Assembly (NCBI RefSeq): GCF_000010305.1
Contig: NC_012489.1
Location: 1,674,001 to 1,738,000 of the forward strand
Length of the DNA stretch: 64,000 bases
Direction: 5' to 3'
From: Gemmatimonas aurantiaca T-27
GTDB taxonomy: Bacteria > Gemmatimonadota > Gemmatimonadetes > Gemmatimonadales > Gemmatimonadaceae
In this document: positions 1 to 64,000 of the stretch, in pieces
Layout of the letters: each line of letters starts with the position of its first letter
Numbering within the stretch: the first letter of the stretch is position 1
Program-made: the position numbers and the translations under genes
The notes under the pieces: model-generated
Seen by the model: the letters and a program-made list of their open reading frames with translations, nothing else
What the model was told of the DNA's origin: nothing
The model's database searches: none

Positions 1-336
1 GGCCGCGAGATCCAGTCGCGCCGTGAAGTCTCCGAGCAGACGGCGCAGATGGTCGATGCGGAAGTGAAGCGGGTGGCGTTCGAAGCCCACGCCCGTGCCG
101 TCTCCGTGTTGACCGAACACCGGGTGCTGCTCGACTCGGTGGCACACGCCCTGCTCGAACGCGAAACGCTGTCGCGCGACGACATCCTGATTCTCAAGGA
201 TGGCCGGAGCCTGCCGCCGCGCGCCGAAGAGCCCGTGTTGACCGCGCCGTCGGCGATCGCCGGCAGCACCGCCACCTCACCGGCGCGTCCTGTGTCGCCG
301 CCGTTGCTTGGTGGTCCTGAGGTTGCCCCTGCGTAA
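1..336 (+). CDS. ftsH: ATP-dependent zinc metalloprotease FtsH, C-terminal end (partial)
   Basis: Only the last 111 residues are in the window; the reading frame is open from base 1 and stops at 334-336. The visible part resembles the end of the FtsH M41 peptidase region: a helical stretch with 'EVKR', 'LLDSVAHALLERETLS' and 'DDILIL', followed by a disordered Pro/Ala/Ser-rich tail of about 40 residues. FtsH is a membrane-anchored AAA+ protease that degrades misfolded membrane proteins and regulators. The AAA+ and HEXXH regions lie upstream and cannot be checked. It is followed after 30 bases by cdaA on the same strand. The identification rests on the C-terminal pattern alone. Confidence 0.75.
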   Translation, partial: GREIQSRREVSEQTAQMVDAEVKRVAFEAHARAVSVLTEHRVLLDSVAHALLERETLSRDDILILKDGRSLPPRAEEPVLTAPSAIAGSTATSPARPVSPPLLGGPEVAPA

Positions 337-366
337 GGCGGCCGTGGGACGCGCCACTGGAGTGGC

Positions 367-1188
367 GTGACGGACCCGCTGAGCTTTGCGCTCTCGGTCA
401 CCTGGCGCGACGGTCTCGAAATCGGGATCGTCGCGCTGGTGTTCTATCGGCTGCTCGCTTTCGTGGAAGGACGTCGCGCGCTGCAGGTGCTGGGCGGCGT
501 GGTGGTACTGCTGACCGTGTATGGACTGGCCAACTGGCTGCGGCTCACCATGATCCGTGAGCTGCTCGGACTGTTGTTCACGTATGGCGTTTTTGCGCTG
601 CTCATCATTTTTCAGCCAGAGCTGCGTGCGGCGTTGGCCCACATCGGGCAAGTGCCGGTGACCAAGCTGTTGCGACGCGAAGAGTCCCTGGGATCTCGCG
701 AAGACGAGATTGCGGATGCGGTGGAACGCCTGTCCCGCAGTGGCGTGGGCGCCATCATTGCCATCGAGCGTGAGGTGTCGCTCGACGAATACCTGGAGAG
801 CGGCTCGTCGCTCGAAGCGCGACTCACCACAGACCTGTTGGCTACCATTTTCACACCCTATTCGCCGCTGCATGATGGTGCCGTGATCGTGCGCGGCCAT
901 CAGATCGTGGGCGCCGGGTGCATCCTGCCGTTGTCGCAGGGCAGTGTGAGCTCGCGTTCGATGGGCACGCGTCATCGTGCCGCATTGGGGCTGGCCGAAG
1001 AAACCGATGCGCTGGTGATTGTGGTGTCGGAGGAGACGGCCACGATTTCGGTGGCAGAGGGTGGTGAATTGCGCTCCGGGCTGACTCCGATGCAGATCCG
1101 CGATCTGGTGTTGGGCAACCCGGTGCGTGTCTCCGAGCGTCTGGGTGATCGCACGGGCGAGTGGCGCATGCCCAAGGGGACTGGTTGA
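367..1188 (+). CDS. cdaA: Diadenylate cyclase CdaA (c-di-AMP synthase)
   Basis: A 273-residue membrane-bound diadenylate cyclase that condenses two ATP into cyclic di-AMP. Three hydrophobic segments lie in the first ~85 residues. They are followed by the family signature 'LLIIFQPELR' (79-87) and the DAC domain with the DGA motif at 170-172 (in 'YSPLHDGAVIV') and the RHR motif at 202-204 ('GTRHRAALG'). Both catalytic motifs are intact and the length is normal for the CdaA/YbbP class. The start is GTG at 367. No YbbR-domain partner (CdaR) follows; the next gene encodes a DUF2723 membrane protein whose TTG start overlaps this stop codon. c-di-AMP usually controls osmolyte transport and cell-wall homeostasis, which fits the cell-envelope neighbourhood. 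Confidence 0.95.
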   Translation: MTDPLSFALSVTWRDGLEIGIVALVFYRLLAFVEGRRALQVLGGVVVLLTVYGLANWLRLTMIRELLGLLFTYGVFALLIIFQPELRAALAHIGQVPVTKLLRREESLGSREDEIADAVERLSRSGVGAIIAIEREVSLDEYLESGSSLEARLTTDLLATIFTPYSPLHDGAVIVRGHQIVGAGCILPLSQGSVSSRSMGTRHRAALGLAEETDALVIVVSEETATISVAEGGELRSGLTPMQIRDLVLGNPVRVSERLGDRTGEWRMPKGTG

Positions 1189-3041
1189 GCCCCACGGCGT
1201 CGCGGACACCGGTGCGTCGGCGCGGGGTGAAACTGCCTTCTGCGGTAGTGGCGGCCGGCGTCACGACGATGGTGCTCCTCACGGCGTACCTCGCCACGGC
1301 CGCACCGGACCTCACCTTCTGGGATGCCAGCGAACTGACTGCCGCTGCCCATACGCTGGGGATTCCGCATCCGCCCGGTACACCGCTCTGGGTACTGCTC
1401 GGCCGGGTGGCGGTGCTGGCGTTTCAGTCGGTGAATCCCGCGCGGGCGGTCACGTTGCTTTCGGTACTGGCCGCGGCGCTGACCGGCGGTGTCGGGGCCT
1501 GGATGGCCTCACGGTGGATCGGAGCCCGCGGCGCGGTCGTGTCGGCCGTCATTGCGGGCACGTTCTACACCGTGTGGAACAACGCCACCGAAACGGAGGT
1601 GTACGCCGTCTCGCTGCTCGCCAGTGTGTTGTTGCTGTGCGTCGGAGAGCGCGCGGGGCGTGGTGATATCGATGAACCGCAACGCGCCCGACTGCGTGGC
1701 TTGATGGCCTTCATCGTCGGACTGGCGGTGCCTCTTCACTTGAGCATGCTGGTCGCGCTGCCGGCCGCAGTGGCCTTTGCCTGGCGGGGGCCGCGCCCCA
1801 ACGCACGCCAGGTTGTTGGGTGGGGGATGTTGGCGCTACTCGGGTTTTCCACCGTGGCCGTGCTGCCGTTGATGGCGGCTCAAGGGCCGGCGCTGAATTC
1901 CGGCAATCCGATCACATTCGACGCCCTGCTGGCAGTACTTCGGCGCGAGCAGTACGAGGTGCCAGGACTCTGGCCTCGCAATGCCCCACTGTGGCTCCAA
2001 CTGGGCAATGTGCTGCAATGGGCAGACTGGCAGGTGGCGTTTGGGATCGAGCCCAGGCCGGTGCCCTCGTGGCCTCGCACCGCACTCACTTTGCTGTTCG
2101 TGTGGGTGGGACTGCTCGGATTGCGCGCGCTGTGGAAGCACGAAGCCCGGGTCGGACGCGCCATGCTGCTCCTGGTGCTTTCGGCGTCTTTCGGGGTGGC
2201 ACTGTGGCTGAACATGCGCCTCGGGCCCACGTTTGGCGGATCGCTGGTGCCGGCGAACGCGCTCCATGAGGCCCGTGAACGCGACTATTTCTTCGCGCTG
2301 GGATTCTGGGCGTGGGGGATGCTGGCCGGGGCGGGTCTGACCGCAGTCAGCGCGACGCTGGCGCGTCGGTTGCCGCCACCGATTGCGGTGGTGCCGTATT
2401 TCGCGGCCGTTATTCCACTCGTCGTGAATCGTACGCTCGTCGACCGAACGCATGAACCGGCGGCGTCGCTGCCACGGGTGTACGCGCGTCTGCTGCTGGA
2501 CGCGGTGCCCGAACGGGGGGTGCTGCTGGCTGGTGGTGACAACGACACCTTCCCACTGTGGTATCTGCAGCAGGTGGAAGGGGTACGTGAGGATGTCACC
2601 GTGGTGACCGTGCCCCTGCTGGGCGCAGAGTGGTACCGAGCCCGGTTGGTGCGGGAGGGGTTGTTGGCGGAGCAGGCGGTGGTGCGCTGGCCCGGTCTTG
2701 CCGGCGCCCTGCGGTCGGTGATGATCCACGCCGAACTGGCTCGGCGTCCCGTTCGGGTGAGCACGCTGCTGGGCCGCCACGAACGGGTCGAACTGGACGG
2801 TGCGGTGGGCTGGGCCCTCGAAGGGCTGGTCTATGCTCCGTCGCGCGCGCTGGCGGCCCGCAGTACCGGTCTCGATCTGTCGGCCATGCGGGAAAGCCGG
2901 GACCGCACCCCACCATCGGCACTGACGACGCTGCCGGTGGGAGCCGATCCGGCCCTTGGAACGGCTCAGGAACTGCTGCGCTGCAATACCATAGAGCGGC
3001 TGGCCGATCCGTTACTTGTGTCGTGGTGCGGCGGGTTCTAA
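1185..3041 (+). CDS. DUF2723 family polytopic membrane protein
   Basis: Multi-pass membrane protein of about 618 residues. Near the N-terminus is the DUF2723 signature 'FWDASEL' followed by 'GIPHPPGTPLW'. DUF2723 proteins are distantly related to GT-C/protein O-mannosyltransferase-type glycosyltransferases, so a lipid-linked sugar transferase role is possible but unproven. About ten hydrophobic segments fill the first 430 residues. The C-terminal part is soluble and contains 'GGDNDTFPLWYLQQ', also typical of the family. TTG at 1185 is chosen because AAGGGG lies 5 bases upstream and TTGA overlaps the cdaA stop. GTG at 1161 is in frame and would add eight residues. The stop is 12 bases before yggS. 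Confidence 0.8.
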   Translation: MSPTASRTPVRRRGVKLPSAVVAAGVTTMVLLTAYLATAAPDLTFWDASELTAAAHTLGIPHPPGTPLWVLLGRVAVLAFQSVNPARAVTLLSVLAAALTGGVGAWMASRWIGARGAVVSAVIAGTFYTVWNNATETEVYAVSLLASVLLLCVGERAGRGDIDEPQRARLRGLMAFIVGLAVPLHLSMLVALPAAVAFAWRGPRPNARQVVGWGMLALLGFSTVAVLPLMAAQGPALNSGNPITFDALLAVLRREQYEVPGLWPRNAPLWLQLGNVLQWADWQVAFGIEPRPVPSWPRTALTLLFVWVGLLGLRALWKHEARVGRAMLLLVLSASFGVALWLNMRLGPTFGGSLVPANALHEARERDYFFALGFWAWGMLAGAGLTAVSATLARRLPPPIAVVPYFAAVIPLVVNRTLVDRTHEPAASLPRVYARLLLDAVPERGVLLAGGDNDTFPLWYLQQVEGVREDVTVVTVPLLGAEWYRARLVREGLLAEQAVVRWPGLAGALRSVMIHAELARRPVRVSTLLGRHERVELDGAVGWALEGLVYAPSRALAARSTGLDLSAMRESRDRTPPSALTTLPVGADPALGTAQELLRCNTIERLADPLLVSWCGGF

Positions 3042-3052
3042 CCTTATGTGCT

Positions 3053-3757
3053 ATGCCAATTTCGGGCCATATGCCGGTCGCGGTGGACCATGTGCGGGAA
3101 ACGGTCTCGGAGGTGCGGTCACGCATCGCCGCCGCCCGCTCACGTGGTGGCCATGGACAGGAGGTCACGCTGGTGGCGGTGACCAAGACCCATGGGCCCG
3201 ACGCGGTTGAGGCAGCCTATGCGGCCGGTGTGCTCGATGTGGGTGAGAACAAGGTGCAGGAAGCCGAGGGCAAGATGGCCCAGGTTGCCGTACCCGTCCG
3301 TTGGCACCTGATCGGACACCTGCAGCGCAACAAGGCCCGCAGCGCCCTGCGTTTCGACCTGGTGCACAGCATGGACAGTGAGCGGCTGGCTGCCGCCCTG
3401 CACGACGAGGCCGTCAAGGCGGCTCGCTCGCTCGATGTGCTCCTGCAGGTGAATGTCAGCGGCGAGGACAGCAAGGGGGGCGTGGCGCTCGCGGATGTAC
3501 CTGCGTTGGCTGATCGCCTGCACGCGCTGGGGACGCTGCGAGTGCGTGGCGTGATGACCATGGCACCGTTCGAAGCGGCGGAAGCAACGCTGCGTACGGT
3601 GTTTGCGGGTGCGCGCACGGCGCGCGTGGCACTGCAACAGGCGGGACATCCGGCCGAGTGGCTGAGTATGGGGATGTCTGGCGACTATGAGATTGCGGTC
3701 GAGGAAGGGGCCACGCATGTGCGTCTGGGCACCGTCCTCTTCGGCAGTCGCACCTGA
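3053..3757 (+). CDS. yggS: YggS family pyridoxal-5'-phosphate homeostasis protein
   Basis: A 234-residue single-domain PLP-binding protein of the YggS/YlmE/PROSC family, which lacks known enzymatic activity and buffers PLP. The PLP-lysine motif 'LVAVTKTH' puts the Schiff-base lysine at about residue 45. Other family motifs are 'GENKVQEA', 'WHLIGHLQRNK', 'HSMDS', 'VNVSGEDSKGG', 'VRGVMTMAP' and the C-terminal 'SMGMSGDYEIAVEEGATHVR'. The start is ATG 3053; ATG 3071 is also in frame. The longer open frame reaching back to 2630 overlaps the DUF2723 gene and is not a plausible N-terminus. divIVA follows after 11 bases. The yggS-divIVA pairing matches the ylmE-divIVA neighbourhood near ftsZ in Gram-positive bacteria. 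Confidence 0.95.
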   Translation: MPISGHMPVAVDHVRETVSEVRSRIAAARSRGGHGQEVTLVAVTKTHGPDAVEAAYAAGVLDVGENKVQEAEGKMAQVAVPVRWHLIGHLQRNKARSALRFDLVHSMDSERLAAALHDEAVKAARSLDVLLQVNVSGEDSKGGVALADVPALADRLHALGTLRVRGVMTMAPFEAAEATLRTVFAGARTARVALQQAGHPAEWLSMGMSGDYEIAVEEGATHVRLGTVLFGSRT

Positions 3758-3768
3758 CGGGATCCGGG

Positions 3769-4380
3769 ATGACCGACGAGCACTTCCAGGGGTTTCACCT
3801 CACGGCAGTCGATGTGCGGCGCTACGACTTCGGCAACGCATTGCGGGGCTATGATCGTGCGCGTGTCGACCAGTTTCGCGAGCAGGTCGCCGAAGAACTC
3901 GAGCGCCTGACGCGCGCCAATCAGGAGCTCGACACGAAGGCTCGCAATTTCCACGAGCAGCTCAAGTCGTTCCGGGATCGCGACAAGGCCTTGAACGAAG
4001 CGCTGGTCAGTGCGCAGCAACTGCGTGGCGATATCCGCGAGCAGGCCGAGCGTGAAGCACAGCTCATTGTACGCGAGGCCCAGCAGGATGCGGAGCGGCA
4101 GTTGCAGACCGTGCGGGACGAGGTCCGTCGGGCCGAGGAAGAGTTGCAGGCGTTGTGGCGCACGCGCCGGAGCTATCTGGCGCAGTTGCGTCACCATCTC
4201 GAACGCCAGCTAACCGACCTCAACGCCGCAGAGTCGGAACCGGTGCCGGATTTTGCGACGCCGCGCGCCGGTGTGGCGCAGCGTGCGGAGCCGTCAGTGG
4301 CCCGCGATGTGCGTGAATTGCCGCCCCGTCCGGTGGCGCCGACGCCGTCGTGGCTGGATGCCGTGGAGGAAGGTTCGTGA
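3769..4380 (+). CDS. divIVA: DivIVA domain-containing protein
   Basis: A 203-residue protein with a DivIVA-like N-terminus: 'LTAVDVRRYDFGNALRGYDRARVDQF' at about 12-37 is the membrane-binding/DivIVA signature. A long Glu/Arg/Gln-rich coiled coil (~40-155) and a Pro-rich tail follow. DivIVA proteins bind negatively curved membrane at poles and septa and recruit division or polarity factors. The location between yggS and ileS repeats a classic Gram-positive order. Its stop TGA overlaps the GTG start of the nucleoside phosphorylase gene. Whether it acts at the septum or is a divergent GpsB/DivIVA-like scaffold cannot be told from sequence. Confidence 0.88.
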   Translation: MTDEHFQGFHLTAVDVRRYDFGNALRGYDRARVDQFREQVAEELERLTRANQELDTKARNFHEQLKSFRDRDKALNEALVSAQQLRGDIREQAEREAQLIVREAQQDAERQLQTVRDEVRRAEEELQALWRTRRSYLAQLRHHLERQLTDLNAAESEPVPDFATPRAGVAQRAEPSVARDVRELPPRPVAPTPSWLDAVEEGS

Positions 4381-5279
4381 CGATGACACCGGGCGCACGC
4401 CCGCAGTTGCAATACACACAGGAACACACCGCGGTGTCGTTGTCGCATCCCGCGCTGGGGTTGCACGCCCGTGAACGGGTGGAAGCCTGTGCGCAGGCCG
4501 TGCGCAAACGTTTTCCGCGTACCGTCGATGCCGCGATCATCCTGGGCACGGGGCTCGGGGCGCTGGCCAATGAGATTCAGGTGGAGCAGGTCATCGACTA
4601 TCACGACCTGCCGAACTTTCCGTTGTCCACGGTGGAGTCCCATCGCGGGCGCTTGTTGTGCGGTACACTGAGCGGAAAGACCGTCGTTGCGATGCAGGGC
4701 CGATTTCATCGCTACGAAGGGTATTCGTTGCAGCAGGTCACGTTCCCTGTGCGCGTGTTGCGTGCGCTGGGCGCGGAGACGTTGATCGTGAGCAATGCGT
4801 GCGGTGGCATGCACCCGCTGTGGGTGCCGGGCGATCTCATGCTCATTGCCGATCACATCAATCTGCTGGGCGACAATCCGCTGATCGGTCCGAACGATGA
4901 CACCCTCGGCCCGCGCTTTCCGGACATGTCGGAGCCGTATGACGCGCGGTTGCGCACCCTGGCCCGTGAAGTCGCTCTCGCCAATGGGGTGACGTTGCGT
5001 GAAGGCGTGTATGTGGCGGTGCAGGGGCCCAATCTCGAAACGCGCGCCGAGTATCGCTTTCTGCGCGGCATCGGGGCCGACGTGGTGGGCATGTCCACCG
5101 TGCCGGAAGTCATCGTCGCGGTGCACGGCGGCATGCGGGTGCTTGGCCTGTCGATTATCACCGACAACTGCCTGCCGGACGCACTGCAGCCGGCGCACCT
5201 CGACGACATCATCGCCGTGGCGCGTGGTGCGGAGCCCAAACTGTCCGCCGTTGTTGCCGGGGTGCTGGGCAGGCTGTGA
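4377..5279 (+). CDS. Purine nucleoside phosphorylase
   Basis: A ~300-residue trimeric-type purine nucleoside phosphorylase (PNP/MTAP family) that phosphorolyses purine nucleosides to base and ribose-1-phosphate in salvage. Motifs are the phosphate-binding 'ILGTGLG' (~55-61), 'GRFHRYEGYS' (~108-117), 'VSNACGG', 'GPNLETRAEYR' (purine-site Glu) and 'VGMSTVPEVIVA'. At the base-specificity position the protein reads 'IITDNC', whereas mammalian PNP has TNK. Several bacterial PNP homologues share the TD form, but substrate range should be treated as open. GGAGGAAGG at 4365-4373 precedes two candidate starts: GTG 4377, which overlaps the divIVA stop, and ATG 4383. GTG is used because the GGAGG core is 7 bases away. 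Confidence 0.88.
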   Translation: MTMTPGARPQLQYTQEHTAVSLSHPALGLHARERVEACAQAVRKRFPRTVDAAIILGTGLGALANEIQVEQVIDYHDLPNFPLSTVESHRGRLLCGTLSGKTVVAMQGRFHRYEGYSLQQVTFPVRVLRALGAETLIVSNACGGMHPLWVPGDLMLIADHINLLGDNPLIGPNDDTLGPRFPDMSEPYDARLRTLAREVALANGVTLREGVYVAVQGPNLETRAEYRFLRGIGADVVGMSTVPEVIVAVHGGMRVLGLSIITDNCLPDALQPAHLDDIIAVARGAEPKLSAVVAGVLGRL

Positions 5280-5347
5280 GTTGCCGCCTTCGAGCTCTCG
5301 TTCTGATTCCGTTGTGAAGTTCTGACCCCTTTCGATCGCCAGCGTAC

Positions 5348-8300
5348 ATGACCGTGCCGCAGGACGCCGTACTGTTCCCGTTGCTTCCCGAGACCAGCGC
5401 CGACGCGCTCGAAACCGAACTGCTCGCCACGTGGGAATCCGAGCAGCTCTTCGAGCAGACGCAGGATGCGCGCGCAAACGGGAAGCCGTTTGTGTTTTTC
5501 GAGGGACCGCCCACGGCCAACGGGCGTCCGGGTATTCACCACGTCTTTTCGCGGACGATCAAGGATCTGTTCTGCCGGCACCGGGCCATGCAGGGGCACT
5601 TCGTGCCGCGCAAAGCCGGCTGGGATACGCACGGGCTCCCCGTCGAAATCGAGGTGGAGAAGGAACTGCAGCGCGAAGAAGCGGCGCGGCAGGGCGTCGA
5701 TCCTTCCGAGATCGCCAAGCTCGGCGGCAAGCAGCTCATTGAGCAGGTGGGCGTGGCGGAATTCAATCGCCGTTGCCGTGAGAGTGTGTGGAAGTACCGC
5801 GGCGAGTGGGAGAAGCTGTCGCAGCGCACCGCCTACTGGCTCGACTACGGCGATCCTTATGTCACGTACTCACACAATTTTGTGGAGAGTGCGTGGTGGG
5901 CGTTGCGCACGTTGCACGACAAGCAGTTGCTGACGCGCGGCCACAAGATCCTGCCGTATTGCGCACGCTGCGGCACCGCGCTGTCGAGTCACGAAGTCGC
6001 ACAGGGGTACGAAGACGTCGAAGATCCGAGCGTGTACATCGCGCTGGATCTGCTGGATGAACACGGCAACGCGCCGGCGATGCGTCGCCGCGTGCTGGTG
6101 TGGACCACCACGCCCTGGACGCTCGTGTCCAACACGGCGCTGGCAGTGCATCCCGATCTGTCGTACGTGGAGTTGCGCAAGAAGACCGGCGCCGAGTGGA
6201 CGATCATCCTCGCCGAAGCGCGTGCGGCGGGTGTGTTGGGTGCCGACTGGACGGACCGTTGGGACGTGGTCGGCACGATGACCGGTCGTGACTTGATGGG
6301 TCGTCGCTATCGTCGTCCGTTGGATTGGGTGCCGTTCCCCGATGAGGGTGAACACGAGATCATCGTGGGCGAAGACTTCGTGTCGGCCGACGATGGTTCG
6401 GGCGTGGTGCACATGGCGCCAGCGTTTGGCGCCGACGACTACGCCGCCGGCCAGCGCAACGGGCTCGCATTCCTGCAACCGGTAAATGCCCGCGGCGAGT
6501 TTGTCGACGGCGTGCCGGAAGTGGCCGGTGTGTTCGTGAAGAAGGCCGATGCCCGCATCCTCGAAGTGCTCAAGGAACGCGATGTGTTGTGGAAGGCGAG
6601 CACGTTCGTGCACTCGTATCCACACTGCTGGCGCTGCGGCACACCGTTGCTGTATTACGCGCGTGGCTCATGGTTCGTGCGCACCACGGCGGTGCGCGAT
6701 CAGTTGCTGGCGCGCAACGGACGGGTGAACTGGAATCCCCCTGAAGTGGGATCGGGTCGGTTCGGTGAGTGGCTGTCGAACAATGTCGACTGGGCCATCT
6801 CGCGTGACCGCTACTGGGGCACGCCGTTGCCGGTGTGGATCAACGACGAAGATCCAACCGAAGTGGATGTGATCGGCAGCTATGCCGATCTCGCGCAGCG
6901 CATCGGGCGCGCACTGCCGGACGACTTCGATCCGCACAAGCCGCACATCGACCAGTACACATGGCCCGCGCCGAGTGGCAAGGGCACGATGCGTCGTGTA
7001 CCGGAAGTGATCGACACCTGGTTCGACTCCGGGGCGATGCCGTTTGCGCAGTGGCACTATCCGTTCGAAAACGCCGACAAGGTCCAAGCGCAGTATCCGG
7101 CCGACTACATCTGCGAAGGTGTCGACCAGACGCGTGGCTGGTTCTACTCGCTGCTGGCCATTGCCACCACGCTGGGCGACGCCTTGCCGAACAACGGCGA
7201 TGATATGGCGGCGCCGTATCGCAACGTGGTCGTGAACGACCTCGTGCTCGATGCGTCCGGACAGAAGATGTCGAAGAGCCGTGGCAATGTGGTCAACCCG
7301 TGGGAGGTGCTGGAACGTCACGGGGCGGACGCGGTGCGTCTCTTCCTGGTAGGCTCGAGTCAGGTGTGGGTGCCGCGGCGTTTCGATGAGAACGCCATCC
7401 GCGAAACGGCGGGTCGGTTCCTGCTCACGGTGCGCAATGTCTACAACGGCATCTTCGCGCAGTACGCCAACTTCGGGTGGACGCCCAGTGCTGCAGATCC
7501 GCAGATCGCGGACCGTCCGGCGCTCGATCGCTGGATTCTGTCGCGTTTGTCGCGGGTGGAGCAGGAGGCCAATCAGCATCTGAACAATTACGACGCCACG
7601 TTGGCCGCGCGTCGGGTCATGCAGTTCATGGACGACGATGTGTCGAAGTGGTACGTGCGGCAGTCACGGGCCCGCTTCTACGATGTGGAAGGCGCGGACA
7701 ATCGCGCGGCCTTCGCCACACTGCACGAGGTGCTGACGGTGACCTGCCGGTTGCTGGCACCCTTTGCGCCGTTCATGACGGACGCGCTGCACCGGGCGCT
7801 GACGGGAACCTCTGTGCACCTCGCGAGTTACACGCGGGAGTCTCCCACGCCGGTGGACGAGACCCTCGAGGCGGCGATGCAGGATCTGCGGACGCTGACG
7901 GGGTTGGCGCATGCGGCGCGTGATGTGGCGGATGTGAAGGTGCGTCAACCACTTCCGTCGTTGCAGTGTGTCGTGCCGGGCGACGCCGATGCCGTGTCGG
8001 CGTTGGCCGGGTTGTTGGCGGCCGAGCTCAATGTGAAGCAGGTGGAATTCGTCACGTCCACGGATGCGCTCGTGTCCCTGGAGGCGAAGGCCAACTTCCG
8101 GACGTTGGGCAAGAAGTTCGGCAAGGAAACGCCGCTGGTCGCTGAGGCGGTGGGGACCATGCCGGCTGACCTGCTGCGGCAATTGGCGGCAGGCGAATCG
8201 GTATCCATCGACGTGGCCGGCGCGGCGCGCTTGATCGCTCCAGACGATGTGGCGATCATCCGGCGCGCGTCGGGCGATGCGGTGGTGCAGGAACATGCCG

Positions 8301-8641
8301 GCTATGGCGTGGCGCTGGATGCCACGATCACGCCGGCGCTTCGTGCGGAGGGGTTGGCGCGCGAGGTGGTGAGCCGGGTACAGCGTCTCCGGAAGGAAGC
8401 TCAACTGGCCGTCAGTGACCGGATCACGGTGGCGGTGGCTGGTGATGAAGAGTTGCAGGGGGCCGTGGCCGCACATCGCGATCACATCGCCCAGGAAGTG
8501 CTCGCCGTGCGGTTGTTGCTCGGCGACGAAGCTGGATCGCCGTTCCGCACGGATGGGAACGACAGCACGTGGACTGCATCGCTGACCGTGGATGTCGATG
8601 GACGTCCGGTCCGGTTGGCGCTCACCAAGGAAGGATCGTGA
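5348..8641 (+). CDS. ileS: Isoleucine--tRNA ligase, long IleS2-like form
   Basis: A 1097-residue class I aminoacyl-tRNA synthetase that charges tRNA-Ile. The signature 'GPPTANGRPGIHH' (53-65) is its HIGH motif. A CP1 editing domain follows with 'WTTTPWTL', 'GEDFVSADDGSGVVHMAPAFG' and two CxxC pairs ('CARCG', 'CWRCG'). KMSKS is at 640-644 in 'KMSKSRGN'. A long anticodon-binding and C-terminal region lacks the terminal zinc-finger pattern of IleS1. Length and the GPPTANG form point to the eukaryote-like IleS2 clade, members of which often tolerate mupirocin. ATG 5348 lies 68 bases after the PNP gene. The TGA stop overlaps the ATG of the next gene by one base (TGATG). Confidence 0.97.
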   Translation: MTVPQDAVLFPLLPETSADALETELLATWESEQLFEQTQDARANGKPFVFFEGPPTANGRPGIHHVFSRTIKDLFCRHRAMQGHFVPRKAGWDTHGLPVEIEVEKELQREEAARQGVDPSEIAKLGGKQLIEQVGVAEFNRRCRESVWKYRGEWEKLSQRTAYWLDYGDPYVTYSHNFVESAWWALRTLHDKQLLTRGHKILPYCARCGTALSSHEVAQGYEDVEDPSVYIALDLLDEHGNAPAMRRRVLVWTTTPWTLVSNTALAVHPDLSYVELRKKTGAEWTIILAEARAAGVLGADWTDRWDVVGTMTGRDLMGRRYRRPLDWVPFPDEGEHEIIVGEDFVSADDGSGVVHMAPAFGADDYAAGQRNGLAFLQPVNARGEFVDGVPEVAGVFVKKADARILEVLKERDVLWKASTFVHSYPHCWRCGTPLLYYARGSWFVRTTAVRDQLLARNGRVNWNPPEVGSGRFGEWLSNNVDWAISRDRYWGTPLPVWINDEDPTEVDVIGSYADLAQRIGRALPDDFDPHKPHIDQYTWPAPSGKGTMRRVPEVIDTWFDSGAMPFAQWHYPFENADKVQAQYPADYICEGVDQTRGWFYSLLAIATTLGDALPNNGDDMAAPYRNVVVNDLVLDASGQKMSKSRGNVVNPWEVLERHGADAVRLFLVGSSQVWVPRRFDENAIRETAGRFLLTVRNVYNGIFAQYANFGWTPSAADPQIADRPALDRWILSRLSRVEQEANQHLNNYDATLAARRVMQFMDDDVSKWYVRQSRARFYDVEGADNRAAFATLHEVLTVTCRLLAPFAPFMTDALHRALTGTSVHLASYTRESPTPVDETLEAAMQDLRTLTGLAHAARDVADVKVRQPLPSLQCVVPGDADAVSALAGLLAAELNVKQVEFVTSTDALVSLEAKANFRTLGKKFGKETPLVAEAVGTMPADLLRQLAAGESVSIDVAGAARLIAPDDVAIIRRASGDAVVQEHAGYGVALDATITPALRAEGLAREVVSRVQRLRKEAQLAVSDRITVAVAGDEELQGAVAAHRDHIAQEVLAVRLLLGDEAGSPFRTDGNDSTWTASLTVDVDGRPVRLALTKEGS

Positions 8642-9075
8642 TGGCTGAATCGAAGACGACGTCGACGAAGGACGTGAAGAAGCCCAAGCCGATGCCGAAG
8701 AAGCAGCTCCAGTACTTCGAGAAGCGTCTGCTCGATGAACGGAAGCGTGTCCTCAAGGAACTCGGCCATCACGGCGAAGCCTTTGGCCCGAATGCCGACG
8801 CCGAGAACGATGACTCGAGCGCCTATTCGTTCCATATGGCCGATCAGGGGACCGATGCCATGGAACGGGAAAAAGCGTTCCTCTTTGCGTCGAAGGAAGG
8901 TCGTTTCCTGTGGCACCTCGACCAGGCGCTGCGTCGCCTCTACAAGGCACCAGCCACGTTCGGCAAGTGTCACCAGTGTGGTGAAGACATCGCGTTCGAG
9001 CGTCTCGATGCGCTGCCGAATGCACGCTATTGCATCGCGTGCAAGCAGCGTGAGGAAGACGCCAAAAAGAGCTGA
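8641..9075 (+). CDS. TraR/DksA-type C4 zinc-finger protein
   Basis: A 144-residue protein with a Lys-rich N-terminus, a helical coiled-coil stretch ('LQYFEKRLLDERKRVLKEL') and a C-terminal four-cysteine zinc finger ('CHQCG' ... 'CIACK'), the arrangement of DksA/TraR regulators. DksA-family proteins insert a coiled coil into the RNA polymerase secondary channel. The acidic tip (Asp-x-x-Asp-x-Ala in E. coli DksA) is not obvious here, so a DksA-equivalent role is uncertain. Genes of this family commonly sit between ileS and lspA. The ATG overlaps the ileS stop by one base and the stop is followed immediately by lspA, so translation is probably coupled. Confidence 0.85.
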   Translation: MAESKTTSTKDVKKPKPMPKKQLQYFEKRLLDERKRVLKELGHHGEAFGPNADAENDDSSAYSFHMADQGTDAMEREKAFLFASKEGRFLWHLDQALRRLYKAPATFGKCHQCGEDIAFERLDALPNARYCIACKQREEDAKKS

Positions 9076-9076
9076 C

Positions 9077-9613
9077 GTGAAGCTGCTCATCGCCGTCCCG
9101 GTTTTTCTGGTCGTCCTGATCCTGGACCTGATCACCAAAGCCGTCGCTGTGTCCGTGCTGGCACCGTCCGGCGCGCCAATCTCCGTCATTGGGGAGTGGT
9201 TCCGCTTTGCGCTGGTCTACAACCCCGGAGCGGCCTTCGGGCTGCATCTCGGCGAGTACTCGCGCTGGTTGTTCATGGTGCTCACGGGCGTGGCGTTGGT
9301 GGTGCTGTGGCGCCTGTTGCGGCAGTCGGCGGAGGGAGATGTCCGCCGCCTGCTCGCGATTGCGCTGGTGGCGGCGGGCGCCGTGGGCAATGTCATCGAT
9401 CGTATTCGGTCCGAACTTGGTGTGGTGGATTTCATCGATATCGGCATCGGGCTGCATCGCTGGCCCACATTCAACGTGGCCGATATCGCGGTGAGCAGCG
9501 GAGCATTCCTGCTCGCCATCGTGTTGTGGCGTGAAGAACGGGATGAAGTGGCGCGAGCAGCGGCCGATCAGGCCACACTCGCAACATCGTCCCGTTCCGC
9601 CGACATCTCGTAA
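9077..9613 (+). CDS. lspA: Lipoprotein signal peptidase II, first copy
   Basis: A 178-residue membrane aspartyl peptidase that cleaves the signal peptide of diacylglyceryl-prolipoproteins. Four hydrophobic segments are visible. The catalytic Asp motifs are 'GNVIDRI' and 'FNVADIAVSSG', and the conserved 'YNPGAAFG' and 'VVDFIDIGI' are intact. The start is GTG 9077, one base after the DksA-like stop. The open frame extending back to 8735 is a shadow of that upstream gene. A second complete lspA follows 33 bases later. The hydrophilic 25-residue C-terminal tail differs from the paralogue. Confidence 0.95.
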   Translation: MKLLIAVPVFLVVLILDLITKAVAVSVLAPSGAPISVIGEWFRFALVYNPGAAFGLHLGEYSRWLFMVLTGVALVVLWRLLRQSAEGDVRRLLAIALVAAGAVGNVIDRIRSELGVVDFIDIGIGLHRWPTFNVADIAVSSGAFLLAIVLWREERDEVARAAADQATLATSSRSADIS

Positions 9614-9646
9614 GGCCGTTCGCGGCTGTCCTTTGCGTAGTTGCCC

Positions 9647-10204
9647 ATGAAGCCCAACCCTCGCGCGGCCGCTGCAACGGCCACGCTTTCCGACGCGCCC
9701 CCGGCTGCCGCCACGATGACGTTCTGGGTCATCGTGCTCGTGGTGGTGGTGATCGATTTCATCACCAAGTCACTGGCCGTCGAACACCTCACGCCCCGGC
9801 ACATCCCCCATCGCATCATCGGGGACGTGGTACGCTTCACGCTCGCCTACAATCCCGGCGCGGCCTTTGGCATGCACCTGGGACCGGGATCGCGTTGGAT
9901 CTTCGCCACGCTCGCGGTGGTCATCGTGTCGGTGCTGCTGAAGGCGACGGCCGAGCTCACGCGCCTCTCGAAACTGGCGGCGATCGGTGTGCCCATTGTG
10001 GTGGGTGGGGCGATCGGCAACCTGGTCGATCGTATCCGCATGCGCGAAGGTGTTGTCGATTTCATCGACATCGGTATCGGCAACACGCGGTTCTGGACGT
10101 TCAATGTGGCCGATTCTGCGGTCACGATTGGCGCGGTGTGCCTGATCCTCGCGCTGTGGGAGCAAGACAAGCTTCAGCAGGCCGCGGCGCGTGATGCGGC
10201 ATGA
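9647..10204 (+). CDS. lspA: Lipoprotein signal peptidase II, second tandem copy
   Basis: A 185-residue paralogue of the preceding signal peptidase II. It has an extra Ala/Thr-rich N-terminal stretch before the first membrane helix. The active-site motifs 'GNLVDRI' and 'FNVADSAVTIG', plus 'YNPGAAFG' and 'VVDFIDIGI', are all preserved, so both copies look catalytically competent. Outside these motifs the two proteins are clearly diverged, which argues against a very recent duplication. The ATG at 9647 is preferred over TTG 9641. The ATGA junction with rluD at 10201-10204 indicates translational coupling. Confidence 0.95.
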   Translation: MKPNPRAAAATATLSDAPPAAATMTFWVIVLVVVVIDFITKSLAVEHLTPRHIPHRIIGDVVRFTLAYNPGAAFGMHLGPGSRWIFATLAVVIVSVLLKATAELTRLSKLAAIGVPIVVGGAIGNLVDRIRMREGVVDFIDIGIGNTRFWTFNVADSAVTIGAVCLILALWEQDKLQQAAARDAA

Positions 10205-11190
10205 CGGGAGAATCGGCGTCGGTTTCTGAATTCACCGTCGGCTATACCGCGGGCGGCCGTCTCGATCTGCTGGTGGCCGATCATGCCTCGGTCTCGCGCA
10301 CGCAGGCGGCCACGCTCATCGCCAACGGCAACGTGCTGGTGAATGGCGCGCGGGAAAAAGCGTCATACAAGGGCGAGACGGGTGATGTGGTCCGTGTGAC
10401 CATCCCGCCACCACCGGGGCGCGATATCGTCGCTGAGCAGATCCCGCTGGATGTGGTGTACGAAGACGAGCACCTGCTCGTGGTGGACAAGGCCGCTGGC
10501 ATGGTGGTGCATCCGGCGCCCGGCAACTGGACGGGCACGCTGGTGAATGCACTGCTCGGCCGCGGCGAGCCGTTGGCGGAAGGGGGCGGTGAAGATCGCG
10601 CCGGGCTGGTACACCGCCTCGACAAGGACACCTCGGGACTGTTGGTCGTGGCCAAGAGTGACGCGGCCCATCGCACCTTGAGCAGCGCACTCGCCGCCCG
10701 GCAGGTGACGCGGCGCTATGCGGCGGTGTGCTGGGGGCATCTGGCCGAGGAACGGATCACGGTGGAGAAGCCGATTGCCCGCGATCCGCGAGACCGGACC
10801 CGCATGGCGATCGTCCAATCCGGTAAGGCCTCGCGTACGGACTTCACCCGCCTGGCCCGTTTCGACTCGGTGGACCTGCTGCGGGCGCACCTGCACACCG
10901 GGCGCACCCATCAGATTCGTGTGCACCTCGCGTCGACGGGACATCCGGTGGTTGGTGACGACACCTATGGGGGCGGTGGCGGGCGCCGTCTGGCGCTGCT
11001 GCCACCCCGTCGTCATTTCCTGCACGCGGCCTGGCTTCGGTTCCGTCATCCGATCAGTGGTGACCTGATCGACCTGCGCTCCCCGCTGCCGGCGGACCTG
11101 CGCACGTCGCTGGCCGCCTTGGGGAGCATGCCGGAGTTGGCGACGCAACAGGACCCGCTCGAGACCTTCCATTTCTACGACACCGACTGA
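10201..11190 (+). CDS. rluD: RluA/RluD family 23S rRNA pseudouridine synthase
   Basis: A 329-residue pseudouridine synthase. It has an N-terminal S4 RNA-binding domain (~20-65, 'SRTQAATLIANGNVLVNG') and then the catalytic domain with 'HRLDKDTSGLLVVAKSD', whose Asp141 is the nucleophile. 'GRTHQIRVHLASTGHPVVGD' is the second signature. The length and S4 domain fit RluD, which modifies helix 69 of 23S rRNA; RluC-type specificity cannot be excluded. The gene starts inside the lspA stop (ATGA). Its 3' end overlaps, in another frame, the likely N-terminal coding part of the following cheW. Confidence 0.92.
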   Translation: MTGESASVSEFTVGYTAGGRLDLLVADHASVSRTQAATLIANGNVLVNGAREKASYKGETGDVVRVTIPPPPGRDIVAEQIPLDVVYEDEHLLVVDKAAGMVVHPAPGNWTGTLVNALLGRGEPLAEGGGEDRAGLVHRLDKDTSGLLVVAKSDAAHRTLSSALAARQVTRRYAAVCWGHLAEERITVEKPIARDPRDRTRMAIVQSGKASRTDFTRLARFDSVDLLRAHLHTGRTHQIRVHLASTGHPVVGDDTYGGGGGRRLALLPPRRHFLHAAWLRFRHPISGDLIDLRSPLPADLRTSLAALGSMPELATQQDPLETFHFYDTD

Positions 11191-11617
11191 GCCCTCCCCG
11201 TTCGACGACGAGCCAGACGCCCAATGGCTCGTCGTACGTTCGGGTGGTGACATTCTGGGCATTCCCATCGCTCAGGTGCGTGAGGTGGTGCGCCCGGTCG
11301 GCCTGCGCCCGGTACCCGGTGCCCCCTCGATCCAGGCCGGGATCGTCAATGTCCGGGGGGCAATTGTCACCGTCCTGGACCTGCAGGCCCTCCGCACGGG
11401 AGTACGTGCCGTCACGCCCGGGTCAATCGTCCTGCTCTCGTACGGTACCCGAATGCTCGGGTTGGCCGTTGATGCGGTGCATGACGTGCGGGTGATGGAC
11501 GACGAGGCCAAGGCTCCAGGAGCCGGGGCTGCGCTGGACCTTCCTGACGTGATGCCGCTGGACGCCGTGGCCCTGTGCGCGCGGCACATGCATTCAGTCG
11601 AGGAGAGGGAACGGTGA
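11171..11617 (+). CDS. cheW: CheW-like chemotaxis coupling protein (start uncertain, non-canonical)
   Basis: A single CheW domain that would link CheA to receptors. The domain begins with 'WLVVRSGGDILGIPIAQVREVVRPVG', then 'GIVNVRGAIVTVLDL', and ends 'RHMHSVEERER'. The first canonical in-frame start is GTG 11276, which would remove the first beta strands (residues before 'REVV'). The frame is open back to 11069, but it contains no ATG, GTG or TTG before 11276. ATT at 11171 or CTG at 11246 are the only plausible initiators for an intact domain. Coordinates use ATT 11171 as a hypothesis. The stop overlaps cheY (GTGA at 11614-11617). Confidence 0.7.
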   Translation: MSTTPTEPSPFDDEPDAQWLVVRSGGDILGIPIAQVREVVRPVGLRPVPGAPSIQAGIVNVRGAIVTVLDLQALRTGVRAVTPGSIVLLSYGTRMLGLAVDAVHDVRVMDDEAKAPGAGAALDLPDVMPLDAVALCARHMHSVEERER

Positions 11618-11979
11618 GCCAGACAGTACTGATCTGCGACGACGCGATCTTCATGCGCACGATGGTGGGGGACATCCTCACCCAGGCAGGATACGAAGTC
11701 GTCGGTGAAGCCGAAACCGGCATTCAGGCCGTGGAGAAGTACAAGCATTTGCGCCCCGACCTCGTGACGATGGACATCGTCATGCCGGACATGGGTGGTA
11801 TCGATGCCGTTCGCGAAATCACGAAACACGATCCCACCGCGAAGATCCTGATGTGCAGCGCGATGGGACAGCAGGCCCTGGTCGTGGAGGCCATTCAGGC
11901 CGGTGCCAAAGATTTTGTGGTGAAGCCGTTCCAGCCGAGTCGTGTGCTGGAAGCGGTGAACCGCGTGCTCGCCGCCTGA
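11614..11979 (+). CDS. cheY: CheY-like single-domain response regulator
   Basis: A 121-residue receiver domain with no output domain. Acidic residues 'CDDA' near the N-terminus, the phospho-acceptor Asp in 'LVTMDIVMPDMGG', the switch residue in 'LMCSAMGQ' and Lys in 'DFVVKPFQ' are all present, so it should be phosphorylated by CheA. GTG 11614 overlaps the cheW stop and is preceded by the purine-rich GAGGAGAGGGA at 11600-11610, a strong ribosome-binding site. Lack of an output domain points to an effector acting by protein-protein contact, like CheY. Confidence 0.93.
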   Translation: MSQTVLICDDAIFMRTMVGDILTQAGYEVVGEAETGIQAVEKYKHLRPDLVTMDIVMPDMGGIDAVREITKHDPTAKILMCSAMGQQALVVEAIQAGAKDFVVKPFQPSRVLEAVNRVLAA

Positions 11980-12013
11980 CGCGCGTCGTCCGGCGCGAGC
12001 GTCACCCGGCCCC

Positions 12014-13993
12014 ATGATGGACGCGTCCGCGACGGGCGCGGCGCGCTATGCCGCGCTCTTTCAGTCGGAGTCGCGCGAACATCTCGATGAACTCGATGTC
12101 GCGTTACTTGCGTTGGAGCGCGCGCCTGCGTCACCCGATGTCAGCGCACATGTCGCCACGCTGTTTCGTGGCATGCACACCATCAAAGGCATGGCTGCCG
12201 CGATGGGTTATGCCGTCGTTGAACGGTTGGCGCATGCACTCGAGTCGCGATGTGAGCCGCTGCGCAGTGGCGCAGAGCCGGTCAGCGTCGATGCCATGAC
12301 CCTGTTGTTCGATGGCACCAGCGCGTTGCGTGTCTCCATCGATCGCGCCGCCCTTGGCCGTGAGGATACCGGCGATGAAGAGCGTGTGACGGCACTGGTG
12401 GCGGCATTGCGTGCCACATCACCAGACGGGCTTCGCGCCTCGGTCTCCGGCGCGCCGGCACCGGTGACCGCGGCATCCGTCACCGCGACATCGGCCACGC
12501 CATCGCGCGGCCTCACCCCGTCGGTGGCCGCTCGCGTGGTGGAGATCCGCCTGAGCGACGACTGCCCGCTCAAGGGCGTCCGGGCCATGATCGTGGCCGC
12601 GAAGTTGGGTGCCCTCGGTCAGGTGGGACAGGCGACGCCGCCGCAGGAGCGCTGGCAGGACGATGCGTTCGACGGCGTCTTCAGTGTGCTGTTGACGAGC
12701 GACGCTGGCGATGACGCGCTGGTGGATGCGGCGCGCAGTGCGGGCGATGTGGCGCGGGTGCAGGTGCGTGCGCACGTGGCCGAGGTGGCAAGCACCGCGG
12801 CACCGGTGCGCACGGTGCGACTCGACGCTCGTCGTCTCGACACACTGCTCGATCTGGTTGGTGAACTGGTGATCTCTCGCGATCGCCTGCTCCGGGCCAT
12901 CGAGGCGATGGAGCAACCGGATCGGCAGGTGATTGCCGCCGCCCGCGACGCGGCGCGGCTGGTCAGTGTTATGCAGGAAGAGGTGCTGCAAACGCGCCTG
13001 CAACCGGTGTCCCAGGTGTTCGATCGCTTCCCGCGTCTGGTGCGCGATGTCGCACACGAACTCGGCAAGGACGTGAATTTCCTGATGGAGGGCCGCGAGA
13101 TCGAACTCGATCGTGCGTTGCTCGATGCCATCGGCGATCCGATTCTGCATCTGCTGCGCAACGCACTCGATCACGGCGTGGAGGATAGTGAAACACGTCG
13201 CGCTGCGGGCAAGGCGCCAGCGGGTGAACTCATTCTGCGTGCCGCCCGCGATCGGGGCACCATCGTGATCCAGGTGCAGGACGATGGACGGGGGATCGAT
13301 CGACTGGCCGTGTTGCGCAGGGCGCAGCATCAGGGGCTGGTGTCCATGTCGGAAACCACGCTGACCGATGAAGCGCTCTTGCCGCTGGTTTCGCGGGCCG
13401 GGTTCTCCACCGCGCATGCGGTCACGAACCTCTCCGGTCGTGGCGTGGGCGTGGATGTGGTGAGCACCCGCGTGCGCGCTCTCGGCGGGCAAGTGGAGCT
13501 GGAAACGCTGGAAGGGGAGGGCACCGTGTTCACCCTGCGCCTGCCCGCCACGCTGGCCATCACACGTGCGCTGCTGGTGGAAGTGCAGGGTGAGACCTTC
13601 GCCATTCCCGCCGTCAATGTGGAGGAAGCCTTGGCGTATCACGACGCCCTGGAAGTGGCGCCGCATGCGTTGGCGGCGGCTGGCCACCGCAGTGCCGGAG
13701 CCCGGGCCATCACCGTGCGCGACGAGATCGTTCCACTGGTGGCGTTGGATGAGTACTTCGGGCTCGATCAGTCGTCCATTTCCCGGAGGGGCGAAGACCG
13801 GGAGCGGCACGTCGCGTTGGTCGAAGCCGGTGGTCGACGCGCGGCGCTTCTGGTCGATGCGTTGGTCGCACAGCAGGACATCGTGGTGAAGCCGCTCGAC
13901 GTGGTGCAGGGGGCCGCGCCGTGGTTCAGCGGAGCCACGGTGCTGGGTGACGGCACGCCGGCGCTCATCGTCGATGTGGCGAGCATCGTATAG
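12014..13993 (+). CDS. cheA: Chemotaxis histidine kinase CheA
   Basis: A 659-residue CheA. P1 is an Hpt domain with the phospho-acceptor His55 in 'LFRGMHTIKGMAAAMGY'. A variable Ala/Thr-rich linker and a P2-like domain follow (~180-265). P3 is the dimerisation region ('RLDTLLDLVGELVISRDRLL'). P4 is the ATPase with 'LLHLLRNALDHGVED', 'VQDDGRGID' and 'GRGVGVDVV'. P5 is a CheW-like domain (~510-659). The modules are in standard order and none is missing. ATG 12014 is 34 bases after cheY. cheC follows after 58 bases. It should autophosphorylate and pass phosphate to the adjacent CheY and to CheB. Confidence 0.97.
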   Translation: MMDASATGAARYAALFQSESREHLDELDVALLALERAPASPDVSAHVATLFRGMHTIKGMAAAMGYAVVERLAHALESRCEPLRSGAEPVSVDAMTLLFDGTSALRVSIDRAALGREDTGDEERVTALVAALRATSPDGLRASVSGAPAPVTAASVTATSATPSRGLTPSVAARVVEIRLSDDCPLKGVRAMIVAAKLGALGQVGQATPPQERWQDDAFDGVFSVLLTSDAGDDALVDAARSAGDVARVQVRAHVAEVASTAAPVRTVRLDARRLDTLLDLVGELVISRDRLLRAIEAMEQPDRQVIAAARDAARLVSVMQEEVLQTRLQPVSQVFDRFPRLVRDVAHELGKDVNFLMEGREIELDRALLDAIGDPILHLLRNALDHGVEDSETRRAAGKAPAGELILRAARDRGTIVIQVQDDGRGIDRLAVLRRAQHQGLVSMSETTLTDEALLPLVSRAGFSTAHAVTNLSGRGVGVDVVSTRVRALGGQVELETLEGEGTVFTLRLPATLAITRALLVEVQGETFAIPAVNVEEALAYHDALEVAPHALAAAGHRSAGARAITVRDEIVPLVALDEYFGLDQSSISRRGEDRERHVALVEAGGRRAALLVDALVAQQDIVVKPLDVVQGAAPWFSGATVLGDGTPALIVDVASIV

Positions 13994-14051
13994 CCTCGCC
14001 GGGTACGCGGGTTCGGGCAGCTCAACGGAACGAAACAGCAGTGGGAGCAAC

Positions 14052-14672
14052 ATGAACGCCATCCGGTCACTGAAGACCATTCAGTTGGACGCGCTGCGTG
14101 AAACGGCCAATATCGGCGCGGGTCACGCGGCCACGGCGTTGTCGCAGATGACCGGCAGCACCATCATGATCAAGGTGCCTGCTATCAGCATTGCGAGCAT
14201 CGAAGAGTTGCCCACCCAATTTGCGGCTGACGAAGAGCCGGTCGCCGCCGTGATGATGCACATGCTGGGTGATCTCTCCGGGCGCACCCTGCTGGTGTTC
14301 CCGAAGCCCACGGTGATGCGTCTCGCCGAATTGATGTTGCGACGCCCGGTCGGTTCGTCGGTGGCGTTCAGCGAACTCGAGACGTCGGCCATCAAGGAAG
14401 CCGGGAACATCCTGAGCGGTGCCTACATGAATGCGCTCAGTGATTTCCTGGGCATGCTGCTGCTGCCGTCGCCACCGACCATGGTCGTGGACATGGCTAC
14501 GGCGGTGCTCACCAGCGCATTCAGTGAGTTCTCCGCGGATCCCGATGCCGTGTTGTGTGTGGAGAGCGAATTCCTGCTCAGGGAGATGCAGCAGACGTTG
14601 CGCGGCTTCTTCTTGCTGCTCCCGGATCCGGCATCATTGCAGGTGATGCTGCGCGCGCTGCGCCTCGCCTGA
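14052..14672 (+). CDS. cheC: CheC-like CheY-P phosphatase
   Basis: A 206-residue member of the CheC/CheX/FliY family. The two phosphatase helices are present: 'LRETANIGAGHAATALSQM' near residue 16 and 'IKEAGNILSGAYMNALSDFLG' near 115, each with the E-x-x-N catalytic pair. Such proteins dephosphorylate CheY-P, and CheC activity is often increased by CheD, which is encoded about 8 kb downstream in the same cluster. ATG 14052 has GGGAG four bases upstream. The longer open frame from 13947 is cheA read-through in another frame and is not used. Confidence 0.92.
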   Translation: MNAIRSLKTIQLDALRETANIGAGHAATALSQMTGSTIMIKVPAISIASIEELPTQFAADEEPVAAVMMHMLGDLSGRTLLVFPKPTVMRLAELMLRRPVGSSVAFSELETSAIKEAGNILSGAYMNALSDFLGMLLLPSPPTMVVDMATAVLTSAFSEFSADPDAVLCVESEFLLREMQQTLRGFFLLLPDPASLQVMLRALRLA

Positions 14673-14689
14673 GGCGGCGGAGCCCGCCG

Positions 14690-17446
14690 ATGACCCACAC
14701 GGTCCCACACGGCACTGCGACGAACGCTTCTTCGCATCCCGTTGCCCGCCCACCGGCTGGGCGTGACGTGGAATTGCTGCGTGCGATGCTCGATCGCGTC
14801 GACCAGCAGGATCCCGGCGCGTTCAACAATCTGGGGGTGCTGTACCACACACGTGGTCTGCACGCCGAGGCCGTCGAGGCTTTCCTGCGTGCGCTCGCTC
14901 TCGATCCGCGTATGCGCACCGCGGCGCGCAATCTCGAACTGGCGGCTGCCAGTCCTGGCGCGTGCGATGATCGTCTGGCCGGTCTTCAGCAGCGGATCGC
15001 CGCCGACCCGGACGACCGCGAGGCGCTGCGCGAGCAGGCACACCTGACGCGGGTCATCGGACGCATCCCCGACGCCGTGCGCCAGCTCGACGCCCTCATC
15101 GCCGAAGATCCTGACGATGGCGAGGCACTCTTCGAGCGGGGGCTGATCGAACAACGGGCGGGTGATTTGCGTCGCGCCCAGCGCTGGTTTGAACGCGCGG
15201 TGAACGCCGGTGCGGTGTCCGATGCCCGGCTGCATCTGGCCGAGGTCCTGTATCAGCGCGGACAGAATGAGCAGGCACTGGAGCTGCTCGACCAACTGCT
15301 CGCGGACTCACCGCGACATGCCGACGCACATCTGCTGCGCGGGTTCCTGCTGGGCGATATGGGACATCACGAGCGCGCGATGCAAGCCACACGGCGGGCT
15401 GCGGAGCTCAACCCGGCACTGGAGACCGTGCAGAGTGATCTCTCCATCGACAGTGGGTCTACGGCCTTGCTGAACGCCTCATCGGTGATGGTGGTCGATC
15501 CCGATGGAGCGCTCGCACGGTACGGACTCGGGTTGGCGTTTCGGCAACGGGGATACTTCCGTGAGGCGCGCGCCGAGTTCGAGCGGGCGATCGTTCACGG
15601 CGAAGACGAGCGGCTGGTACAGCACGCGCTGGCTGAACTCGACCTGATCGATGGCAATTCTGCCGGTGCGCAGGCGCGCTATGAACACCTGCTTGCCGAG
15701 CAGGAGAGTGCCCGCTGGTGGAACGAGCATGGGGTGGCATTGCATCAGGGCGGAAATGTGGCCTCGGCGGCGGATAGCTACCGACGGGCGCTGCGCATCG
15801 ATCCCCGCGATGCGCTGGCATACAACAACCTCGGCGTGGCCCTGGCCGATCGTGGCGACACCAATGCGGCACGAGAGGCGCTGACACGATCCGCGGAACT
15901 CGATCCGACGTTTGTGCGCGCACGTCGCAATCTGGCGTGTCTGCTGTCGTGGAACGGGGAAGGACTGGCGGCGCTCGATTTGCTTCGAGAGCTGGTGGAG
16001 TTTCATCCGCGTGATGCGGAGGCCTGGCACGCCATCGGCCTCGTGTTTGTCTCACTGGAGCGGTTGATCGACGCACGCGAAGCCTTTGTGAAGGCCATCG
16101 AGTTGCACGCACGCCATGCGGAAGCCCGCTTTGCGTTGGCCGATGTGCTCGATCGTCTTGGCGACCAGGACGGCGCGGCCCGTGAGACGGAACAGGCGCT
16201 GGTGATCTCCCCCGTGCGTGCCGATGCCCGGCTGACCGTGGGCATCGAGTTGCAGTGGGAATGCCCCGATGCCGTGGGTCGGGTGGACTTGCTGCGCTTG
16301 TCGGGTGGTGTACCGCTGGTCGGTGTGTCGGTGGACGAGATGCAGGTCAGCGGACTGTTGCCGGAGCAGCCGGCGCTTGCCGTCGCGCAGACGACACTGG
16401 AGCGCGCACGCACCGAGTGTGATACGGCCGACGCCTTTGCCGAACGCACGCTGCACGGGGAGGCCGTGGAACGCTATCAGCGCAGCCGCGAGTTGGTGCA
16501 CGGTCTGGAAGACCGTGATGCCGCAGCGGTCTGGCGTCGGGCGGCAATCGGCGAGGCGCGCTCGCGGTGTCTGCTGCAGCGCGCGGCCACGGCGCGTCCA
16601 CTACTGGACACACTGAGCACGCAGACTCCGGACGATTCCGAGGTGCTCGCGCTCACGGCGGCGAGTCTGGGCGATGGATCGGGCGAGACGGCCGATGCCG
16701 ATCGGCACGCGTCCCGCCACACGCTGCTGCGGTTGCTCAAGCAGGACGTGATGAGCCCGGCGTTGCTGCATTTCGCCGGTGATGTGTCGTTGCAGATCGC
16801 CGATCGAACGCTGGCGCTGGGATTCTATCGTCGCGCACTCTCCCGCGACCCGATGCGTCCCACGCCACGGGTGGCGATCGCGCGTTTGCTGCGCGAGCAA
16901 GGCGATTTGCTCGCCGCGCGGTTGGAAATTGTGGCCGCTCTTGCCGTGGCGCCGGGCTGGCGGGAGGCCCGACTGGAACTGGCCCGTTTGCATCGGGACG
17001 CGGCACGTCTCGATGAGGCGCGTCTGGTGCTCGTGACATGCCTGGCCGACGTGCCCACCGATCTGATCGCCCTCGAACTACTCGCCGGTGTGCTCGTGGC
17101 GGAAGAACGGGACGACGATGCGCGCGTGGTGGTGGATCGCTTGCTCCGGCACGATCCATCGCGGAGTGCCGCATTGTGGTTCGATGGCGTGCTCCTGGCG
17201 CGACAGGCCCGCATGCGGGACGCGCTGGCCAGATGGACACGTGTGGCCAACGATGTCGAAGGCGGCGTATGGCGCGAACGGGCGCAGGCCGCTCTCGAAC
17301 AGGCGCGCGGTTTTGCGTTGACGGAAGAAGCCCGTGCAACCACGGCGCTCCGTGCGCACACCGAGTCGCCTGCTGATGGTGTAGCACCTGACGCGCTCGC
17401 GGCGGACAGCAGCGCGCAGGCCGTGCTGACCTGGCAAGTGGCCTGA
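14690..17446 (+). CDS. Large TPR-repeat protein of the chemosensory cluster
   Basis: A 918-residue soluble protein made of many tetratricopeptide repeats, recognisable from units such as 'FNNLGVLYHTRGLHAEAVEAF', 'ALAYNNLGVALADRGDTNAA' and 'AWHAIGLVFVSLERLIDAREAF'. No signal peptide or membrane segment is seen. TPR arrays act as protein-docking scaffolds, so a role assembling Che, MglA or DUF4388 partners is plausible but inferred. The ATG at 14690 is 17 bases after cheC; the longer frame back to 14555 overlaps cheC. DUF4388 gene 17464-18492 follows after 17 bases. Confidence 0.85.
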   Translation: MTHTVPHGTATNASSHPVARPPAGRDVELLRAMLDRVDQQDPGAFNNLGVLYHTRGLHAEAVEAFLRALALDPRMRTAARNLELAAASPGACDDRLAGLQQRIAADPDDREALREQAHLTRVIGRIPDAVRQLDALIAEDPDDGEALFERGLIEQRAGDLRRAQRWFERAVNAGAVSDARLHLAEVLYQRGQNEQALELLDQLLADSPRHADAHLLRGFLLGDMGHHERAMQATRRAAELNPALETVQSDLSIDSGSTALLNASSVMVVDPDGALARYGLGLAFRQRGYFREARAEFERAIVHGEDERLVQHALAELDLIDGNSAGAQARYEHLLAEQESARWWNEHGVALHQGGNVASAADSYRRALRIDPRDALAYNNLGVALADRGDTNAAREALTRSAELDPTFVRARRNLACLLSWNGEGLAALDLLRELVEFHPRDAEAWHAIGLVFVSLERLIDAREAFVKAIELHARHAEARFALADVLDRLGDQDGAARETEQALVISPVRADARLTVGIELQWECPDAVGRVDLLRLSGGVPLVGVSVDEMQVSGLLPEQPALAVAQTTLERARTECDTADAFAERTLHGEAVERYQRSRELVHGLEDRDAAAVWRRAAIGEARSRCLLQRAATARPLLDTLSTQTPDDSEVLALTAASLGDGSGETADADRHASRHTLLRLLKQDVMSPALLHFAGDVSLQIADRTLALGFYRRALSRDPMRPTPRVAIARLLREQGDLLAARLEIVAALAVAPGWREARLELARLHRDAARLDEARLVLVTCLADVPTDLIALELLAGVLVAEERDDDARVVVDRLLRHDPSRSAALWFDGVLLARQARMRDALARWTRVANDVEGGVWRERAQAALEQARGFALTEEARATTALRAHTESPADGVAPDALAADSSAQAVLTWQVA

Positions 17447-17463
17447 CCGGGGCGAGTGCATCC

Positions 17464-18492
17464 ATGGGAATCGAAGGACGCCTTCGCGATCTCGGACTGA
17501 CCGACGTGTTGCAGTTGCTGTCCGGTGGTCGTAAGAGTGGCACACTGTACTGTGACGCCCCGCTGCTCGGCCGTCGGATCCGCCTCGGTTTTTTGCAGGG
17601 GCAGATCGTGGAGGCCGTCATCGATGACGCCACGACCGGAACCAGTCGGGCGGTGACAACGAACGACATCCGCGAAGTGGTGCATGAGGGGCTGCGTTGG
17701 CGCGACGGCAGTTTCCGGTTCGCCTCGGGCGAGGTGCCGAGCGCGCAATCGTCGATCCGGGTGGCCGTGGAGCCGCTGCTCATGGATAGTGCGCGGCAAG
17801 CCGAGGTCTGGTCCCGTATCGAGGGCCGCGTGTCGCATGCCCGCGTGGTGCCGACGTTCATCGACATCGAACCCGAGCAGTTGCCTCTGCTTCGCCTGTC
17901 CTCGCAGCAGTGGGAGATCCTGACCCACATCGATGGTGAGCGGGATCTGGTCGCCATCGCGGAGGTGATGGACCGGGAGTTGACGGAGACCGCGGAGCTG
18001 GTCCACGACCTCATCGTGGCGGGACTGCTGGTCTTGCGCGAGGCCGCACCGGTTCCGCGGCGCAATCCCACACCGCCGGTGAGCCCGGTCATAGCGGGCG
18101 CCAACGATCTGTGGATCCCCGGGGCCGACCCGGAGGACGCCGAAGCGCACTTTGGCGAGGACCAAGACGACACCGTGTTCGATCCGGTGCAGTGGGGGGT
18201 GTTCACGGACAATGGCTTGCCACGGCGATCCACACCCTGGCCGCCGCCGCGCGTTGCCCCACCGCTTCCTGAGCCGTCCTTGGATCAGAGAGAACTGGTC
18301 GGTGTGGCAGAAGGGCGGGACGGTCCTCTGTTGCAGCGGCTCGGGGACGACTGTGCCCGTCGGGGTGACCTGGCGTCCGCGATCTCGCATTGGGCCGATG
18401 CGCTCGATGCTACGGTGCCCGTGGCCGATGTGAATCGGGTGCGCGAAGTGATCTCACTCGCCACTCGACTGCACGCGCTGCTGCAGCCGTAG
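17464..18492 (+). CDS. DUF4388 (PATAN-like) domain protein
   Basis: A 342-residue protein whose N-terminal ~100 residues match the DUF4388 pattern: 'GRLRDLGLTDVLQLLSGGRKSGTL', then 'RIRLGFLQGQIVEA' and a 'WRDGSFRF' strand. The middle part (~140-200) looks like a winged-helix or tandem helical element ('WEILTHIDGERDLVAIAEVM'). The C-terminus ends in a short helical pair after an acidic, Pro-rich linker. DUF4388 domains are common next to Che, MglA/MglB and response-regulator genes in delta-proteobacteria-like and cyanobacterial systems (PATAN), where they act as adaptors. No catalytic motif is visible. A second DUF4388 gene lies at 21025. Confidence 0.82.
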   Translation: MGIEGRLRDLGLTDVLQLLSGGRKSGTLYCDAPLLGRRIRLGFLQGQIVEAVIDDATTGTSRAVTTNDIREVVHEGLRWRDGSFRFASGEVPSAQSSIRVAVEPLLMDSARQAEVWSRIEGRVSHARVVPTFIDIEPEQLPLLRLSSQQWEILTHIDGERDLVAIAEVMDRELTETAELVHDLIVAGLLVLREAAPVPRRNPTPPVSPVIAGANDLWIPGADPEDAEAHFGEDQDDTVFDPVQWGVFTDNGLPRRSTPWPPPRVAPPLPEPSLDQRELVGVAEGRDGPLLQRLGDDCARRGDLASAISHWADALDATVPVADVNRVREVISLATRLHALLQP

Positions 18493-18545
18493 CGCGACCG
18501 TCGTCTCACGCGTCAGTCTCTCGCCACGCGAAGAGGAGCGGGCGC

Positions 18546-19235
18546 ATGCCCATTGTCGATCACGCCACCCGGCTGATCACCTGCAAACTGGTCTACTACG
18601 GACCTGGTCGGTCCGGCAAGACGACCAATCTGACATACCTGCATTCGGCATTGCCGCATGAGCAGGTGGGCTCGCTCACGTCCCTCGCTACCCGTCGCGA
18701 CCGCACGCTGTTCTTCGACTACCTCCCCGTCGACCTCGGCACCGTGGGGGCGTACCGCGTGCGGTTTCAGCTCTACACGGTACCCGGACAGCCATACTAT
18801 CGGGCCATTCGTCAGTTGGTGCTGCAGGGCGCCGATGGCGTGGCGTTTGTGGCCGACAGCCAGAGCCATCGCTGGGAAGACAACATCGAGAGTCTGCAGG
18901 ACATGCACGCGAATCTTGCCGAACATGGCGTGGATGCCCGCGCGCTCCCGATCGTGATGCAGTACAACAAGCAGGATCTGCCCTCGTCGCTGGCCGCCAG
19001 TGTGGCAGAGCTGTCGGTGGCACTCAATTTCCGCGCGGTGCCGGAGTTCGCCGCCGATGCCCTGACCGGTGTGGGTGTATTCGACACGCTGCGGTCGCTC
19101 GGCATGCGTGTGCTGCGACGCCTGGGAGCGGATGATGGCACGGCCGCAGGCCAGCGCGCCGCGGCGGCCATGCGCACGCCGCTGCATGTGCCGGCAATCA
19201 ACGCGGTGGTGACGACCTCCGGAGCGGCGGCATGA
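18546..19235 (+). CDS. mglA: MglA-like small Ras-family GTPase
   Basis: A 229-residue small GTPase. The P-loop 'GPGRSGKTTN' is at 19-28, the switch region 'LFFDYLPVDLG' and 'YTVPGQPYY' match the MglA/Arl-like G3 motif (with Pro-Gly-Gln), and 'QYNKQDLP' is G4. MglA sets cell polarity and gliding direction in Myxococcus. An Ala-rich extension of ~35 residues follows the GTPase fold. ATG 18546 is preceded by AAGAGGAGCGGG. No MglB (Roadblock) gene is adjacent, so the GTPase-activating partner must be elsewhere or be one of the neighbouring DUF4388/TPR proteins. Its stop overlaps the next start (ATGA at 19232). Confidence 0.92.
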   Translation: MPIVDHATRLITCKLVYYGPGRSGKTTNLTYLHSALPHEQVGSLTSLATRRDRTLFFDYLPVDLGTVGAYRVRFQLYTVPGQPYYRAIRQLVLQGADGVAFVADSQSHRWEDNIESLQDMHANLAEHGVDARALPIVMQYNKQDLPSSLAASVAELSVALNFRAVPEFAADALTGVGVFDTLRSLGMRVLRRLGADDGTAAGQRAAAAMRTPLHVPAINAVVTTSGAAA

Positions 19236-21010
19236 CGTCCGCCCTGGATCGGAAGTTGCGCTTCGACACGTTTGTGGTGGGGGGCTCCAATCGGCTCGCC
19301 GCATCGGCCGCGCGTGCGGTGGCCGATGCGCCCGGTCAGGCCTACAATCCGCTGTTCGTGTATGGCGAATCCGGGCGCGGGAAAACGCACCTCGTGGCGG
19401 CGATCGCCAATCGGGCACAGGAGAACCAGCCGGATTTGCGCGTGCTGTTCTCCTCCGGTGAAGAGGTGGCGGAACATCTGCATCAATCCATCGCGAGTGG
19501 ACAGCCCCAGCGGTTTCTCGAGCACTATCAGCAGGCCGATCTGCTGATCCTCGACGATGTCCAGTTCCTCACAGGTCAGCGCGAGACGCAGAGTGAGTTG
19601 CTGCGATTGCTCAATGTGCTCATGCGCGCCGGTCAGCAGTTGGTGTTCACCAGCGACCGGCAGCCAGCCGACATTCCCGATGTCGATCAGCGCCTGTTGT
19701 CGCGCTTGTCCGGTGGATTGGTGGTGGACGTAGGCTCGCCGGACTTCGAGATGCGCCTAGCCATCCTGCGCAACGTCGCCGTGGAGCGACGCACGGATTT
19801 TGCGAGCGGTGTACTCGATGAAGTGGCCCGGCTGCCCTTCGCCAATGTGCGGGAATTGAAAGGGGCCCTGAACAAACTGTCGGCGTATCAGCAGCTCGAA
19901 GGGCAGCCCGTGAAGGCCGACGATGTGCGCGCCATCGTGGGCGAGCGGAGCACAGCGCCCGCCACCACCCCGGGGGGATCGCTGGCCGTGGGCACGCGCT
20001 CTTCGCCGTTGCCGGGGCGCATCGAGGCCATCATTCCTGCGGGCACCGATTACGAGGGGTTTCTCGCGGACGTGCTCAATGAGGTGGAATCGCGCGTCGA
20101 GCCGTGGCGGGTGAAGCTTGGCGACGCCATCGCGCACTGGCGTCAGATGGGCTACGTCGTGCGTGTGCTCGAGCGGGCCGTCGCGCTACCGACGGCGCCG
20201 GATGTCGACGGTCTGCTCAACGCCTATGGAGTGGCGGTGGAGCGACTGCGGCAACTCGAACATCACGCCGGCAGCCTCGATGCGTCGCTGCGTGGGCACG
20301 CCGCCTTTCGAAATCCCGAAGCGATTCCCGCCGCGCAGGCGCTGGTGCAGGAGGCCATCGCGGCCGCGTTGCCGCTGCCTGCGCCGTCGCCGGTCTTTAC
20401 GCGTGAGTCGCTCCAGATCAGCACCGGTAACCAACTGGCGCTGCGTGCGGTGGACGCCGTGCTCGAAGAGCCCGGTCGCCGATACAATCCGTTGTTGCTG
20501 CATGGACCCAGTGGAAGTGGCAAGTCGCATACGGTGCATGCCATCGGCAATGCGATGAAACAGGCAGACGGCCGGCGCGCTGTCGCCTGTCTGTCTGCGG
20601 GCACGTTCGTGGAAGAGTTCGTGGCCGCCATGCAGGAAGGTGGTGTGGAGCGCTGGCGTGCGCGGTATCGCGCGGCCGATGTGTTCATCCTCGACGATAT
20701 CCAGGAGTTGGTGGGCAAGGAGCGCACCCAGGACGAACTGTTCCATCTGTTCAATCATCTCGTCAACCGCGGCAGCCAGGTCGTGCTCACCAGCGATCGG
20801 ATCCCGCGCGATCTCAATGGGTTTGCCGACCGTCTCCGTTCGCGCTTTGAAGGTGGACTGGTCGTGGCGCTGCCGGCGCGGGAGCGGGTGCGCGTGGAGC
20901 AACTGGTGGCGCGCGCGCCTGGTGAACTCGATCGGTTCTACGAGGATCGGGAGAAGACGATGTGGGAGTGGCCGGATTTGGGCAGCCGACTCATCGAGGA
21001 ATACCGATGA
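19232..21010 (+). CDS. Protein with two DnaA/Hda-like AAA+ domains, no DNA-binding domain IV
   Basis: A 592-residue protein with two DnaA-type ATPase domains. Domain 1 has 'YNPLFVYGESGRGKTH' (Walker A 45-52), 'LLILDDVQFL' (~104-113), 'LVFTSDRQP' (sensor I), 'RLLSRLSGGL' (box VII/Arg finger) and 'NVRELKGALNKL' (sensor II, 205-216). A ~150-residue helical linker (~240-395) follows. Domain 2 has 'YNPLLLHGPSGSGKSH' (Walker A 425-432), 'VFILDDIQEL', 'VVLTSDRIP' and 'RLRSRFEGGL', then ends without a lid or the helix-turn-helix domain IV. Both nucleotide sites look intact. It is therefore not the replication initiator. The ATGA overlap with mglA suggests a joint function with the GTPase. No experimental role is known to me. 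Confidence 0.9.
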   Translation: MTSALDRKLRFDTFVVGGSNRLAASAARAVADAPGQAYNPLFVYGESGRGKTHLVAAIANRAQENQPDLRVLFSSGEEVAEHLHQSIASGQPQRFLEHYQQADLLILDDVQFLTGQRETQSELLRLLNVLMRAGQQLVFTSDRQPADIPDVDQRLLSRLSGGLVVDVGSPDFEMRLAILRNVAVERRTDFASGVLDEVARLPFANVRELKGALNKLSAYQQLEGQPVKADDVRAIVGERSTAPATTPGGSLAVGTRSSPLPGRIEAIIPAGTDYEGFLADVLNEVESRVEPWRVKLGDAIAHWRQMGYVVRVLERAVALPTAPDVDGLLNAYGVAVERLRQLEHHAGSLDASLRGHAAFRNPEAIPAAQALVQEAIAAALPLPAPSPVFTRESLQISTGNQLALRAVDAVLEEPGRRYNPLLLHGPSGSGKSHTVHAIGNAMKQADGRRAVACLSAGTFVEEFVAAMQEGGVERWRARYRAADVFILDDIQELVGKERTQDELFHLFNHLVNRGSQVVLTSDRIPRDLNGFADRLRSRFEGGLVVALPARERVRVEQLVARAPGELDRFYEDREKTMWEWPDLGSRLIEEYR

Positions 21011-21024
21011 TGGAGACGCGCTGA

Positions 21025-22710
21025 ATGGCCATCCGTGGCAACTTGAGCGAGGCGAGCCTCGCTGACGTGCTGCAATTGCTGGCGCTGGGTCAGAAGACCG
21101 GCTGCCTGAGTATTGCGCGCGAAGGCAGCTTCGGCACCATCCACTTCGCGAGTGGGCGTATTGTGCACGCATCGCTCGTGAATCGTCGCGACCGTCTCGG
21201 GGATCGTCTCGTGCGACTCGGTGTGCTCGCGGCGGACGACCTCACGCGGGTGCTCGCCACGGTGGCGTCCAACGACGATCGCGAACTCGCGCATGCGCTG
21301 CTGGCGCTGGGTACGATCGCGCGCGTGACCATTCTGGCCGAGTACCATACGCAGGTCGAAGAAGCCGTGTATCACCTGTTCGGGTGGACCCATGGCACTT
21401 TCACCTTCGAGCCCGACGATCATCCCATCGAAGAAACGCCGCTGTTTTCAGTCGGTGCCGACTCGTTGTTGCTGGAAGGCGCGCGGCGTGTGGACGAATG
21501 GGCGCTGATTCAAAAGAAGATTCCAAGCCTCGATCTGATCTTCGAGGTGGACGGACTGTTGGTGGCACAGCGCGAGGTGCCGTTGAGCGAAGCGCAGGAG
21601 CGTCTCCTGCCCCTGCTGAATGGCACCCATGATGTGTCCAGCCTCATCGAACGCTCGGGGCTTGGTGAGTTCGAGGTCGGGAAGGCGATCTACGGCTTGC
21701 TCACCGCCGGCTATGTCCAGCGCGTCGGTCGTAGCGCGGCGCGGCGTCAGCCACCACCGGAGAGCCGCGTCGCGGAATACCGGAATCTTGGCATCGCGTT
21801 CTATCGCACCGGCCTGTTGTTCGAAGCGGAGCGCGAATTCCGTCGCGTGCTGGAATTGCGTGACGCCGATGGCATCGCCCGTTTCCATCTGGGTCTCGTG
21901 CACACGCGGCGCGAAGAGTGGCGCGAGGCCGCGGAGGCCTTTGCGCGGGCTGCCGAACAGCCCGAGGCGCCGGCTGCGGTGTTTCACAATCTCGCTTTTT
22001 GCACCGCGCGGCTGGGCGATATCGGACAGGCGAAGCGTCATCTCGACGAAGCGACCCGCCGCGCGGGCGCTCAGCCGGATCCGCGTATTGCCCTGACCGC
22101 AGCGCAGTTTGCGCTTACCGATGGGGACATGGCCGAGGCCGAGGTGCAGTTGGCGCGTGCACGTGCACAGTGGGGAGCCCGACAGCCATCGGCCGCGTGG
22201 TTCCATCTGGCTGGCCTCGCCGCCGCCATCGGCGGAGAGAGTGCGCGCGCCCAGGCCCTGCTCGAAGAAGGGTTGACTGCGCATCCGCATGCCGCGCCGC
22301 TGCACAATAACCTCGCCGTCGTGCAGGAGCGTCGTGGGAGCTACGAAGCGGCCGCGCGCACGGCGGAGCATGCGCTGCTCGAAGACGCCAATTCCGCGCA
22401 CTTGCACAAGAATCTCGGGGACTACCTGTATCGGGGCCAACGCTACGACGAAGCGTTCGACGCGCTGACACGTGTCGTGCGTCTGGCACCGAATCATGGC
22501 CCCGATGTGTACCTCAAGCTGGGGAATGTGCACTACCGGCGCGGTGCACTCGACGACGCTCGGGCTGCCTGGGAGCAGGCGCTCGCGCTCGATCCCGAGA
22601 ACCGGATTGTCCATGCCAACCTGGCTGCACTGCCACCGCGTGCAGACGTGTTGGATGTAGATCGTGACGACATACTGGGCGACGTCGCTCAGGTCGGAGC
22701 TGCCGTCTGA
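21025..22710 (+). CDS. DUF4388-TPR fusion protein
   Basis: A 561-residue protein. Residues 1-~110 form a DUF4388 domain ('GNLSEASLADVLQLLALGQKTGCLSI', 'IHFASGRIVHASL', 'RLGDRLVRLGVL'). A second adaptor-like segment with 'LLPLLNGTHDVSSLIERSG' follows at ~180-230, and then a TPR array (~250-550, for example 'YRNLGIAFYRTGLLFEAEREF' and 'HNNLAVVQERRGSYEAAARTAE'). Related proteins appear in myxobacterial and Gemmatimonadota signalling clusters. No signal peptide, membrane segment or enzyme motif is present. It starts 14 bases after the tandem DnaA-like gene and is probably in the same operon. It combines in one chain the two scaffold types found separately upstream. Confidence 0.84.
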   Translation: MAIRGNLSEASLADVLQLLALGQKTGCLSIAREGSFGTIHFASGRIVHASLVNRRDRLGDRLVRLGVLAADDLTRVLATVASNDDRELAHALLALGTIARVTILAEYHTQVEEAVYHLFGWTHGTFTFEPDDHPIEETPLFSVGADSLLLEGARRVDEWALIQKKIPSLDLIFEVDGLLVAQREVPLSEAQERLLPLLNGTHDVSSLIERSGLGEFEVGKAIYGLLTAGYVQRVGRSAARRQPPPESRVAEYRNLGIAFYRTGLLFEAEREFRRVLELRDADGIARFHLGLVHTRREEWREAAEAFARAAEQPEAPAAVFHNLAFCTARLGDIGQAKRHLDEATRRAGAQPDPRIALTAAQFALTDGDMAEAEVQLARARAQWGARQPSAAWFHLAGLAAAIGGESARAQALLEEGLTAHPHAAPLHNNLAVVQERRGSYEAAARTAEHALLEDANSAHLHKNLGDYLYRGQRYDEAFDALTRVVRLAPNHGPDVYLKLGNVHYRRGALDDARAAWEQALALDPENRIVHANLAALPPRADVLDVDRDDILGDVAQVGAAV

Positions 22711-22777
22711 TGACGCCCGCCACGTGTGAACGTGGAACGGGGTGTCATGCGGTGGTCACCGTCCTGACGCGTCGCGC

Positions 22778-23257
22778 ATGAGTCAGATTGCCGTGGGCTC
22801 TGCCGACTTTGCCATAGGCGTCGGCGATCTGACGCTGGTGACCGTGGGGCTCGGCTCCTGCGTCGCCATCGTGCTGCACGATGCCGAATCCCGCGTAGGG
22901 GCACTGGCGCACGTGCTGTTACCCCATGCGGCGCACACGAGTGGCGTGCACGCCGCTGGCAAGATCGCGTCGTCGGCGGTGCCGGCCATGTTGCAGCAGA
23001 TGCGTGCGGAAGGGTCGACGGGAGAGGTGCAGGCGCGGCTGGTCGGCGGTGCGTCGATGTTCGCCCCCCTCTTGCGACAGGGCGCAATGAGTATCGGTGC
23101 GCGCAATGTGCAGGCGTGTCGGTTGGCCTGCGCCCATCACGGTATTCCGATCGTCGGAGAAGCCGTGGGCGGGGAACGTGGGCGCTCGGTGCGTTTCGAG
23201 GTGCGGACGGGTCGTCTGGCGATTCGCACCGTGCTGGGGCCTGACCTTGTCCTCTGA
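22778..23257 (+). CDS. cheD: CheD chemoreceptor glutamine deamidase
   Basis: A 159-residue CheD. The catalytic Cys28 ('GLGSCVAIVLHD') and His45 ('GALAHVLLPH') with Thr22 reproduce the Cys-His-Thr arrangement of Thermotoga CheD. 'ARLVGGASMF' and 'GEAVGGERGRSVRF' are further signatures. CheD deamidates receptor glutamines and binds CheC, which is also encoded here. No methyl-accepting receptor gene is in the window. ATG 22778 is used. The cheB coding region overlaps its end by 11 bases if the TTG start is right. Confidence 0.94.
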   Translation: MSQIAVGSADFAIGVGDLTLVTVGLGSCVAIVLHDAESRVGALAHVLLPHAAHTSGVHAAGKIASSAVPAMLQQMRAEGSTGEVQARLVGGASMFAPLLRQGAMSIGARNVQACRLACAHHGIPIVGEAVGGERGRSVRFEVRTGRLAIRTVLGPDLVL

Positions 23258-24407
23258 CTCGCTTCCCGTGCGGCGCCGTGTGCTGGTGGTGGACGACAGC
23301 GCGTTCATGCGCCGATTGGTGTCGGATGTGGTGGTGTCGAGCGGAGAATTCGACGTCATCGGCACCGCGAAGGATGGACACGATGCGCTACGTCAGATCG
23401 CCACGCTCGATCCGGATCTTGTCACGCTCGATGTGGACATGCCCGGCCTCGATGGCCTCGCTGCGCTGGATGCCATCATGCAGGATATGCCACGGCCGGT
23501 GGTGATGCTGAGCGCCGGGGGCAGCGATGGCGGTGTGGAAGCCACGCTGCGTGCTCTCGAGCGGGGGGCGGTGGAGTTCGTGCGCAAGCCATCGGGGGCC
23601 ATCAGTCTCGACCTCGAATTGGTGCGCGATCAATTGCTCGAGGCCCTGCGCGCTGCGGCGGTCGTGACGCATGCGCAACTGGTCTCCCGTACCTCCCACC
23701 GGCAGCGCGAATCCGTCGATGTGTTTCCCCGGGCTTCCACGTTGGGGGTGCGTGCAGCGGACGAACGATTGTCACATCCACCCACCGCTGTCGTAGTGAT
23801 GGCTGCCTCCACCGGCGGGCCGGCGGCGCTGGCCGATGTCATTCCGCAGTTGCCGCCCTGGAGAGATGTCGCGGTGCTCGTGGTGCAACACATGCCTGCG
23901 GGATTCACGGCCAGTTTTGCCAAGCGTCTGAGTGCGCGTTCCCGATTGCCGGTGCATGAAGCGGTGGACGGTGAGCCGTTGCGCGCCGGGCAGGTGTATG
24001 TGGCGCCCGGTGGTCTGCATCTGCGTATCGTCGGCACACCCGCGGCGCCTCAGTTGCGCCTCGATGAAACGCCTCCGTTGTGGGGAGTCCGTCCTGCGGC
24101 CGACCATCTGTTCCTCAGTACCGCACACTGCTTTGGCGCCGCCAGCGTAGGGGTGGTGATGACGGGCATGGGACGTGATGCTGCCGAAGGTCTGCAGGCA
24201 ATTCGCCTGGCTGGCGGACTGGGGCTGGTGCAGGACAGCACTACCTGTGTGGTCCCCGGTATGCCGGAGGCGGCGCGTCGGATGGCGGGAGCGGACGCTG
24301 TGGTGCCGTTGCACGAGCTCGCGGCCATGATCACCGCGCATGTCGCCACGCGGCGAAACCGTGGCGCCGCCGACCCGATACCGGCGCTGTCCGTGCCGCG
24401 CCCATGA
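23247..24407 (+). CDS. cheB: CheB chemoreceptor methylesterase/deamidase response regulator
   Basis: A 386-residue CheB. The receiver domain has 'VLVVDDSAFMRRLV' and phospho-acceptor Asp in 'LVTLDVDMPGLDGL'. The C-terminal methylesterase domain has the triad Ser in 'AASTGGPAAL', His in 'VVQHMPAGFT' and Asp in 'GMGRDAAEGL'. All catalytic residues are present, although no CheR methyltransferase gene occurs in the window. TTG 23247 is chosen because GGGG lies 7 bases upstream. GTG 23268 would begin 'MRRRVLVVDD' and is the alternative. The stop overlaps the next gene's ATG (ATGA). Confidence 0.93.
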   Translation: MSSDSLPVRRRVLVVDDSAFMRRLVSDVVVSSGEFDVIGTAKDGHDALRQIATLDPDLVTLDVDMPGLDGLAALDAIMQDMPRPVVMLSAGGSDGGVEATLRALERGAVEFVRKPSGAISLDLELVRDQLLEALRAAAVVTHAQLVSRTSHRQRESVDVFPRASTLGVRAADERLSHPPTAVVVMAASTGGPAALADVIPQLPPWRDVAVLVVQHMPAGFTASFAKRLSARSRLPVHEAVDGEPLRAGQVYVAPGGLHLRIVGTPAAPQLRLDETPPLWGVRPAADHLFLSTAHCFGAASVGVVMTGMGRDAAEGLQAIRLAGGLGLVQDSTTCVVPGMPEAARRMAGADAVVPLHELAAMITAHVATRRNRGAADPIPALSVPRP

Positions 24408-24910
24408 GTAGCGCGCGTTTCCGGTCGGTGCGTGACATCGCCGGCAGCGGCGGTGCGTCGCGGCTGGCGCGGCGTCGGGCTCGACCGGCCGTGGAACGCA
24501 GCACCTTCGTGGTGATTTCTCTGGGCGGCGATCGCATGGCTATCGCGGTAGAATCCGTGGAACGTGTGGTGCGCCCCTTCAGCAGCCTTCCTGTGATGCT
24601 CTATGACGGTCGCCAACTGCCGTATGCCGATCTGGCCAAACCACTGGGACGCGCCGTGCGGTTCGGTGAAGGGGACCAGCGGCGGGTGCTGATCGTGCGC
24701 GACGGCGGGCGACGCTGGGCGGTCCCGGTCGACACGGTACACGAAGTACACGCCATCGAAACCGCGCACGTGCTGCCGATGGATGCCGAAGCCCGCGACG
24801 CCTCCGTGGAAGGTGTGCAGGCGCATTTTGAACGGCAGGGGCATGATGTGCTGGTGGTGGATGCCGTGCGCATCCTGTCGCGCACGGCAGCAGCACGGGC
24901 TCGCACATGA
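24404..24910 (+). CDS. cheW: CheW-like coupling protein, second copy
   Basis: A 168-residue protein with a basic ~35-residue N-terminal extension and then a CheW domain ('STFVVISLGGDRMAIAVESVERVV', 'QLPYADLAKPLG', 'RVLIVRDGGRRWAVPVDTVHEV'). The typical central 'hxNhRG' loop is degenerate ('MLYDGRQLPYADL'), so it is diverged from the first CheW. It overlaps cheB by four bases and the following TPR gene by four bases (ATGA at 24907-24910). It probably couples CheA to a receptor or to another component of this cluster. Confidence 0.82.
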   Translation: MSSARFRSVRDIAGSGGASRLARRRARPAVERSTFVVISLGGDRMAIAVESVERVVRPFSSLPVMLYDGRQLPYADLAKPLGRAVRFGEGDQRRVLIVRDGGRRWAVPVDTVHEVHAIETAHVLPMDAEARDASVEGVQAHFERQGHDVLVVDAVRILSRTAAARART

Positions 24911-25797
24911 ATGCCGGACATGCGCAGATCGCCGAGCGTCTCGACGCACTCGCGCAGGTGCTCCAGGCACTGCAGACGCCAGCCACGCCGGCACCCACGG
25001 TCGATGCCGCAGAGCGGGAGCGCCTCAAACAGGAGATCATCGGCCTGTTCCGGGATGCCGACACGGCGGTGAAAGAAGCGCAGGCGCTCAAGGATGCCGT
25101 GAAGGGGCTGGCCGAACAGTGGAAGGCCGTGGAGCGCCAGCACAGCGCATCGACGCCCGCACGATCCGCCGCTCCCACGGTCTCCGGGCGGATCGATCAT
25201 CTGGGGGCGTCCACCTTCATCGAGAAGGGATGGTCGCGGCTGTCGCTGGGCGATCTCGACAACGCCGAAACCGCCTTGCGTCGTGCACTGGAGCTGGCGC
25301 CGGGCAGCAATGAAGCCGAGACGCTGCTGGGGTGGACGCAGATGCTGCAAGGCCATCTGGACGCGGCGCTGACGTCACTGCGGGCCGTGCTGGGGCGCGA
25401 TGCGTCGCATGCCATGGCTCGCGCCAATCTGGGCTACGTGCGTTGGCGGCAGGGGCAGCACGCCGAAGCCATCGAGCAGCTCGCGACGGTCGTGCGGGCC
25501 GACAGCGACCGGAAGGCCACGCTGTATGCGCACCTCTATCTGGGCATGGTGTACTTCGATCGTGAGATGTACGACGATGCCGAGCGCTTTCACCGGGCGG
25601 CACTCGAACGCGGACCCAATCTGCTGCAGGGCTGGTACGAACTTGGGCGCACCTACTGGTTCAGTGATCGTCGCTCCGAAGCGATGGCTGCGTGGAAAAG
25701 TGGCGCCGAAGCGAACAAGTTCAGTCCATGGGGGAAGCGCTGCGCGGAGTTGCTGGCATCGATCACCGAGGGTGGAGCACCCGCACGCGAGCTCTGA
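24907..25797 (+). CDS. Coiled-coil/TPR protein
   Basis: A 296-residue cytoplasmic protein. The N-terminal ~80 residues are helical and heptad-like ('AERLDALAQVLQAL', 'KQEIIGLFRDADTAVKEAQ'). Residues ~100-285 are tetratricopeptide repeats ('EKGWSRLSLGDLDNAETALR', 'ANLGYVRWRQGQHAEAIEQL', 'HLYLGMVYFDREMYDDAERF', 'GWYELGRTYWFSDRRSEAM'). No catalytic motif is visible. ATGA overlap with the upstream cheW-like gene and ~70-base overlap with the downstream peptidase gene suggest one operon. Confidence 0.82.
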   Translation: MNAGHAQIAERLDALAQVLQALQTPATPAPTVDAAERERLKQEIIGLFRDADTAVKEAQALKDAVKGLAEQWKAVERQHSASTPARSAAPTVSGRIDHLGASTFIEKGWSRLSLGDLDNAETALRRALELAPGSNEAETLLGWTQMLQGHLDAALTSLRAVLGRDASHAMARANLGYVRWRQGQHAEAIEQLATVVRADSDRKATLYAHLYLGMVYFDREMYDDAERFHRAALERGPNLLQGWYELGRTYWFSDRRSEAMAAWKSGAEANKFSPWGKRCAELLASITEGGAPAREL

Positions 25798-26981
25798 TCA
25801 CGCGTGCCGCGCGGTGGTGCGCTGTAGTGGCGGCAACGCTGGGCGTGCTATCGACGGGTGCATCGGTATCGTCGGCACCGCTGTATGCGCAGGGGCCGTC
25901 TCGAAGTGCTTCCGCGCAGTCGGTACCCTCCACCGGCGTGCGGCTCGATGAAGGGCGGTTCACGGTGGTCTCCGAGCAGCGGGATGAGCGGCTCGCACGA
26001 TCGCTGCTGGCCGCCGCGTTGGCACGGGACACCTTTCCCGGCCTGCCACGCCCGCGCGCTCATGTACTCATCGCAATCGCGCCCGACATCGCCCGGTTCC
26101 GCGCGTGGGTGGGGCCCTATGCGCCCGAATGGGGCGCTGCCATCGCTTTCCCTGACGAACAACGGCTGGTGATGCAGGGCAGTGCGGCCAGTACCGATGC
26201 CGGCGATCCACTGGTGGTGCTGCGCCATGAGCTGGCCCACCTGGCCCTGCATGAACACATGGACCGGCTGCCGTCACGTTGGTTCGATGAAGGGTATGCC
26301 AGCGTCGCGGCCGGCGAGTTCACACGAGAGCAGGTGTTCGAAACGTCGATGGGGATGGTGTGGCGCACGCTGCCGTCGCTGGAAGCGCTGGAAGACGGCT
26401 TTCGTCGGGGTGGTATGGAGGCGTCGTGGAGCTATGCGATGGCCCATCGCATCGTGAGCGAACTGACCACACTGGGTGGAGCCCGCGGTCTCGACAATTT
26501 TTTCGTCTACTGGAAGGCCACCGGGTCGTTCGAAAAGGCGGTGCGTGAGGCGTACGGCATCACGGGCGAGGCCTTCGAGAAACACTGGCAGCAGCAGACC
26601 CGGCGCCGGTATGGGGCGCTGGCGGTGGTCACCAACGTGTCGGCAGCGGTAGGGCTCTTCGCGGTGCTGCTGGTGCCGCTGTTCGTGAGCAAACGTCGAC
26701 GGGACCGTCGACGTCTCGACGCCATGCGTCTGGCGGATGCCCAGCAGGAGGCTGCGGCACGTGCCAGTGCCCTGCAGGCCCTGATCGACGCGGCGGCCCT
26801 GGCCGAGGCGACACCCTGGGCGGAGCAGACGGCCGGAGGCGAAGTGGCCGGGGAAGAATACCCGGAAGCGGTCCACGGCGAGCTCGGCGAGGGACCAGAC
26901 GAGATGGCGGGTGACCGTGCCCCCGATGATGCGGAGGCACCCTTGCCGCCCCACCCCGAAGCTCGGTATCCTGCGACATGA
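25728..26981 (+). CDS. Membrane-anchored peptidase MA-like (HExxH) metallopeptidase
   Basis: About 417 residues from ATG 25728. A hydrophobic segment near 29-54 ('CAVVAATLGVLSTGASVSSA') acts as signal or anchor. The zinc motif HELAH lies at 167-171, with the third ligand candidate Glu188 in 'WFDEGYAS', typical of the peptidase_MA (gluzincin) group. A second membrane segment ('VGLFAVLLVPLF') follows, then a basic stop-transfer 'KRRRDRRR' and an acidic cytoplasmic tail. The start is uncertain: ATG 25728 overlaps the TPR gene by 70 bases, and between it and the signal segment only non-ATG codons occur. The stop overlaps the ATG of a small membrane-protein gene (ATGA). Confidence 0.78.
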   Translation: MGEALRGVAGIDHRGWSTRTRALITRAARWCAVVAATLGVLSTGASVSSAPLYAQGPSRSASAQSVPSTGVRLDEGRFTVVSEQRDERLARSLLAAALARDTFPGLPRPRAHVLIAIAPDIARFRAWVGPYAPEWGAAIAFPDEQRLVMQGSAASTDAGDPLVVLRHELAHLALHEHMDRLPSRWFDEGYASVAAGEFTREQVFETSMGMVWRTLPSLEALEDGFRRGGMEASWSYAMAHRIVSELTTLGGARGLDNFFVYWKATGSFEKAVREAYGITGEAFEKHWQQQTRRRYGALAVVTNVSAAVGLFAVLLVPLFVSKRRRDRRRLDAMRLADAQQEAAARASALQALIDAAALAEATPWAEQTAGGEVAGEEYPEAVHGELGEGPDEMAGDRAPDDAEAPLPPHPEARYPAT

Positions 26982-27148
26982 CCGAGACACAAAATCCCCG
27001 ATCCCGCGCCCTGCTGTTCTGGGGAGCGGCTGCGGCCGCGCTGCTGTTGGGCTATCTGGATCTGTGGCGTGGTGGTGAAACCATCGCCCCGCTGCTGCTG
27101 GTCCTGGGGTATGTGGTGCTTGTCCCGCTGGCCATCCTCAAGGGATAA
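26978..27148 (+). CDS. Small two-helix membrane protein (56 residues)
   Basis: A short frame of 56 codons plus stop. It begins in the four-base overlap ATGA with the peptidase gene and reads 'MTETQNPRSRALLFWGAA', a hydrophobic helix, the turn 'DLWRGGETI', and a second helix ending 'AILKG'. Two transmembrane segments, a basic start and position in the operon support it as real. I do not recognise a family. It may be an accessory subunit of the upstream membrane peptidase. Confidence 0.65.
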   Translation: MTETQNPRSRALLFWGAAAAALLLGYLDLWRGGETIAPLLLVLGYVVLVPLAILKG

Positions 27149-27295
27149 AGCGCAGAAACCGGCGTTGGACGGACGCGACGGGGGACCATCCCCCGGCCGA
27201 ACGTGACATTCCGGTTAATTTCTCGCACAAGCAGGAACGGCGCCTTCGGACCGTTGTACTTTGTTCAACGGACGGTTCGGACAGGGCGTAGCTGC

Positions 27296-27369
27296 GGGCG
27301 AATAGCTCAGCTGGTTAGAGCACCTGTCTTACACACAGGGGGTCGGGGGTTCGAATCCCTCTTCGCCCA
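27296..27369 (+). tRNA. tRNA-Val (anticodon TAC)
   Basis: A 74-base cloverleaf. The acceptor stem pairs GGGCGAA (27296-27302) with TTCGCCC (27362-27368), and the discriminator is A27369. The D arm contains AGCTCAGCTGGTTAGAGC. The anticodon stem CCTGT/ACAGG encloses loop CTTACAC, giving anticodon TAC (27330-27332), which reads valine codons. The T loop is TTCGAAT. The 3' CCA is not encoded (next bases are TCC), so it must be added by nucleotidyltransferase. Confidence 0.96.
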
Positions 27370-27528
27370 TCCCGTCCGGACCGTGGTCGCGTGCGTTGCT
27401 TGCCACCGCGGGTCGGATGTCGCAGTTTCGGTTTCCCCCCAGACCCCACGGCTTGCGCACGGCCTGCGGGTTGTCAAAGCCCGGGAGCCCCGGGTCCCAC
27501 GGTTCACGGTGCGGAGGTTACGACATTG

Positions 27529-29229
27529 ATGTCACGGCATTTCCAGGCGTTGGCAGGGATCAGTTTGGCCCTCGGTGGCTCGCTCGTGCCTTCGATGGCG
27601 TCGGCGCAGTACAATCGCGTCCCCGATCCGAACGCCAAGCGCGTGATGGTCGCGGTGTTCCGTTCCGGCGAGAAGGGCCTGGGGGTGCAGGCCGCGGACG
27701 CACTGCGCTCGCGCATGACCAGCGATTTCCCGTTCAAGCAGGTGTATGTCCTGCCGAAGCAGGACATCGTCGCCACCCTCGAAGCCTCGGGCTTCCCGGT
27801 GGCCGACGCGCTCGAGCCGCATGACCAGAAGGCACTGGCCACCATCCTCCGCGCCGATGAGTACCTCGCCGGCACCGTCACGAAGACGGCGACGGGTGTG
27901 AAGGTCGAAGGCCAGCTCGTCCTGTCGCGTGACAACTCGCTGGTGCAGCCGTTGGGCACGTACGAAGCGAAGAGCGTCGGCGACGCGACCAAGGAAATTT
28001 CCCGCGAGCTGAAGGAAGCCCGCAAGCAGCTCGAGTTCGAGCAGAAGTGCTCCAACCTCGGCCGCCAGGGTCAGTACGATCAGGCGATCGCTGCCGCCAA
28101 GGAAGGCATCGCGGCCTACCCGAAGGCGACGCTGGCCCGTACCTGCTGGGCGCAGGTGCTCATCTCGCAGAAGGCACCGCCGGCGCAGATGCTCGAGGTC
28201 TCCCGCGAGATCGTGAACATCGACCCGAAGAGCAAGCAGGGCCTCGCCATCCTCGCGCAGGCGTATCGTGATCTGAACCAGCAGGACTCGTCGGTGGTGA
28301 CGCTGACCCGCCTGCTGGCCACGGACCCGAAGAACCCGCGCCTCCAGAAGGACGTGGTCGATGCACTCACGTCGATGGCCAACCCGGCCATTGCTCGTCC
28401 GATCATCGACGAAGCCGTTGCCAGCAACCCGGGCGACCCGGAGCTGCTCCGCGCCCGGTGGTTCATCCTGCTCGGCCAGCGTGACTTCAAGGAAGCGTTC
28501 ACGCAGGGCGATGAGCTGGTGAAGCTCGATACGTCCTTCGCTGACACGACCTACTTCATCCGTACCGCGCGTGCCTATGCGGCGGACAGCCAGGCGCAGA
28601 AGGCGGCCGAGACGGCGGCGAAGGGCCTGCAGAAGTTCCCGAACCAGCCGGCGCTGATGTACGAGCAGATCTTCTCGCTGCGTGCTGCGGGGCAGTTGCA
28701 GCCGGCGCTTGAAGCGCTCGATCGTGCGATCGCCGCGAAGGTGCCGGTGGAGAACGCGTCGGTGTTCCGTATCCAGCTCCTCAAGGACCTTGGAAAGGCC
28801 GACGAAGTGCTGCCCGCCATCCGGACGGCCATCGCCGCTGGAGACACGGCCAGCAACCTGCGCGTGTTGCTCATGCAGTCGGCCAACGACAGCTATCGCA
28901 AGGCGGCTGCCAGCAAGACCCCGGAAGATTTCCAGGCGGCTGTCGACATCCTGAAGTACGCGGATGAAGCGACGACGGGAGCACTCAAGGGGCAGGCGCA
29001 GTTCCTCCTCGGTGCCACGTACGTGCAGTTCGGACAGGCCAAGCTCGGTGCTGCGCAGACCGAGAAGTCCTGCCAGCCGGCGAAGGACGCCAAGGACATG
29101 TTCGTCGAAGCGCAGATCCTGCTGCCGAAGGGCGGTGCGACGGCTCCGGATGCCGTTCGCCAACTGATGGGCGCGCTGATGCAGCTCGACCCGGCCGCCG
29201 ACCAGATGGTCAAGGCGTTCTGCAAGTAA
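27529..29229 (+). CDS. Exported TPR-repeat protein
   Basis: A 566-residue protein with a signal peptide ('ISLALGGSLVPSMASAQ', cleavage near residue 26). An N-terminal domain (~30-160) resembles the curli-assembly/'FlgO-like' fold of exported NTPase-free proteins ('RVMVAVFRSGEKGLGVQAAD', 'YLAGTVTKTATGVKVEGQLV'). TPR-like helical repeats follow to ~540. ATG 29 bases past the nearest upstream frame is selected because GGAGG (27513-27517) lies upstream; TTG 27526 is also possible. It stands alone between the tRNA and a strong terminator. Probably periplasmic or outer-membrane associated; function unknown. Confidence 0.82.
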   Translation: MSRHFQALAGISLALGGSLVPSMASAQYNRVPDPNAKRVMVAVFRSGEKGLGVQAADALRSRMTSDFPFKQVYVLPKQDIVATLEASGFPVADALEPHDQKALATILRADEYLAGTVTKTATGVKVEGQLVLSRDNSLVQPLGTYEAKSVGDATKEISRELKEARKQLEFEQKCSNLGRQGQYDQAIAAAKEGIAAYPKATLARTCWAQVLISQKAPPAQMLEVSREIVNIDPKSKQGLAILAQAYRDLNQQDSSVVTLTRLLATDPKNPRLQKDVVDALTSMANPAIARPIIDEAVASNPGDPELLRARWFILLGQRDFKEAFTQGDELVKLDTSFADTTYFIRTARAYAADSQAQKAAETAAKGLQKFPNQPALMYEQIFSLRAAGQLQPALEALDRAIAAKVPVENASVFRIQLLKDLGKADEVLPAIRTAIAAGDTASNLRVLLMQSANDSYRKAAASKTPEDFQAAVDILKYADEATTGALKGQAQFLLGATYVQFGQAKLGAAQTEKSCQPAKDAKDMFVEAQILLPKGGATAPDAVRQLMGALMQLDPAADQMVKAFCK

Positions 29230-29245
29230 TCGCACTGTTGGACTG

Positions 29246-29287
29246 AAACGGGCCCGCCGTCTTCTGACGGCGGGCCCGTTTTTCTTT
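29246..29287 (+). terminator. Rho-independent terminator after the exported TPR gene
   Basis: Perfect 16-base stem: left arm 29246-29261, loop TTCT, right arm 29266-29281, then a T-rich run. It begins 16 bases after the stop codon and separates this gene from the dcw promoter. Confidence 0.93.
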
Positions 29288-29367
29288 CTGATGCTCCGGG
29301 TTTCGACGGGCGGATCACATCCGTTTCTGTATTCGGGTAGTGCACATTTTGCGTTCGAAGCCGTCGC

Positions 29368-29397
29368 TTGACGCTGCTCCATCGTTTCCGCTAACAT
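29368..29397 (+). promoter_or_regulatory. Candidate sigma-70-type promoter of the dcw operon
   Basis: TTGACG at 29368-29373 and TAACAT at 29392-29397 are separated by 18 bases. The next gene is rsmH at 29452, and the previous transcription unit ends at a strong terminator, so this is the natural promoter position. No mraZ gene, the usual dcw repressor gene, lies between it and rsmH. Confidence 0.6.
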
Positions 29398-29451
29398 GAC
29401 CCCCCACCGACGCGCCCCTTTTGCGCGCGGTCCGTTGCATCTTTCGTCTAT

Positions 29452-30429
29452 GTGGCGTCCCAACGTGTTTCCCGTCAGCGCGTGACCCCGGTTCGCTCAG
29501 CCCCCTCGGGCCGCACCGGCACGTATCATGTGCCCGTCCTGCTCAGCGAGATCGAGACGATGCTCGCGAATGCCACCACCGTGCTCGATTGCACGCTCGG
29601 CGGCGGTGGGCACACGGCCGCTTTCCTCGAGCGCGGTGTGCGCGTGACCGGTGTGGATCGTGATCCGCGGGCGCTGGCCGCCGCGCGTGAACGGCTCGGG
29701 GAGTACGAGCGATCCGGTCAGTTTCGGGCCGTGCTCGCCAACTACGCGGCACTCGAAGAAGCGGGCTTCTCCACCGACGATCGTTTCGATGGCATCCTGC
29801 TCGATCTCGGCGTGTCTTCACACCAGTTCGATGATGCGTCGCGCGGGTTCACGTTTCGCGAAGGCGCGCCACTCGACATGCGCATGGGCACAGACGCGGA
29901 TCTGGATGCCGGCGAGTTGTTGAACACCATCGACGAGGTGGATCTCTCGGCGTTGCTGCGCGCGTACGCGGACGAGCCACGCGCAGCACGGATGGCGCGG
30001 GAGATCGTGCGTCGACGGGAACGGCGCCCATTCGCCACGGCCGATGACCTCGTCGATGCCATTCGCGCTGTGTTGGGACCGCGCAGTGGCGCGCCTGATT
30101 TTGCGCGCATCTTTCAGGCGGTGCGCATTGCGGTGAACGACGAACTCTCCGGTCTGGAGCGTGCGCTGCCGGCCCTTCGGGATCGTCTGACGCCGGGCGG
30201 CGTGTTGGCCATCATCTCGTATCACTCGGGCGAAGATCGGCTGGTGAAGAACGCCTTCCGCGACTGGAGTGCGAGTTGTGTGTGCCCGCCGCGCCAGTTT
30301 GTCTGCACCTGCCGCGGTCGTCCGCTCGGCGATACCATCACGCGCAAACCGGTGAGTGCCACCGAGCAGGAAATCGATCAGAACACCCGGGCCCGCAGTG
30401 CGCGGTTGCGCGCATGGCGATCGGCATGA
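29452..30429 (+). CDS. rsmH: 16S rRNA (cytosine-1402-N4)-methyltransferase RsmH (MraW)
   Basis: A 325-residue SAM-dependent methyltransferase that N4-methylates C1402 of 16S rRNA. Motifs are 'YHVPVLLSEIE', the SAM-binding 'VLDCTLGGGGHT', 'GVDRDPRA', 'DGILLDLGVSSHQFDD', 'RGFTFREGAPLDMRM', 'FQAVRIAVNDEL' and 'IISYHSGEDRLVK' (the usual H-S-x-E-D-R motif). First gene of the dcw cluster. GTG 29452 is used; GTG 29482 is also possible and would shorten a non-conserved basic N-terminus. Confidence 0.97.
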   Translation: MASQRVSRQRVTPVRSAPSGRTGTYHVPVLLSEIETMLANATTVLDCTLGGGGHTAAFLERGVRVTGVDRDPRALAAARERLGEYERSGQFRAVLANYAALEEAGFSTDDRFDGILLDLGVSSHQFDDASRGFTFREGAPLDMRMGTDADLDAGELLNTIDEVDLSALLRAYADEPRAARMAREIVRRRERRPFATADDLVDAIRAVLGPRSGAPDFARIFQAVRIAVNDELSGLERALPALRDRLTPGGVLAIISYHSGEDRLVKNAFRDWSASCVCPPRQFVCTCRGRPLGDTITRKPVSATEQEIDQNTRARSARLRAWRSA

Positions 30430-30454
30430 CGCGCTCGATCGGTCCGCTCCGGTG

Positions 30455-30790
30455 ATGGCGCGCGCGCGTCGAACGAAGAGCACCCTCAAGGGGCGTTCGA
30501 TCGTGGCGATCAGCCTGGGGCTTTTTGTCGCCGTGACGGCCATCGTAGTGTGGCGCCGCAGTGTGGGCGTTGGCACGGCGCGGGACATGCAGCGCATGGA
30601 GGCCGAGCGGCGCGCGTTGCGCTCTGAGCGCATCACGCTCGAGAACGAATTGCGTCGTGCCATGGGGCGCCGTCAGGTCGTGCAGGAGGCGGAACGGCGT
30701 CTCGGTATGCACGTGGCCACCGAAGCGCAAACCCGGTTCCTAGCGGAAGGTGCGCGGAGCGCCACGCCGACGGACTCCGGTACACCGTGA
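30455..30790 (+). CDS. ftsL: FtsL-like cell-division protein
   Basis: A 111-residue bitopic protein: a basic cytoplasmic start ('ARARRTKSTLKGRS'), one membrane helix ('IVAISLGLFVAVTAIVVW') and a periplasmic heptad-like coil ('MQRMEAERRALRSERITLENEL'). Sequence conservation of FtsL is very low, so the call rests on topology, size and position between rsmH and ftsI. FtsL forms the FtsQLB complex that activates FtsWI. The start ATG 30455 is 25 bases after rsmH; the stop overlaps the ftsI GTG (GTGA). Confidence 0.8.
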   Translation: MARARRTKSTLKGRSIVAISLGLFVAVTAIVVWRRSVGVGTARDMQRMEAERRALRSERITLENELRRAMGRRQVVQEAERRLGMHVATEAQTRFLAEGARSATPTDSGTP

Positions 30791-33306
30791 CACACTATCC
30801 GCTCGACGCCGATCCACGAACGGCGGGCACCGCACAACCGGTGGGCGACCCCGTCACGGCGGAGCAGACGCCGCTGCCGGTGAGTCGGGGCCGTTCGGCA
30901 TTTGTGCATGTGACCCTGGTGCTGTTCGCCGCCGCGATTGTCGCGCGCGCGGCGCAGATCCAGTTGGTGGAGCGGGAATCGTGGCAGCGTATTGCCGAGC
31001 GGCAGCATGTGAAGGATCTGGCCGTGGCGCCGCCGCGCGGTGCCATTCTGGAAGCGACCGGCAATGTGCTTGTCGAGACGCGCGAGCAGATGAAGCTCGT
31101 CATCGAGCCGCACAACCTGACGTCGGTCAAGCGGAAAGGAAAAGACGGCAAGACACGCACCGTGGATACCCGCGCGATTGTGCGACGCGGGTTGCGTGAG
31201 TTGCGGGTCTCTGACGCGAACATGCGTCGGGTGTTCAACAACCCCAAGGCCCGATGGGTGGAGTTGCCGTACCGGTTTCTCCCGGCCGATCTCGATCGAT
31301 TCAAGGGATTGCCGGGTGTGAAAACGGTTTCCGTGCTCACGCGCGTGAATGCGACACCAGAAGGGCTGCGTGGGATCGTGGGGGCACTCAATCCAGACGG
31401 TGCGCCGGTTGGTGGCATCGAGATGGAGCTCGATCCGTTCCTGCGTGGTGAAGCCGGTCATACGCCCGTGGTTCTCGATGGACGCGGGGGACGCATTGGT
31501 TCGCCCATGCTCACGCCGGTGGAAGCGCGGCCCGGTCACACGGTCACGCTGACCATCAACCAGTCGTTGCAGGAGATTGCCGAACAGGCGCTCACGGATG
31601 CGCGCAAGCGCACCGGTGCATCGGGTGGTGATGTGGTCATCCTCGATCCACGCGACGGGGCCATTCTCGCGTTGGCCGGTGTGCGCGACGGCAAGGCGGC
31701 ACTCACCAGCACGCCGCTGGCGGAGCCGTACGAACCGGGCTCAGTCATGAAGCCCTTCGTGGTATCGCGGCTGCTCGATGCTGGTCGGGCGCAACCCGAC
31801 GAGATGCTCAACACCGAAAATGGCACCTGGTCGGTGGCTGGGCGCACGCTGAGCGATGAGCACAAGGCCGCCAGCATGTCGGTGCGCGACATCATTCGGT
31901 TTTCGAGCAACATCGGCACCGCCAAGCTGGCGATGCGCTTCAATGAGCAGCAGGAGTATCAGGCCCTTCGGGACTTTGGATTTGGCAACTACACGGGTGT
32001 GCCATATCCCGCTGAGTCGCGTGGGCGTCTGTCGCTGCCAAAAGAGTGGGGCAAGATGACACCGGCATCGGTGGCGATCGGCTATGAGATGATGGCCACG
32101 CCCGTGCAGATCGCCACCGCCTATGCTGCGTTGGCCAATGATGGAGAACTGCTGCAGCCGGTGCTGGTGCGTGAGGTGCGGGACAGCGAAGGCCGCGTGG
32201 TGTTTCAGCATCGCAAGCGCGCGATCCGGCAGGTGGTGACGCCGGCAACCGCCGCATTGATGCGCACGATGTTGAAGAGCGTGGTGGACAGCGGTACGGC
32301 ACGCGCCGCGAACTTGGCCACCTTCGATGTGGCCGGCAAATCCGGCACCGCGCGTCGTCTGATACCGGGGCAGGGTTATGTGCCTGGCCGATACAACGCG
32401 AGTTTTGCCGGCATGTTCCCGGCCGAAGATCCGCAGTATGTGATCGTGGCGCGGCTGATCGACCCCGAAGGTACGTACTTCGGTGGCATTGTGTCGGGCG
32501 CCATGGCCAACATGATCCTGCAGAATGCACTCGCCACACGGGATGCGTCGCTCGATCGTGGGGCACTGGCCCGTGTGGCACGTCCGATTCCGGTGGCTCC
32601 GGTCAAGCCGTTGTCTCCCGAAGCGTTGCGTATTGCGGCGCGGGATTCGGCCCGACGGGATTCGCTCAAGGCTCCCCCACCGCCAAAGGCGGAACCCTTG
32701 CCGGGGCCAGCTCGCGTGGTGGTGGACTTGCCCTTCGATGCGCAGAGAGCGAACGCACGGCGCGTCAGCGACAACGCCGAATTGCAGCTCGTACCATCGG
32801 TGTATGGTCTCGACGCACGCGAGGCGGTGCGTGTGCTGTATGCTGCGGGGTTCCAGGTGAGTGTGACGAGTGGAGGTGATGCGCGCTATGGTGATGCGCG
32901 GGACACCGATGTGCGCACACGTCCTGCTACGGGCACCGCATTGCGGAGCGGCGCCACCGTGTTGCTCGAAGTACCGCGCTTCGCTGTGGCCGCCGCGCCG
33001 CGGGCCGCTACGTCGGCGCCCGCTGCCGGTGCAGAAGCTGGAAGCACGTCTGCCGCAAAACCATCGACCGCTGGGCCGACGTCTCGATCTGCTGCCAAGC
33101 CATCGACGAAGTCGCCCGCAAAATCGGCGGCGAAGCCGTCCAAGAAACCCTCCGCCAAGACGCCGGCAAAATCCTCTGGCAGGTCCTCGGCGCGGGGCGC
33201 CACGAAAGCCACGCGACAGAGCACCGCTGGCAAGGCCAAGCCACGTGCCGGGTCTTCCACGTCTCGCCCGTCGTCGCGCAGTGCCGGCGCAACGGATCGC
33301 CACTGA
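30787..33306 (+). CDS. ftsI: Division-specific penicillin-binding protein with PASTA domain and basic tail
   Basis: An 839-residue class B PBP, longer than usual FtsI (~580-650). It has a membrane helix at ~38-57, a dimerisation/pedestal domain, and the transpeptidase with Ser319 in 'SVMK' (319-322), SSN (373-375) and KSGTA (518-522). A PASTA-like domain spans ~669-731 ('SVYGLDAREAVRVLYAAGFQ'). Residues ~732-839 are a low-complexity Ala/Lys/Ser/Pro/Arg tail resembling histone H1-type repeats ('AKPSTKSPAKSAAKPSKKP'). FtsI cross-links septal peptidoglycan with FtsW, encoded downstream. PASTA-bearing versions resemble the Spo0VD/PBP2x branch. GTG 30787 overlaps the ftsL stop. murE begins one base after its stop. 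Confidence 0.94.
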   Translation: MTHYPLDADPRTAGTAQPVGDPVTAEQTPLPVSRGRSAFVHVTLVLFAAAIVARAAQIQLVERESWQRIAERQHVKDLAVAPPRGAILEATGNVLVETREQMKLVIEPHNLTSVKRKGKDGKTRTVDTRAIVRRGLRELRVSDANMRRVFNNPKARWVELPYRFLPADLDRFKGLPGVKTVSVLTRVNATPEGLRGIVGALNPDGAPVGGIEMELDPFLRGEAGHTPVVLDGRGGRIGSPMLTPVEARPGHTVTLTINQSLQEIAEQALTDARKRTGASGGDVVILDPRDGAILALAGVRDGKAALTSTPLAEPYEPGSVMKPFVVSRLLDAGRAQPDEMLNTENGTWSVAGRTLSDEHKAASMSVRDIIRFSSNIGTAKLAMRFNEQQEYQALRDFGFGNYTGVPYPAESRGRLSLPKEWGKMTPASVAIGYEMMATPVQIATAYAALANDGELLQPVLVREVRDSEGRVVFQHRKRAIRQVVTPATAALMRTMLKSVVDSGTARAANLATFDVAGKSGTARRLIPGQGYVPGRYNASFAGMFPAEDPQYVIVARLIDPEGTYFGGIVSGAMANMILQNALATRDASLDRGALARVARPIPVAPVKPLSPEALRIAARDSARRDSLKAPPPPKAEPLPGPARVVVDLPFDAQRANARRVSDNAELQLVPSVYGLDAREAVRVLYAAGFQVSVTSGGDARYGDARDTDVRTRPATGTALRSGATVLLEVPRFAVAAAPRAATSAPAAGAEAGSTSAAKPSTAGPTSRSAAKPSTKSPAKSAAKPSKKPSAKTPAKSSGRSSARGATKATRQSTAGKAKPRAGSSTSRPSSRSAGATDRH

Positions 33307-33307
33307 T

Positions 33308-34900
33308 ATGCACGCCACACCGACCTCTGAATCCGACCAGTCCACCGACGCGCCGGTGCCTGTCGCTCGCATCCTCGATGCGCTGCGCGACGCGGGGCAA
33401 CTGCGTGCCGTGAATGGCGCACTTCCGGTATCGATCGTCGACCTGGTGGACGACAGCCGTCGTGTGACGAGTGGCAGTGCGTTCCTGGCCGTGAAAGGTG
33501 CGATGCAGGATGGCCATGCCTGGTTGCCCAAGGCCAAGGATGCCGGCGCGACGCTGGCGATTGTCGAAGATGAGGCGGCCGCGCGCGTGATCGACATGCC
33601 GGCCATCGTAGTGCACGATGGCCGGCGCAGTGCGGCACTTGCCGCCGCCGCGTTTCATCATTGGCCGGCGCGTGCCATACAATTTACCGCCGTCACCGGC
33701 ACCAACGGCAAAACCACCACGGTGGGACTGCTGCGTCATCTGCTCGATGTGGCCGGTCAACGTGCGGCATCCATCGGTACGCTGGGGGTGCTGATCGGCA
33801 GTGCCGGTGAGGAGATGCCGGGTGGTGGAGGGCTCACCACCCCGGGGCCGGTGGAACTGCAACGTGTCCTGCGCGTCCTCGCGGACCGTGGTGTGACGCG
33901 CGTGGCCATGGAAACGAGCTCACACGCGCTGCATCAGCATCGAGTGGATGGTGTGCACTTCGCGGCCGCCGTGTTCACCAACCTCACCCGTGACCATCTC
34001 GACTATCATGGCACGATGGAGGCCTATCGTGATGCGAAGCTGGAGTTGTTGTCGCTGCTCGCACCCGATGGCGTGGCATGTTTCAATATCGACGACGTGA
34101 CCTGGCAGCACACGGTCGCCGAGATGGACGTGTCCGGAAGCCAGGCCTCGGCACCACGTCGCACCACGTTCAGCGCTCTGCAGGATGCCGATGTCACGGC
34201 GCACGATGTCGTGTACGATGCCACCGGCAGTCGTTTCGAGCTGCGTGTGCGCACCGCGCAGGGGACGACGCAGCATCAGGTCACGCTGCCGTTGATCGGC
34301 GATTTCAATGTCGCCAACGCACTCGGGGCTGCCGCAGGCGCACTGGCGATGGGCATCACGCCGCAGGATGTCGCGGACGGATTGTCGCAGTCCCCCCAGG
34401 TGCCGGGGCGTCTGGAACGCCTGCGCACCGAACCCACGGTGTTGCGCGACTATGCCCACACGCCGGATGCGCTCGAACGCGCACTGCTGGCGGTGCGCCC
34501 ATTCACCATGCGCCCTGATGGCGCGCCCAGTCGCCTGATCGTGGTGTTCGGATGTGGCGGTGATCGCGATCGTGGCAAGCGCCCGGTCATGGGGAGCATT
34601 GCCGAACGATTGGCCGACGTGACCATCGTCACGAGCGACAATCCCCGCACCGAAGATCCCGAGCGAATTCTCGATGACATTGAGGCGGGCATGACACGCC
34701 GCGATCATCAGCGCATCGTGGACCGACGGGATGCCATCGCGGCGGCGCTGCGCATGGCGTCGGCACACGATGTCGTGGTGTTGGCCGGCAAGGGACACGA
34801 GACCTATCAGATTCGTGGCACCACCTCCTATCCGTTCGATGAGCGGATCATCGTGCAGGAATTGTGGGATGCCATGACGCAGGGCGGAGACGATTCATGA
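33308..34900 (+). CDS. murE: UDP-MurNAc-tripeptide synthetase MurE (meso-DAP adding)
   Basis: A 530-residue Mur ligase. The ATP motif is 'VTGTNGKTTT', the substrate motif 'GGLTTPGPVELQ' precedes 'METSSHALHQHRVDGV', and 'NLTRDHLDYHG' contains the catalytic region. 'TSDNPRTEDP' includes DNPR, the motif associated with meso-diaminopimelate rather than lysine. MurE adds the third residue of the stem peptide. ATG 33308 is adjacent to the ftsI stop. The longer frame from 32870 lies inside ftsI and encodes a compositionally aberrant Arg/Pro-rich shadow. The TGA overlaps murF. Confidence 0.96.
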   Translation: MHATPTSESDQSTDAPVPVARILDALRDAGQLRAVNGALPVSIVDLVDDSRRVTSGSAFLAVKGAMQDGHAWLPKAKDAGATLAIVEDEAAARVIDMPAIVVHDGRRSAALAAAAFHHWPARAIQFTAVTGTNGKTTTVGLLRHLLDVAGQRAASIGTLGVLIGSAGEEMPGGGGLTTPGPVELQRVLRVLADRGVTRVAMETSSHALHQHRVDGVHFAAAVFTNLTRDHLDYHGTMEAYRDAKLELLSLLAPDGVACFNIDDVTWQHTVAEMDVSGSQASAPRRTTFSALQDADVTAHDVVYDATGSRFELRVRTAQGTTQHQVTLPLIGDFNVANALGAAAGALAMGITPQDVADGLSQSPQVPGRLERLRTEPTVLRDYAHTPDALERALLAVRPFTMRPDGAPSRLIVVFGCGGDRDRGKRPVMGSIAERLADVTIVTSDNPRTEDPERILDDIEAGMTRRDHQRIVDRRDAIAAALRMASAHDVVVLAGKGHETYQIRGTTSYPFDERIIVQELWDAMTQGGDDS

Positions 34901-36321
34901 GTGCATTCACGATGGCCGGGACCGCGTTTGCCGCGGTGCCGGCGATCGCGCCGGCGGAGGCGCACGCATACTGGACATTCGAACGGGTGGCGGCCGCGCT
35001 GGGCACCGGCCCGTCGATGCCACAGCCATTGGCTGGAATTTCCACCGACACGCGGCGCATTGCGCGCGGGGATGTGTTTGTGGCGCTCCGCGGAGATCGT
35101 TTTGATGCCCACGACTTTCTCGCCACGGCGAAAGACGCCGGCGCCGCCGCGTTTGTGGTCAGCGACGCCACGCGCGCGGTCGGACTTGGCGTCCCCACTT
35201 ATGTGGTGCCCGATACGCTGATCGCGCTGGGGCAATTGGCGCACACGTGGCGTACCGTCTGGGGACGCCATGTGATCGCGGTGGCCGGCTCCAACGGCAA
35301 GACCAGCACCAAGGAGCTGCTCAAGGCCGCCCTGTCGGGCACGTTCGAGGTCCATGCGACCACGGGCAATCTCAACAATTTGATCGGCGTGCCGCTCACG
35401 TTGTTGGCGATTCCTCCTCATGCCGATATCGCTGTGGTGGAACTGGGAACCAATGCCCCCGGCGAAGTGGCCACATTGCGCGCGATGTCTGCTCCCGATG
35501 TGGCCGTGCTCACCAGCATCGGCGAAGAACATCTCGAAGGACTCGGCGATCTGGCCGGTGTGCTGCGGGAAGAGTGCGATGTGTTCCCTGGTGTTCGTCT
35601 TGCCATCATTCCGGTGGCGCATCCGGAAGTCTCCCCGATGGCCTCAGAGCGGGCCGAGGCCGTTGTGACGGCGGGCCTTACCGACGCCGATGTCGCGCCG
35701 GAGCAGTGGGGACTGGATGACGAAGGTCGCCCCTGGTTCGATGTTGACGGGGTGCATTTCACCCTGCCGTTGCGCGGCGCCCATCAGGCGGCCAACGCCA
35801 TGCTGGCTGTGGCGGCCGCGCGGGCCTGCGGCGTACCTCTCGAGAGCGCCGCGGCGGGCATGGCGGCGATGCCCGTTCCCAATATGCGTGGGGTGTGGGA
35901 AACGATCGGCCAGACCACGGTCATCAACGACGCCTACAACGCCAACCCGCCGTCGATGCGCGCGGCCCTCGCGCTGCTCGATCGGGTAGGCGAAGGACGT
36001 CAGCGGGTAGCCTTTCTGGGCACGATGCGGGAGCTTGGTGCACAGGCCGACGTGCAGCACGATGACATCGCCCGGGCCGCGCTCGTTTCGTCGGCCGACG
36101 TGATTGTCGGCGTGGGCGCGTTCGGTGATGCGTTCCGTCGTGTGGCACCGGACGCGATCAATGCGGCCAGCGGTCGCGTGATTGTCGCCGATGAGCCCGA
36201 AAGTGCCTGGACTGCTGCTGCACCACGTGTGAACCGCAATGCTGTCATCCTGCTCAAGGCGTCGCGCGGCGTGCGCCTCGAGCGACTTCTCCCCCAGCTC
36301 ACCACCTGGGCCACGACCTAG
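34897..36321 (+). CDS. murF: UDP-MurNAc-tripeptide D-Ala-D-Ala ligase MurF
   Basis: A 474-residue Mur ligase that adds D-Ala-D-Ala to the UDP-MurNAc tripeptide. Motifs are 'GISTDTRRIARGDVFVALRGDRFD', the P-loop 'VAGSNGKTSTKELL', 'ATTGNLNNLIGVPLT', 'VELGTNAPGEV' and 'VINDAYNANPPSM'. The ATG is in an ATGA overlap with murE; another in-frame ATG at 34912 would remove five residues. The stop TAG overlaps the GTG of mraY by one base. The ~25-residue Ala/Pro-rich N-terminus is not conserved in the family. Confidence 0.96.
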   Translation: MSAFTMAGTAFAAVPAIAPAEAHAYWTFERVAAALGTGPSMPQPLAGISTDTRRIARGDVFVALRGDRFDAHDFLATAKDAGAAAFVVSDATRAVGLGVPTYVVPDTLIALGQLAHTWRTVWGRHVIAVAGSNGKTSTKELLKAALSGTFEVHATTGNLNNLIGVPLTLLAIPPHADIAVVELGTNAPGEVATLRAMSAPDVAVLTSIGEEHLEGLGDLAGVLREECDVFPGVRLAIIPVAHPEVSPMASERAEAVVTAGLTDADVAPEQWGLDDEGRPWFDVDGVHFTLPLRGAHQAANAMLAVAAARACGVPLESAAAGMAAMPVPNMRGVWETIGQTTVINDAYNANPPSMRAALALLDRVGEGRQRVAFLGTMRELGAQADVQHDDIARAALVSSADVIVGVGAFGDAFRRVAPDAINAASGRVIVADEPESAWTAAAPRVNRNAVILLKASRGVRLERLLPQLTTWATT

Positions 36322-37463
36322 TGCTCTATTTTCTGTTGCAGCCGCTGGCGCGCGATGTGCGCCTGTTCAATCTCCTGAACTACATCACGTTTCGCGCTGC
36401 GGCCGCGTTCGTGACAGCGCTGCTGGTCAGTTTCATCCTCGGACCGGCCATCATCCGCCGCCTGCGTGCCATGGCCGTGCACCAGGTGGTGCGTGAAGGC
36501 ACTCCCGACACGCATGCCGGCAAGGGCACCACGCCCACGATGGGCGGATTGATCATCCTCGCCGCCACGTTTGCGCCCGTGTTACTGTGGTCGCGATTGA
36601 GCAATCGGTATGTGCTGCTCGCGATGGCCGTCACGGCCTGGATGGGTGTCATCGGCTTTCTGGATGACTACCTCAAGCTCAAGCAGAAACGCGAAGGCAA
36701 GAAGAACGAAGGGCTGGTGGAGCGCTACAAGCTGGCTGGACAGGTCCTGTGTGGTCTGGGCCTCGGGGCCTACCTGCTGCTGTCGCCCATCTCCACGTTG
36801 CCGGGAGCGAGCACCACGCTCCCCTTCTTCAAGTATGTGCTGGTGGTGCCTGCCGTTGCGTGGGCGGCGTGGCTGTACATCCCGTGGGTGACGTTCATTC
36901 TCACCGGGGTGAGCAACGCGGTGAATCTCACCGACGGCCTCGATGGGCTGTCGTCGGGACTGGTTGCCATTGCCGTGCTGACACTGGGGCTCTTTGCGTA
37001 CGTGTTGGGGCGTGTCGATACCAGCGCGTATCTGCAGGTGTTCTATCTCCGCGGCGCTGGTGAACTCACGGTGTTCTGCGCGGCAGTCGTTGGCGCCTGC
37101 ATCGGGTTCCTGTGGTACAACGCGCACCCGGCTCAGGTGTTCATGGGCGATACGGGGTCACTGGCCCTCGGTGGGGCCGTGGGCGCCATTGCCATTCTGC
37201 TCAAGAGTGAGTTCCTGCTGCTGTTTGTCGGCGCGGTGTTTTTTGCTGAAACGGTGTCGGTCATTCTGCAGCGCACGGTTTTCAAGTATCGGCTTCGTCG
37301 GTATGGCCGAGAGTATGCGCAGAAACACCGAGTCTTCAGGCGAGCCCCTCTCCATCACCACTTCGAGATGATGGGCTGGCCGGAGACGCAGGTGGTGGTG
37401 CGGTTCTGGATCATCGGCATCCTGTGCGCGATCCTGGCGCTCAGCACCCTCAAGCTGCGCTGA
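36321..37463 (+). CDS. mraY: Phospho-MurNAc-pentapeptide transferase MraY
   Basis: A 380-residue, about ten-helix membrane enzyme that transfers phospho-MurNAc-pentapeptide to undecaprenyl phosphate, making lipid I. Motifs are 'HAGKGTTPTMGG', 'VIGFLDDYLKL' (Mg-binding Asp pair), 'NAVNLTDGLDGLS', 'FMGDTGSLALGG' and the C-terminal 'RAPLHHHFEMMGWPETQVVVRFW' region with the HHH motif. All catalytic residues are present. GTG 36321 overlaps the murF stop by one base, so translation is probably coupled. Confidence 0.97.
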   Translation: MLYFLLQPLARDVRLFNLLNYITFRAAAAFVTALLVSFILGPAIIRRLRAMAVHQVVREGTPDTHAGKGTTPTMGGLIILAATFAPVLLWSRLSNRYVLLAMAVTAWMGVIGFLDDYLKLKQKREGKKNEGLVERYKLAGQVLCGLGLGAYLLLSPISTLPGASTTLPFFKYVLVVPAVAWAAWLYIPWVTFILTGVSNAVNLTDGLDGLSSGLVAIAVLTLGLFAYVLGRVDTSAYLQVFYLRGAGELTVFCAAVVGACIGFLWYNAHPAQVFMGDTGSLALGGAVGAIAILLKSEFLLLFVGAVFFAETVSVILQRTVFKYRLRRYGREYAQKHRVFRRAPLHHHFEMMGWPETQVVVRFWIIGILCAILALSTLKLR

Positions 37464-37469
37464 TTGTTC

Positions 37470-38954
37470 ATGCATCCCTCGCAGGAGACGGCACACACGG
37501 AAACCCGTGGCGCGGCACAGCGCGCAGCGCAGCAGGTGGCCCAGCAAGTGGCGCAGGTGGTGGCGCGCCGACTGGCTGAAGCCCACGGGGAGTTTGCCGT
37601 GATCGGTCTGGGGCGCAGTGGTGCGGCGGCGGCGTTGCTGCTCCGTCGCGCCGGACTGGCCGTGTACGCATCGGATGTATCAAAGGGGGATGCGACGGAA
37701 CGGGCTGCCGAAACCCTGCGGGCCGTTGGGGTGGCCGTCGATGTGGGGCATCACGATCTCGCCCGCATTGCCCGATCGCAGGTCGTGGTGGCCAGCCCCG
37801 GTGTACCGCCTTCGGCCCCGCCACTGCGTGCCGCCCACGAGGCCGGAGTGCCGGTGGTGGGTGAAGTCGAGATTGCGCTGCGCCTGCAGCCCGCGCTCCG
37901 CTACATCGCCGTCACCGGCACCAACGGCAAGACCACCACGACGGCGCTCATCGGCCATCTGCTGCGGGCACTGGGCGTTGATGCGGCTGACGTTGGAAAT
38001 ATCGGTACGCCGGTGTCGGCATTGGCATTGCAGGAGACACCACCCGCCTGGGCGGCCCTGGAGATGTCATCGTTTCAGTTGCATGACACACCGGGCATCT
38101 ATCCGGACGTCGGGGTCCTCACGACGCTGAGCCCCGACCATCTCGATCGTTATACCAGTGTGGCCGAATACTACGGCGACAAGCAGCGGCTCTTTCTCAA
38201 CGCGGTGTCACAGTCGCGCTGGGTGGCCACGGCCGACAGCGACGCCGTACGGGAGCTGGTGCAGGGTATCGAGGGGCAGTGGTACTGGTTCTCCACGAAG
38301 CAGACCGACGGCATGGACGCGTCGTACCACCACGAGTCCGGCATGTTGCACGTCCTGGGCGCGCCCTTGATGGCCCGCGATCGTGTGCCGCTCGCCGGTG
38401 ATCACAACGTGGCCAACGTGCTGGCGGCCGTGTTGTCGGTGATGGTGGCCGACGCATCGTTCCGCACGGGCACGGCTCGTGCCGCGCTGGCCGATGCCGT
38501 GGCCACGTTCCGTGCGCCGCCGCACCGTCTTGAGACGGTGGTGCATCGGCATGACGTGGTGTGGATCAACGATTCGAAGGCCACCAATGTGGCGTCCACA
38601 CTCGTGGCGCTCGCCGGCATGACACGCCCCACGGTTGTCCTGCTGGGTGGTCGACACAAAGGTGAGCCGTACACGGCCCTGTTGCCCGAACTGCGGCGCA
38701 TCGCCAAGGTGGTGATTGCCTACGGGGAAGCGGCCGATACCATCGTGGCTGATCTCACGGCGCCGCTGGCCGGTGTCGTGCCCGTCGTGCAGGTGCATGA
38801 ACGGTCGTTCGCCGCAGTGATGACACGTGCACACGCCGAAGCGAGCGCGGGGGATGCGGTGCTGTTGTCGCCCGCTTGTTCGAGCTACGACATGTTCAAC
38901 AACTACGAGGAGCGGGGACGGGAATTCGCGCGCCTCGCGGAGCAGGACGCGTGA
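37470..38954 (+). CDS. murD: UDP-MurNAc-L-alanine:D-glutamate ligase MurD
   Basis: A 494-residue Mur ligase that adds D-glutamate to UDP-MurNAc-L-Ala. A Gln/Ala-rich extension of ~35 residues precedes 'FAVIGLGRSGAAAALLLRRAG'. The P-loop 'VTGTNGKTTTTALIG', 'NIGTPVSAL', 'LEMSSFQLHD', 'TTLSPDHLDRY' and 'WINDSKATNVASTLVAL' with 'LLGGRHKG' follow. ATG 37470 is used, six bases after the mraY stop; TTG 37464 is also in frame. The stop overlaps ftsW GTG (GTGA). Confidence 0.96.
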   Translation: MHPSQETAHTETRGAAQRAAQQVAQQVAQVVARRLAEAHGEFAVIGLGRSGAAAALLLRRAGLAVYASDVSKGDATERAAETLRAVGVAVDVGHHDLARIARSQVVVASPGVPPSAPPLRAAHEAGVPVVGEVEIALRLQPALRYIAVTGTNGKTTTTALIGHLLRALGVDAADVGNIGTPVSALALQETPPAWAALEMSSFQLHDTPGIYPDVGVLTTLSPDHLDRYTSVAEYYGDKQRLFLNAVSQSRWVATADSDAVRELVQGIEGQWYWFSTKQTDGMDASYHHESGMLHVLGAPLMARDRVPLAGDHNVANVLAAVLSVMVADASFRTGTARAALADAVATFRAPPHRLETVVHRHDVVWINDSKATNVASTLVALAGMTRPTVVLLGGRHKGEPYTALLPELRRIAKVVIAYGEAADTIVADLTAPLAGVVPVVQVHERSFAAVMTRAHAEASAGDAVLLSPACSSYDMFNNYEERGREFARLAEQDA

Positions 38955-40147
38955 CCGCACCAGCCATTCAGGCGGGCGTGCGTGAGCGCTGGCGCATGGG
39001 GCTCGAAGCCCGTGCGTTGTTGCTCGTCACCGCCATCCTCATGTCGTTCGGGTTGGCGGTGTTGTACAGCGCGAGTGCACTGCAGGCGCTGTCGGCCGGT
39101 AGTCCTGGGCATTTTTTTGTGTTGCGCCAGGCGACGGGCGTGGTGGCCGGTGTGGTGGCCTTTGCCATCTTTGCGAAGATGGACGCCGACGTATGGCGAC
39201 AATACGCGTGGCCGATCATGGGCATCAGCATCCTGCTCATGCTGGTGATCATCTTGCCCGGCACCGAGAGTATTTCCACACGCGTGTACGGATCACGGCG
39301 GTACCTGTTTGGAGGCTCCATTCAGCCATCGGAGCTGGCCAAGTTCGCCATCCTGGTGTGGACGCCGATGTTGCTGGTGAAGAAGGGCGCCATGGTGCGA
39401 CGATTGGGCAAAGGGTTGATGCCGTTTGCGCTGGTGATCGGCACGCTCAGTGTATTGGCCGCACTCGAGCCTGATCTGTCGGTGGCGATGATGTTCTGTC
39501 TGCTGATGGCGGTGCTGTTGTTTGTGGGCGGGGCGCGCGTCTCGCACTTCCTGCTGTTTGGTGTGGTCGGTCTGCTGCTGGTCGGGTACCAGGCATCGCA
39601 GAGTCCGTACGTGAAAGCCCGCGTCGATGCCTTCTTTGGGGAAGGCAATGCACCCGGCCGAGCGAATGCGTCGCCGGTCAACGATCAGCAGTATCAGTCG
39701 TTGGTCGCGGTTGGTGCGGGGGGATTGGTGGGCGTCGGTCTGGGCCAGGGCAATCAGCAGCGTGGTTGGTTGCCGCTCGCGTACAACGACTTCATCGGAT
39801 CCATCGTCGGCGAAGAGTTTGGTTTCATTGGCATCGCCGGTCTGACACTGGCCTTTGCGCTCTATGGCTGGTTGGGTTTTCGCATCGCCCGACAAGCGCG
39901 ATCTCCATACTGCACGCTGCTGGCCATCGGCCTCACCTTCACCACCGTCTTCACCGCATTCATCCACCTCGGCGTGGTGATTCGCCTGCTCCCCAACACC
40001 GGCCTCACGCTGCCCTTTGTCTCGTATGGCCGGTCGAATCTGGTGCTCACGCTGGCCATGACGGGCATTCTGGTGAACATCGGCAGCATGCGGGAACGGG
40101 TTTTCGGCACGACCGCCACGGATCCGTTGGTGAGTGTGCCGTCGTGA
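38951..40147 (+). CDS. ftsW: Lipid II glycosyltransferase FtsW
   Basis: A 398-residue SEDS protein with about ten membrane helices, the septal peptidoglycan polymerase that works with FtsI. Signatures are 'GLAVLYSASA', 'YLFGGSIQPSELAKFAILVW', 'LEPDLSVAMM', 'PLAYNDFIGSIVGEEFGFIG' and 'RLLPNTGLTLPFVSYGRSNL'. The SEDS catalytic Asp usually lies in the large loop after 'RRYLFG', which is present in extended form. GTG 38951 overlaps murD. murG follows after 13 bases. Confidence 0.97.
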   Translation: MTAPAIQAGVRERWRMGLEARALLLVTAILMSFGLAVLYSASALQALSAGSPGHFFVLRQATGVVAGVVAFAIFAKMDADVWRQYAWPIMGISILLMLVIILPGTESISTRVYGSRRYLFGGSIQPSELAKFAILVWTPMLLVKKGAMVRRLGKGLMPFALVIGTLSVLAALEPDLSVAMMFCLLMAVLLFVGGARVSHFLLFGVVGLLLVGYQASQSPYVKARVDAFFGEGNAPGRANASPVNDQQYQSLVAVGAGGLVGVGLGQGNQQRGWLPLAYNDFIGSIVGEEFGFIGIAGLTLAFALYGWLGFRIARQARSPYCTLLAIGLTFTTVFTAFIHLGVVIRLLPNTGLTLPFVSYGRSNLVLTLAMTGILVNIGSMRERVFGTTATDPLVSVPS

Positions 40148-40160
40148 CCGTGCGGTGGTG

Positions 40161-41294
40161 ATGGTCCGCGAGCGCATCTTTTTTGCTGGTGGGGGAACGG
40201 GCGGACACCTCTATCCCGGCCTCGCCATCGCCCGTGCCGTCGTGCGCCTGGCCCCGCAGGTGGAGCCGTATTTCATCGGTGCGCGTCGGGGCATCGAACG
40301 CGACATACTGCCCGGCACCGAGTTTCCGCACACCTTGCTGGAACTGCATCCCCTGTATCGTCGCACGCCGTGGAACAACTGGCGTACCGTGGTTGGTGCC
40401 GTCAGTGCATGGCGCGCCATTTCGTCGCTTGCGCGTGAACGCGCGCCTCGGGCCGTGATTGGTACCGGCGGCTATGCGGCAGGGGTGGCTCTGGCCTGGG
40501 GTCGTATGCATGGCGTCCCGACCATGTTGCACGAACCGGATAGTCATCCGGGGCTGACCACACGCGCCTTTGCCGGTGGTGCCCGTGCGATCTATCTCGG
40601 TTTCCCGGAAGCGGCACAGCGGCTGAAGATCGGGAGCGGCGCTGCGGTGTTGCCACTGGGTTGTCCCATCGAACCACCGCCCGTTCCTCCTCCGGCACGG
40701 GGGGCGGCGCGTGCACAGTGGGGATTGCCCGAAGACGCGCTTGTCGTGCTCGTGACCGGAGGCAGTCAGGGAGCGCGCGCGGTCAACGAAACCGTCGCGG
40801 CGTGGATCGATCTCGGGTTGCCCGACAACGTCTGCCTGCTCTGGTCGACGGGACGTCAACAGGCCGCTGCCTGGGTGGACCGCGAGAGCGCGCGTGTGAA
40901 GGTGCGTCCGTATCTCGCCCCGATTGCCGACGCCTATGCCGCCGCAGACATCGCCGTGGCACGCGCCGGCGCCATGTCGATCGCCGAGTTGTGTGCGTGG
41001 GGCATTCCCGCACTGCTGGTGCCACTGCCAACGGCCGCACAGGATCATCAGACCTACAACGCCCGTGCCACGGCGGAATCGGGTGGTGCCATCCATCTGC
41101 CGCAGCGGGAACTGACAGCCGCGCGCCTGGATAGTGAGGTGCGTGCCTTGCTGGCCGATCCCACGCGCCTCGCGAAGATGCGCGCGGCCATGTATGCCCG
41201 CGCCCGTCCCGATGCGGCGCACGCCATTGCGCAGTCGATTCTGACACAGTTGAACATCGCCACCGCGGCCGATTCGCCATATTTCCCGTCATGA
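40161..41294 (+). CDS. murG: MurG lipid II synthase (GlcNAc transferase)
   Basis: A 377-residue GT-B glycosyltransferase that adds GlcNAc to lipid I. The N-terminal 'FFAGGGTGGHLYPGLAIA' and 'GTGGYAAGVALAW' are G-loop motifs. 'HEPDSHPGLTTRAFA', 'VTGGSQGARAVNE' and 'VARAGAMSIAELCAWGIPALLVPLP' with 'DHQTYNA' complete the UDP-GlcNAc site. ATG 40161 is used; the ORF reaching back to 40134 adds a non-conserved start. The stop overlaps murC (ATGA). Confidence 0.96.
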   Translation: MVRERIFFAGGGTGGHLYPGLAIARAVVRLAPQVEPYFIGARRGIERDILPGTEFPHTLLELHPLYRRTPWNNWRTVVGAVSAWRAISSLARERAPRAVIGTGGYAAGVALAWGRMHGVPTMLHEPDSHPGLTTRAFAGGARAIYLGFPEAAQRLKIGSGAAVLPLGCPIEPPPVPPPARGAARAQWGLPEDALVVLVTGGSQGARAVNETVAAWIDLGLPDNVCLLWSTGRQQAAAWVDRESARVKVRPYLAPIADAYAAADIAVARAGAMSIAELCAWGIPALLVPLPTAAQDHQTYNARATAESGGAIHLPQRELTAARLDSEVRALLADPTRLAKMRAAMYARARPDAAHAIAQSILTQLNIATAADSPYFPS

Positions 41295-42796
41295 CTGGCC
41301 ACGAGACTGGACTCCCGAGTGAAACGACCGGTGCGACTGCGCCGGACGGCGATGCCCACGATATCGGCACCCCCGCGTCGCGCCGTGTCGTACTCGCCAC
41401 CGACGACCCCCGGCCGGTGCATTTTGTCGGCATCGCCGGCGCCGGCATGAGTGCACTGGCGGAACTGCTCGTGCGACGGGGCGTGGCGGTGCAGGGTACC
41501 GATGCCAACCCTACCGGCGCCCCCGATCTCGACGCACTCGGCGTGACGGTTTCACCGCATGACGATACGCTGGTTTCGCGTGCCCGTGCCCTCGTGTACT
41601 CATCGGCCATTCCCGCTACACATCCGGAAATGGCGGCAGCACGCGCGGCAGGCATTCCCATCATCCGTCGCGCGGAAGCACTGGCCGATGCGGTGAGTGG
41701 TGGCACGCTCATTGGCGTGTCGGGCACGCACGGCAAGACGACCACCACGGTGATGACCACCGAGGCCCTGGCCAGTGCCGGTCGTCATCCCACTGGTGTG
41801 GTCGGTGGGCGTGTGGAGAGCTGGGAGGGCAATCTCCGGCTGGGTGGAGATACCTACGTGGTGGAAGCGGACGAGTATGATCGTTCGTTCCTCGCGCTCG
41901 ATCCGACCGTGGCCGTGGTGCTGAATGTCGAAGCGGACCATCTCGACATCTATCGGGATCTGGACGACATCACCCGCACCTTCGAAGTCTACGTGTCGAA
42001 GGCCAAGACTCTGGTGCGCTGCGCCGATGACGAAGGCGCGATGTCACTCCGGGTGGCCAGCAGCCGCGAAATCATCGCGTATTCGGCCACCGTGCCCGGC
42101 ACCCTTCCGGCACCACGTGCAGTCGATGCCCGTCTGCTGGCCGCCGATCTGGTGCTCGACGCCGCTGGATCGCGTTTCATGGTGGTATTCGACGGCGAAC
42201 GTCTCGGGGAGATCTCGCTGGCGGTACCGGGGCTGCACAATGTGCGCAACGCGCTCGCGGCCATTGGCTCCGGACTCGCCCTCGGATGCACCGTGGCGCA
42301 GATGGCTCCGGGACTGGCCGGTTTCCGCGGTGTGCAGCGGCGCTTTCAGCGACTCGGCTCCGCCGCAGGTGTGGAAGTCGTCGATGACTACGCCCACCAT
42401 CCGACCGAGGTGCGTGCCACATTGGCGGCGGCGCGTCATGCCTTCCCCGGCCGACGCATTGTGCTCGCGTTCCAGCCGCATCTGTACTCCCGCACGCGCG
42501 ATCTGCAACAGGAGTTTGCCGATGCGCTTCGGGAAACCGATGTGCTCTATCTCTGCGACATCTATGGGGCGCGGGAAACACCGGAGCCTGGGGTGACGTC
42601 CTCGCTGGTTGCCGATCGCATCCCTGGTGATGTGGTACGGTGGCAAGGGCCGCGCACGGATGTGGTGCCGGCACTCCTGCAGGGTGTTGCCGAAGGGGAT
42701 GTGGTGCTCACGATGGGCGCCGGCGACATCACCAAGGCCGGGCCGGCGCTGCTCGACGCGCTGCGGAGCACGGGACGGAGCAGCGAATCGCGCTGA
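41291..42796 (+). CDS. murC: UDP-N-acetylmuramate--L-alanine ligase MurC
   Basis: A 501-residue Mur ligase that starts stem-peptide synthesis by adding L-Ala. A ~40-residue variable N-terminus precedes 'HFVGIAGAGMSALAELLVRRG'. 'VSGTHGKTTTTVMTT' is the ATP site, and 'EADEYDRSFLALDP' and 'NVEADHLDIYRDLDDI' are MurC-specific. 'VVDDYAHHPTEVRATL' and 'FQPHLYSRTRDLQQEF' follow. No murB or ddl gene follows, unlike many dcw clusters; ftsQ starts in the stop codon (TGATG). Confidence 0.97.
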   Translation: MTGHETGLPSETTGATAPDGDAHDIGTPASRRVVLATDDPRPVHFVGIAGAGMSALAELLVRRGVAVQGTDANPTGAPDLDALGVTVSPHDDTLVSRARALVYSSAIPATHPEMAAARAAGIPIIRRAEALADAVSGGTLIGVSGTHGKTTTTVMTTEALASAGRHPTGVVGGRVESWEGNLRLGGDTYVVEADEYDRSFLALDPTVAVVLNVEADHLDIYRDLDDITRTFEVYVSKAKTLVRCADDEGAMSLRVASSREIIAYSATVPGTLPAPRAVDARLLAADLVLDAAGSRFMVVFDGERLGEISLAVPGLHNVRNALAAIGSGLALGCTVAQMAPGLAGFRGVQRRFQRLGSAAGVEVVDDYAHHPTEVRATLAAARHAFPGRRIVLAFQPHLYSRTRDLQQEFADALRETDVLYLCDIYGARETPEPGVTSSLVADRIPGDVVRWQGPRTDVVPALLQGVAEGDVVLTMGAGDITKAGPALLDALRSTGRSSESR

Positions 42797-43578
42797 TGCC
42801 TGCTGCGGGCTCTGCTTCGTCGGATCGTTCATCCGATCGTTCTTCCGCCGACCGTTCTGCCGATCGGTCCGCCGAGCGCACTGCGGAGCGCCCGACGTGG
42901 CTGCGTTGGCTGCGCGCGCTGGCCCTGTTGTTGGCCGTGTCTGCCGTCGTCGGTTCGCCGTGGTGGGGGCCCCGTGCGTTGGCGCAGCTCGACTTTTTTC
43001 ACGTGCGCCGCGTGGAATTCGAGGGGGTGCGCTACACACGGGCCGCCGAATTGATGGCCATCCTCGACGTGGATACGCTGCAATCGGTCTGGCAGCCACT
43101 CGAGCCACTGTCTCAGCGGGTCGCGACGCACGCCCTGGTGACGGCGGCCGAGGTCACCAGGCGTTTGCCGGCCACGCTCGTGGTGCGGGTGACCGAACGG
43201 GAACCGGTGGCCCTGGTGCAGGTGCGTGGACGATTGCAGCCCACGGACGGCAGCGGTCATGCCTTGCCCATCGATCCCGCACGTGTCGCACTCGATGTGC
43301 CCATCGCCAGCAGTGCCGACAGCACCCTGATGCACATTCTCGACGGTCTCCGCCAGTCGGAGCCGACGCTGTATGCCCGGGTGACGTCCGCAGCACGGGC
43401 AGGGCAGAGCGAACTCCAGTTTGTGTTGGGAGATATCACGGTTCGGACAACTCCCGACGTGACCGTAGCCCGCCTCAAGGACATATTACCTGTGGAGACG
43501 GATCTCGCGCGGAACGGCCTGCGCGCGGTGGAACTCGATCTGCGTTTCCGTGACCAGGTGATCGCCAGACAGCCATGA
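42796..43578 (+). CDS. ftsQ: FtsQ/DivIB-like cell-division protein with POTRA domain
   Basis: A 260-residue bitopic protein. The cytoplasmic start (residues 6-32) is a low-complexity Asp/Arg/Ser/Ala repeat, then comes a membrane helix ('ALALLLAVSAVVGS'). A POTRA domain starts at 'FFHVRRVEFEGVRYTRAAEL' and a beta domain ends with 'LRAVELDLRFRDQVIAR', the FtsQ C-terminal strand pattern. FtsQ links FtsL/B to the divisome. ATG overlaps murC by one base; the stop overlaps ftsA (ATGA). Identity is supported by topology and position. Confidence 0.9.
   Translation: MPAAGSASSDRSSDRSSADRSADRSAERTAERPTWLRWLRALALLLAVSAVVGSPWWGPRALAQLDFFHVRRVEFEGVRYTRAAELMAILDVDTLQSVWQPLEPLSQRVATHALVTAAEVTRRLPATLVVRVTEREPVALVQVRGRLQPTDGSGHALPIDPARVALDVPIASSADSTLMHILDGLRQSEPTLYARVTSAARAGQSELQFVLGDITVRTTPDVTVARLKDILPVETDLARNGLRAVELDLRFRDQVIARQP
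42817..42891 (+). repeat. Degenerate 12-base repeat in the ftsQ 5' end
   Basis: Imperfect tandem units around TCCGATCGTTCT encode repeated Ser-(Ala/Ser)-Asp-Arg-Ser in the cytoplasmic N-terminus of FtsQ. The repeat is in frame and could vary in length between strains. Confidence 0.6.
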
Positions 43579-44831
43579 TTTCCGAACCCGTCGTCGTTGC
43601 ACTCGATATTGGCACCGCGTACACCACCGCCCTCGTGGCGGCGGTGCATGGCGATCTGCCGCGGGCTCCGCGCCTCAAGGTGCTGGGGCTCGGCCACACC
43701 CGCACGATGGGGCTGCGTCGCGGTGTGGTGTCCGACATCGAAGAGGCGACGCGTTCCATCCGCGCCGCCGTGGAAGAAGCCGTACGGGTGTCGGGTGTGG
43801 CCCCCGACGCGATGTATGTGGGCATTGCCGGCGAACATGTGCGCGCCGTGGGCTCCTCGGGGGTCGTCGCCATCAGTGGTGATGAAATCACACGGGCCGA
43901 TGTCGATCGCGTGAACGACGTGGCACGCGCCATGGCCATCCCGCAGGATCGCGAACTGCTGCACGCCATCCCGCAGGAGTATCGTGTCGACAAGGCCGAT
44001 GGCATTCGTGATCCCGTGGGCATGATCGGCACGCGTCTCGAAACCGAGATGTATCTGGTCACCATCGGCAGCTCACCGGCGATGAACCTGCGCAAGGCCA
44101 TCGAACGCGCCGGCTACAAGACGCGGGAACTGGTGCTGGAGTCGCTGGCCAGCGCGCTCTCCGTGCTGACCGACGAAGAGAAAGAGCTCGGTGTGGTGCT
44201 CGTGGAACTCGGTGCCGGCACCACCGACCTGGCGATTTTTCACGAAGGCAAGATTCGTCATCTCGGCACCATCGCGTTTGGCGGGAACAACGTCACCAGC
44301 GATCTCGTGCAGGGGTTGGGCATCACGCAGAACGACGCCGAACAGCTCAAGGAAGTGTACGGCTGCGCCTACGAGCCGCTGGTCGATCCGGAGCAGGTGA
44401 TCGCGATGCCCGCGTCAGGATCTCATGGTGAACGTCATCTCTCGCGCGAGCTGATGACGCACATCATTCACCAGCGCATGGACGAGATCTTCGACAAGGT
44501 GCAGCGGGAGATCCAGAACGCCGGTTTCAACGGCAAGCTGAATGGCGGACTGGTACTCACCGGTGGTGGTGCCTCCCTCGAGGGCATCAGTGAGCTGGCG
44601 GCCGATGTGTTCGGGCTCGGTGTGCGTGTCGGTGTGCCGGGCGTGAAGCTCGATGGCCTGTCGGAATCGGTGTCCGAGCCGCGCTTCGCCACCGTCACCG
44701 GCCTCGCGTTGTATGGCGCGCATCGTCTGGCGCAAAGCGGTGGCATCGTCACGCGGCGCACCGGATTGAGCGGCGGCGGTGTCGACAAGTTTGCCAACAA
44801 GGTGAAGACCTGGTTCCAGGATTTCTTCTGA
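43575..44831 (+). CDS. ftsA: Cell-division actin homologue FtsA
   Basis: A 418-residue actin-like ATPase that tethers FtsZ to the membrane. The phosphate-1 motif is 'VVALDIGTAYT', followed by the SHS2 subdomain insertion characteristic of FtsA. 'VLVELGAGTTDLAIF' is phosphate-2 and 'GLVLTGGGASLEGI' the adenosine motif. The last 15 residues ('KFANKVKTWFQDFF') form the amphipathic membrane-targeting helix. It ends the contiguous dcw block. Its partner ftsZ is not next door but about 10.8 kb downstream. Confidence 0.97.
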   Translation: MISEPVVVALDIGTAYTTALVAAVHGDLPRAPRLKVLGLGHTRTMGLRRGVVSDIEEATRSIRAAVEEAVRVSGVAPDAMYVGIAGEHVRAVGSSGVVAISGDEITRADVDRVNDVARAMAIPQDRELLHAIPQEYRVDKADGIRDPVGMIGTRLETEMYLVTIGSSPAMNLRKAIERAGYKTRELVLESLASALSVLTDEEKELGVVLVELGAGTTDLAIFHEGKIRHLGTIAFGGNNVTSDLVQGLGITQNDAEQLKEVYGCAYEPLVDPEQVIAMPASGSHGERHLSRELMTHIIHQRMDEIFDKVQREIQNAGFNGKLNGGLVLTGGGASLEGISELAADVFGLGVRVGVPGVKLDGLSESVSEPRFATVTGLALYGAHRLAQSGGIVTRRTGLSGGGVDKFANKVKTWFQDFF

Positions 44832-44890
44832 CCATTCCCTGATGTTGCGGCGGTGTCTCTGACAGGACACACACGCGATTTCGCTGTTCC

Positions 44891-44928
44891 CACGGGCGCT
44901 TTCTGCAAACCATGCAGGAGCGCCCGTG
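44891..44928. promoter_or_regulatory. Perfect 10-bp hairpin between ftsA and the permease gene
   Basis: CACGGGCGCT (44891-44900) pairs exactly with AGCGCCCGTG (44919-44928). An inner stem CTGCA/TGCAG lies on a small interior bulge. No T-run follows, so it is not a standard intrinsic terminator on either strand. It ends 41 bases before the permease start and may be a leader structure or a mRNA processing/stability signal. Confidence 0.5.
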
Positions 44929-44969
44929 ACGCATCGGTTCCGGGCACGCTCTCCCACCCGAGGCGTCTC

Positions 44970-46436
44970 GTGTCCCTCCTCCATCGGAAGTCCCTCGCCG
45001 AGCTCACCGCAGAGGCCGAGCGTGGCCTGTTGCGTCGCTCGCTCGGTCCGCTCGCACTCACGGCATTGGGCATTGGATCGGTGATTGGCACCGGCATCTT
45101 TGTGCTCACCGGTACAGCGGCATCGCAGCACGCCGGTCCGGCGCTGGTGCTCTCCATGATCCTGTCTGCGGTGGCCTGTGCGTTGGCCGGCCTGTGTTAC
45201 GCCGAGTTTGCGGCCATGGTGCCAGTGGCGGGCAGCGCCTACACGTACGCGTACGCGACCGTGGGTGAGATCTTCGCCTGGGTGATCGGCTGGGATCTTG
45301 TGCTCGAGTATGCACTGGCCACAGCGACGGTGGCCGTGGGGTGGTCCGGCTATTTCGTGAGTCTCGCGCGCGATGTGGGCATCCCCTTTCCCGCCGCGTT
45401 GACGGCGCCACCCGGTACCATCGTGCCGGACGGTATGGGTGGTACCGCCGTAGCCTTGTTCAATGCGCCCGCGGCGCTGATCGTGGTGGCGGTCGCGGCG
45501 CTGCTCATTCGCGGTGTGCAGCAATCGGCGCGCGTGAACACCGCGCTCGTGTTGCTCAAGTGCACGGTGCTGGTGGTGTTCATCGGTGTCGGGATCGGCT
45601 ACGTGCAGCGGGCCAACCTCACCCCGTTCATTCCGGCCAATACCGGGGCCTTTGGTGAATTTGGATGGAGCGGTGTGCTGCGTGGCGCGGGCGTGATGTT
45701 CTTCGCGTACATCGGATTCGACTCGGTGTCCACAGCGGCACAAGAGGCCAAGAATCCGCAGCGTGATATGCCACTTGGTATGCTGGGATCGCTCGCGATT
45801 TGTACGGTGCTGTACATCGGTGTGGCCATCGTGCTGACGGGCATCGTGCCGTACAGCAAGCTCAATGTGGCCGATCCACTCGCCGTAGGCATCGATGCCA
45901 CGGGCGTGCGCTGGCTGAGTCCTTTCATCAAGATCAGTGCGCTGTTCGGCCTCTTCAGCACGATGCTGGTGAACATGCTGGGCCAAACGCGCATTTTTTA
46001 CAGCATGAGCCGCGATGCGCTACTGCCATCACTGTTCGCCCGTGTGCATCCCACGTTTCGTACGCCGCACATCAGCACCTCACTCACCGCCTGTGTGGTG
46101 GCGCTGGTCGCCGGCCTCACGCCCATCAACAAACTCGGGGAACTCACCAGCATCGGCACGCTGCTGGCGTTCACCCTGGTGTCGCTCGGAGTGATCGTGC
46201 TGCGACGCACCGCACCCGATGTGCCGCGCCCGTTCCGTACGCCGTGGGTGCCCTGGGTACCACTCGGAGCCGCCGCGACCTGTGTGCTCCAGATGGTGAG
46301 CCTGCCGCTCGAGACGTGGGCTCGACTCTTTGCCTGGCTGGCCCTGGGGTTTGTGGTGTACTTCGCCTACAGTCGTCAACGCGCCGCAGGGGCGCGGCGG
46401 ATGCAGCGCACGGAGGGGCCACCGCACAATCCGTGA
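44970..46436 (+). CDS. APC-superfamily cationic amino-acid permease
   Basis: A 488-residue transporter with about twelve to fourteen membrane helices. The start region 'LHRKSLAELTAEAERGLLRRSLGPLAL' is followed by the first-helix unwinding motif 'GIGSVIGTGIFVLTG', and 'FFAYIGFDSVSTAAQEAKNP' is the TM6 signature of the CAT/YhdG-type subgroup. 'GQTRIFYSMSRDALLP' is also conserved. The substrate is probably a basic or neutral amino acid but cannot be fixed. GTG 44970 is chosen because conservation begins there; a frame reaching back to 44853 would add a non-conserved stretch running through the hairpin. Convergent with the lipoprotein gene on the minus strand. Confidence 0.9.
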   Translation: MSLLHRKSLAELTAEAERGLLRRSLGPLALTALGIGSVIGTGIFVLTGTAASQHAGPALVLSMILSAVACALAGLCYAEFAAMVPVAGSAYTYAYATVGEIFAWVIGWDLVLEYALATATVAVGWSGYFVSLARDVGIPFPAALTAPPGTIVPDGMGGTAVALFNAPAALIVVAVAALLIRGVQQSARVNTALVLLKCTVLVVFIGVGIGYVQRANLTPFIPANTGAFGEFGWSGVLRGAGVMFFAYIGFDSVSTAAQEAKNPQRDMPLGMLGSLAICTVLYIGVAIVLTGIVPYSKLNVADPLAVGIDATGVRWLSPFIKISALFGLFSTMLVNMLGQTRIFYSMSRDALLPSLFARVHPTFRTPHISTSLTACVVALVAGLTPINKLGELTSIGTLLAFTLVSLGVIVLRRTAPDVPRPFRTPWVPWVPLGAAATCVLQMVSLPLETWARLFAWLALGFVVYFAYSRQRAAGARRMQRTEGPPHNP

Positions 46437-46451
46437 CGCGGCAAGAGGCCC

Positions 46452-46904
46452 TCAGCGCGTGACGAGGAAGGCGTCGCTCGTCCGCATCTCGAGTGGAAGC
46501 AGAACGCCCCGGCTGTCCCAGATGTTGAAACGCACCCGGTACACCCGGAGATCAAATCCCGGATTCACCAGAGCAACGTCCCACGTCCATTGACCGGGCA
46601 GCCTCTCGAGAAAGGCGCCCGGTCGGCACTGGAAGTTCGCTTTGAGGGTCACCCACCCGAAGCCTCGCAGCTCTTGCATGATGGGACACCCGTCGGCGAC
46701 AATCGGCTCAAGACCCGGGTTGCCGATTGCCACCGTGAAGGCCGATGTGGTTTGCACCACCTCGATATCTCTGATGCGCACCGTCACCGGCAACGAGTTG
46801 GTGAACTCGGGCTCCGTCGTGCGGTCACAACTCGTCGTCAGGCCGATCACGGCCAGCAGCGCCAACTGCTGGACGCACCGTAGCGTCATCGGGAATCCGC
46901 GCAC
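46452..46904 (-). CDS. Putative lipoprotein of unknown function
   Basis: A 150-residue protein read on the minus strand. A hydrophobic signal ends in the lipobox 'LTTSC', so it should be lipidated and processed by an LspA. The mature part (~125 residues) is beta-rich with no recognised domain ('VTVRIRDIEVVQTTSAFTVAIGN'). Two later cysteines ('DGCPIM', 'FQCRPG') could form a disulfide. ATG 46889 is an alternative start. It is convergent with the permease and lies 59 bases downstream of the response-regulator gene on the same strand. Confidence 0.68.
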   Translation of the reverse strand: MRGFPMTLRCVQQLALLAVIGLTTSCDRTTEPEFTNSLPVTVRIRDIEVVQTTSAFTVAIGNPGLEPIVADGCPIMQELRGFGWVTLKANFQCRPGAFLERLPGQWTWDVALVNPGFDLRVYRVRFNIWDSRGVLLPLEMRTSDAFLVTR

Positions 46905-46963
46905 GACATGCTCCAGAGAGAGGCGGCGATGTCGCTCCGCGCCTCCACACCTCGTGGGAGCGG

Positions 46964-47701
46964 TCAGCTCATCGCCATCCGGTATCCGGTCTTTCTAACC
47001 GTGAGCAGCCAGCGTGGTTCCGAAGGATCCGTTTCCAGCTTGCGCCGCAACTCGGCCATATGCGTGTCCACCGTGCGACTCACCACCGAGTCATCGTAAC
47101 CCCACACTTCACGCAACAGTTCTTCGCGCGATGCAATCGCACCGTCGCGGCGCACCAGGGCCACCAGCAGATCGTACTCGCGCGGGCGCAGCATCACGGC
47201 GGACCCTTCCAGGGTCACACTCCGTGTGCTCAGGTCGATCGCCACATTGCCAAAACGTCGCGTGTTATCGGCCTGCACCGTTGGCACGTCGTGGGCAGGC
47301 TTGGCGGTGCGACTCCGGCGCAGCAACGCTTGCACCCGCGCGAGAAACTCCATCAGGCCGAACGGCTTGGTGACATAGTCGTCTGCGCCAAACCGGAATC
47401 CGCGTACCTTGTCGGTCTCATCGCCCATCGCCGTCAGAATCAACACCGGCGTTTCCACGCCGTGCTCGCGCAACTCCCGCAGCACGCGAAACCCGTCGAT
47501 GTCGGGCAGCATCAGATCGAGCACGATCAACGCGTGCGCGCGCGACTTCGCGAGACGCAGCCCCTCGCGACCCGTGGCCGCCACCGTCACCTGATACCCT
47601 TCGAATTCCAGATTGCTGCGCACGCCCGCGGCCAACAGGGCGTTGTCTTCCACGACCAGAATGGAGACGCCGAATGATGCCGATACGGATTCGGTGGTCA
47701 T
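46964..47701 (-). CDS. OmpR-family response regulator
   Basis: A 245-residue regulator. The receiver domain has acidic 'VVEDNALLA', the phospho-acceptor Asp in 'IVLDLMLPDIDGF', 'ILTAMGDETD' and Lys in 'DYVTKPFGLME'. The C-terminal winged-helix domain ('LRPREYDLLVALVRRDGA', 'WGYDDSVVSRTVDTHMAELRRKLE') binds DNA. ATG 47701 is used; a GTG codon precedes it directly. It overlaps the stop of the histidine kinase gene, so the pair is one operon. Target genes are unknown; the divergent M14 peptidase gene is a candidate. Confidence 0.94.
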   Translation of the reverse strand: MTTESVSASFGVSILVVEDNALLAAGVRSNLEFEGYQVTVAATGREGLRLAKSRAHALIVLDLMLPDIDGFRVLRELREHGVETPVLILTAMGDETDKVRGFRFGADDYVTKPFGLMEFLARVQALLRRSRTAKPAHDVPTVQADNTRRFGNVAIDLSTRSVTLEGSAVMLRPREYDLLVALVRRDGAIASREELLREVWGYDDSVVSRTVDTHMAELRRKLETDPSEPRWLLTVRKTGYRMAMS

Positions 47702-48963
47702 CACCCGGGCTCCTGGTGCAGCGCGGGCAAGCCCACAATGAACCGCGCTCCTGGACCAACCGGCCGCACCGGCTCACAGCGCACGTCACCGCCCATCGCT
47801 TCGGTCAGTGCGCGCACGATCATCAATCCCAGGCCTGCGCCGCCGGAACCGGCCGGCGTTCTGCCCTGATGATCCGCCGAGCCGCGCTCGAAGGCGTGCC
47901 AGATGCGGTCGCGATCGTCGGGGGCGATGCCGGGCCCCTCGTCTTCGACGATCAATCGGACTTGCGCCCCGTGTGCTTCCACGCGGGCCGTCACCCGCTG
48001 CGACGGCGGGCCGTGTTTGACGGCGTTGTCGAGGAGATTGAGCAGCACCTGCCGAACGGCGTCGGCATCGGCCAGCGCCACGGCGGCATCATCGGGCACC
48101 ACCACGATGGACACCTGCGATGTCCGGGCCAGGGGCGCGAACTGGGCGGCCGTTTCAGCCACCAGGTCACTCACCCGCACGGGTTCCTGTCGCAGGTGGG
48201 GAGCACCCTGCTCGAGACGGGTGAAGCGCAGCACGTTGTCCACCAGACGCATCAGGCGACGCGTCTCCTGCACGATGGCCCCGAGGGCCAGCTCCCGATC
48301 ACCCGTGGTACGTGCGCGGCCCAACTGCAGCGTTTCCGCGAACAACAGGATCTGGGCGAGCGGCGTGCGCAATTCGTGTGATACCGTCGACGCAAACGCC
48401 GATCGTTGATGCGCCGCGGCCTGTTCACGGAGCAGGCGCCACAGCAACACCCCGGTGAGAGCGGTGGTGACCGACAGCAGGGCCACCACCACGGCCAGCA
48501 GCACCGGCGGGATACGCGCATCGTTGCGGGCCCGCACGGTGATCAGGGCCGTGGATCCCTGCGCCTGCGTGCGGGTCTCCACGAGGGCCGGGGCCAACAC
48601 GGGATGCGAGCGCACCAGATCGACGGCGAGCCCCGTACTGTCGGCCAGTCGTGCGAGATCGGGGGCGGCGGCGAGTACGTCGCGTAAGGCGACGCGCAGG
48701 CCTTCGGCGTCGACCACGCTGTCCAGCACTGCTTCAGGGGCACCGACGACATGGCGCGATGGCATGGCCTCGAGTTGCGCACTCACCTGGGTGGCGACCA
48801 GTTGTGCGACCTCGCGCTGCAGTCGCGCCGTCGCTTCCCGCTGCGCCCGGGCCACGCCGAAGCAGGCCAGCACCAGCCACACGAGCAGGCCCACCACGAG
48901 GGTGGCAAGCACGGTGAAATCGGCGGCCGGAGAGCGGGTGGGCTGGGTGCGAGGGACGAGCAT
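47701..48963 (-). CDS. Sensor histidine kinase
   Basis: A 420-residue membrane kinase. Two membrane helices (~15-38 and ~150-175) flank a periplasmic sensor of about 110 residues. The HisKA box 'FASTVSHELRTPLAQ' carries the phospho-His, the N box is 'LLNLLDNAVKHG', and 'EDEGPGIAPDD' plus 'GSGGAGLGLMIV' complete the ATPase. No HAMP domain is obvious. It is transcribed ahead of the OmpR-type regulator with a 1-base overlap. Signal unknown. Confidence 0.93.
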   Translation of the reverse strand: MLVPRTQPTRSPAADFTVLATLVVGLLVWLVLACFGVARAQREATARLQREVAQLVATQVSAQLEAMPSRHVVGAPEAVLDSVVDAEGLRVALRDVLAAAPDLARLADSTGLAVDLVRSHPVLAPALVETRTQAQGSTALITVRARNDARIPPVLLAVVVALLSVTTALTGVLLWRLLREQAAAHQRSAFASTVSHELRTPLAQILLFAETLQLGRARTTGDRELALGAIVQETRRLMRLVDNVLRFTRLEQGAPHLRQEPVRVSDLVAETAAQFAPLARTSQVSIVVVPDDAAVALADADAVRQVLLNLLDNAVKHGPPSQRVTARVEAHGAQVRLIVEDEGPGIAPDDRDRIWHAFERGSADHQGRTPAGSGGAGLGLMIVRALTEAMGGDVRCEPVRPVGPGARFIVGLPALHQEPG

Positions 48964-49280
48964 GAATGCTCCGCGGGAAATGGCGCGGTTTGGCCGATGT
49001 GGCGTGCCGCGCTGTACGGGTTTCCATCAATTAGCACCGCACAAAGCGCATTCGGGGAGGCGGAATTGTCCGGAAACGGTCAAACGCGTCAGGCGATCCT
49101 CCATGGGCTGGCGCGCGGCCGCGAAGCCTCCACGGGGCCGGTCGCTGGCGGCACCTTGCCGAACGGCTCATCCCCATGCTGCGTATGCTTACTAGTTTGC
49201 CGTTTCCCTGGTTTTCGGCCCCGATCCTTCGGAGTTGCTCAGTGATGCACGTTGGTCCCCGGCTCTCTCATTGTCGTCCC
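48964..49280. other. Divergent intergenic region (317 bases)
   Basis: Lies between the minus-strand kinase and the plus-strand M14 peptidase, so it should hold promoters for both directions. I see no convincing -35/-10 pair with normal spacing, no tRNA and no coding frame with protein-like composition. An in-frame ATG at 49245 could extend the peptidase N-terminus by 12 residues. Confidence 0.5.
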
Positions 49281-52184
49281 ATGCGACGAACCGCGCGACG
49301 CCTTCTGGCAACGCTCGCCTTCGCCCCGGTGTTGCTCCCGGGACAGTTGTCGGCGCAGCAGTCCTCCCTCGACACCCGCGACCCGAATCAGAAGCAGGAT
49401 TCGACGTACGCGAAGAACTATCTCGAGTGGCTCGCCACCCCGAAGCATGGCAGCCCACTCGTTGACCACCTGCCGGTGGTGCCGGGCGTGCCCACCCCCC
49501 GCGATGTGTTGGGCTATCATGTCGGTGCGCCGCGCACACTGACGTACTACGCCGACCAGCTCAAGTACTACCGTGCCCTGGCAGCCGCGTCGCCGCGCGT
49601 GAAGATCGAAACCATCGGCAAGTCCGATGAAGGCCGTGAACTGGTCGTCATCTGGATCTCCTCCGAGGCGAACCTCGCCAAGCTCGATCAGAATCGGAAG
49701 AATCTCGCGAAGATCGCCGATCCGCGTGGCATGAACGAAGCGCAGGTCAAGACGCTGCTCTCACAGACCAAGCCGCACTACCACCTCATGGGTGGTCTGC
49801 ACTCCGGCGAAACCGGTCCGTCGGAAACGCTGATGGAGCTGGCGTATCGCCTGGCCGTTGAAAGCTCGCCGATCCTCAATCAGGTCCGCGACCAGCTCTA
49901 CGTGTCCATCACGCCGGCGGCCGATGCCGATGGGCGTGATCGCAACGTGGACTGGTTCTTCCGTGGCCTCGAAGCGCAGCAGGCCAACGCGGCCGTGCAG
50001 GCCCCCAGTGCATCCGCACCGAACGACACCACGCGTCGCCCGGCGGCTCCGCCCGCGCAGGGGCAGGGCGCCGGCGGTGCCGTGCCGTACTGGGGCAAGT
50101 ACGTGTACCACGACAACAATCGCGACATCAACATCAAGCTGATGCAGATGCGCGCGATCATCGATTGGTACTTCACGGCCTATCCGCCGATCATGCACGA
50201 TCTGCATGAAGCGATGCCGCTGATGTACACGTACACCGGTGGTCCGCCGCAGAACCCCAACCTCGATCCCATCCTCTTCGCCGAGCTGCCGTGGTTCGGC
50301 AACTGGGAAATGGCGCAGATGACGAAGTGGGGCATGCCGGGTGTGTACACCCACGCTTTCATGGACGGCTGGTCGCCGGGCTACCTCGGCTCGGTGGCGT
50401 ACAACCACAACGGTCTCATGAAGATGTATGAGACGCAGTCGGGTCGTGACCTCGACAGCACGGCCATGGCCAAGGCGCGCGCCGGTCAGGACGTGAGCAC
50501 GGCGACGCCGGGCGGTGGTTTTGGTGGGCGTCCGGCCACCATTCCCACGGGCCGTGGCGGCGGACAGGATCGTGAGTGGTATCGTGGCAATCCGATCGGC
50601 TTCAACGATCTCGCCACCTTCACGCGCCGCGCCAACGCGAACTACATGCAGTCGGGCGTGATCTCGGCGCTGCAGTTGGCCAGCATGTTCCCGCAGACGG
50701 TGCTCGAAAACTTCTACATCAAGACGAAGAACAGCATCGACGAGGGCAGCAACAAGGCGCCCTACGGCTTCATCTTGCCTCTGCAGAAGGACATGACGCG
50801 CGTGGCGGAAATGGTGAACCTGCTCCGCATCCAGCGCATCGAGATCGGACAGGCCACGCAGCCGGTGAAGGTTGGCAACGTCACGTATGCTGCCGGTTCG
50901 TACATCATCAAGCGCAACCAGCCGTACGGTCGTCTGGCGAAGAACCTGCTGGAAAAGCAGGACTACCCGGACGCGCGCCTGAACACGTACGACGACAGCG
51001 GTTGGTCGATGGGCTTTGCGATGGGCGTGGATGTGGTGTCGGTCGCCGAGAAGTCCATTCTCGATGCGCCGGTGACACCGGTGGAGAAGGTGGTGCTCAA
51101 GGGCACGGTGAAGGGCGCCTCGGGCTCCACGATTGCTGTGGCGCACCTTGGTTCCAACAACATGGTGTCGTTCCGCTACCTGGCGCGGAACGTGCCGATG
51201 AAGGTGGCCGAGCGCAGCTTTGCGGCGGGTGACACGACGTATCCGGCCGGTTCGTTCATCATCGATGCGAAGCATGCATCGACGGTGCGTCGTCTCGTGG
51301 ACTCGCTTGGCTTGACGGCCACGATGCTGCCGAGCGCGCCGTCGGTGGCGACGCACGATGCGGATGTGCCGCGTATCGCCATCTACACGCAGTGGACGGG
51401 CACGCAGACGCTGGGCTGGTACCGTCTCACGTTCGACGAGTTCAAGATCCCGTTCGAGCTCATTTACAAGGAACGTGTGGTGCAGGGCAACCTGCGTCGT
51501 GATTTCGACGTGATCCTGGTGGCCGAGCAGAACCTGTCACGTCAGACGGTGATGCAGGCGCCGGCGGCACGGCCGGTGCCCTATCAGAACAGCGCCAAGT
51601 ACAAGTTCCTCGGCGTGTACGGTTCCACGCCCGACATCACCGGCGGCTTCGGTCAGAAGGGTGTCGATGCCTTCGCGGCGTTCCTCGAAGCTGGCGGCAC
51701 GCTGATCGCTGTTGGTGAATCGGCGCGTCTGCCGATCGAGTTCGGTTGGGCGGGTACGGTGGACAAGACGCCGGTGCCGGGGCTGACGGCGCAGCGTCCG
51801 CTGGTGGAAGCCGAAGTCACGCGCCCGGAGCACCCGGTCTTTTACGGTTTTGGCAAGACCACGATTCCGGTGAAGTATGTGGGTGGCACGCCGTTCAAGG
51901 TCGGTATCGCCGACGAGAGCAACGTGCTGGCCCGCTACGTGGGCGGTGAGAAGTCGGTGATCTCCGGCTTGATGACCGGTGCCGACTCGCTCAAGTCGCG
52001 CCCGTTTGCGGTGGACGTGCCCAACGCGCTCAAGGGCAAGGGCCGTGTGATCATGTTTGCGAACAATCCGATCTACCGTTGGCAGAACCACGGCGAGTTC
52101 GGCATGATCTTCAACAGCATCATCAACTGGAACGATGCTGGCGCACCGAAGGAACCGAAGCCGGCGCAGCCCATCGTGCCGTAA
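49281..52184 (+). CDS. Exported M14-family zinc carboxypeptidase
   Basis: A 967-residue protein with a Sec signal ('ARRLLATLAFAPVLLPGQLSAQQ'). The M14 catalytic domain occupies ~80-450. Zinc ligands His174 and Glu177 lie in 'GGLHSGETGPSE', and the downstream region 'MHDLHEAMPLMYTYTG' supplies candidate His residues. The ~500-residue C-terminal half is beta-rich with repeated 'VKVGNVTYAAGSYII'/'ERSFAAGDTTYPAGSFII' motifs and a glutamine-amidotransferase-like segment ('GVDAFAAFLEAGGTLIAVGE'). Related large M14 peptidases are common in Gemmatimonadota and Acidobacteriota and are inferred to digest peptides outside the cell. ATG 49281 chosen because the signal peptide starts there. Confidence 0.9.
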   Translation: MRRTARRLLATLAFAPVLLPGQLSAQQSSLDTRDPNQKQDSTYAKNYLEWLATPKHGSPLVDHLPVVPGVPTPRDVLGYHVGAPRTLTYYADQLKYYRALAAASPRVKIETIGKSDEGRELVVIWISSEANLAKLDQNRKNLAKIADPRGMNEAQVKTLLSQTKPHYHLMGGLHSGETGPSETLMELAYRLAVESSPILNQVRDQLYVSITPAADADGRDRNVDWFFRGLEAQQANAAVQAPSASAPNDTTRRPAAPPAQGQGAGGAVPYWGKYVYHDNNRDINIKLMQMRAIIDWYFTAYPPIMHDLHEAMPLMYTYTGGPPQNPNLDPILFAELPWFGNWEMAQMTKWGMPGVYTHAFMDGWSPGYLGSVAYNHNGLMKMYETQSGRDLDSTAMAKARAGQDVSTATPGGGFGGRPATIPTGRGGGQDREWYRGNPIGFNDLATFTRRANANYMQSGVISALQLASMFPQTVLENFYIKTKNSIDEGSNKAPYGFILPLQKDMTRVAEMVNLLRIQRIEIGQATQPVKVGNVTYAAGSYIIKRNQPYGRLAKNLLEKQDYPDARLNTYDDSGWSMGFAMGVDVVSVAEKSILDAPVTPVEKVVLKGTVKGASGSTIAVAHLGSNNMVSFRYLARNVPMKVAERSFAAGDTTYPAGSFIIDAKHASTVRRLVDSLGLTATMLPSAPSVATHDADVPRIAIYTQWTGTQTLGWYRLTFDEFKIPFELIYKERVVQGNLRRDFDVILVAEQNLSRQTVMQAPAARPVPYQNSAKYKFLGVYGSTPDITGGFGQKGVDAFAAFLEAGGTLIAVGESARLPIEFGWAGTVDKTPVPGLTAQRPLVEAEVTRPEHPVFYGFGKTTIPVKYVGGTPFKVGIADESNVLARYVGGEKSVISGLMTGADSLKSRPFAVDVPNALKGKGRVIMFANNPIYRWQNHGEFGMIFNSIINWNDAGAPKEPKPAQPIVP

Positions 52185-52209
52185 GCGGCGAATCCTCTGC
52201 TGAACACAC

Positions 52210-52247
52210 AGCGCGCCCCGGACTGGTTCCGGGGCGCGCTTTGTATT
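52210..52247 (+). terminator. Terminator-like hairpin after the M14 gene
   Basis: A perfect 13-base stem (52210-52222 with 52228-52240) and a 5-base loop follow the stop by 25 bases. The T-run is short and interrupted (TTGTATTG), so strength is uncertain. Confidence 0.75.
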
Positions 52248-52266
52248 GATATGGAAACTACGAACC

Positions 52267-52412
52267 GCTTTGCCGCGGATGACACGGAAACGCGCGGAAA
52301 CACACGGGTCAAACAACAATCAAGAAATTGTTTGCACCGTTGTCAGAATACGCACTGGACTTGTCAGTATCCGTGTAGTTTCCGCGCGTTTCCGTGTCAT
52401 CCGCGGCAAAGC
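52267..52412. repeat. Long inverted repeat, MITE/REP-like element
   Basis: Left arm 52267-52307 (41 bases) and right arm 52371-52412 (42 bases) are reverse complements except for one extra base, separated by 63 bases. Each arm contains the motif GCGGATGACACGGAAACGCG. Similar '(C)CGCGGATGACACGG'-type intergenic repeats are scattered in many bacteria. It contains no gene and lies between two convergent genes, the M14 peptidase and the PEP-CTERM gene. Confidence 0.85.
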
Positions 52413-52454
52413 TGTTAGCGGTCTCGCACCTACACAGAAAGCCCCCCAGCCTGT

Positions 52455-53204
52455 TCAAGCACGCCGACGCCGGAGCGCAAACACCGCGACAGCGCCGACC
52501 GCCATCAGCAGGAACGTGGAAGGCTCTGGCACCGTGCTCTGCACCGTGTAGGACGCGCGGTACGCCCCCTCGTTGTCATCATAGGCGCCCGGGTCTCCCC
52601 AGAACGAGAACCCATCGGCGATGCCGAGATAGAGTGTGGTGGCGCCATCGGGCACAAAGAACTGCTGTGTCACACTCGCCGCCGTCGAGCCGTCCCCAAT
52701 GAAGAAGAGCTGTCCCAGCACTGGATTCAGGCTGAGAAACTCCGTGCCGATGGTATTGAAGTCGAGTGAAGCTGGCGCACTGGCGGGCAGGCCGGCACCG
52801 AGAAAGACGCCACCGAGAAATCCTGCCGTGCCTGCACTGATTCCGGAGATGGCTCCACTGCTGTTCAGTCCTGTGGAGATCAGTGGCGGCGCCGGGCCAT
52901 CCGGGTTGGATGTGACACAGGTGTTGCCCGGGCAGAAAGACATCGTGCCAAGCACCGAGGAAAACGTGAGCACTCTTCCGGTGCCTGGCGTGAGCGCAAT
53001 GCTCACCGGTGCAATGCCACCCCCGTCAGGTGGGACACATCCCGGAGCGCCGCAACCGGGCACGGCACTGTAGGCGTTGCCGCCGGCGAGATAGAGCGAT
53101 TGTGTGGCGCCCACGGATACCGTGCCGCTCTGTGCGGCAGCGGACGCCGACAGTGCGACAGACGAGACCAGCAAGGCCGCGAACGAGCGAGTCAGACGTG
53201 TCAT
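52455..53204 (-). CDS. PEP-CTERM sorting-signal exported protein
   Basis: A 249-residue exported protein on the minus strand. The signal peptide is 'SFAALLVSSVALSASAAAQ'. The C-terminus has the PEP-CTERM arrangement: 'VPEPSTF', a hydrophobic helix and the basic end 'RRRRA'. Such proteins are processed by exosortase and linked to extracellular polysaccharide. The central domain is Gly/Ser/Pro-rich with a cysteine pair ('GCGAPGC') and a 'FFVPDGATTLYLGIADG' segment typical of beta-sandwich surface proteins. ATG 53204 is the first Met before the signal. No exosortase gene is in the window. Confidence 0.88.
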   Translation of the reverse strand: MTRLTRSFAALLVSSVALSASAAAQSGTVSVGATQSLYLAGGNAYSAVPGCGAPGCVPPDGGGIAPVSIALTPGTGRVLTFSSVLGTMSFCPGNTCVTSNPDGPAPPLISTGLNSSGAISGISAGTAGFLGGVFLGAGLPASAPASLDFNTIGTEFLSLNPVLGQLFFIGDGSTAASVTQQFFVPDGATTLYLGIADGFSFWGDPGAYDDNEGAYRASYTVQSTVPEPSTFLLMAVGAVAVFALRRRRA

Positions 53205-53309
53205 GGCAGAAGGGGTTGAGGTGTATGCAATGGGCAATGCTGCGGGTGTCGGCCATGACTGTGCAAGGAACCCCATGCATAGTGGATCACTATCGATGCA
53301 ATGCCGAGG

Positions 53310-53315
53310 TATAAT
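53310..53315 (+). promoter_or_regulatory. TATAAT -10 element 8 bases before a start codon
   Basis: A perfect TATAAT at 53310-53315 precedes ATG 53323 by 7 bases. If used with a typical discriminator, transcription would begin at or next to the start codon, giving a leaderless mRNA. No good -35 hexamer is seen at 16-18 bases. Confidence 0.45.
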
Positions 53316-53322
53316 TTCCGAC

Positions 53323-55071
53323 ATGCGTACAATCTTGCGGGCCTCTCTGCTTGTCTGCGGTGTGTTGCTGGGTGTGGTAGGACTTCCGCGTGTCGCACAC
53401 GCGCAGACATTGACGGGCGTGGTGATCAGCGCGGATGGTGGCACCCCGATCACTGCCGCGGTTCTGGTGGTACTCGACGCGCAACAGAAAGAGCGCGCAC
53501 GTGTGGCCCTGTCATCGACGGGACGGTTTGTGCTGTCGGTGCCATCGGGTGTCTATCGATTGCGAGTGCTGCGCGTGGGCTACGCGCCATTCGATGGCGG
53601 CGAAGTGCGCGTCGACGGCACCACGCCACCAACGACCGTGCAATGGCGTGGCACACCCGTCGCGTTGCCGCAGGTGTTGGTGCGGGAGCGCCAACAGTGT
53701 GATCTGACCAAGGCGCAGGGCGCCACGTTGGCGGTGGTGTGGGAGCAGATCAGTGCAGCGCTCGGCGTGACCGATGCGAGCACCGATGCGCCCACGGCGA
53801 CGACGCGGCAGTTCGATCGATATGGATTTGTGCGTCGCCTCGACGCGGAAGGCCGGCTCGTTCGCGGCATCACGCAACAGCGCACCCGTGGCGTGTCGCT
53901 CACCAGCTACCGGGCCTGGGATCCCGACAGTCTGGCCATGCAGGGCTATCTGCGTGAAGACGCCACCGGCAGCACGTTCTATGGACCCACGGCCAGCACG
54001 TTGGTGTCACCGGCGTTCTTGCGCACACATTGTTTTGAATTGATCGACCGACCGGATGGCAATCGCGAACGATTGATCGTGCGATTCGAGCCGGCAACGC
54101 CACGTGAGCGTGTCGTCGATATCGCCGGGAGCTTCTGGGTCGATCGTCGCACCGCCCGCTTGGACAGCGTGCAGTTTCGTTATACCGGACTGCCTGCGTT
54201 TGTCACGCCCGAGCAGGCGCGAGGCAGTGTGCAGTTCGCGCAACTGCCGGACGGGAGCTGGTTCGTGTCACAGTGGACGTTGCGCATGCCTCGGATCGGC
54301 GACCGCGCACGACGCAGCAGCGACAATCTGCGTCGCACGACGTTCGCGCTTGAAGAGCGGGCGGTCACTGAGATGCAGGAGGAGGGTGGGGTGGTACTCG
54401 CCGTGGAGGCCGGCCAGGTCCAGCACTATCGGGCCGCATTGCCAACGCTCCGTGTGCAGTTCGAACGACCGGCACCATGGATGGCGGCGGCAAGCGTCCG
54501 CGTGAGAGGGACAGACATCGCTGCGCCGATCGACAGTCTCGGGCGCGTCATGTTCTCCGTGCCGCAGGGCCGCTACGACCTCACGCTGCATTGGCCATTT
54601 GCCGCCGCCGGGGATACCGCTGCCTGGAACCTCGCCAGCGGCATCGCCACCCGGCACGACACCATGGCCGATAGTGTCCGCACGCCCACCGGCGACGCAT
54701 TGCTCCGGCATCTCTGTGGCGCCGAGCCGCAACGAATGCGGCAGGCCGCGATCTGGGGCACGGTGACGGACTCCCTTGGCAAACCCCTCGTCGGGGCGAC
54801 CGTCAAGGCAAAGTGGGTCGACGCCGTGCGATTGCCATCGACCGCATCGGGTGACCGTCTTTCTGCGTCGGCGCACGAACTGCAGTCGATCACCACGACC
54901 GGCGGCCATTTTCTGGTCTGTGGCGTGCCGCGCACCCAGTTCGTGGTGGAAGCGAGTGCCGGCGACCCGGGCGCCCCTCTGATGGGCCATACATCCGCCT
55001 ATCTCACGGACGCCAGCCGCTTCGAACTGGTGAACACCCTCGTCGCCAAGCCCGTGGCGCCCGGAAAATGA
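53323..55071 (+). CDS. Exported protein with carboxypeptidase-regulatory-like domains
   Basis: A 582-residue protein with a signal peptide ('ASLLVCGVLLGVVGLPRVAHAQ'). Directly after it is a carboxypeptidase D regulatory-like (transthyretin-fold) domain ('TLTGVVISADGGTPITAAVLVV', 'VYRLRVLRVGYAPFDGGEVRV'). A second one lies near the end ('IWGTVTDSLGKPLVGATVKAKW'). The middle ~350 residues are beta-rich and not recognised. Such domains often precede TonB-dependent receptors, but no receptor domain is present here. Divergent from the PEP-CTERM gene, with a 118-base gap. Confidence 0.78.
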   Translation: MRTILRASLLVCGVLLGVVGLPRVAHAQTLTGVVISADGGTPITAAVLVVLDAQQKERARVALSSTGRFVLSVPSGVYRLRVLRVGYAPFDGGEVRVDGTTPPTTVQWRGTPVALPQVLVRERQQCDLTKAQGATLAVVWEQISAALGVTDASTDAPTATTRQFDRYGFVRRLDAEGRLVRGITQQRTRGVSLTSYRAWDPDSLAMQGYLREDATGSTFYGPTASTLVSPAFLRTHCFELIDRPDGNRERLIVRFEPATPRERVVDIAGSFWVDRRTARLDSVQFRYTGLPAFVTPEQARGSVQFAQLPDGSWFVSQWTLRMPRIGDRARRSSDNLRRTTFALEERAVTEMQEEGGVVLAVEAGQVQHYRAALPTLRVQFERPAPWMAAASVRVRGTDIAAPIDSLGRVMFSVPQGRYDLTLHWPFAAAGDTAAWNLASGIATRHDTMADSVRTPTGDALLRHLCGAEPQRMRQAAIWGTVTDSLGKPLVGATVKAKWVDAVRLPSTASGDRLSASAHELQSITTTGGHFLVCGVPRTQFVVEASAGDPGAPLMGHTSAYLTDASRFELVNTLVAKPVAPGK

Positions 55072-55098
55072 GCATGCTGGCTGTCCTGCCCCCTGCAA

Positions 55099-55248
55099 CC
55101 TCTCCAACTCCCTCCTGTCATCCTCTAGAAACCGATGAAGCCCGGCGGCGAGTCTTTCCGGCGACGCTCCCCCGCAGTCTCCACCGCGGCCAATTCCGGC
55201 TCCCCGGCGTCATCGGTTTCTAGAGGAATCAGGGGGGAGATGGAGAGG
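55099..55248. repeat. Second inverted-repeat element, unrelated sequence
   Basis: Left arm 55099-55138 and right arm 55210-55248 are reverse complements at roughly 35 of 40 positions. The innermost 17 bases, CCTCTAGAAACCGATGA (55122-55138) and its complement (55210-55226), match perfectly. The 71-base centre is GC-rich with no coding frame. The arm sequence differs from the element at 52267. Confidence 0.8.
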
Positions 55249-55330
55249 GCGCCGTGCAAGAGGACTGCAACTGCCCCCCTGCCAAGGCCTTCCGTCTGCT
55301 ACCTCACATCCTGACGCATCGGCGCAAAAA

Positions 55331-55339
55331 TGTGGATAA
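55331..55339. promoter_or_regulatory. Consensus DnaA box
   Basis: TGTGGATAA is the reverse complement of TTATCCACA, an exact match to the DnaA box consensus. It lies about 270 bases before ftsZ. A further copy is not seen; TCGTCCACA nearby has two mismatches. A single box fits a DnaA-responsive promoter better than an origin. Confidence 0.6.
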
Positions 55340-55406
55340 CGTGACACCCATCTGATGGGCTCGGCTGTGTGTCACAAAGTTCCACAAGTGTAAAGAAATC
55401 CATGGG

Positions 55407-55434
55407 TTGCGCGATTTCTCCGGAAGTGTATTCT
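55407..55434 (+). promoter_or_regulatory. Candidate ftsZ promoter
   Basis: TTGCGC (55407-55412) and TATTCT (55429-55434) are separated by 16 bases. It lies 68 bases after the DnaA box and about 170 bases before the ftsZ start, with no gene between. Confidence 0.45.
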
Positions 55435-55601
55435 AGGGGAGTCACGGCATCAGTTCCGGTTTCGTCCACAATTTGTAATCGATCGGGCGCGCGGACCGCC
55501 AACGTCGGCGGTGCTCGCTGCAGCTCGATCGCCAGTGCCCCCCGCGGGGGTGCTGCGTCATTCACCCTGTGCCGCAAAAGCCCCGTATGGAGCTCCCCCG
55601 G

Positions 55602-56852
55602 ATGACCTTCGAGTTCGAAGAGAGCGCTTCCCAGAACGCCCGCATGAAAGTGGTGGGCGTGGGTGGCGGCGGCGGCAACGCCGTGAACCGCATGATCGAG
55701 GAACACCTCGAGGGTGTCGAGTTCATCTCGGTGAACACCGACGCGCAGGCGCTCATGAACTCCAAGGCCGACGTCAAGATCCAGATCGGCAAGAAGCTGA
55801 CGCGCGGGCTCGGCGCCGGTGCTCGCCCCGAGATCGGACGCCAGGCCATCGAAGAGAATCGCGAAGATACCAAGCGCGTGCTCGGCAACGCCGACCTCGT
55901 GTTCGTCACCTGCGGTATGGGCGGCGGCACGGGTACTGGTGCGGCGCCAGTGGTGTGCCAGTTGGCGCGTGAGGCCGGTGCGCTCACCGTGGGTATCGTC
56001 ACCCGCCCGTTCCTCTTCGAAGGGCGCAAGCGGATGCGTCAGGCCGAAGAGGGCATCAACGAGATGCGCAAGAACGTCGACACGATGATCATCGTGCCGA
56101 ACGAGCGCCTGCTCGCCGTCGTGGGCAAGGGCATCCCCTTCCACGAAGCCCTCAAGAAGGCCGACGAAGTGCTGCTGCATGCCACGCAGGGCATCTCGGT
56201 GCTGATCAGCGAAACCGGCATGGTGAATGTCGACTTTGCCGACGTGCGCACGGTCATGCAGAACGGCGGTTCGGCGCTCATGGGCACCGGCATCGGTCGC
56301 GGCGAAAACCGGGCCAGTGAAGCCGCCCAGCAGGCCATCGCCTCGCCGCTGCTCGACAACGTGTCCATCTCCGGAGCCACCGGCGTGCTGGTCAACATCA
56401 CCGGCGGCGAAGACCTCACGTTGGGCGAAGTGCACCAGATCAATGACATCGTGCACGACGCGGTGGGCGATGACGCCGAAATCATCTTCGGCGCCGTCCA
56501 CGAGCCGGCCATGATGGGGGAGATCCGGGTCACGGTCATTGCGACCGGATTCGATCGGTACGTGCAGGGAGGTCACACCGCGGGCCACACCTCGTCCCAA
56601 GGTGGTTTTGCCCCTTCCGCTGGTGTAACGCCGGCTGCATTTTCCCAAGCTGCGGCTGCTCCCAAGGCGCCGTCGGTGCTCCCGTTTCCGTCCCGCGAAC
56701 GTCCTGCGGTCCGGCCCCCGGCGCCACCGGCGAGGCCAGCGTGGGAGGGGGCAGCTCCGCGTCCTCCCCGCGTCCAACCGCCGGCCTCGTCGTCGAGTGC
56801 TGAACTCGACGACATGGAAATTCCGACGTTCATACGGAGACAGATGGATTGA
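55602..56852 (+). CDS. ftsZ: Cell-division GTPase FtsZ
   Basis: A 416-residue tubulin homologue that forms the Z ring. The GTP-binding motifs are '[14 protein letters not shown]', 'NTDAQAL', the tubulin signature '[13 protein letters not shown]' and '[11 protein letters not shown]'. The T7-type synergy region is '[13 protein letters not shown]'. A Pro/Ala-rich linker of ~90 residues leads to the conserved C-terminal peptide '[12 protein letters not shown]', the FtsA-binding site. ATG 55602 is preferred because GGAG lies 9 bases upstream and FtsZ proteins usually begin with an acidic stretch such as 'FEFEE'. GTG 55569 and ATG 55587 are longer options. The stop overlaps the next gene (TTGA). 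Confidence 0.98.
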
Positions 56853-58126
56853 CCGTCACGCGAACGCTGCTCGTTGCCGCTGGATGTCTGGGGATCGGAG
56901 CGGCGGTTATCGCGCTGGGTCGACCGGTCGAAGAGCGCCCTGCCGCCGAAGTCCTGACGGCCGGGCCTCGTGTGTCTTCCCGTTGGCGCACCACCGTGGA
57001 CACGCTGCGAAAGGGCGAAGCGCTGTCGGTGGCGTTGCAGCGCGCGGGCGTGTCACCACTGGAAGCTGCTGACGCACTGCGGGCGGCTTCGGCAATTGAT
57101 TCCCGTCGCATTCGCGCCGGAACCCAGATCACGGCGCGAGTCGAACCTGACTCTGGTACGTCGGAGATCATCTTCCAGCTCGCGATCGATCGGATTGTTC
57201 GCCTGACCCGGTCGAATGTCGGCACCAGCGACTGGACCGAAAAGGAAGAATTGCTCCCCTGGAGCACCGACACGGTGGTCGTGGGTGGGGTGGTCACGTC
57301 CACCCTCACGGGCGCCATTGCGGCCGGCGCTGATGCTTTCCCCGAGCGGGTGCGGACCGAGCTGGCCTATGCACTGGCCGATATCCTCGAGTATCGCGTC
57401 GATCTGAGCCGCGACCTGCAGAAGGGCGATTCCGTGCGGGTGCTCGTCGAACGGCAGGTCGCCCCCAATGGCATGGTGCGCCCGGGCAACATCATCGCCG
57501 CCCGCCTCACGGTGGACGGACGCTCGGTGGAAACCATGCGCTTCGCGCAGGGCACGCGCGCGTCGTACTACGATGGCGAGGGCAAGTCCATGCGCGCCGC
57601 GTTCCTGCGGGCCCCTTTGGCCTTCCGGCGCATCTCCAGTGTGTTCGGCCTTCGGCGTCATCCCATCCTCGGCGTCACACGTGCTCACCAGGGCACCGAC
57701 TATGCCGCGGCGGCGGGCACGCCGGTGCGCGCGCTCGGTGATGGTCGTGTGATTTTTGCTGGCTGGAAGGGCGGGTATGGGCGTGTCATCGAGATCCGTC
57801 ATACCAACGGGTACGTGACGCGCTATGGACACCTCAAGGGGTTTGCGAGCGGGATCAAGGCCGGCACATCGGTGGCGATCTCACGAACCATTGGGTTCGT
57901 TGGTGCGACCGGACTCGCGACGGCACCGCACCTGCATTTCGAAGTCCTGGTTGGTGGCAAACACCGTGACCCGCGCGTGGCACTGCGCAATGTCACCGGC
58001 GAGCCGTTGGCCGCTGCGCAGCGTGCCGAGTTTGTGGCACTCAAGGCGCGCCTGTTCGCCCAACTCGATGCCGGACAGCCCACGCTGGCCATGCGTGGTG
58101 AGGGAGTGCGCGGCACCGGCGACTGA
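56849..58126 (+). CDS. M23-family (LytM) peptidoglycan endopeptidase
   Basis: A 425-residue exported protein with an N-terminal helix ('[17 protein letters not shown]'), a region resembling the LysM/OapA-like substrate-holding domain (~50-260), and an M23 domain at ~270-390. Zinc ligands are in '[10 protein letters not shown]' (His-x3-Asp) and 'PHLHFEV' (H-x-H), with 'YGHLKGF' between them, so it looks catalytically active. M23 enzymes cut peptide cross-bridges. TTG start overlaps the ftsZ stop (TTGA), which suggests co-translation with FtsZ and a role in septum splitting. The MepM-like architecture fits, though MepM itself acts in elongation. Confidence 0.9.
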
Positions 58127-58157
58127 ACGTTGCCTGCTAGGGTACACGTACAAGCAT

Positions 58158-58202
58158 GACGGGGCGGGAGCGCAGGTAGACTCCCGCCCCGTCCCCTTTT
58201 TT
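58158..58202 (+). terminator. Rho-independent terminator after the ftsZ-M23 operon
   Basis: A perfect 13-base GC stem, 58158-58170 with 58181-58193, a 10-base loop and a T6 run at 58197-58202. It begins 32 bases after the M23 stop. Confidence 0.92.
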
Positions 58203-58231
58203 CTGACCGCTCTTCTCGTGAGCTTACCTGC

Positions 58232-60130
58232 GTGATTCGCTGGATCGTCGCCATCGCGTTGGGCCTACTGGCCGCCTGGCTCGCCTATGGGCGTGGACAG
58301 GCTGGGGTTTCGCCGCGCACCGGACGCTGGGGGCTTGCCGCGCTGCGTGCGCTTGCCGTGACCATCGTGGCCGCGTTACTCGTTGGCGCGCCATCCGGTC
58401 GTGCCAAGCCATTGCCGGCCCTGCTGGCTGTCGACGCTTCCGCCTCGTGGCGTCGTGCGGCGGGCGATGAAAGCACCGCCGTGCGGGCATGGCGCACGCG
58501 ACTCATCGACAGTGTGTTGCCCGCCGTTGGTGCGGATGCGCCACTGGTGTTCATCGGTGACTCGCTGCGCGAGGGAACACGGGATGATCTGTCGCGCTGG
58601 TTTCCGTCTGACGTCGCCTCGCGCGCACGTTCGGCGGTCGATCGCGCGGCGTCGATGGGCCGGTCACTGGTGCTGGTGACCGATGGCGAACTCGATGACG
58701 CCGACGTGCTCGCGGAGTCGCCGGCCGGTTCGCGTGTGGTCACCATGAACAGCGGCGCGCCACGTCGCGATGTGGCCGTGGCCGATCTCACCGCGCCCTC
58801 CTCCGCAACGGCCGCCGATACCGTCCCCGTGGCGGCCACCTTGGTGGCTGGTGGGGTGGCCACGCCGGATGGCACGCTGGCCGTACTGCTGGACGGCACC
58901 GAGGTGGCGTCGATACCGGTGCCGGCGCTTGCACCGTTCGCCAGTACACGCGTGACCACGATGGTCGCGATGCCACGTGGTTCGCGCATTGCGTTGTTGC
59001 AATCGGTGGTGCGAGTGGCGGCCGATGCGGAGCCGCGCAATGACACACTCACGGTGGCCATCGATGTTGGTGATCGACCGACGGCGGTGTTTCTGTCCAC
59101 CGCGCCGGATATCGACGTACGTGAAGCGCTGACGGTGCTGCGCGGATCGCTGGATGTTCCCACCCGTGCCTACCTGCGGGTGGCACCAAACGTGTGGCGT
59201 GTGGAAGGTTCGCTGGCGCCGATCAGTGAAGCGGAGGTGCGGGATCGTGCTTCGGCGGCTGGCATGTTGGTGCTGCACGGCGACACGAGCTGGCTGGGTG
59301 CCCGCGGCACGGCGGTGGCCCGCGCATTGTGGATTCCTGCACCGCCGACCGCCGTCGCACGAGCCGGTGAACTGACCCGCACGCCGGAGTGGTACGCTGC
59401 CTCGGCGCCGGCGTCACCGCTCATGTCGGCCCTGACAGCGCTGCCGTTTGATTCGCTGCCCCCCATCACACTGGCTGGACCTGCCGTGCCAACGGGGGCG
59501 ACCACGTCCGCCGCCGTGCTGACGGCGCGACTGGGCAAGCGTGGCGACGCCGTGGCGGCCATCGCCGCGCGCGAAGAGCGTGGCACGCGGGCGGTGATCA
59601 TTTCCGGTTCTGGGTACGCAGGCTGGTCACTGCGTGGTGGTCGTCCGCGTGAAGCCTTCACTGCGCTGTGGGGCGCGATCTTCGATTGGGTGTCGGCGGG
59701 TCGCGGTGATGTGCGTGCCGCGCGCCCGGTGGCAGGACTGACCCGCGCTGGTGAGCCGGTGCTGTGGCGTCGCGGTGGCGCGGACACGCTGGTGGCGGTC
59801 GCCATCACCCGGCGTGGAGCGGCCCAGGCGGCCAACACGCCCGCCGACTCACTCACGCTCACATTCCCGTCTCGCAGCTTCGATGTGACGTCGATCCCAT
59901 TGCCGGCCGGGGTGTATGACGTGCGTACGGCCGGTGGCAGCAGCGTACTGGTGGTGAACGCGGCGCGTGAATGGGTGCCCCGTGCACCGACCGTGATGGC
60001 CGGCAATGCGACCCGCAGCGCGTCCAGCTCCACGGCGCCGCGATTGGTCGATGCCGGATGGCCCTTTCTGCTCGCGCTGCTGCTCCTGTGCGGCGAATGG
60101 CTGGGGCGCCGGGCTGCTGGCCAGCGATAG
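58232..60130 (+). CDS. Membrane protein with VWA-type domain
   Basis: A 632-residue protein. Two N-terminal membrane helices (~3-20 and ~35-53) precede a von Willebrand A-like domain with the MIDAS D-x-S-x-S at 68-72 ('VDASASW') and a later 'VLVTDGELDD'. The middle is beta-rich, then a glutamine-amidotransferase-like stretch appears ('AVIISGSGYAGWSLRGG'). One C-terminal helix ends the protein. Architecture resembles BatA-like or COG5426 membrane proteins; function is unknown. GTG 58232 is used. ftsY follows 32 bases after the stop. Confidence 0.75.
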   Translation: MIRWIVAIALGLLAAWLAYGRGQAGVSPRTGRWGLAALRALAVTIVAALLVGAPSGRAKPLPALLAVDASASWRRAAGDESTAVRAWRTRLIDSVLPAVGADAPLVFIGDSLREGTRDDLSRWFPSDVASRARSAVDRAASMGRSLVLVTDGELDDADVLAESPAGSRVVTMNSGAPRRDVAVADLTAPSSATAADTVPVAATLVAGGVATPDGTLAVLLDGTEVASIPVPALAPFASTRVTTMVAMPRGSRIALLQSVVRVAADAEPRNDTLTVAIDVGDRPTAVFLSTAPDIDVREALTVLRGSLDVPTRAYLRVAPNVWRVEGSLAPISEAEVRDRASAAGMLVLHGDTSWLGARGTAVARALWIPAPPTAVARAGELTRTPEWYAASAPASPLMSALTALPFDSLPPITLAGPAVPTGATTSAAVLTARLGKRGDAVAAIAAREERGTRAVIISGSGYAGWSLRGGRPREAFTALWGAIFDWVSAGRGDVRAARPVAGLTRAGEPVLWRRGGADTLVAVAITRRGAAQAANTPADSLTLTFPSRSFDVTSIPLPAGVYDVRTAGGSSVLVVNAAREWVPRAPTVMAGNATRSASSSTAPRLVDAGWPFLLALLLLCGEWLGRRAAGQR

Positions 60131-60162
60131 CGCCTCCCCGAATCTCACTACGGCTTCTCCGC

Positions 60163-61092
60163 ATGTCGCGACTATTCAGACGAAAAGATGATGTTCCCAA
60201 GCGCTCGCTGTGGCAGCGCGTCAAGGACATCGTGCGCACCGACGTGTCGGTGCTGTTCAAGGGTGTTGATGAAGGTTCGCTCGAGGCGCTGGAAACACTG
60301 CTCATCGAGTCCGACTTTGGTGTGCCCACCTCGCTCGCGCTGGTGGCCGAAGTGGAGCGACGACACAAGCGCGGTGAGGTGAAGACCGAGGCGGAGTTCC
60401 GTCAGGCTCTCGCCGACGGCGTGGCCAATGCGTTGCGGACCGGCAATGCGGATCCGGCGATGGCCATGGCCGCATCGGGCCCGACGGTGCTGTTGGTGAT
60501 CGGTGTGAACGGTGCAGGGAAAACCACGTTCATCGGCAAGCTGGCCGCGCAGTACCGTGCGCAGGGCAAGCGGGTGCTGGTTGGCGCGGCCGACACGTTC
60601 CGCGCCGGCGCCATCGATCAGTTGCGCGTATGGGCCGAGCGTTCGGGGGCGGAATTCGTGGGCGGGAAGCCGGGATCAGATCCCGCGTCGGTGGCCTACG
60701 ACGCCGTGGACGCGGGGATTGCCCGCAACATGGATCTGATCATCGTGGACACGGCGGGGCGTCTGCATACGAGTGACGACCTGATGACGGAGCTGCGCAA
60801 GATGCATCGGGTCATCGGCAAGCGGATGCCGGAAGCCCCTCACGAAATCCTGCTGGTCCTCGACGGGACCATCGGGCAGAATGCGCTGTCGCAGGCACGC
60901 ACGTTCTCCAGTGCCGTGCCCGTCACCGGCGTGGTGGTGACCAAGCTCGATGGCACCGCCAAGGGAGGTATCGTGGTGGCGGTGCATGAAGCCCTCAATG
61001 TCCCCATCAAGTACGTGGGGGTGGGGGAACAGGTCGGTGATCTCGAGCCGTTTGACGCCGACGTGTACGCGAAGGAACTGGTCGAGGCCTGA
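60163..61092 (+). CDS. ftsY: Signal recognition particle receptor FtsY
   Basis: A 309-residue SRP-family GTPase that docks SRP-bound ribosomes at the membrane. A short basic N-terminus ('SRLFRRKDDVPKR') replaces the long acidic A domain of E. coli FtsY. The N domain is ~20-95, and the G domain has 'GVNGAGKTTFIGKLA', 'ADTFRAGAIDQLRVW', 'DTAGRLHTSDDLM' and 'TKLDGTAKGG'. ATG 60163 is used; the frame back to 59971 is inside the upstream gene. recG starts 38 bases downstream. Confidence 0.97.
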   Translation: MSRLFRRKDDVPKRSLWQRVKDIVRTDVSVLFKGVDEGSLEALETLLIESDFGVPTSLALVAEVERRHKRGEVKTEAEFRQALADGVANALRTGNADPAMAMAASGPTVLLVIGVNGAGKTTFIGKLAAQYRAQGKRVLVGAADTFRAGAIDQLRVWAERSGAEFVGGKPGSDPASVAYDAVDAGIARNMDLIIVDTAGRLHTSDDLMTELRKMHRVIGKRMPEAPHEILLVLDGTIGQNALSQARTFSSAVPVTGVVVTKLDGTAKGGIVVAVHEALNVPIKYVGVGEQVGDLEPFDADVYAKELVEA

Positions 61093-61130
61093 CCACACTC
61101 CGGCACCTGCGGCACATACTCATCAGGTAG

Positions 61131-63251
61131 ATGGCCGATCCGTTTGACCGTGACAGGGAACGCCGTGTGCCGTCGCGGCGTCCTCCGCGACTCACGTTCG
61201 ACACGCCGGTCACCTATCTCAAGGGTGTGGGCCCTGCGCGGGCGCTCATGCTTGCTCGGCTCGGCATCACAGTGGCCGGCGATCTGCTGCGCCATGTGCC
61301 ACACCGGTATGAAGACGCCTCCACGATCACGCCCATCAATGATGCGGCGATTGGGGCCGATGTCAGCGTCCTTGGGCAGGTCATCGCCAAGGGCGTGCTA
61401 CCCACGCGCAAAGGCCTGCGGGTTTTTCAGGCAGTCATCCAGGACAGCTCCGGGCTGATCGAGATCGCCTGGCCGGGCCAGCCGTTCCTCGATCGCACGA
61501 TCAACAAGGGAGATTGGCTGTTGTGCACCGGCCCCGTGCGCTTTTTCCACGGGAGACGGTTACAGCCGCGCGAGTACGTGAACCTCGGTCCCGATGAAGA
61601 GGGCACCGGTGGCGGACGTGTGCTGGCGATCTATCCGAGCACCGAAGGCCTCTCGGTGCGTATGCTGCGCTCGCTGGTGCAACAGCATCTCGATGCGCTG
61701 CTGCCACTGGTGCAGGAACCGCTTCCCGCAGATGTGCTGCAGGAAGCCGATGTCCCGGCGTTGCCGGAAGCCCTCCGCATGGTGCATCGACCCGCCTCGG
61801 TGGCCGAAGCCGAACGGGGACGGGCGCGCCTGGCCTTCGAAGAGTTGTTGTGTGTACAGGTGCTGCATCGCCGCGCGCACCAGGTGGCTCGTCAGGCGCG
61901 CCCCGGACGTGCGCTGCGCAGCCGGCGCACATTGACCACGCAGTTGCGTGAGCAGTTGCCCTATGCGCTCACGGCGGCGCAGGTGCGGGCCGTCCGTGAG
62001 ATCGCCACCGACATGGGCAGCCCGTGGCGCATGCACCGCTTGTTGCAGGGAGATGTCGGCGCGGGCAAGACCGTGGTCGCGCTCTTCGCCGCGCTCATCG
62101 CCATGGAAAACGGGGCCCAGGTGGCCCTGATGGCCCCCACCGAATTGCTCGCCGAACAGCACGCGCGTGGCATGACCGCGCTGCTCGCGCCGCTTGGGAT
62201 TGCACCGGTCTTGCTCACCGGACGCCTGTCAGCGGCCGATCGTCGCGCGGCGCTGGCTCGCATTGCCGACCCGGCCCCCGCGCTCGTGGTGGGCACGCAT
62301 GCGTTGCTGCAATCGGACGTGGCATTCGCCAATCTTGGCCTCAGCATCATCGACGAGCAGCACCGCTTTGGTGTGGAACAGCGCGCCGTGCTCGGAGACA
62401 AAGGGACGGCCACCGACGTCCTGCTCATGACGGCCACCCCCATCCCACGTTCACTCGCGTTGACGCTGCACGGGGATCTCGATGTGAGTGTCCTCGACGA
62501 ACGACCACCGGGGCGACAGCCGATCACGACCGTGGTGCGGCGGGAATCGGCACGGGACAAGGTCTTTGCATTTGCCGCCAGTGAGCTCGATGCGGGGCAT
62601 CAGTTGTATGTCGTCTATCCGCTGATCGAGACCAGCGAAAAGATCGACCTCAAGAACGCCACGACGATGTTCGACACGCTGGTCGCCGGACCGCTGGCTG
62701 GCCGCCAGGTCGCCCTGCTGCATGGCCGTATTCCCGGCGAGGAACGTGATGCCATCATGCGGCGGTTCCGCGATGGGGAGATCGATGCGTTGGTATCCAC
62801 GACGGTCATCGAAGTGGGGATCGATGTGCCCAACGCCAGCGTCATGATCATCGAACACCCCGAGCGCTTCGGACTCTCGCAGTTGCACCAGCTACGGGGC
62901 CGCGTGGGTCGCGGGCAGGCCCGGTCCTACTGCATCCTGCTGGGGGATGTGGGGGGGGAGGCGGCGGAACGGCTCGAGCTGTTTGCCGGCACCGAAGACG
63001 GCTTCGAGATCGCCCGGGCCGATCTGCGTCTGCGTGGCATGGGAGACCTGTTTGGCGCCCGCCAGCACGGGGATCCCGCGTTTCGGGTGGCGGACCTCCT
63101 GCGGGACGAGGCCCTGCACGATACGGCCCGTGAGGTGGCCGATCGCCTGCTGGCGCAGGACCCCGAATTGGCGCAGCCGGCGCATGCGGGCCTTCGGCAC
63201 CTGCTGACGGTGGGCTATGCCCGTGCGCTCGATCTGTTCCGGGTCGGCTGA
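61131..63251 (+). CDS. recG: ATP-dependent DNA helicase RecG
   Basis: A 706-residue superfamily 2 helicase that remodels stalled forks and Holliday junctions. The N-terminal wedge/OB domain (~1-210) includes 'VTYLKGVGPARALMLARLGI'. Walker A is 'GDVGAGKTVVALFAA', the Walker B box is 'IIDEQHRFG' (DEQH). 'LMTATPIPRSLALT', 'VYPLIE' and 'VSTTVIEVGIDVPNASVM' are motifs III-V, and 'QLRGRVGRG' is motif VI. The C-terminal TRG/wedge region ends with 'LLTVGYARALDLFRVG'. Length is at the family norm. Confidence 0.97.
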   Translation: MADPFDRDRERRVPSRRPPRLTFDTPVTYLKGVGPARALMLARLGITVAGDLLRHVPHRYEDASTITPINDAAIGADVSVLGQVIAKGVLPTRKGLRVFQAVIQDSSGLIEIAWPGQPFLDRTINKGDWLLCTGPVRFFHGRRLQPREYVNLGPDEEGTGGGRVLAIYPSTEGLSVRMLRSLVQQHLDALLPLVQEPLPADVLQEADVPALPEALRMVHRPASVAEAERGRARLAFEELLCVQVLHRRAHQVARQARPGRALRSRRTLTTQLREQLPYALTAAQVRAVREIATDMGSPWRMHRLLQGDVGAGKTVVALFAALIAMENGAQVALMAPTELLAEQHARGMTALLAPLGIAPVLLTGRLSAADRRAALARIADPAPALVVGTHALLQSDVAFANLGLSIIDEQHRFGVEQRAVLGDKGTATDVLLMTATPIPRSLALTLHGDLDVSVLDERPPGRQPITTVVRRESARDKVFAFAASELDAGHQLYVVYPLIETSEKIDLKNATTMFDTLVAGPLAGRQVALLHGRIPGEERDAIMRRFRDGEIDALVSTTVIEVGIDVPNASVMIIEHPERFGLSQLHQLRGRVGRGQARSYCILLGDVGGEAAERLELFAGTEDGFEIARADLRLRGMGDLFGARQHGDPAFRVADLLRDEALHDTAREVADRLLAQDPELAQPAHAGLRHLLTVGYARALDLFRVG

Positions 63252-63455
63252 GGTAAGACCTTTTTTTCGGCCAATCGTCCTTGCTCTGAGTCCGCACATG
63301 GCGGACGGCTGAGGTGTGAGCGAGATTACCCGACTCGGATCGAGATCAGAAAATGCCCGGCGGATTGGCGTTCGGGGACGTTCTGGATACCGGTGGAGTC
63401 GTGCGACGTCGCTCGCTCTCGGAGTAGCAAGTAGGCGCATTGCGATCGAGGGGTT

Positions 63456-64000
63456 GTGCCGGGGCCGTCCAGATTACGCACGCGATCAATTGTTGCGGCG
63501 CTGCTGACCTTTGTCGGCGCGTTGCTCGTGGGCGTCGCTTTCGATCGGTGGTACGGCGAATCGCTCATGGAGCGCGAGCGCGAACGCGTGCGCGCGTATG
63601 TCGCGCCGTATGCCGGTGCCATTGAAGGTGTTTTCAATCGGCATGTCGGTCGGCTGGCCGGTCTGGTCGCCTTTGTCGATGCGCAGCCGTCGGTGTCGTC
63701 GATGCACGCGGCGTTTCCCACGATCGCGGAAGGATTGCGCGCCGCTGCGCCGGGCCTTCGCGCGCTGCAACTCAACCGCGCCGGACGAATCGTCGCCACG
63801 TTTCCCATGGCCGATTCGGCGCGCTTGCTCGGATACGACCTGTTGAGCGATCCGCGTCCCGAGATTCGTGGGGATGTGCGACGGGCGATGGATTCGGACC
63901 ACATGGTGATCAGTGGGCCGTCCGCGCTGCTGCAGGGTGGTGTGGGACTCATCCTGCGGCAACGGGTCTCCAATGTGCGCGCCGGGTTTCCCGATCTCGT
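63456..64000 (+). CDS. CHASE-domain membrane sensor, N-terminal part (runs off window)
   Basis: From GTG 63456 the frame is open for 181 residues to the window end. A basic start and membrane helix ('VAALLTFVGALLVGVAF') precede a CHASE domain: 'LRALQLNRAGRIVATFPMAD', 'LLGYDLLSDPRPEIRGDVRR' and 'ISGPSALLQGGVGLILRQRV' match the ligand-binding fold pattern. CHASE sensors are usually followed by histidine kinase or GGDEF/EAL output; it cannot be seen here. TTG codons upstream are out of frame or poorer. Confidence 0.78.
   Translation, partial: MPGPSRLRTRSIVAALLTFVGALLVGVAFDRWYGESLMERERERVRAYVAPYAGAIEGVFNRHVGRLAGLVAFVDAQPSVSSMHAAFPTIAEGLRAAAPGLRALQLNRAGRIVATFPMADSARLLGYDLLSDPRPEIRGDVRRAMDSDHMVISGPSALLQGGVGLILRQRVSNVRAGFPDL

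Follow-up and report, generated by a model that had tools for sequence, protein, structure and literature searches.

In Gemmatimonas aurantiaca T-27, the gene at 19232..21010 encodes a 592-residue protein with two DnaA-type AAA+ domains in one chain. On balance, it is more likely than not an AAA+ switch of DnaA descent, working for a PATAN-TPR signalling scaffold and not in DNA replication. Most likely, this ATP switch is docked on a PATAN-TPR scaffold that responds to c-di-GMP and acts on type IV pili; the docking on PATAN-TPR, the c-di-GMP gating and the pilus output are what we infer. A sequence-only reading of the DNA had proposed a repurposed AAA+ switch in a polarity and che setting. With both halves belonging to the DnaA family of AAA+ proteins, this is still the best reading and is likely right. 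Positions refer to the window, the whole stretch of 64,000 nucleotides that was analysed, and all its features described here lie on the plus strand; the genome is a single contig of 4,636,964 bases.

The tandem gene is supported by its open reading frame, Pfam and NCBIfam matches, an AF2 model and structure superposition. Its start overlaps the stop of mglA (18546..19235) in a shared four-base ATGA, and the sequence-only reading had both the coordinates and this overlap right. Pfam Bac_DnaA (PF00308) matches the first half alone at residues 5-166 (E=4.7e-53) and gives a separate match to the second half (E=7.2e-48), which bears out the DnaA-type motif set read earlier in each half. NCBIfam TIGR00362 DnaA also matches both halves. 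A Pfam scan in three pieces covering the whole protein finds neither DnaA domain I nor domain IV, and the lack of the DNA-binding domain IV had likewise been seen from the letters. An ordinary dnaA is present elsewhere in the genome (G000:C1:449-931, 231.5 bits).

AF2 models AAA1, the linker bundle and AAA2 with confidence, and residues 239-273 and the C-terminus poorly. The pTM is 0.47, and the arrangement of AAA1 relative to AAA2 is not fixed by the model. AAA1 with its lid comprises residues 3-238 (19238..19945). The helical linker bundle at residues 275-379 (20054..20368) has pLDDT mostly >90 and no Pfam match. The linker had been described as 150 helical residues, which is correct for the bundle and wrong for the rest, as residues 239-273 form a disordered stretch ahead of it. 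The AAA2 core, residues 385-548 (20384..20875), retains its arginine-finger side according to residue counts. It has no lid in the window protein, as had been reported, but this does not extend to the family, since lid 2 is present in families f2, f3 and part of f1; lid loss was rejected as a defining trait on this ground. In the domain tree, AAA1 domains and AAA2 domains each cluster, with the exception of one long-branched AAA1 row, and the AAA2 domains are one side of one branch. Because each domain set groups together, a single old duplication explains the pair.

AAA1 is a predicted active ATPase with every catalytic residue retained. Across the class, it has Walker A K51 and Walker B D108 in 46/46 proteins each, the box VII arginine finger R158 in 43/46, and sensor II R207 in 45/46. 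AAA2 has the Walker A lysine in 28/42 proteins across the class, including the window protein, and in 0/12 of f7, where Walker B is mostly lost as well. Its arginine finger R538 is found in 41/42 proteins and in 12/12 of f7; W475 is invariant (42/42) and the W-R-x-R helix is retained. Judged by these residues, AAA2 of f7 appears to be a dead ATPase with a retained arginine finger. In head-to-tail oligomers of DnaA, Arg285 of one protomer touches the ATP bound by its neighbour (PMC5742627). As the AAA2 finger outlasts its own ATP site and the DnaA finger reads the ATP of a neighbour, the best interpretation is that AAA2 donates an arginine finger to AAA1, either in the same chain or in another one. 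In proteins that lack AAA2, AAA1 may form homo-oligomers and rely on its own finger.

The protein ends in a conserved C-terminal tail, EKTMWEWPDLGSRLIEEYR (residues 574-592, 20951..21007), which the earlier reading did not mention and which is defined by residue counts and constraint at the protein level. The consensus E-K-x-V-W-x-W-P-x4-R-x-I-E-E is found at or near the C-terminus of all the AAA+ proteins, with W580 in 46/46, E589 in 45/46, and P581 in 41/46. Mean identity is 47% in the tail and 18% in the stretch just before it. The IEE end of the tail resembles the EEVD ends that bind TPR clamps. A similar role for it was set aside, since f9, L101 and a natural fusion protein have residues beyond the tail.

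The gene downstream encodes a PATAN(DUF4388)-TPR protein of 561 residues (21025..22710), with a PF14332 match (E=1.1e-33; 116.3 bits against a cut-off of 25) and TPR repeats. It follows the AAA+ gene in every locus with a contig reaching that far. PATAN-TPR is the constant neighbour of the AAA+ gene, because f7 keeps the pair without adjacent mglA or che genes. In one genome (L103:2735-5812, minus strand), the AAA+ protein and PATAN-TPR are naturally fused in frame into a protein of 1026 residues, and the PATAN part no longer opens with methionine. The fusion is limited to this genome, and its congener L104 has two separate genes. An AF2 model of the fusion, made from a shallow alignment, has pLDDT of ~30 for the tail and ~50 for PATAN, values too low to demonstrate docking.

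The PATAN domain of the window protein contains a degenerate MshEN insert, a c-di-GMP receptor module, at residues 57-110 (21193..21354). The 24-residue MshEN motif is described as a c-di-GMP receptor (PMC5013675), and the insert of AAA-bearing relatives comprises a pair of such motifs. The MshEN model NF053729, with a cut-off of 38 bits, scores 50-58 bits in six AAA-bearing relatives tested (orthologues of f1, f2, f7, and f8) and 44.6 bits in the L103 fusion. The window insert scores 20.2 bits, below the cut-off, with changed motif residues, and is degenerate in the genus Gemmatimonas. Given this score, c-di-GMP binding by PATAN-TPR is unlikely in G. aurantiaca. The window has a second DUF4388 protein, PATAN1 (17464..18492, PF14332 E=5.5e-19); the PATAN1 proteins of relatives carry an MshEN-like insert, which Gemmatimonas has lost. 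Since this insert is lost as well, the c-di-GMP input seems to be decaying in both PATAN proteins of Gemmatimonas. The title of Makarova et al. 2006, as cited in PMC11580455, refers to an alpha-helical insertion in PATAN, and the MshEN insert would sit at the place of that insertion. The nesting of MshEN inside PATAN suggests that the alpha-helical insertion of PATAN domains, at least here, is a c-di-GMP receptor fold.

The mglA product is a Ras-like GTPase of 229 residues that matches M. xanthus MglA (5ymx) at residues 2-197 in phmmer (E=1.5e-63). In nearly all f1, f2, f3, f5, f8, and f9 loci, the AAA+ gene has an mglA orthologue ahead of it, and the gene pair recurs across many genera, a point on which the sequence-only reading is supported. 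The idea of MglA as the defining partner does not hold, however, as the 11 loci of f7 keep the AAA+ gene with PATAN-TPR and have no adjacent mglA or che genes; MglA as an obligate partner was rejected on the same loci. Most genomes with a cluster MglA, G. aurantiaca included, also have a second, more distant MglA (~57% identical over 160 residues) outside the cluster.

The 5' part of the window cluster has cheW-like (about 11192-11617), cheY-like (11614-11979), cheA (12014-13993), and cheC-like (14052-14672) genes, assigned by sequence reading and conserved order, and a gene for a TPR-repeat protein (14690..17446, start approximate) with TPR matches in conserved order. The 3' part has cheD-like (22742-23257), cheB-like (about 23262-24407), and second cheW-like (24404-24910) genes, named from sequence reading, and a TPR protein gene (24907-25797) supported by Pfam and conserved order. 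The order in f1, f2, f3, and f5 is RluD, cheW, cheY, cheA, cheC, TPR, PATAN1, (Roadblock genes), mglA, AAA+ gene, PATAN-TPR, (cheR), cheD, cheB, further genes, TPR, and a peptidase-like gene, with gaps in individual loci. The f7 loci comprise just RluD, the AAA+ gene, PATAN-TPR and the peptidase-like gene, and f7 genomes nearly always have one MglA copy, located outside the cluster. In relatives, PATAN1 and mglA are separated by three genes of the Roadblock/LC7 type, one of which includes TPR (L047:4985-6755). The corresponding part of the window (17464-19235) has no Roadblock genes, and two are found elsewhere in the Gemmatimonas genome. In f8 (L095, L114, L115), the gap between mglA and the AAA domain is several hundred bases longer; a piece from the extended gap of L095 has no Pfam match.

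The comparison set comprised 83 related loci, and the class survey covered 197 genomes of at least 90% completeness from 90 genera. The tandem AAA+ gene is present in 80/197 genomes and 49/90 genera at E<=1e-66, a threshold that ordinary DnaA does not reach, and it is old in the class. In the fetched loci, domain profiles picked out further versions that are more divergent or have a single AAA domain. A search of genome contigs gave only 3 close relatives, from Gemmatimonadota. The tandem form was not found on plasmids, where no record covers 80% of the query and the annotated matches listed are dnaA, nor in six genomes of f10, another family-level group of the phylum.

One AAA domain together with the linker and the tail occurs in families f8 and f9 and in genus g26 of f1, and three genera (g5, g7, and g24) have no AAA domain. 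In nearly all AAA-less genomes, the place of the AAA+ gene is taken by a gene for a protein of 60-75 residues, consisting of linker helix 1 and the tail. The helix (FLxD...VxxRVE) is recognisable in the small proteins of the AAA-less relatives L078-L087. By sequence comparison, the constant core of the AAA+ protein is the C-terminal tail and the linker helix. The PATAN-TPR proteins of exactly these AAA-less genomes lack the 53-residue MshEN insert. This loss is specific to PATAN-TPR, since the paralogue PATAN1 of the same genomes keeps the insert (37 bits in L078, just below the cut-off). The AAA-less rows form a single clade in the PATAN-TPR tree, and the co-loss of AAA and MshEN therefore counts as one event; only the 0AAA label of this tree is usable, as the AAA1 and AAA2 profiles cross-hit and make the 1AAA and 2AAA labels wrong. 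A candidate second loss in G218 (L088, G218:C2:298000-312000) was rejected. It is one large deletion with an end inside cheY, whose first half now runs directly into the middle of the PATAN domain; everything from cheA through the AAA+ gene is gone. Tail conservation, the L103 fusion and the co-loss of AAA with the MshEN insert together point to PATAN-TPR as the partner.

At least two PilT genes are found in 115/118 genomes with PATAN-TPR and in 19/79 without it (Fisher p=9e-30, phylogeny ignored), an association that is phylogenetically confounded. In Synechocystis, the pilus motor PilB1 is a binding target of PATAN regulators, according to work cited in PMC9090330 and PMC7690835, and M. xanthus MglA acts on pili together with the TPR protein SgmX (PMC11580455). 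These two precedents and the PilT association argue for a pilus output. The G. aurantiaca genome contains 13 GGDEF domains, 11 MCPs, flagellins, and 4 PilT-family genes. Because of the flagellins and MCPs, the output could be either pili or flagella.

In the proposed mechanism, the AAA2 arginine finger would cap the ATP bound in AAA1, either inside one chain or between chains stacked head-to-tail like those of DnaA oligomers. ATP binding and hydrolysis would flip the linker bundle between two states, and the tail, perhaps with linker helix 1, would dock the switch onto PATAN-TPR. In most lineages, the MshEN nested in PATAN would gate the AAA+ switch or report on it. The scaffold, together with MglA and Che proteins where present, would determine how active type IV pilus motors are or where they are placed. 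In the genus Gemmatimonas, where the MshEN motif and the AAA2 lid have decayed, c-di-GMP probably no longer provides an input, and something else would drive the ATP switch. The complete version is a c-di-GMP-gated ATP switch made from a DnaA AAA+ pair and governing a Ras-like polarity and pilus module, with one half as arginine-finger donor and the tail docked on a PATAN[MshEN]-TPR receptor. This version can be put forward only tentatively. The single AAA domain of several relatives counts against the proposed mechanism.

The AAA+ protein may instead be a dedicated ATPase of MglA that acts on it directly, whether as exchange factor, as remodeller or to position cargo, PATAN-TPR being a bystander. 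This is unlikely, even though mglA lies immediately upstream and often overlapping in most families, by four bases in the window. The f7 genomes do without a cluster mglA and nearly always have only one MglA copy, elsewhere in the genome, the natural fusion joins PATAN-TPR and not MglA, and most AAA-less genomes retain mglA, the remnant and PATAN-TPR. An action on DNA or on DnaA itself, as an Hda-like regulator or a nucleic-acid remodeller linking replication or the cell cycle to polarity, also seems quite improbable. AAA1 superposes closely on DnaA domain III (8btg; Z 31.6, rmsd 1.3), and the position of the ssDNA-binding B-motif arginine is Arg in AAA2 (R498, 39/42). In RIDA, a DnaA-like AAA+ protein regulates DnaA, which gives a precedent. 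On the other hand, domains I and IV are missing, the two halves score 91.9 and 72.0 bits with the Hda model TIGR03420 (cut-off 194.8 bits), and the B-motif position is mostly Glu in AAA1 (35/46). The setting in the loci examined is also one of signalling, beside PATAN-TPR and not beside dnaA.

A service to a flagellar Che pathway would make the pilus association indirect and agrees with the flagellins and 11 MCPs of the genome and with the cheW/Y/A/C/D/B genes of the cluster. Against it stand the f7 pair that has no adjacent che genes and the strong link of PATAN-TPR to extra PilT genes, and it is judged improbable. The tail could also be a by-product, its GAG GAG glutamate codons being the Shine-Dalgarno of the PATAN-TPR gene and the remnant ORFs being translational-coupling leaders. 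The E589 codon is GAG in 43/45, and PATAN-TPR starts 1-8 nt past the tail in most loci; these glutamate codons probably also double as a ribosome site. As a full explanation this is very improbable and was rejected on codon variation and distance to the next start. Identical tail residues are encoded by differing codons, which indicates constraint at the protein level, and the tail persists in the fusion and in loci with 20-189 nt between it and the next start. W580 and P581 are near invariant though they lie well upstream of any ribosome site.

The preferred DnaA-derived switch resembles several known systems in part. Like DnaA domain III, both domains score as DnaA and have the same fold, Walker A and B, sensor I and arginine finger, with sensor II in AAA1. 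In contrast to DnaA, the protein has two AAA+ copies per chain and no domains I, II or IV, adds the linker bundle and the tail, and sits in a signalling cluster. Hda, DnaC/DnaI, and IstB also have a DnaA-clan AAA+ domain without the DnaA DNA-binding domain. However, the AAA+ protein is tandem, has a PATAN-TPR partner, and scores far below the curated cut-offs of both Hda and IstB. The M. xanthus system of MglA/MglB and SgmX has in common with the cluster MglA, a TPR scaffold and Che-like input, as well as the Roadblock genes adjoining mglA in relatives, which the Gemmatimonas cluster lost; PMC11580455 names no DnaA-type ATPase for it. The cyanobacterial PATAN regulators of type IV pilus motors (PixE, LsiR, and PixG) likewise place PATAN in che-linked pathways, and PixE binds PilB1 there. 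Their PATAN is fused to a receiver domain, whereas here it is fused to TPR and has a separate AAA+ partner. The MshE/PilB-type ATPases carry MshEN at their N-terminus and share the idea of coupling a c-di-GMP receptor module to an ATPase. Here, MshEN lies in the separate PATAN protein, and the ATPase is a DnaA-type AAA+ and not a pilus or secretion traffic ATPase. Wuichet and Sogaard-Andersen 2014 report PATAN genes near some mglA genes and do not mention DnaA. A search of open-licence papers did not find the AAA+ and partner pair described, which is weak evidence of absence.

DnaA-type ATPases are known from replication and transposition. If the proposal is true, the engine of a replication initiator has gained a new use in motility signalling across a whole bacterial class, and three switch types (ATP, GTP, and c-di-GMP) would be tied to one motility module. 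The natural loss series of two AAA domains, one and none makes the model directly testable.
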